Shown piece after piece: positions 1-13,317 of a DNA stretch of 13,317 nucleotides. The notes under the pieces were generated by a model. It had not been told where the DNA came from. It searched no databases and saw nothing but the letters and a program-made list of their open reading frames with translations. Source of the stretch: Nitrospinae bacterium RIFCSPLOWO2_12_FULL_45_22 (GTDB lineage: Bacteria; 2-12-FULL-45-22). Position numbers and translations under genes: made by a program. The stretch spans positions 1 through 13,317 of the forward strand of contig MHDQ01000056.1 in assembly GCA_001803565.1 (NCBI GenBank), given 5' to 3'. Position 1 is the stretch's first letter. Each line of letters starts with the position of its first letter.

Positions 1-1
1 A

Positions 2-361
2 GGAGCCATAGATTTATTCCAGAACTTAATGGGGCTTCAGGTCTCTCAAATAGAAGATGTGCCTGAGCAAAAGGCAAAGGTAGGATTCATTCCCTTAGGC
101 GAAACCAAGCTGGAACTAGTCCAACCTACCACGCAAGATACAGCATTAGCTAAGTTCTTAGATAGGACTGGCGGAGGGTTGCATCATATCTGCCTGGAAG
201 TGCAGAACATCGTTGCAGCCTTAAAATGGTATAAGGATAACGGGATAGAATTGATAGATACCGAGCCTAGAACCGGAGCCCATAATAAAAAAATAGCCTT
301 TCTCCATCCCAAGAGCACCAAAGGGGTCTTGATAGAACTCTGTCAATGTGCCAGCAAATAA
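2..361 (+). CDS. mce: Methylmalonyl-CoA epimerase, 3' part (5' end outside window)
   Basis: The reading frame is open from base 2, before its first internal ATG at 29, so the gene starts left of the window; roughly 20 N-terminal residues seem to be missing. The visible part is the second half of a vicinal oxygen chelate (VOC) fold. Motifs include GGGLHHICLEV, which holds the second metal-ligand His, EPRTGAHNKKIAFLHP, and a C-terminal VLIELCQ, whose Glu is the third ligand. The first His (the N-terminal DHIG-type motif) lies off the window. The family interconverts (R)- and (S)-methylmalonyl-CoA in the propionate/methylmalonyl-CoA pathway, in the cytoplasm. The match to conserved family blocks is strong, so a generic glyoxalase is less likely. 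It ends about 100 nt before tRNA-Val, and no terminator is evident between them. Confidence 0.88.
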   Translation, partial: GAIDLFQNLMGLQVSQIEDVPEQKAKVGFIPLGETKLELVQPTTQDTALAKFLDRTGGGLHHICLEVQNIVAALKWYKDNGIELIDTEPRTGAHNKKIAFLHPKSTKGVLIELCQCASK

Positions 362-409
362 CAACCTCTGTGGTTCATCATTTTATTAGTTTCTCTCCCC
401 TTTTCCCTC

Positions 410-438
410 TTGACATCCCAAGGGATAAACGGTACTTT
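410..438 (+). promoter_or_regulatory. Predicted sigma70 promoter for tRNA-Val (and perhaps thrS)
   Basis: TTGACA at 410-415 is followed by a 17-nt spacer and TACTTT at 433-438. Transcription would start about 445, roughly 18 nt before the mature tRNA 5' end at 463. The -35 box is perfect and the -10 box is weak. There is no other good promoter before thrS, so the tRNA and thrS may be cotranscribed from here. Confidence 0.5.
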
Positions 439-462
439 TATAGCAATGGACAAGAGGGTTAC

Positions 463-534
463 AGGCACGTAGCTCAGGGGGAGAGCGCTTGCTTGACGCG
501 CAAGAGGTCGGCGGTTCGAAACCGCCCGTGCCTA
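463..534 (+). tRNA. tRNA-Val (anticodon GAC)
   Basis: A full cloverleaf can be drawn. The acceptor stem is AGGCACG/CGTGCCT (7 bp) and the D arm is GCTC-AGGGGGA-GAGC. The anticodon stem CTTGC/GCAAG encloses loop TTGACGC, giving anticodon GAC. The variable loop is AGGTC, and the T arm is GGCGG-TTCGAAA-CCGCC. The discriminator base is A534. The CCA end is not encoded, because TCA follows. The gene lies 26 nt upstream of thrS. Confidence 0.95.
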
Positions 535-560
535 TCATCATAATATTTTTATAGGACAAG

Positions 561-2492
561 TTGAAGGCGGAAACAGACAAAATCAAAATAAAACTATCTG
601 ATGAAAAGCAGATAGAATGCGTTGCAGGTACAATTATAAAAGACCTGATTGACCATCAGTTAACCAAGAACAACCTCCAGGAAATCATTGCCGCTAAACT
701 GGATGGAGACTTGGTAGACCTGAGCCGGCCCCTCTTCACCAATACCTCTCTAGAACCAGTAACCTTTGATTCAGCCGAAGGGAAAAAGATATATCGGCAC
801 AGCACCTCCCATGTCATGGCCCAGGCTGTAAAGGATCTGTTTCCAGCGGCAAAGATTGCTATTGGTCCTGCAATAGAAGACGGGTTTTATTACGATTTTG
901 ACCTGGATAGGCCCTTTACTCCTCAAGATTTAGAAAGGATCGAGGAGAGGATGAAAGAGATTATCCAGCAGGACCTCCCGTTTCAACGCCTAGAACTATC
1001 CAAGGAACAAGCCCAAAAAATCTTCCAGGAAAGAAGAGAAGATTATAAATTGGAACTCCTGAAGGATATTGAGGAAGATACTGTCTCCCTATATCAACAG
1101 GGCAATTTTATTGACCTGTGTCGGGGACCCCATGTGTTATCCAGTGGGAAACTCCGTGCTATTAAACTCCTGAATGTAGCGGGGGCATATTGGCGGGGGG
1201 ATGAAAAGAATAAGATGCTGCAGCGTATTTACGGGACTGCCTTCGCCACCCCAGAGGCCCTAACTGAATATCTAAAGCGACTAGAAGAAGCCAAAGAACG
1301 GGATCATAGGGCCCTGGGCCGGCAATTAGACTTATTCAGTGTCCAGGAAGAGATTGGCCCGGGATTGATCCACTGGCACCCTAAAGGGGCTATTATCCGG
1401 ATGACGATTGAAGAGTTCTGGAAGAAAGAACACCTAAAAAGGGGCTACCAATTAGTCTATACTCCCCATATTGCTAGCCGGAAGATTTATGAGATCAGTG
1501 GCCACCTGGAGACTTATCAGGAATATATGTATTCGCCTATGGATATTGACGGCGTACCTTACTGGGTGAAACCTATGAATTGCCCGGGACATATCAAGAT
1601 TTATCAGACTAAGCTCCGAAGCTACCGGGAACTACCGATAAGATACGCTGAGCTAGGGACTGTTTATCGCTATGAGCGCAGTGGAGTACTCCATGGCATG
1701 CTCCGGGTAAGAGGCTTTACCCAGGATGATTCGCATATCTTCTGCCACCCAGAACAATTACCCGCGGAAATACTTCAGGTACTAGACCTGGTAGACTTCA
1801 TGATGAGTACTTTTGGTTTTGATTATCATGCTTACCTTGCTACCAGACCGGAAAAATCGATCGGTGGCGAAGAGGCCTGGGCAAAGGCTACTACTGCCCT
1901 GAGAGAGGCCTTGAGCAAAAGAGAGATAGATTATAAAATAGACCCGGGTGGTGGTGTTTTTTATGGCCCGAAGATTGATATTAAACTGCTAGATGCCCTG
2001 GGCCGGGAGTGGCAAGGACCTACTATCCAGGTTGATTTTAATCTGCCTGAGCGATTCGATATAAATTATGTCGGGCCAGATGGTAATAGGCATAGAGTAG
2101 TTATGATCCACCGAACTGTACTGGGCTCTATGGAGCGATTCATTGGCACGCTAATAGAGCATTATGCCGGTGTTTTTCCTCTGTGGTTAGCACCGGTCCA
2201 GGTATTAGTTCTCACTATCACAGAGAGGCATATCGAGTACGGCGAGAGAGTGCTCCAGGATCTGAGAAACAATGATATCCGGGCGGAAGCAGATTTCAGG
2301 AATGAATTGATAGGTTATAAAATAAGAGAAGGTCAACTAGCTAAGACCCCTTATATGGCTGTGATAGGTGATCGGGAAATAGCTAATGGCACCGTCTCTG
2401 TAAGAACCCGTAAGAAAAAGGAACTAACAACTCTGAGAGTGGAAGACCTAATAAGCAAGATGAAAAAGGAGATCGCAGATAAAATCATTTAG
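561..2492 (+). CDS. thrS: Threonine-tRNA ligase (ThrRS)
   Basis: This cytoplasmic class II synthetase charges tRNA-Thr and is full length at 643 residues. Domains run in order: an N-terminal TGS domain (about 5-70); an editing domain with HSTSH and FIDLCRGPH; the catalytic core with motif 1 (GPGLIHWHPKGA) and motif 2 (YRYERSGVLHGMLRVRGF); and a C-terminal anticodon-binding domain beginning around PLWLAPVQV. The expected zinc ligands are present: Cys341 (MNCPGH), His392 (DDSHIF) and His517 (MIHRT). Their spacing is very close to that of the E. coli enzyme. The start is TTG at 561 behind a weak AGGA at 553-556; no better start fits the TGS domain. No T-box leader is visible upstream. The stop codon lies inside an 11-bp direct repeat that flanks an inserted palindromic element. 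Confidence 0.97.
   Translation: MKAETDKIKIKLSDEKQIECVAGTIIKDLIDHQLTKNNLQEIIAAKLDGDLVDLSRPLFTNTSLEPVTFDSAEGKKIYRHSTSHVMAQAVKDLFPAAKIAIGPAIEDGFYYDFDLDRPFTPQDLERIEERMKEIIQQDLPFQRLELSKEQAQKIFQERREDYKLELLKDIEEDTVSLYQQGNFIDLCRGPHVLSSGKLRAIKLLNVAGAYWRGDEKNKMLQRIYGTAFATPEALTEYLKRLEEAKERDHRALGRQLDLFSVQEEIGPGLIHWHPKGAIIRMTIEEFWKKEHLKRGYQLVYTPHIASRKIYEISGHLETYQEYMYSPMDIDGVPYWVKPMNCPGHIKIYQTKLRSYRELPIRYAELGTVYRYERSGVLHGMLRVRGFTQDDSHIFCHPEQLPAEILQVLDLVDFMMSTFGFDYHAYLATRPEKSIGGEEAWAKATTALREALSKREIDYKIDPGGGVFYGPKIDIKLLDALGREWQGPTIQVDFNLPERFDINYVGPDGNRHRVVMIHRTVLGSMERFIGTLIEHYAGVFPLWLAPVQVLVLTITERHIEYGERVLQDLRNNDIRAEADFRNELIGYKIREGQLAKTPYMAVIGDREIANGTVSVRTRKKKELTTLRVEDLISKMKKEIADKII
2482..2492. repeat. Left 11-bp direct repeat flanking the 2493-2634 element (putative target duplication)
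   Basis: AAATCATTTAG occurs here and again exactly at 2635-2645. This copy contains the last thrS codons and the TAG stop. The pair brackets a segment with terminal inverted repeats, as expected of a transposition target duplication. Confidence 0.65.
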
Positions 2493-2634
2493 ATGTGGCT
2501 ATTCTTTGTCATAAAGCATATTTTATATATATTGTAGGGGTCGAACTTGCTTGACTTTATTGGGCAGTACCCAAGGGGTATCCGGCTCTGCCACTACATT
2601 ATGAATGGATTTCTGACAGAAAATAGCCACACCC
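2493..2634. mobile_element. MITE-like palindromic element inserted at the thrS stop codon
   Basis: The segment is about 142 bp and non-coding. Its terminal inverted repeats are 2494-2510 (TGTGGCTATTCTTTGTC) and 2615-2631 (GACAGAAAATAGCCACA), matching at 15 of 17 positions. The interior is itself partly palindromic. TGTAG near 2532 faces CTACA near 2593, and a nested hairpin GGCAG-TACCC-AA-GGGGTA...CTGCC sits near 2562-2592. Both sides carry the same 11-bp AAATCATTTAG. There is no transposase gene, so if mobile it would have been moved in trans. It could instead be a structured RNA in the thrS-infC gap, but the flanking duplication favours insertion. I cannot assign it to a known IS family. 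Confidence 0.6.
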
Positions 2635-2645
2635 AAATCATTTAG
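2635..2645. repeat. Right 11-bp direct repeat flanking the element
   Basis: Exact second copy of AAATCATTTAG (first copy 2482-2492). It is followed by the remaining thrS-infC intergenic DNA. Confidence 0.65.
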
Positions 2646-2672
2646 GGGAGATAGCGTAGGCTTTAGGGTATG

Positions 2673-2703
2673 GGCAATAGGTGAAAACCTCTAGCCTATT
2701 ACC
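2673..2703 (+). other. Hairpin in the infC leader region
   Basis: GGCAATAGG (2673-2681) pairs with CCTATTACC (2695-2703) with one mismatch. Alternatively a small GGT-GAAA-ACC hairpin with a GNRA-type loop forms inside it (2680-2689). infC operons are often autoregulated by L20 through leader structure, but I see no convincing L20-leader consensus here. Function is unknown. Confidence 0.3.
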
Positions 2704-2756
2704 TGAGCTTTTATCTGCTTTAATCTGCGTCCTAACTAAATATAAAAGGAGGATAT

Positions 2757-3272
2757 ATTATACTCAATAAAAATCTGAGGGTAAACGAGATGATCCGAGT
2801 CCCTGAAGTAAGGGTTATCGGACCAGACGGACAACAAAAAGGGATATTGTCTGTAAGCAGGGCTCTCGAGTTAGCCAGAGAAGAAGGGCTCGACTTAGTA
2901 GAAGTGGCCCCCAATGAAAAACCCCCGGTTTGCCGGGTAATGGATTATGGTAAGTACAAATATAAACAGAGCAAAAAATTGCAAGAGGCCAAGAAGAAGC
3001 AAAAAACTCTGCAGATTAAAGAGATTAAGATGGGGCCCAAGACCGACGAACATGATTATCAATTCAAGCTGAAACATGCCCGGCGGTTTCTTAGTGAGGG
3101 GAATAAGACCAAGATAAATATTTTGTTCAAAGGTCGGGAATTAGACCACATCCATCTAGGGAAAAACATCCTGGATCGCCTAGCTCAGGAGTTAAGCGAT
3201 GTAGCGTCCGTAGAACAAGCCTCTAAACTGGAGGGTCGTAATTTAACCATAGTGCTTGCACCAAAACACTAA
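2757..3272 (+). CDS. infC: Translation initiation factor IF-3 (non-AUG start)
   Basis: IF-3 binds the 30S subunit, prevents 50S joining and checks start-codon and initiator-tRNA pairing. The two-domain protein is seen whole. The N-domain holds RVIGPDGQQKGILS, a lysine-rich linker follows (YKYKQSKKLQEAKKKQK), and the C-domain begins at LQIKEIKMGPKTDEHDY. The first ATG, at 2790, would cut off the conserved NKNLRVNE block and has no ribosome site. A strong AGGAGG at 2747-2752 is followed by AUU at 2757 (4-nt spacing) and AUA at 2760 (7-nt spacing), both in frame. One of these must be the start; I give the AUU, and AUA is equally possible. Non-AUG infC starts are known to support autoregulation by IF-3. 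The rpmI gene follows after 17 nt. Confidence 0.93.
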   Translation: MILNKNLRVNEMIRVPEVRVIGPDGQQKGILSVSRALELAREEGLDLVEVAPNEKPPVCRVMDYGKYKYKQSKKLQEAKKKQKTLQIKEIKMGPKTDEHDYQFKLKHARRFLSEGNKTKINILFKGRELDHIHLGKNILDRLAQELSDVASVEQASKLEGRNLTIVLAPKH

Positions 3273-3289
3273 TCAAGGAGAGTAAGTAA

Positions 3290-3487
3290 GTGCCAAAAAT
3301 AAGGACTAATAGGAGTACAGCTAAACGGGTAAAAAAAAGTGGCAGTGGTAAGTTATTAAGATGCAAAGCCTTCCGTAGTCATATCCTAACGAAAAAGAGC
3401 CGGAAACGGAAGCGGCGGTTAGGACAAACCGCCCTCGTCAACCCGGCTAATCGCAAGAGGATCCATTGCTTAGTCCCTTACTTATAA
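3290..3487 (+). CDS. rpmI: 50S ribosomal protein L35
   Basis: This is a 65-residue, very basic protein with the L35 signature: N-terminal MPKIRTNRSTAKRVKKSGSG, then HILTKKSRKRKRRLG and a C-terminal hydrophobic tail ending VPYL. It is an integral component of the large ribosomal subunit. The start is GTG at 3290 behind AGGAG, and the length is normal for the family. It lies between infC and rplT in the standard order. The 141-nt gap to rplT is longer than usual because it holds a palindromic repeat. Confidence 0.95.
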   Translation: MPKIRTNRSTAKRVKKSGSGKLLRCKAFRSHILTKKSRKRKRRLGQTALVNPANRKRIHCLVPYL

Positions 3488-3509
3488 AATTGTAACCGTT
3501 CATTGGACC

Positions 3510-3576
3510 TGTCACACACTGAGCGGAGCGAAGGGTCTGCTGAGAATTGAGATACTTCGCTATCGTTCAGCATGAT
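3510..3576. repeat. Imperfect palindromic repeat (GAGCGGAGCGAAG type) between rpmI and rplT
   Basis: The left arm CTGAGCGGAGCGAAGGGTCT (about 3519-3538) is roughly the reverse complement of the right arm GAGATACTTCGCTATCGTTCAG (3549-3570), with one indel and several mismatches. The outer parts (TGTCACACA and CATGATA) also partly match. The sequence resembles a dispersed palindrome of the form TCATTCTGAGCGNAGCGAAG that I recall from many environmental bacterial genomes. The transcript can fold into a hairpin inside the ribosomal protein operon. Confidence 0.6.
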
Positions 3577-3628
3577 ATGTTGATGGAAAGCTGGTGAACA
3601 GTCACATAGAATTTAAAAGGAGAAAGAG

Positions 3629-4003
3629 ATGCCAAGAGCAGTTAGCGGTACCGTATCTAGACAGAGGAGGAAAAAGGTCCTTAAATATGCCAAGGGATAC
3701 TGGGGCTCTCGTAGCCGAGTATATCGCCGCGCAAAAGAAACCCTGGAAAGGGCCTGGAAATTTGCCTACCGGGATAGAAGACAGCGGAAGAGGGAATTCA
3801 GACAGCTATGGATAGCCCGGATTAATGCGGCTGTCCGCCCCCATGGCATTTCCTACAGTAAATTTATCCATGGCCTGGCCCTGGCAGATATTGAACTGGA
3901 CAGGAAGGTATTGGCAGATATGGCCATTAAAGATCCTCAAGCCTTCGAACAACTTGCCCTTATTGCTAAAGAAAAACTCCAGGGCACGGCAGTTTCCAGT
4001 TAA
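3629..4003 (+). CDS. rplT: 50S ribosomal protein L20
   Basis: L20 binds 23S rRNA early in large-subunit assembly, and in many bacteria it also represses the infC-rpmI-rplT operon. The 124-residue product is slightly longer than the common 117-119. It has the basic N-terminal extension ([21 protein letters not shown]), the [18 protein letters not shown] segment and the C-domain around [27 protein letters not shown]. The ATG at 3629 has a good AAGGAG site upstream. pheS follows after 21 nt, so cotranscription is likely. Confidence 0.96.
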
Positions 4004-4024
4004 ACCTAAAAATTCTGCCAATCA

Positions 4025-5065
4025 ATGATGCCTACCTCTACCAAAGATATAATTCAAGAGCTGAAAAGGGTAAAACTGGAGGCCCAAAAAGACCTAAGCA
4101 GGGCTGAGGATCAAGCCAGCCTCCAGAGATTAAAAGGGAAATACCTGGGCCGGCAAGGTATACTGACAGAGTTGTTGCGGGCTATGGGTACCTTTCCCCC
4201 CAGCGAAAGACCTATCATAGGCCGTACTATAAATCTCTTAAAAGAAGAAATCACACAGGAAATTAATACCCGCTGGGAGACCCTGAAAAGAAGGAGGCAC
4301 GAAAAAGAACTCTATGCAGAAAAACTAGATCTAACCCTACCTGGTCGGAGGCCCTTGTTAGGCCATACTCACCCCTTGACCCAGGTTCTCGAAGAAATAG
4401 TAGATATCTTCACTGGTTTAGGGTTCCAGATCGCCGACGGGCCAGAAGTAGAGCTGGATTATTATAATTTTGAGGCCTTAAATATACCTAAAGACCACCC
4501 GGCCCGAGATATGCAAGATACCTTCTATATTTCTGATGATATGGTCTTGCGGACCCATACCTCACCCGTGCAGATCAGAACCATGGAAAAGCAGCGCCCA
4601 CCACTTAGGATTATTGCGCCGGGTAAGGCTTATCGCTGTGATGCCGATATTAATCATAGCCCAATGTTTCATCAGGTAGAAGGGTTGATGGTAGATCGGG
4701 ATGTTACCTTTGCTGATCTGAAGGGTACTATAGCCATTTTTATCCAGCAGATGTTTAGTAAGGACACCAGGTTAAGATTTCGCCCCAGTTTCTTCCCCTT
4801 TACAGAACCTAGTGCCGAAGTAGATATCCAGTGTGTTATCTGCAAAGGAATAGGGTGCCGGGTGTGTTCCCAGACGGGTTGGTTAGAGATCCTTGGCTCA
4901 GGCATGGTAGACCCCGCAGTATACTCTTTTGTTAACTACGACCCAGAAGAATTCACTGGCTTTGCCTTTGGCTTAGGGATTGAGCGAATAGCCATGCTAA
5001 AATATGGTATAGATGATATCCGACTCTTTTTTGAAAATGACCTGCGCTTCCTAAGCCAGTTTTAA
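4025..5065 (+). CDS. pheS: Phenylalanine-tRNA ligase alpha subunit
   Basis: PheS forms the catalytic half of the alpha2-beta2 enzyme that charges tRNA-Phe. The 346-residue length is normal. It has an N-terminal coiled-coil tRNA-binding region (about 1-90), then HPLTQVLEEIVDIFTGLGF, DMQDTFYI and RTHTSPVQIRTM. The aminoacylation core carries FHQVEGLMVD (motif 2) and GFAFGLGIERIAMLKYGI (motif 3). A four-Cys segment (C270, C273, C278, C281: CVICKGIGCRVC) is a known variant loop in many bacterial PheS proteins. Two adjacent ATGs (4025 and 4028) could start it, and no clear Shine-Dalgarno sequence precedes either. Translation may therefore depend on coupling to rplT, which ends 21 nt upstream. Confidence 0.97.
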   Translation: MMPTSTKDIIQELKRVKLEAQKDLSRAEDQASLQRLKGKYLGRQGILTELLRAMGTFPPSERPIIGRTINLLKEEITQEINTRWETLKRRRHEKELYAEKLDLTLPGRRPLLGHTHPLTQVLEEIVDIFTGLGFQIADGPEVELDYYNFEALNIPKDHPARDMQDTFYISDDMVLRTHTSPVQIRTMEKQRPPLRIIAPGKAYRCDADINHSPMFHQVEGLMVDRDVTFADLKGTIAIFIQQMFSKDTRLRFRPSFFPFTEPSAEVDIQCVICKGIGCRVCSQTGWLEILGSGMVDPAVYSFVNYDPEEFTGFAFGLGIERIAMLKYGIDDIRLFFENDLRFLSQF

Positions 5066-5078
5066 GAATAACTTATAC

Positions 5079-5167
5079 TAACCACCAAGACACAAAGTTC
5101 ACAAAGAATAATATTCTTTATAGAAACAAAAGGTCAAGACTTTGTGCTCTTTGTGTCTTGGTGGTTA
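5079..5167. repeat. Long palindromic repeat (ACCACCAAGACACAAAG type) between pheS and pheT
   Basis: The arms at 5079-5106 and 5140-5167 are inverted repeats of 28 bp with 26 matches; the left arm begins TAACCACCAAGACACAAAG. They are separated by 33 nt of AT-rich loop. The unit resembles a dispersed ACCACCAAG-ACACAAAG palindrome that I recall from various environmental genomes. It fills most of the 140-nt pheS-pheT gap. Its RNA form would be a very stable hairpin within the operon. There is no uridine run, so it is not a classical terminator. Confidence 0.75.
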
Positions 5168-5205
5168 ATTATCAAATGATATTTTTGAGCAATAGGTAAA
5201 TAAGG

Positions 5206-7605
5206 ATGAAGGTTAGTTATCAGTGGTTAAAGGAGTTGGTGGAATCCCCCTTCTCACCCCAGGAATTAGCCGATAAGCTGACCATGGTGGGTTTAGAAGT
5301 AGAAGACCTTTCCAACCCCAGCTATGCTTATGACCACATAGTTGTAGGAGAAATCAGTACTATCCAACCTCACCCTCAGGATCAGGAATTATCCCTCTGT
5401 CAGGTACATGATGGTGAAGGGCTCAGGCAAATAATTTGTGGTGCAAAGAATATTTATCCCGGGGCCAAAGTACCCCTTACCCTACCAGGTGCCCAATTGC
5501 CTGGTGGGGGTAAAATTACCACAGAAAAGATAAAAGGGATAGTCTCAGAAGGGATGCTATGCTCAGGAACAGAACTGGAACTAAGAAACGGCTCTGATGG
5601 GGTCCTCATCCTTCCCCCGGATGCTAAGCCCGGACAAACCCTTATAGAGATGTTGAACCTATGGGATATTATATTAGATATAAACATTACCCCTAACCGG
5701 CCGGATTGTCTGAGCATGATGGGAATAGCACGGGAAATAGCCGCTATTACCGGGGCTGGGGCAAAGCTCAATAAGCCACCATCTCATTGTGAAGAGCAGG
5801 GACCCGTTATTGACCAAATAACCTCAGTAACTATCCTGGCCCCAGACTTATGTCCCCGCTATGCAGCCCGGGTTATTGAAGGGATAAAAATAGCCCCGTC
5901 GCCGGGCTGGATGCAATATAGGCTAAAAACCCTGGGTTTTCGTCCTATCAATAATGTAGTAGATATAACTAACTATGTGCTATTAGAATTAGGCCACCCC
6001 CTCCATGCGTTCGATCTTTCTAGCCTGGAGGAAAAAAGGATCGTGGTCAGAAAAGCTCGACCAGGAGAGCTTTTCGTCACCTTAGATAGCCTGGAGAGAC
6101 GACTGGATGAAGAGATACTGGTGATAGCCGATGCCACCAATCCTGTGGCTATTGGCGGGGTGATGGGCGGACTCTATTCTGAGGTTAAGGATGAAACCAG
6201 GAATATTCTCCTGGAGAGTGCTTATTTTGACCCTATCAGTATCAGGAAGACCTCAAAAAAACTGGGGCTCCAAACCGAGGCAGCTTATCGCTTCAGTCGG
6301 GGGGCTGACCCAGAAGGTGTTATCCCAGCCCTTAACCGCGCTGCTCAGCTTATGAAAGAACTAGCCGGAGGGAAGATAGCTACGGGCTTAATTGATAATT
6401 ATCCTACACCTATAAGCCTACCAGAAGTATATTTGCGCCCCAGTAGGGTTAATAAAGTATTAGGCACCACTCTAGAAAAAGATCAGATAAAGGATATTTT
6501 AAAGAGACTAGAATTGACCCCTATACAGTCGCCTGATGAAGACCGCTGGTGTGCGCAAATCCCTTCTTTCAGGAGGGATTTGACCCGTGAAATAGACCTG
6601 ATCGAAGAAGTAGCCAGACATACTGGGTACCAGAATATACCGACCACTATTCCGTGCAGTAAGATCGGCGTTGAGACTAAAGAAGTAGACAAACACCTGG
6701 AGAGTCAGATCAGGGACATTATGGTAGGGTGCGGTTTAGCAGAAGTAATCAATTATAGCTTTATCAGCGAGGAGTGGTTGGAGCGACTGGGGCTTCTCTA
6801 CCCTTTTATCCAGTTAAAGAATCCTTTAAGCCGCGAATGGCGAGTTATGCGTACTACCCTCATCCCCGGGCTCATACAAAACTTGATCCACAACTTTAAT
6901 AGAAAGGCTTCGGGGGTAAGGATTTTTGAACTGGGCAGGGTATTTTTACCTTGCAGCCCGGGGACACTTCCCGAAGAAAGGCTCTATTTAGCTGGTAGCC
7001 TGGCGGGTACAGCCTCTTCCCCATCTATCTGGGATAAGAACCAGAGTGAAGATTTCTACTCGCTAAAGGGAGTTATAGAAACCTTACTAGGTCGTCTACA
7101 CCTTAAGGATTATGCCCTGGCCCCATCTGAGCTGAGATTCCTTCATCCCAGAAAAACACTAAAACTGATCGCAGGAGGAGAAGAGCTGGGCTTTCTCGGA
7201 GAAATCCACCTCGCCCTGGCAGAGTCCCTGGATCTGCCCTTAAATACCTACCTTTTTGAGCTCGATTGTGACAAATTGAAAAACCTCCTCTCTCCCAAGA
7301 TTGAATTTTCTCCTCTGCCAAAGTTTCCTCCAGTACAGCGGGATTTAGCCATAATAATAGCTGATGATATCCCTGCCCAGGACGTATTAGCCATTATTGC
7401 AGAGAAAGGCCGTCCTATCTTGCGCCAAGCTCAGGTATTTGATGTTTATACCGGCAAACAGATACCCCCAGGCAAAAAGAACCTGGCTTATTCCCTGACT
7501 TTCCAGAGAGACGATAGGACCCTGACCGATACCGAAGTAGACTTAGTCTTTAACCAAATTGTACAGGGATTGGAAGCAACTTTAGGGGGAAGATTGAGAG
7601 AGTAA
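5206..7605 (+). CDS. pheT: Phenylalanine-tRNA ligase beta subunit
   Basis: PheT pairs with PheS; it carries the tRNA-binding and editing parts. At 799 residues it is a typical full-length bacterial form. Visible blocks in order: N-terminal MKVSYQWLKELV; an EMAP/OB-type tRNA-binding domain (about 40-150, with IICGAKNIYPGAKVPL); a B3/B4 editing domain containing NNVVDITNYVLLELGHPLHAFD and AIGGVMGG; a B5 domain (about 400-475); the catalytic-like core with NPLSREWRVMRTTLIPGL; and a C-terminal ferredoxin-fold anticodon-binding domain (about 705-799) with FPPVQRDLAIIIADDIP. The start is ATG at 5206 after TAAGGA. The ZapB-like gene follows after 16 nt. Confidence 0.97.
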   Translation: MKVSYQWLKELVESPFSPQELADKLTMVGLEVEDLSNPSYAYDHIVVGEISTIQPHPQDQELSLCQVHDGEGLRQIICGAKNIYPGAKVPLTLPGAQLPGGGKITTEKIKGIVSEGMLCSGTELELRNGSDGVLILPPDAKPGQTLIEMLNLWDIILDINITPNRPDCLSMMGIAREIAAITGAGAKLNKPPSHCEEQGPVIDQITSVTILAPDLCPRYAARVIEGIKIAPSPGWMQYRLKTLGFRPINNVVDITNYVLLELGHPLHAFDLSSLEEKRIVVRKARPGELFVTLDSLERRLDEEILVIADATNPVAIGGVMGGLYSEVKDETRNILLESAYFDPISIRKTSKKLGLQTEAAYRFSRGADPEGVIPALNRAAQLMKELAGGKIATGLIDNYPTPISLPEVYLRPSRVNKVLGTTLEKDQIKDILKRLELTPIQSPDEDRWCAQIPSFRRDLTREIDLIEEVARHTGYQNIPTTIPCSKIGVETKEVDKHLESQIRDIMVGCGLAEVINYSFISEEWLERLGLLYPFIQLKNPLSREWRVMRTTLIPGLIQNLIHNFNRKASGVRIFELGRVFLPCSPGTLPEERLYLAGSLAGTASSPSIWDKNQSEDFYSLKGVIETLLGRLHLKDYALAPSELRFLHPRKTLKLIAGGEELGFLGEIHLALAESLDLPLNTYLFELDCDKLKNLLSPKIEFSPLPKFPPVQRDLAIIIADDIPAQDVLAIIAEKGRPILRQAQVFDVYTGKQIPPGKKNLAYSLTFQRDDRTLTDTEVDLVFNQIVQGLEATLGGRLRE

Positions 7606-7621
7606 CTTGAGGAGGTTGTGA

Positions 7622-7900
7622 ATGGACCTTAGTAAACTGGAGTTGTTAGAGTCTCGTATTACCAAGGTGGTGCAATTATTGACTCAATTGAGGGAGCAAA
7701 ATACCTCTCTAAAAAAACAAGCCCATAGCCTTCAACAAGAGCTTATTGCGAAAGAAGAAGAGTTGAGGCGCTTACAGAAAGAGAACGAAGCCATCTGCAA
7801 TAGAGAAGAAGAGTTTAAGCAATTATCCCAAGAGCGAGTCATAATAAAGGATCGTTTAGAAGGGATGCTAGAAACCCTTAATCAGCTTAATATAGACTGA
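7622..7900 (+). CDS. Small coiled-coil protein, ZapB-like
   Basis: This is a 92-residue hydrophilic protein that is nearly all heptad-repeat alpha helix (for example LRRLQKENEAICNREEEFKQ), with no membrane segment. It sits between pheT and zapA. In several bacterial groups a ZapB-like coiled-coil protein is found at this place and is thought to act with ZapA at the FtsZ ring. The assignment rests mainly on context and the coiled coil, because ZapB proteins share little sequence. A very strong ribosome site, GAGGAGG at 7609-7615, sits 6 nt before the ATG. Another small coiled-coil protein of unrelated function cannot be excluded. Confidence 0.7.
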   Translation: MDLSKLELLESRITKVVQLLTQLREQNTSLKKQAHSLQQELIAKEEELRRLQKENEAICNREEEFKQLSQERVIIKDRLEGMLETLNQLNID

Positions 7901-7937
7901 TTATACTCACCTACACTTTTACCAGAAAGGTAGAGCT

Positions 7938-8234
7938 ATGGCTTTACCGAAAAAGAAAGAGACCCGAATAGAAATCTATGGCAGGAATTATACTGTCCTG
8001 GGAGATGGTGATGAAGAATATACTATCCAACTGGCCCGTTACGTAGACCAAAAGATGCGGGAAATAGCTCAACAGACTTCTACAATATCCACTTTAAACC
8101 TGGCTATACTGGTCGCCTTAAATATCACAGATGAGCTCTTCCGCTTACGAGAGCAGATAAGGACTAACGAAAGTCTTCTGCAAGAAAAACTGGCCAATGT
8201 CTTAACTAAACTTGACAACCTCCCCCATCCCTAA
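7938..8234 (+). CDS. zapA: Cell division protein ZapA
   Basis: ZapA is a cytoplasmic protein that crosslinks FtsZ filaments at the division septum. The 98-residue product has the family N-domain (TRIEIYGRNYTVLGDGDEEY, then LARYVDQKMREIA), an alanine- and leucine-rich middle helix (LNLAILVALNITDELF) and a C-terminal coiled coil. The start ATG at 7938 follows AGAAAGG with 7-nt spacing. It is the last gene of the cluster. The 37-nt gap from the ZapB-like gene supports one operon and a shared role in division. Confidence 0.92.
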   Translation: MALPKKKETRIEIYGRNYTVLGDGDEEYTIQLARYVDQKMREIAQQTSTISTLNLAILVALNITDELFRLREQIRTNESLLQEKLANVLTKLDNLPHP

Positions 8235-8272
8235 AAAGAAGCTGCTCCAGCGCCCAACCTCGGTCACTATTC

Positions 8273-8309
8273 CTCCACTCTTATCGTGTGGCCAGTGGAG
8301 TGGTTTTTT
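8273..8309 (+). terminator. Predicted Rho-independent terminator after zapA
   Basis: CCACTC (8275-8280) can pair with GAGTGG (8298-8303), which is directly followed by T6 (8304-8309). An overlapping alternative stem is CTCCACT (8273-8279) with AGTGGAG (8294-8300). It lies 38 nt past the zapA stop and probably ends the thrS-to-zapA transcription unit. Confidence 0.65.
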
Positions 8310-8390
8310 AACGGGTCGGGACGGCCATCTGCTAAATATTGGGTATGGCAAATTAAACTGTGGCCTTTATCCCAATTAAATTATATGGTA

Positions 8391-8396
8391 TATTAT
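8391..8396 (+). promoter_or_regulatory. Probable -10 box for tRNA-Leu
   Basis: TATTAT lies 13 nt before the mature tRNA 5' end, in an AT-rich stretch and at a suitable distance for a start near 8403. No convincing -35 box is visible at the usual spacing, so the call is tentative. Confidence 0.35.
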
Positions 8397-8409
8397 TTTA
8401 ATTCTTTAG

Positions 8410-8496
8410 GCCGAAGTGGCGGAACTGGTAGACGCGCATGATTCAGGGTCATGTGGGGGTATCCTCGTGGGGGTTCGAGTCCCCCCTTCGGCACCA
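8410..8496 (+). tRNA. tRNA-Leu (anticodon CAG)
   Basis: This is an 87-nt class II tRNA with encoded CCA. The acceptor stem is GCCGAAG/CTTCGGC. The anticodon stem CATGA/TCATG encloses loop TTCAGGG, giving anticodon CAG. A long variable arm follows, then T arm GGGGG-TTCGAGT-CCCCC. The discriminator is A8493 and CCA is at 8494-8496. An integrase gene ends about 100 nt downstream, so this tRNA is the likely attachment site of the adjacent element. Confidence 0.96.
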
Positions 8497-8551
8497 GTGA
8501 TATCAAGGCTTTTCAGGAAGTCGTAATTGAACGGTATCATTAAAAAAGATT

Positions 8552-8570
8552 TTATGGCGCTATTATGGCG
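8552..8570. repeat. Two TTATGGCG repeats one helical turn apart
   Basis: TTATGGCG occurs at 8552-8559 and again at 8563-8570, an 11-bp period, between tRNA-Leu and the integrase gene. Direct repeats at this place could be integrase or excisionase arm-type binding sites. This is inference from position only. Confidence 0.3.
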
Positions 8571-8593
8571 AAACTTTGTCGTTGTAATTAACC

Positions 8594-9721
8594 TCATCCC
8601 TTATTTTCTCCTTTTAGTAATCTCAGACTCCCTCTTCTCCCGCTAGCAATTCTAGGCAGATTATTAACGGCCTTCCTCATATCTTCTCTACCAACAGCAG
8701 TATATACATTCATGGTTATCCCTATATCAGAATGTCCGGCTAGCATCTGTGCTATTTTAGGATGGGCACCGGTTTGGGCTAGCCATGATAGGTAGGTTTT
8801 CCTCAAGGTATGCAGGTCTATCTTTGGCAGGGTGGCCTTTTTCAGGGCAGTATTAAGAGAGGTTCGGATATCCCGGTAAGGCTTTCCTTCGGGGTTGCAG
8901 AAAACATAGTACCTTTGGTGAGGTTCCCTGGAAAGGTATCTATTTAGCCTCGGGTGGGGATAATGTTCTTTTAAATACCTTAACTCTTCCAGGGCATCGT
9001 CATTTAACTCAACAATACGGTCCCTTTTCCCCTTGGTATTAATAACCTCTATATAAGCCTTATCAAAATCTATATGCTCAAATTTGAGATTAAATAATTC
9101 TTCCTTTCTCAGACCGGTTAGGACATCTATAAAGATTATTGCCTTTAAATGTGCAGGGCTGACCTCCAGGAACCTCTGAAACTCTTCAGGGGTTAGATAC
9201 TTTGCTACCGGCTTATTTGTCTTGAAAAATTTAACCCCATTAAAAGGGGATACATCAATATAACCATCCCCTACTGCCTTGTTCAATATCCCCCTGAAAT
9301 AGCGCAATTCAAGGTTTATACTGTTCAGAGATAAAGGTTTGCCATCCCTTTTTCTACCAGCATTAAGCCGCTGGTTGATATAGTCCTCAATGTCTTTTTT
9401 CCCCATTAGGCTTAAAGGAATATTCCCCAGTATTGGCCTAAATTCTTCTATTGCCTGTAATTCTGAACTAATGGTATTCTTGGATTTCCTGACCAGGTAG
9501 GTGTTAATGTATTCATCCAGGTAAAAGCTAAACAACAGCTTATCATCTCTCAGGTGGAACTTACGATTAAGCTTTTGTCTGGCTATCTCCTGGGATACCT
9601 GTTTTAGGGCCTTCTCTGCTTCTCTATTGGTACAATAACCCAGGTTAGCTATATCTTTGGTGCCTTCACGTATGAGGTACTTGATACCTTTCTTGGTGTG
9701 GTAACTTCTAAGGTAGGCCAT
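8594..9721 (-). CDS. Tyrosine-type site-specific recombinase (phage/ICE-like integrase)
   Basis: This enzyme family cuts and rejoins DNA through a Tyr-linked intermediate and integrates elements, often at tRNA genes. From the preferred ATG at 9721 it has 375 residues. It has an N-terminal arm-binding part beginning MAYLRSYHTKKG, a core-binding SAM-like domain (about 55-150), and a catalytic domain. All six catalytic residues are visible: Arg205 (TGLRKEE), Lys230 (NTKGKR), His304 and Arg307 (LHTLRK), His330 (AGHSD) and Tyr340 (MNVYTAV). A GTG at 9817 would add 32 residues, but the ATG at 9721 has GGGAGGG upstream at good spacing and begins the conserved region. The gene runs toward tRNA-Leu(CAG), about 100 nt away, which supports its role in inserting this region. 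Confidence 0.93.
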   Translation of the reverse strand: MAYLRSYHTKKGIKYLIREGTKDIANLGYCTNREAEKALKQVSQEIARQKLNRKFHLRDDKLLFSFYLDEYINTYLVRKSKNTISSELQAIEEFRPILGNIPLSLMGKKDIEDYINQRLNAGRKRDGKPLSLNSINLELRYFRGILNKAVGDGYIDVSPFNGVKFFKTNKPVAKYLTPEEFQRFLEVSPAHLKAIIFIDVLTGLRKEELFNLKFEHIDFDKAYIEVINTKGKRDRIVELNDDALEELRYLKEHYPHPRLNRYLSREPHQRYYVFCNPEGKPYRDIRTSLNTALKKATLPKIDLHTLRKTYLSWLAQTGAHPKIAQMLAGHSDIGITMNVYTAVGREDMRKAVNNLPRIASGRRGSLRLLKGENKG

Positions 9722-9750
9722 GTCTTTACCCTCCCTAGTTAGGGTTGATA

Positions 9751-9791
9751 CCCTGGTATTGAGGAGCAAAGGGGAAAGATAGCTACCAGGG
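9751..9791 (-). other. Hairpin just upstream of the integrase start
   Basis: CCCTGGTA (9751-9758) and TACCAGGG (9784-9791) form a perfect 8-bp inverted repeat around a 25-nt spacer. Read on the - strand this lies 30-70 nt before the integrase ATG at 9721. It could be an operator or a leader hairpin limiting integrase expression. The role is inferred. Confidence 0.35.
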
Positions 9792-9881
9792 TTTAACCTA
9801 CCCTTATCGGGGTGCACATCCCTATCCCCTTTGTATTGCCAGACTATAAGGTATCCCCACTACTCAGTATACCAACTACCC

Positions 9882-10385
9882 TTACTTATCTGAAGCATAA
9901 GGCGCTACAATAGTGAATGAATAATACTTCTTGTTACCTAGCCCCGGCACCTGATAGACCTTCATACCTTCTTTAATATCACGAGCAAATACCGGTATTA
10001 GCTCTATTAGTCTGCCTTTAGCTAGTGCCAGTAGTATATTAATAAATACCTCATTATCCGCTATCCCCAGGGCCTCCTGGAATAGTGATAGGGGATAGAT
10101 ATTCTCAGGGAGATTCAATCGCTGTTTTTCTACTATCTCTTTTATCTTCTCTATAACCGGCTCTAGGGGTTTTATCTCAATAGGTTCTTCCTCATCATCA
10201 AAAAACTCTTCCATATTTATCTTGAGGGCTTTGGCTATCCGCCTTAATGGTTCTGCCTTAGGTTCCCTTTTTCCAGCCTCATAAGAGGCTATGGTCATTA
10301 AATGGAGACCGGTTATCTTAGCCAGGCCCTTCCGGGTAAGTCCTTTTTCTGCCCTGAGTTTTTTTAATTTTTCTTTGTTAAACAT
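9882..10385 (-). CDS. XRE-family helix-turn-helix transcriptional regulator
   Basis: The product has 167 residues. Residues about 4-62 form a Cro/cI-type HTH: LKKLRAEKGLTRKGLAKITG, then HLMTIASYEAGKREPKAEPLRRIAKALKI. The remaining 100 residues (from EEPIEIKPLEPVIEKI) do not match a domain I recognise; they may serve dimerisation or sensing. The start ATG at 10385 has AGGA about 9 nt upstream. The gene is convergent with tRNA-Leu, lies upstream of the integrase on the same strand, and is divergent from the toxin-antitoxin pair. A 17-bp palindrome over its own promoter suggests autorepression. It may also control integrase or the divergent genes, as in phage- and ICE-type elements. Confidence 0.88.
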   Translation of the reverse strand: MFNKEKLKKLRAEKGLTRKGLAKITGLHLMTIASYEAGKREPKAEPLRRIAKALKINMEEFFDDEEEPIEIKPLEPVIEKIKEIVEKQRLNLPENIYPLSLFQEALGIADNEVFINILLALAKGRLIELIPVFARDIKEGMKVYQVPGLGNKKYYSFTIVAPYASDK

Positions 10386-10411
10386 AGGTAGGGTTCCTAT
10401 TTAATACGATT

Positions 10412-10428
10412 GTATAATAATATAATAC
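10412..10428. promoter_or_regulatory. Putative operator (17-bp palindrome) over the regulator promoter
   Basis: GTATAATAATATAATAC is symmetric apart from one mismatched base pair and the central base. It overlaps the -10 box of the - strand promoter for the XRE gene, as expected of an autoregulatory site for that repressor. Confidence 0.5.
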
Positions 10429-10446
10429 TCTTGTAATTTTTGTCAA
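10417..10446 (-). promoter_or_regulatory. Predicted sigma70 promoter of the XRE regulator
   Basis: On the - strand, TTGACA (10446-10441) is followed after 18 nt by TATTAT (10422-10417). Transcription would start about 10410, giving a leader of about 25 nt that includes the AGGA ribosome site before the ATG at 10385. Confidence 0.6.
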
Positions 10447-10477
10447 GAAAAAATATGGGGTATCTAGTCTTTAATTG

Positions 10478-10505
10478 AAATATCTGGCATATATGATATA
10501 TATTT
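10478..10505. promoter_or_regulatory. Putative operator palindrome upstream of the antitoxin gene
   Basis: The 28-bp imperfect palindrome has outer halves AAATAT/ATATTT and centre CATATATG. It lies 25 nt before the antitoxin ATG. Ribbon-helix-helix antitoxins commonly repress their own operon by binding such repeats. A possible + strand promoter (TTGAAA at 10475-10480, 18 nt, TATATT at 10499-10504) overlaps it. Confidence 0.45.
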
Positions 10506-10530
10506 ATCTGTTTAGAGGAGGTGATTAGTT

Positions 10531-10824
10531 ATGCCTAAAGCGCTGTATTTAAAGGTACCGGATGCGCTTATGAGCCGGATACAATATTACCGGTTTACTA
10601 ATATGAAGGAGACAAAGACAGAGGCTATAACAGAGCTTTTGGAAAGGGCCCTAGATGAGTTTGAAGCCAGGCAGAAAGGATTGAGGATTGAGCCTATTGT
10701 CCCAGGAGATCCCGATTATGCTATTATCAAAGCCAGGAAGGACGAGTCTATTGAAGAGCTTCCCTGGGATGAGGTAGAGAAAAGACTAAAGAGGATTAAG
10801 GCCGCCAGAAAGGTTAGGAAGTGA
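10531..10824 (+). CDS. Type II antitoxin, ribbon-helix-helix type
   Basis: This is a 97-residue charged protein. The N-terminal half looks like a ribbon-helix-helix DNA-binding domain: a short strand (ALYLKVPDALMSRIQ) followed by TEAITELLERALDEFEARQK. The C-terminal tail (IEELPWDEVEKRLKRIKAARKVRK) is the amphipathic type that wraps around a toxin. Its stop overlaps the start of a RelE/ParE-like gene by 4 nt, the classic antitoxin-first arrangement. It has a near-perfect ribosome site, AGGAGGTGAT, at 10516-10525. An overlapping upstream palindrome suggests autorepression. The sequence family (RelB, ParD or CopG) cannot be fixed by eye. Confidence 0.8.
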   Translation: MPKALYLKVPDALMSRIQYYRFTNMKETKTEAITELLERALDEFEARQKGLRIEPIVPGDPDYAIIKARKDESIEELPWDEVEKRLKRIKAARKVRK

Positions 10825-11081
10825 GGCTTAGGATAAAGAAGAGTGCCAAGAAGGAGCTACTTTCTATAGATGCCGATGATGCCTTTTTTGCTGTTATTAG
10901 AGTTATCCTGGCTTTAGCCGAAGAACCCAGGCCCAGAGGTTATGATAAAGTTGAGGGAAGAGAGGGACATTTTAGGGTCTGGGCAGGTAGAGACTATAGG
11001 GTAATCTATTCCATTGATACAGAAAACCGGGAAGTGATTATTGAAGGGGTCAGAAAGAAGGATAAAAAGACATATAAATGA
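10821..11081 (+). CDS. RelE/ParE-superfamily toxin
   Basis: This is an 86-residue basic protein of the RelE/ParE fold. MRLRIKKSAKKELLSI matches the N-terminal strand and helix. The typical core is EEPRPRGYDKVEGREGHFRVWAGRDYRVIYSID, with a C-terminal strand EVIIEGVRKKDKKTYK. Family members either cut mRNA on the ribosome (RelE-like) or inhibit gyrase (ParE-like). The basic C-terminus and the FRVWAGRDYRVIY block look more RelE-like, but the target is not proven. The start is GTG at 10821, overlapping the antitoxin stop (GTGA), so the two are translationally coupled. The pair probably stabilises the integrated element. Confidence 0.87.
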   Translation: MRLRIKKSAKKELLSIDADDAFFAVIRVILALAEEPRPRGYDKVEGREGHFRVWAGRDYRVIYSIDTENREVIIEGVRKKDKKTYK

Positions 11082-11190
11082 AAACAGCGTTGCCCTACCT
11101 TTTATCGGGGCTGGAGGGCCAGGAAAAGGGGGTGATCCTCAGCGGGCCACTACAATTTGGGCTACCTCCGGGTAGGCACCAGGATTTTTG
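11082..11190. other. Gene-free segment with GC-rich pairing elements after the toxin gene
   Basis: No ORF of note. It is richer in GC than its surroundings and contains a short hairpin CTACC-TCCG-GGTAG (11163-11176) with a UNCG-type loop. ATCCT (about 11134) may also pair with AGGAT (11181-11185), which is directly followed by a T run (11186-11189). It may end toxin-antitoxin transcription, but it is not a clean terminator. I do not recognise a riboswitch class. Confidence 0.3.
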
Positions 11191-11219
11191 TTGACAGGGT
11201 TTCTGAGGTTTGATATAAA
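11191..11219 (+). promoter_or_regulatory. Strong predicted sigma70 promoter for the propeptide/subtilase operon
   Basis: TTGACA (11191-11196), a 17-nt spacer and TATAAA (11214-11219) make a near-consensus promoter, the best in the window. Transcription would start about 11226, leaving an untranslated leader of about 210 nt before the ATG at 11440. Confidence 0.65.
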
Positions 11220-11262
11220 ATCTTTCATATATTCCGGCTAAGAAAAGCCTTCCAACAACCTA

Positions 11263-11292
11263 ATAACCCTATACCTTATAACCCTATACCTT
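11263..11292. repeat. Tandem 15-bp direct repeat in the operon leader
   Basis: ATAACCCTATACCTT occurs twice head to tail (11263-11277 and 11278-11292), exactly. It lies in the predicted 5' leader. It may be simple slippage or a binding site. Confidence 0.7.
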
Positions 11293-11294
11293 CT

Positions 11295-11383
11295 CTCGTT
11301 GGTGGGGTTTGGAGGGTAGAGAAATTGTTAATCCTTTCTTTTTGCATCATCTCGACTATTTCCTAACCAACGAGTCGCTCTAC
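11295..11383 (+). other. Interleaved inverted repeats in the operon leader
   Basis: CTCGTTGGT (11295-11303) pairs with ACCAACGAG (11366-11374), and GTAGAG (11316-11321) pairs with CTCTAC (11378-11383). The order A-B-A'-B' would allow a pseudoknot or alternative folding. A further GTAGAG at 11428-11433, right at the ribosome-binding position of the 11440 gene, could compete for the same CTCTAC. Confidence 0.35.
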
Positions 11384-11439
11384 TCTATCTGTCATAAATT
11401 GATTCCTTTCTGAGGTCTAAGGTATATGTAGAGAGTGAC

Positions 11440-11862
11440 ATGAAAAAGAAAATCCTCTCGGTTTCCACACTATATTTTTTATTTTTCCCATACCTGTTTG
11501 TATCTTTGCTATTTGCTCAACAACTTAATACCCCTCCAGAAGGGTTAGAGAAGCGAAAACCTCCAAAGGAATTAAAGCTCACTTCAATTCTTTATGAGCT
11601 TGCGATATCACCAAACCGGGAAAATTTTGCAACGGAACACAACATTCCTCTACATGAAGGGAGGGTAAGAGTATTCATCTACCTAGATCCTGCTTCTAGA
11701 AAATCAGAGAGAGAAAGCTTGGGTAAAGGTTACAATATAGAGGTTGAGAAACAATCCAATGACTTATTAAGGGCCTTGGTTCCCATAGATGAGATGATCC
11801 AACTGTCAAAGGAATCTATTGTATGGTCAATTACCCTTCCTGATAGACCCACAAAACCATAA
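11440..11862 (+). CDS. Secreted free-standing subtilase propeptide-like protein
   Basis: This is a 140-residue protein with a Sec signal peptide: MKKK, then a hydrophobic stretch about 10-25, with cleavage probably after LLFA. The mature part resembles the propeptide of the protease encoded 13 nt downstream. Shared blocks in order are KLTSILYEL with KLESVLTEL; RVRVFIYL with KVTVFLI; NDLLRALVPIDEMIQLSKE with NVLKADVPINRLQQIADK; and the end motif SITLPDRPTKP with YIRLPDRPVPL. It stops three residues after the LPDRP motif, just before where the protease's mature domain would begin. Subtilase propeptides act as intramolecular chaperones and inhibitors. A free one could inhibit or help fold the neighbour, and this role is inferred. 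The ribosome site is weak. Confidence 0.72.
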   Translation: MKKKILSVSTLYFLFFPYLFVSLLFAQQLNTPPEGLEKRKPPKELKLTSILYELAISPNRENFATEHNIPLHEGRVRVFIYLDPASRKSERESLGKGYNIEVEKQSNDLLRALVPIDEMIQLSKESIVWSITLPDRPTKP

Positions 11863-11875
11863 GGAAAAGAAAGCA

Positions 11876-13317
11876 GTGTACAGAAAGAAATATGACGGGT
11901 CGTTAGCAATATTTAACTTAATGATAATCCTGATGCTAACTATATTCTATGCATCAGTTGCTGAGGCTCAAAGATTGGACATATTTCCAGAAAAAGCAAG
12001 GATACACCCTAAGCTAGAGAGCGTTCTGACAGAGTTACAAGAAGAATATGAAAAAAATACAGTGACAGGACAAGAATTTGCGATGAAGAGAGATATAAGA
12101 GTCAAAGACCAGGATAAAGTCACGGTATTTTTAATCTCAGAGATTGGGCAAACTACTGATGCAATTGATAAAAAATTACTCCGTGCCTATGGGGCTAATA
12201 TTATCAAAAGTGCTGATAATGTATTAAAGGCAGATGTCCCGATTAATAGGCTACAACAGATAGCTGATAAGGTAAAAGGGATCTCATATATTAGACTGCC
12301 AGACAGACCCGTACCATTAACTCAGAGCCAGGGGGTGAGTTTGACCGGGGCTTCCTCTTATCAATCTGCAGGGTATACCGGTTCAGGGGTAAAGGTTGCG
12401 GTAATAGATGGGGATTTTGCAGGTTTATCTTCTACCATATCCAACGGTGAACTACCGAGCAATGTGGTAATGGTTGATTGTACCGGGGTAAGCTGTATAT
12501 CAACGACTTTTCCTTCAGAGACAGGGAAACATGGAACAGGTGTTGCTGAGGTGGTTTACGACATGGCCCCGGGGGCCCAGCTTTACCTTATAAAGATGGA
12601 TGACAGGTTGGATTTGAAGGATGCTAAAGACTACTGTATCAGCAATGGGATTAAAATAATAAATCACTCTGTCGGATGGAATAATACTAATTTTTATAGC
12701 GGGGAGTGTTATAACGTCAACCCGGTCTGCACAGCCGATAATGCCTATGCAAATGGTATTTTGTGGGTCAATGCAATAGGAAATGATGCAAAGAGGCATT
12801 ATGAGGCCACTTTTACAGATTCTGATGGTGATGGGTGGCATAATATATCAGCTAATTATGAAACGATAAATATTTCAGCAACGGCTGGTGAGACCATTAA
12901 AGTCGCTCTCACATGGAATGCCTGGCCCACTACCAATCAGGATTATGACCTCTATCTTTATGATAGCTCTTTGAACAGTTCTGTTGCACGGAGCGAGAAT
13001 CTTCAGACTGGGACGCAATCGCCAACCGAATCAATTTCTTATTCTGTTCCTAGTACCGGCACTTACTATCTTTCTATCTATAAGTACAGTGCTACATCAA
13101 ATCATCAACTGGAGGTATACAGTGCTAACCATGACTTAACGCCAGCGGTTGCCTCGAGTAGTTTCTCAAATCCTGCAGATGCCAGAGGTGTAATGGCTGT
13201 TGGCGCCATTGACTACTGGTATTGGACAACCGGGCCGCAGGAGTCCTTTAGTTCCCAAGGCCCTACCAATGATGGAAGGACTAAGCCAGAGATCAGTGGG
13301 CCAGATTATGTTTCAAA
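11876..13317 (+). CDS. Secreted subtilisin-like (S8) serine protease, 3' end outside window
   Basis: The frame is open to the window edge (480 codons seen). The start is GTG at 11876 with AAGGA 10 nt upstream. A signal peptide is clear: MYRKK, a hydrophobic stretch, then ASVAEA before QRLD. Residues about 35-145 form a propeptide ending LPDRP (141-145). The catalytic domain then shows Asp178 (VAVIDGDF), His219 (GKHGTGVAEV), NHSVGW and the oxyanion Asn303 (AIGNDA). An inserted beta-rich region of about 115 residues follows, with DSDGDG, DYDLYLYDSS and GTYYLSIYKYS, resembling a PPC-type domain. The fold resumes at SFSNPADARGVMAVGAI and SFSSQGPTNDGRTKPEISGP. The catalytic Ser motif (GTSxA) would lie just beyond the edge. 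It is probably exported to the periplasm or outside and cotranscribed with the 11440 gene. Confidence 0.9.
   Translation, partial: MYRKKYDGSLAIFNLMIILMLTIFYASVAEAQRLDIFPEKARIHPKLESVLTELQEEYEKNTVTGQEFAMKRDIRVKDQDKVTVFLISEIGQTTDAIDKKLLRAYGANIIKSADNVLKADVPINRLQQIADKVKGISYIRLPDRPVPLTQSQGVSLTGASSYQSAGYTGSGVKVAVIDGDFAGLSSTISNGELPSNVVMVDCTGVSCISTTFPSETGKHGTGVAEVVYDMAPGAQLYLIKMDDRLDLKDAKDYCISNGIKIINHSVGWNNTNFYSGECYNVNPVCTADNAYANGILWVNAIGNDAKRHYEATFTDSDGDGWHNISANYETINISATAGETIKVALTWNAWPTTNQDYDLYLYDSSLNSSVARSENLQTGTQSPTESISYSVPSTGTYYLSIYKYSATSNHQLEVYSANHDLTPAVASSSFSNPADARGVMAVGAIDYWYWTTGPQESFSSQGPTNDGRTKPEISGPDYVS

Follow-up and report, generated by a model that had tools for sequence, protein, structure and literature searches.

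The small secreted protein encoded directly ahead of a subtilase gene at the end of the window is probably a dedicated, trans-acting, propeptide-like inhibitor of that subtilase, and it may help the enzyme to fold as well. The window is the whole stretch of DNA analysed, 13,317 nucleotides, and amounts to one entire contig, C56, in a draft genome of 3.67 Mb. We read the small protein as a trans-acting inhibitor because it shares the predicted fold and the end point of a propeptide, carries a likely export signal as its neighbour does, and has the protease next door. A subtilase propeptide first folds its enzyme and afterwards, bound as a product, inhibits it; eukaryotic propeptide-like proteins that stand alone inhibit subtilases potently (PMC6993865). 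In the following, such separately encoded proteins are called companions.

The gene pair and its second copy in the genome

The features of the pair are collected in Table 1. The two reading frames and the spacing between them are as the preliminary description gave them, with the protease read from a GTG codon and its frame running off the end of the contig. The small protein is a gene of its own. It has its own stop codon and a hydrophobic N-terminus, it lies 13 nt ahead of the protease start, and the same separate-gene arrangement recurs in a paralogous pair. Both proteins had been said to carry signal peptides; a hydrophobic segment is indeed present at the start of each, and the signal peptides themselves are putative. 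The protease matches PF00082 (E = 9e-14) and shows the Asp and His motifs, the Ser position falling beyond the contig end. A search of the assembly for the 3′ end of the gene found no continuation.

Table 1. Positions in the window of the features belonging to the gene pair.
Feature	Position	Strand	Basis or remark
Small separate protein of propeptide type (140 aa), its hydrophobic N-terminus probably a signal peptide	11440–11862	+	ORF, profile, model
S8 subtilase, secreted, with Peptidase_S8 and PPC-type inserted domain; the contig stops short of its catalytic Ser	11876–13315	+	
Own N-terminal propeptide of the protease	11969–12319	+	
Region of the small protein with AlphaFold model, pLDDT 89, pTM 0.77	11518–11859	+	
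13-nt gap with Shine-Dalgarno-like GGAAAAG, then the protease GTG start	11863–11878	+	
Promoter-like TTGACA-N17-TATAAA, present in the paralogous locus too	11191–11219	+	omitted by consensus scan

The pair had also been credited with one strong shared promoter. A promoter-like TTGACA-N17-TATAAA element does precede it and has a counterpart at the corresponding position of the paralogous locus. A consensus promoter scan reported none in this region, the TATAAA lacking the last T that the scan requires. A single strong promoter serving both genes is plausible.

The paralogous pair is on contig C139 of the same genome. Its companion is 72% and its protease 86% identical to those of the window, and the two genes are separated by an 11-nt gap with an AGGAG Shine-Dalgarno-like site. 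Among the sampled relatives, only one other genome belongs to the order of the window genome. The dN/dS between the two genomic companion copies is about 0.26 and both frames are intact, which argues for purifying selection and bears out the separately maintained role that had been proposed. Both contigs break off at one and the same position in the protease gene, which fits a repeat that interrupted the assembly. Within that gene, the propeptide DNA (window 12006–12320) is 96% identical between the copies, while the flanks are at 63–89% and the signal region at 63%; judged from these sequences, gene conversion in the protease gene is likely.

In both loci, ParE/RelE-like toxin genes lie between a regulator and the protease pair (window 10531–11081; L006 2538–2810). 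The regulator is of the XRE type and is found at four places in the genome (window 8594–10385; L006 3183–4898; L200 2315–4045; L201 74–553), and a tyrosine integrase adjoins it at three of the four. Two of the places adjoin protease pairs, and the other two adjoin a gene that encodes a large, secreted repeat protein. The regulator and integrase may form a cassette, mobile or switching, with a link to secreted proteins.

Relation to the protease propeptide and predicted fold

The small protein is 27–28% identical to the protease propeptide of its own genome (tblastn within that genome, E = 5.8e-5). The block-by-block similarity that had been noticed by eye holds, with KLxSxLxEL, V-VF, VPI and LPDRP aligned between the two. 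Against a propeptide profile made from protease relatives, with all sequences of the window genome left out, the small protein scores 30.5 bits, whereas none of 2,000 shuffles exceeds 6.6. Companions and propeptides usually have an Arg ahead of the Pro-rich tail, where the window copies have Thr or Ser. The Pfam model Inhibitor_I9 (PF05922) has no match in the small protein, in the protease propeptide or anywhere in the genome, and Pfam and NCBIfam hold no family for the companions. A PDB sequence search with a profile of the short companions gave unconvincing matches only.

The point at which the small protein stops can be compared to the cleavage site of the propeptide. In a sequence alignment, residue 5 of subtilisin BPN′ falls on protease residue 151, and so the cut is expected near 146/147. 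Protease residue 148 aligns with companion residue 140, its last. By sequence, the C-terminus of the companion lies about 2 residues beyond the expected cleavage point, in agreement with the claim that it ends close to where the propeptide does.

The AlphaFold model of the small protein has the element order strand-helix-strand-strand-helix-strand, which is the layout given for subtilase propeptides (PMC6993865). Foldseek matches the model to the propeptides of subtilisin and Tk-subtilisin and to the CspB prodomain with probabilities of 0.98–1.0 and E values that are weak, 0.01 at best. The top-ranked match is the CspB prodomain of Clostridium perfringens (PDB 4i0w). That prodomain is made in cis, as part of its protease, with no separate gene. 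VIA-align puts pro-Tk-SP first (Z = 8.9), followed by the Tk propeptide (8.2) and the inhibitor POIA1 (7.4); all Z values of the model are below 9, and unrelated ferredoxin-like folds such as ribosomal S6 reach about 5.9. Taken together, AlphaFold, Foldseek and VIA-align predict the subtilase-propeptide (I9-like) fold for the small protein, which is the structural similarity by which the preliminary description proposed that its idea be checked. In VIA-align the model's C-terminal residue falls on the chain ends of the known structures (69 in Tk, 77 in BPN′, 76 in POIA1 and 152 in PCSK9), the confidence at the last residues of the model being low, about 67. In the model, then, the C-terminus would end at P1, next to the cut, so that the tail could fill the cleft.

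Companions in other genomes

Scanning for the protease family turned up 62 loci. At eight of these, a secreted ORF of 244–290 aa lies directly upstream of the protease, in records labelled Bipolaricaulota, Acetothermia or unnamed bacterium. The C-terminal ~100 aa of these ORFs are propeptide-like and stop just past an R-P-x-P motif. This second phylum was taken as Bipolaricaulota, and 100 of its genomes were searched for companions. Matches appear in 69 of them; two genomes were removed for having matches only in protease-sized frames, leaving 67 with stand-alone companions. The companions fall into two size classes, ~250–300 aa and ~130–180 aa, the latter like the window protein. The long ones have an additional N-terminal domain of ~160 aa, for which a search with the whole-protein model gave no clear PDB match.

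Counting both copies of the window genome, there are 84 non-redundant companions. All but six are directly beside an S8 protease gene (78 of 84), 74 before it and 4 after it, and the gap to the downstream protease for the 74 is mostly −4 to +120 nt. The four placed after the protease are short, and their readable signals show lipobox-like ends of the lipoprotein type. Adjacency in both gene orders points to a functional link between companion and protease. The end point is also a shared property: 83 of the 84 terminate 0–5 residues past the last residue matched by the profile. Every protease checked beside a companion (76 of 76) has kept its own propeptide, so the companion is extra. Protease relatives with a complete sequence mostly show the Asp/His/Ser motifs, many with the GTS motif of the catalytic Ser. 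The pairing in related genomes, suggested as another check, has thus been found in a second, diverged pair in the same genome and in dozens in a distant phylum.

Two loci can be compared directly. At L116 (936–1412) a companion lies between lysS-like and MeaB-like genes with no protease, and at L126 a protease sits between the lysS-like gene and the companion; this looks like a loss of the protease at L116. In the proteases of the second phylum (L018 3467–8098 and similar loci), the propeptide is preceded by ~180 additional N-terminal residues that resemble part of a solute-binding protein; these proteases also carry long PKD and other C-terminal domains.

Among 386 genomes searched as other lineages, further stand-alone companions were found only in three genomes of the second phylum and once in G233. 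In G233 (L181 1441–2646, minus strand), a gene lying 60 nt ahead of an S8 protease gene encodes a caspase-like (Peptidase_C14) domain joined to a C-terminus of propeptide type; of the five genomes of that phylum, one has this fusion. Upstream of the protease, no profile-matching companion was found in most relatives outside the second phylum (L012, L020, L022–L026 and L028–L031) or at L011, inside it. A contig scan of other genomes with the small protein alone as query found nothing, as did a scan of viral contigs with the protease alignment. A 243-aa frame of G188 (L190) was considered as a stand-alone companion and rejected, being part of an interrupted protease gene. At L190 1–1836, unrelated coding sequence separates the propeptide of the G188 protease relative from its catalytic part.

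Proposed role and alternatives

We asked how the companions are related to one another and to the propeptides, and whether the window copies could be local products. In a tree of 101 sequences on a short alignment of 106 columns, the 45 protease propeptides are on one side and the 56 companions on the other (SH-aLRT 86), and the window copies group next to the long companions (SH-aLRT 99). That the window protein is a non-functional leftover of a propeptide duplication is a very improbable reading. It has in its favour that the duplicated propeptide adjoins its source and that joining the window copies to their own propeptides formally survives the AU test (p = 0.078), but it has to contend with two diverged copies of intact frame under the dN/dS given above, with dozens of other genomes that show this arrangement, and with the grouping of the window copies with other companions, and we regard it as largely refuted by conservation. 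A functional protein that arose by local duplication, independently of the companions of the second phylum and convergent with them, is a better contender, although still rather unlikely. The AU tests on a separate local origin (p = 0.078 and 0.075) are above the 5% level of rejection, and a profile of the two window companions prefers their own protease propeptide (30.0 bits) to the long companions (at most 20.3). Against this, forcing the window copies onto their own propeptides costs about 20 log-likelihood units relative to the free tree, and a profile of the second-phylum companions prefers the window proteins (31–34 bits) to any protease propeptide (at most 23). A single old origin of the companions is favoured by these sequence comparisons, though not proven.

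The preliminary description offered a dedicated inhibitor or folding factor, and we infer much the same, with the weight on inhibition. The small protein would be exported together with the protease, being presumably co-expressed with it, and would fold as an I9-like propeptide domain. On the mature catalytic domain it would then dock in the place vacated by the protease's own propeptide, and its proline-rich C-terminal tail would enter the substrate cleft in the manner of a bound product. Proteolysis that comes too early or in the wrong place would be blocked in this way at the cell envelope. The small protein may also help the protease to fold; since the cis propeptide has been retained, inhibition should be the larger part of its role.

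The opposite emphasis, in which the companion is mainly an intermolecular chaperone and inhibition a by-product, as with ORF2 for the Aeromonas sobria protease ASP, seems unlikely to us. It has a bacterial precedent in that same adjacent gene, whose product places its C-terminal tail in the active site (PMC5638518), and the solution structure of ORF2 (2mk4) is a weak Foldseek match of the small-protein model (probability 0.47). But ASP has no propeptide, whereas all the checked proteases beside companions have one, and a second chaperone is not obviously needed. We would give still less weight to a structural or targeting partner that keeps the mature protease in a stable envelope complex, its extra domains mattering more than inhibition. 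The ~160-aa domain of the long companions, the lipoprotein-like character of the four short ones after the protease and the one fusion to a caspase-like domain all speak for such a partner, but the window copy has neither the extra domain nor a lipobox cysteine.

Known stand-alone I9-like proteins are SUB1-ProM of Plasmodium, POIA1, the yeast proteinase B inhibitor, Arabidopsis SPI-1 and Toxoplasma MIC5 (PMC6993865). SUB1-ProM is like the window protein in being a small separate gene product with a propeptide fold, predicted in our case; its gene, too, has subtilase genes for neighbours, and it is a strong inhibitor of one of the encoded enzymes (PMC6993865). That group is eukaryotic, whereas the present pair is bacterial, has an operon-like adjacency and recurs through one phylum, with inhibition as its expected activity. 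ASP/ORF2 resembles the present pair in consisting of a bacterial S8 subtilase and an adjacent gene for a secreted partner. The tail of ORF2 occupies the ASP active site (PMC5638518), a placement that here is proposed. ASP lacks a propeptide of its own and ORF2 is encoded downstream (PMC5638518), whereas the present protease keeps its propeptide and the partner is mostly upstream; the present partner, unlike ORF2, is recognisably related to the propeptide of its protease. Among open-licence papers, a literature search found no such bacterial pairs described beyond ASP/ORF2. The separate-propeptide pair looks like a new bacterial variant of the stand-alone propeptide-like inhibitors.

Prokaryotes have few proteinaceous protease inhibitors (PMC6993865). 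It is conceivable, and we suggest it tentatively, that the pairs represent a widespread bacterial two-gene system in which a secreted subtilase is accompanied by a dedicated separate propeptide, soluble or lipid-anchored, acting as an immunity-like inhibitor that protects the producer's envelope, apart from the cis propeptide that serves in folding. A bacterial subtilase with a cis propeptide and a conserved trans copy is a natural set-up in which to separate the folding and inhibiting roles of propeptides, and dozens of pairs are usable for tests of specificity. Read as companions, a set of proteins outside the Pfam and NCBIfam families would gain a likely function.
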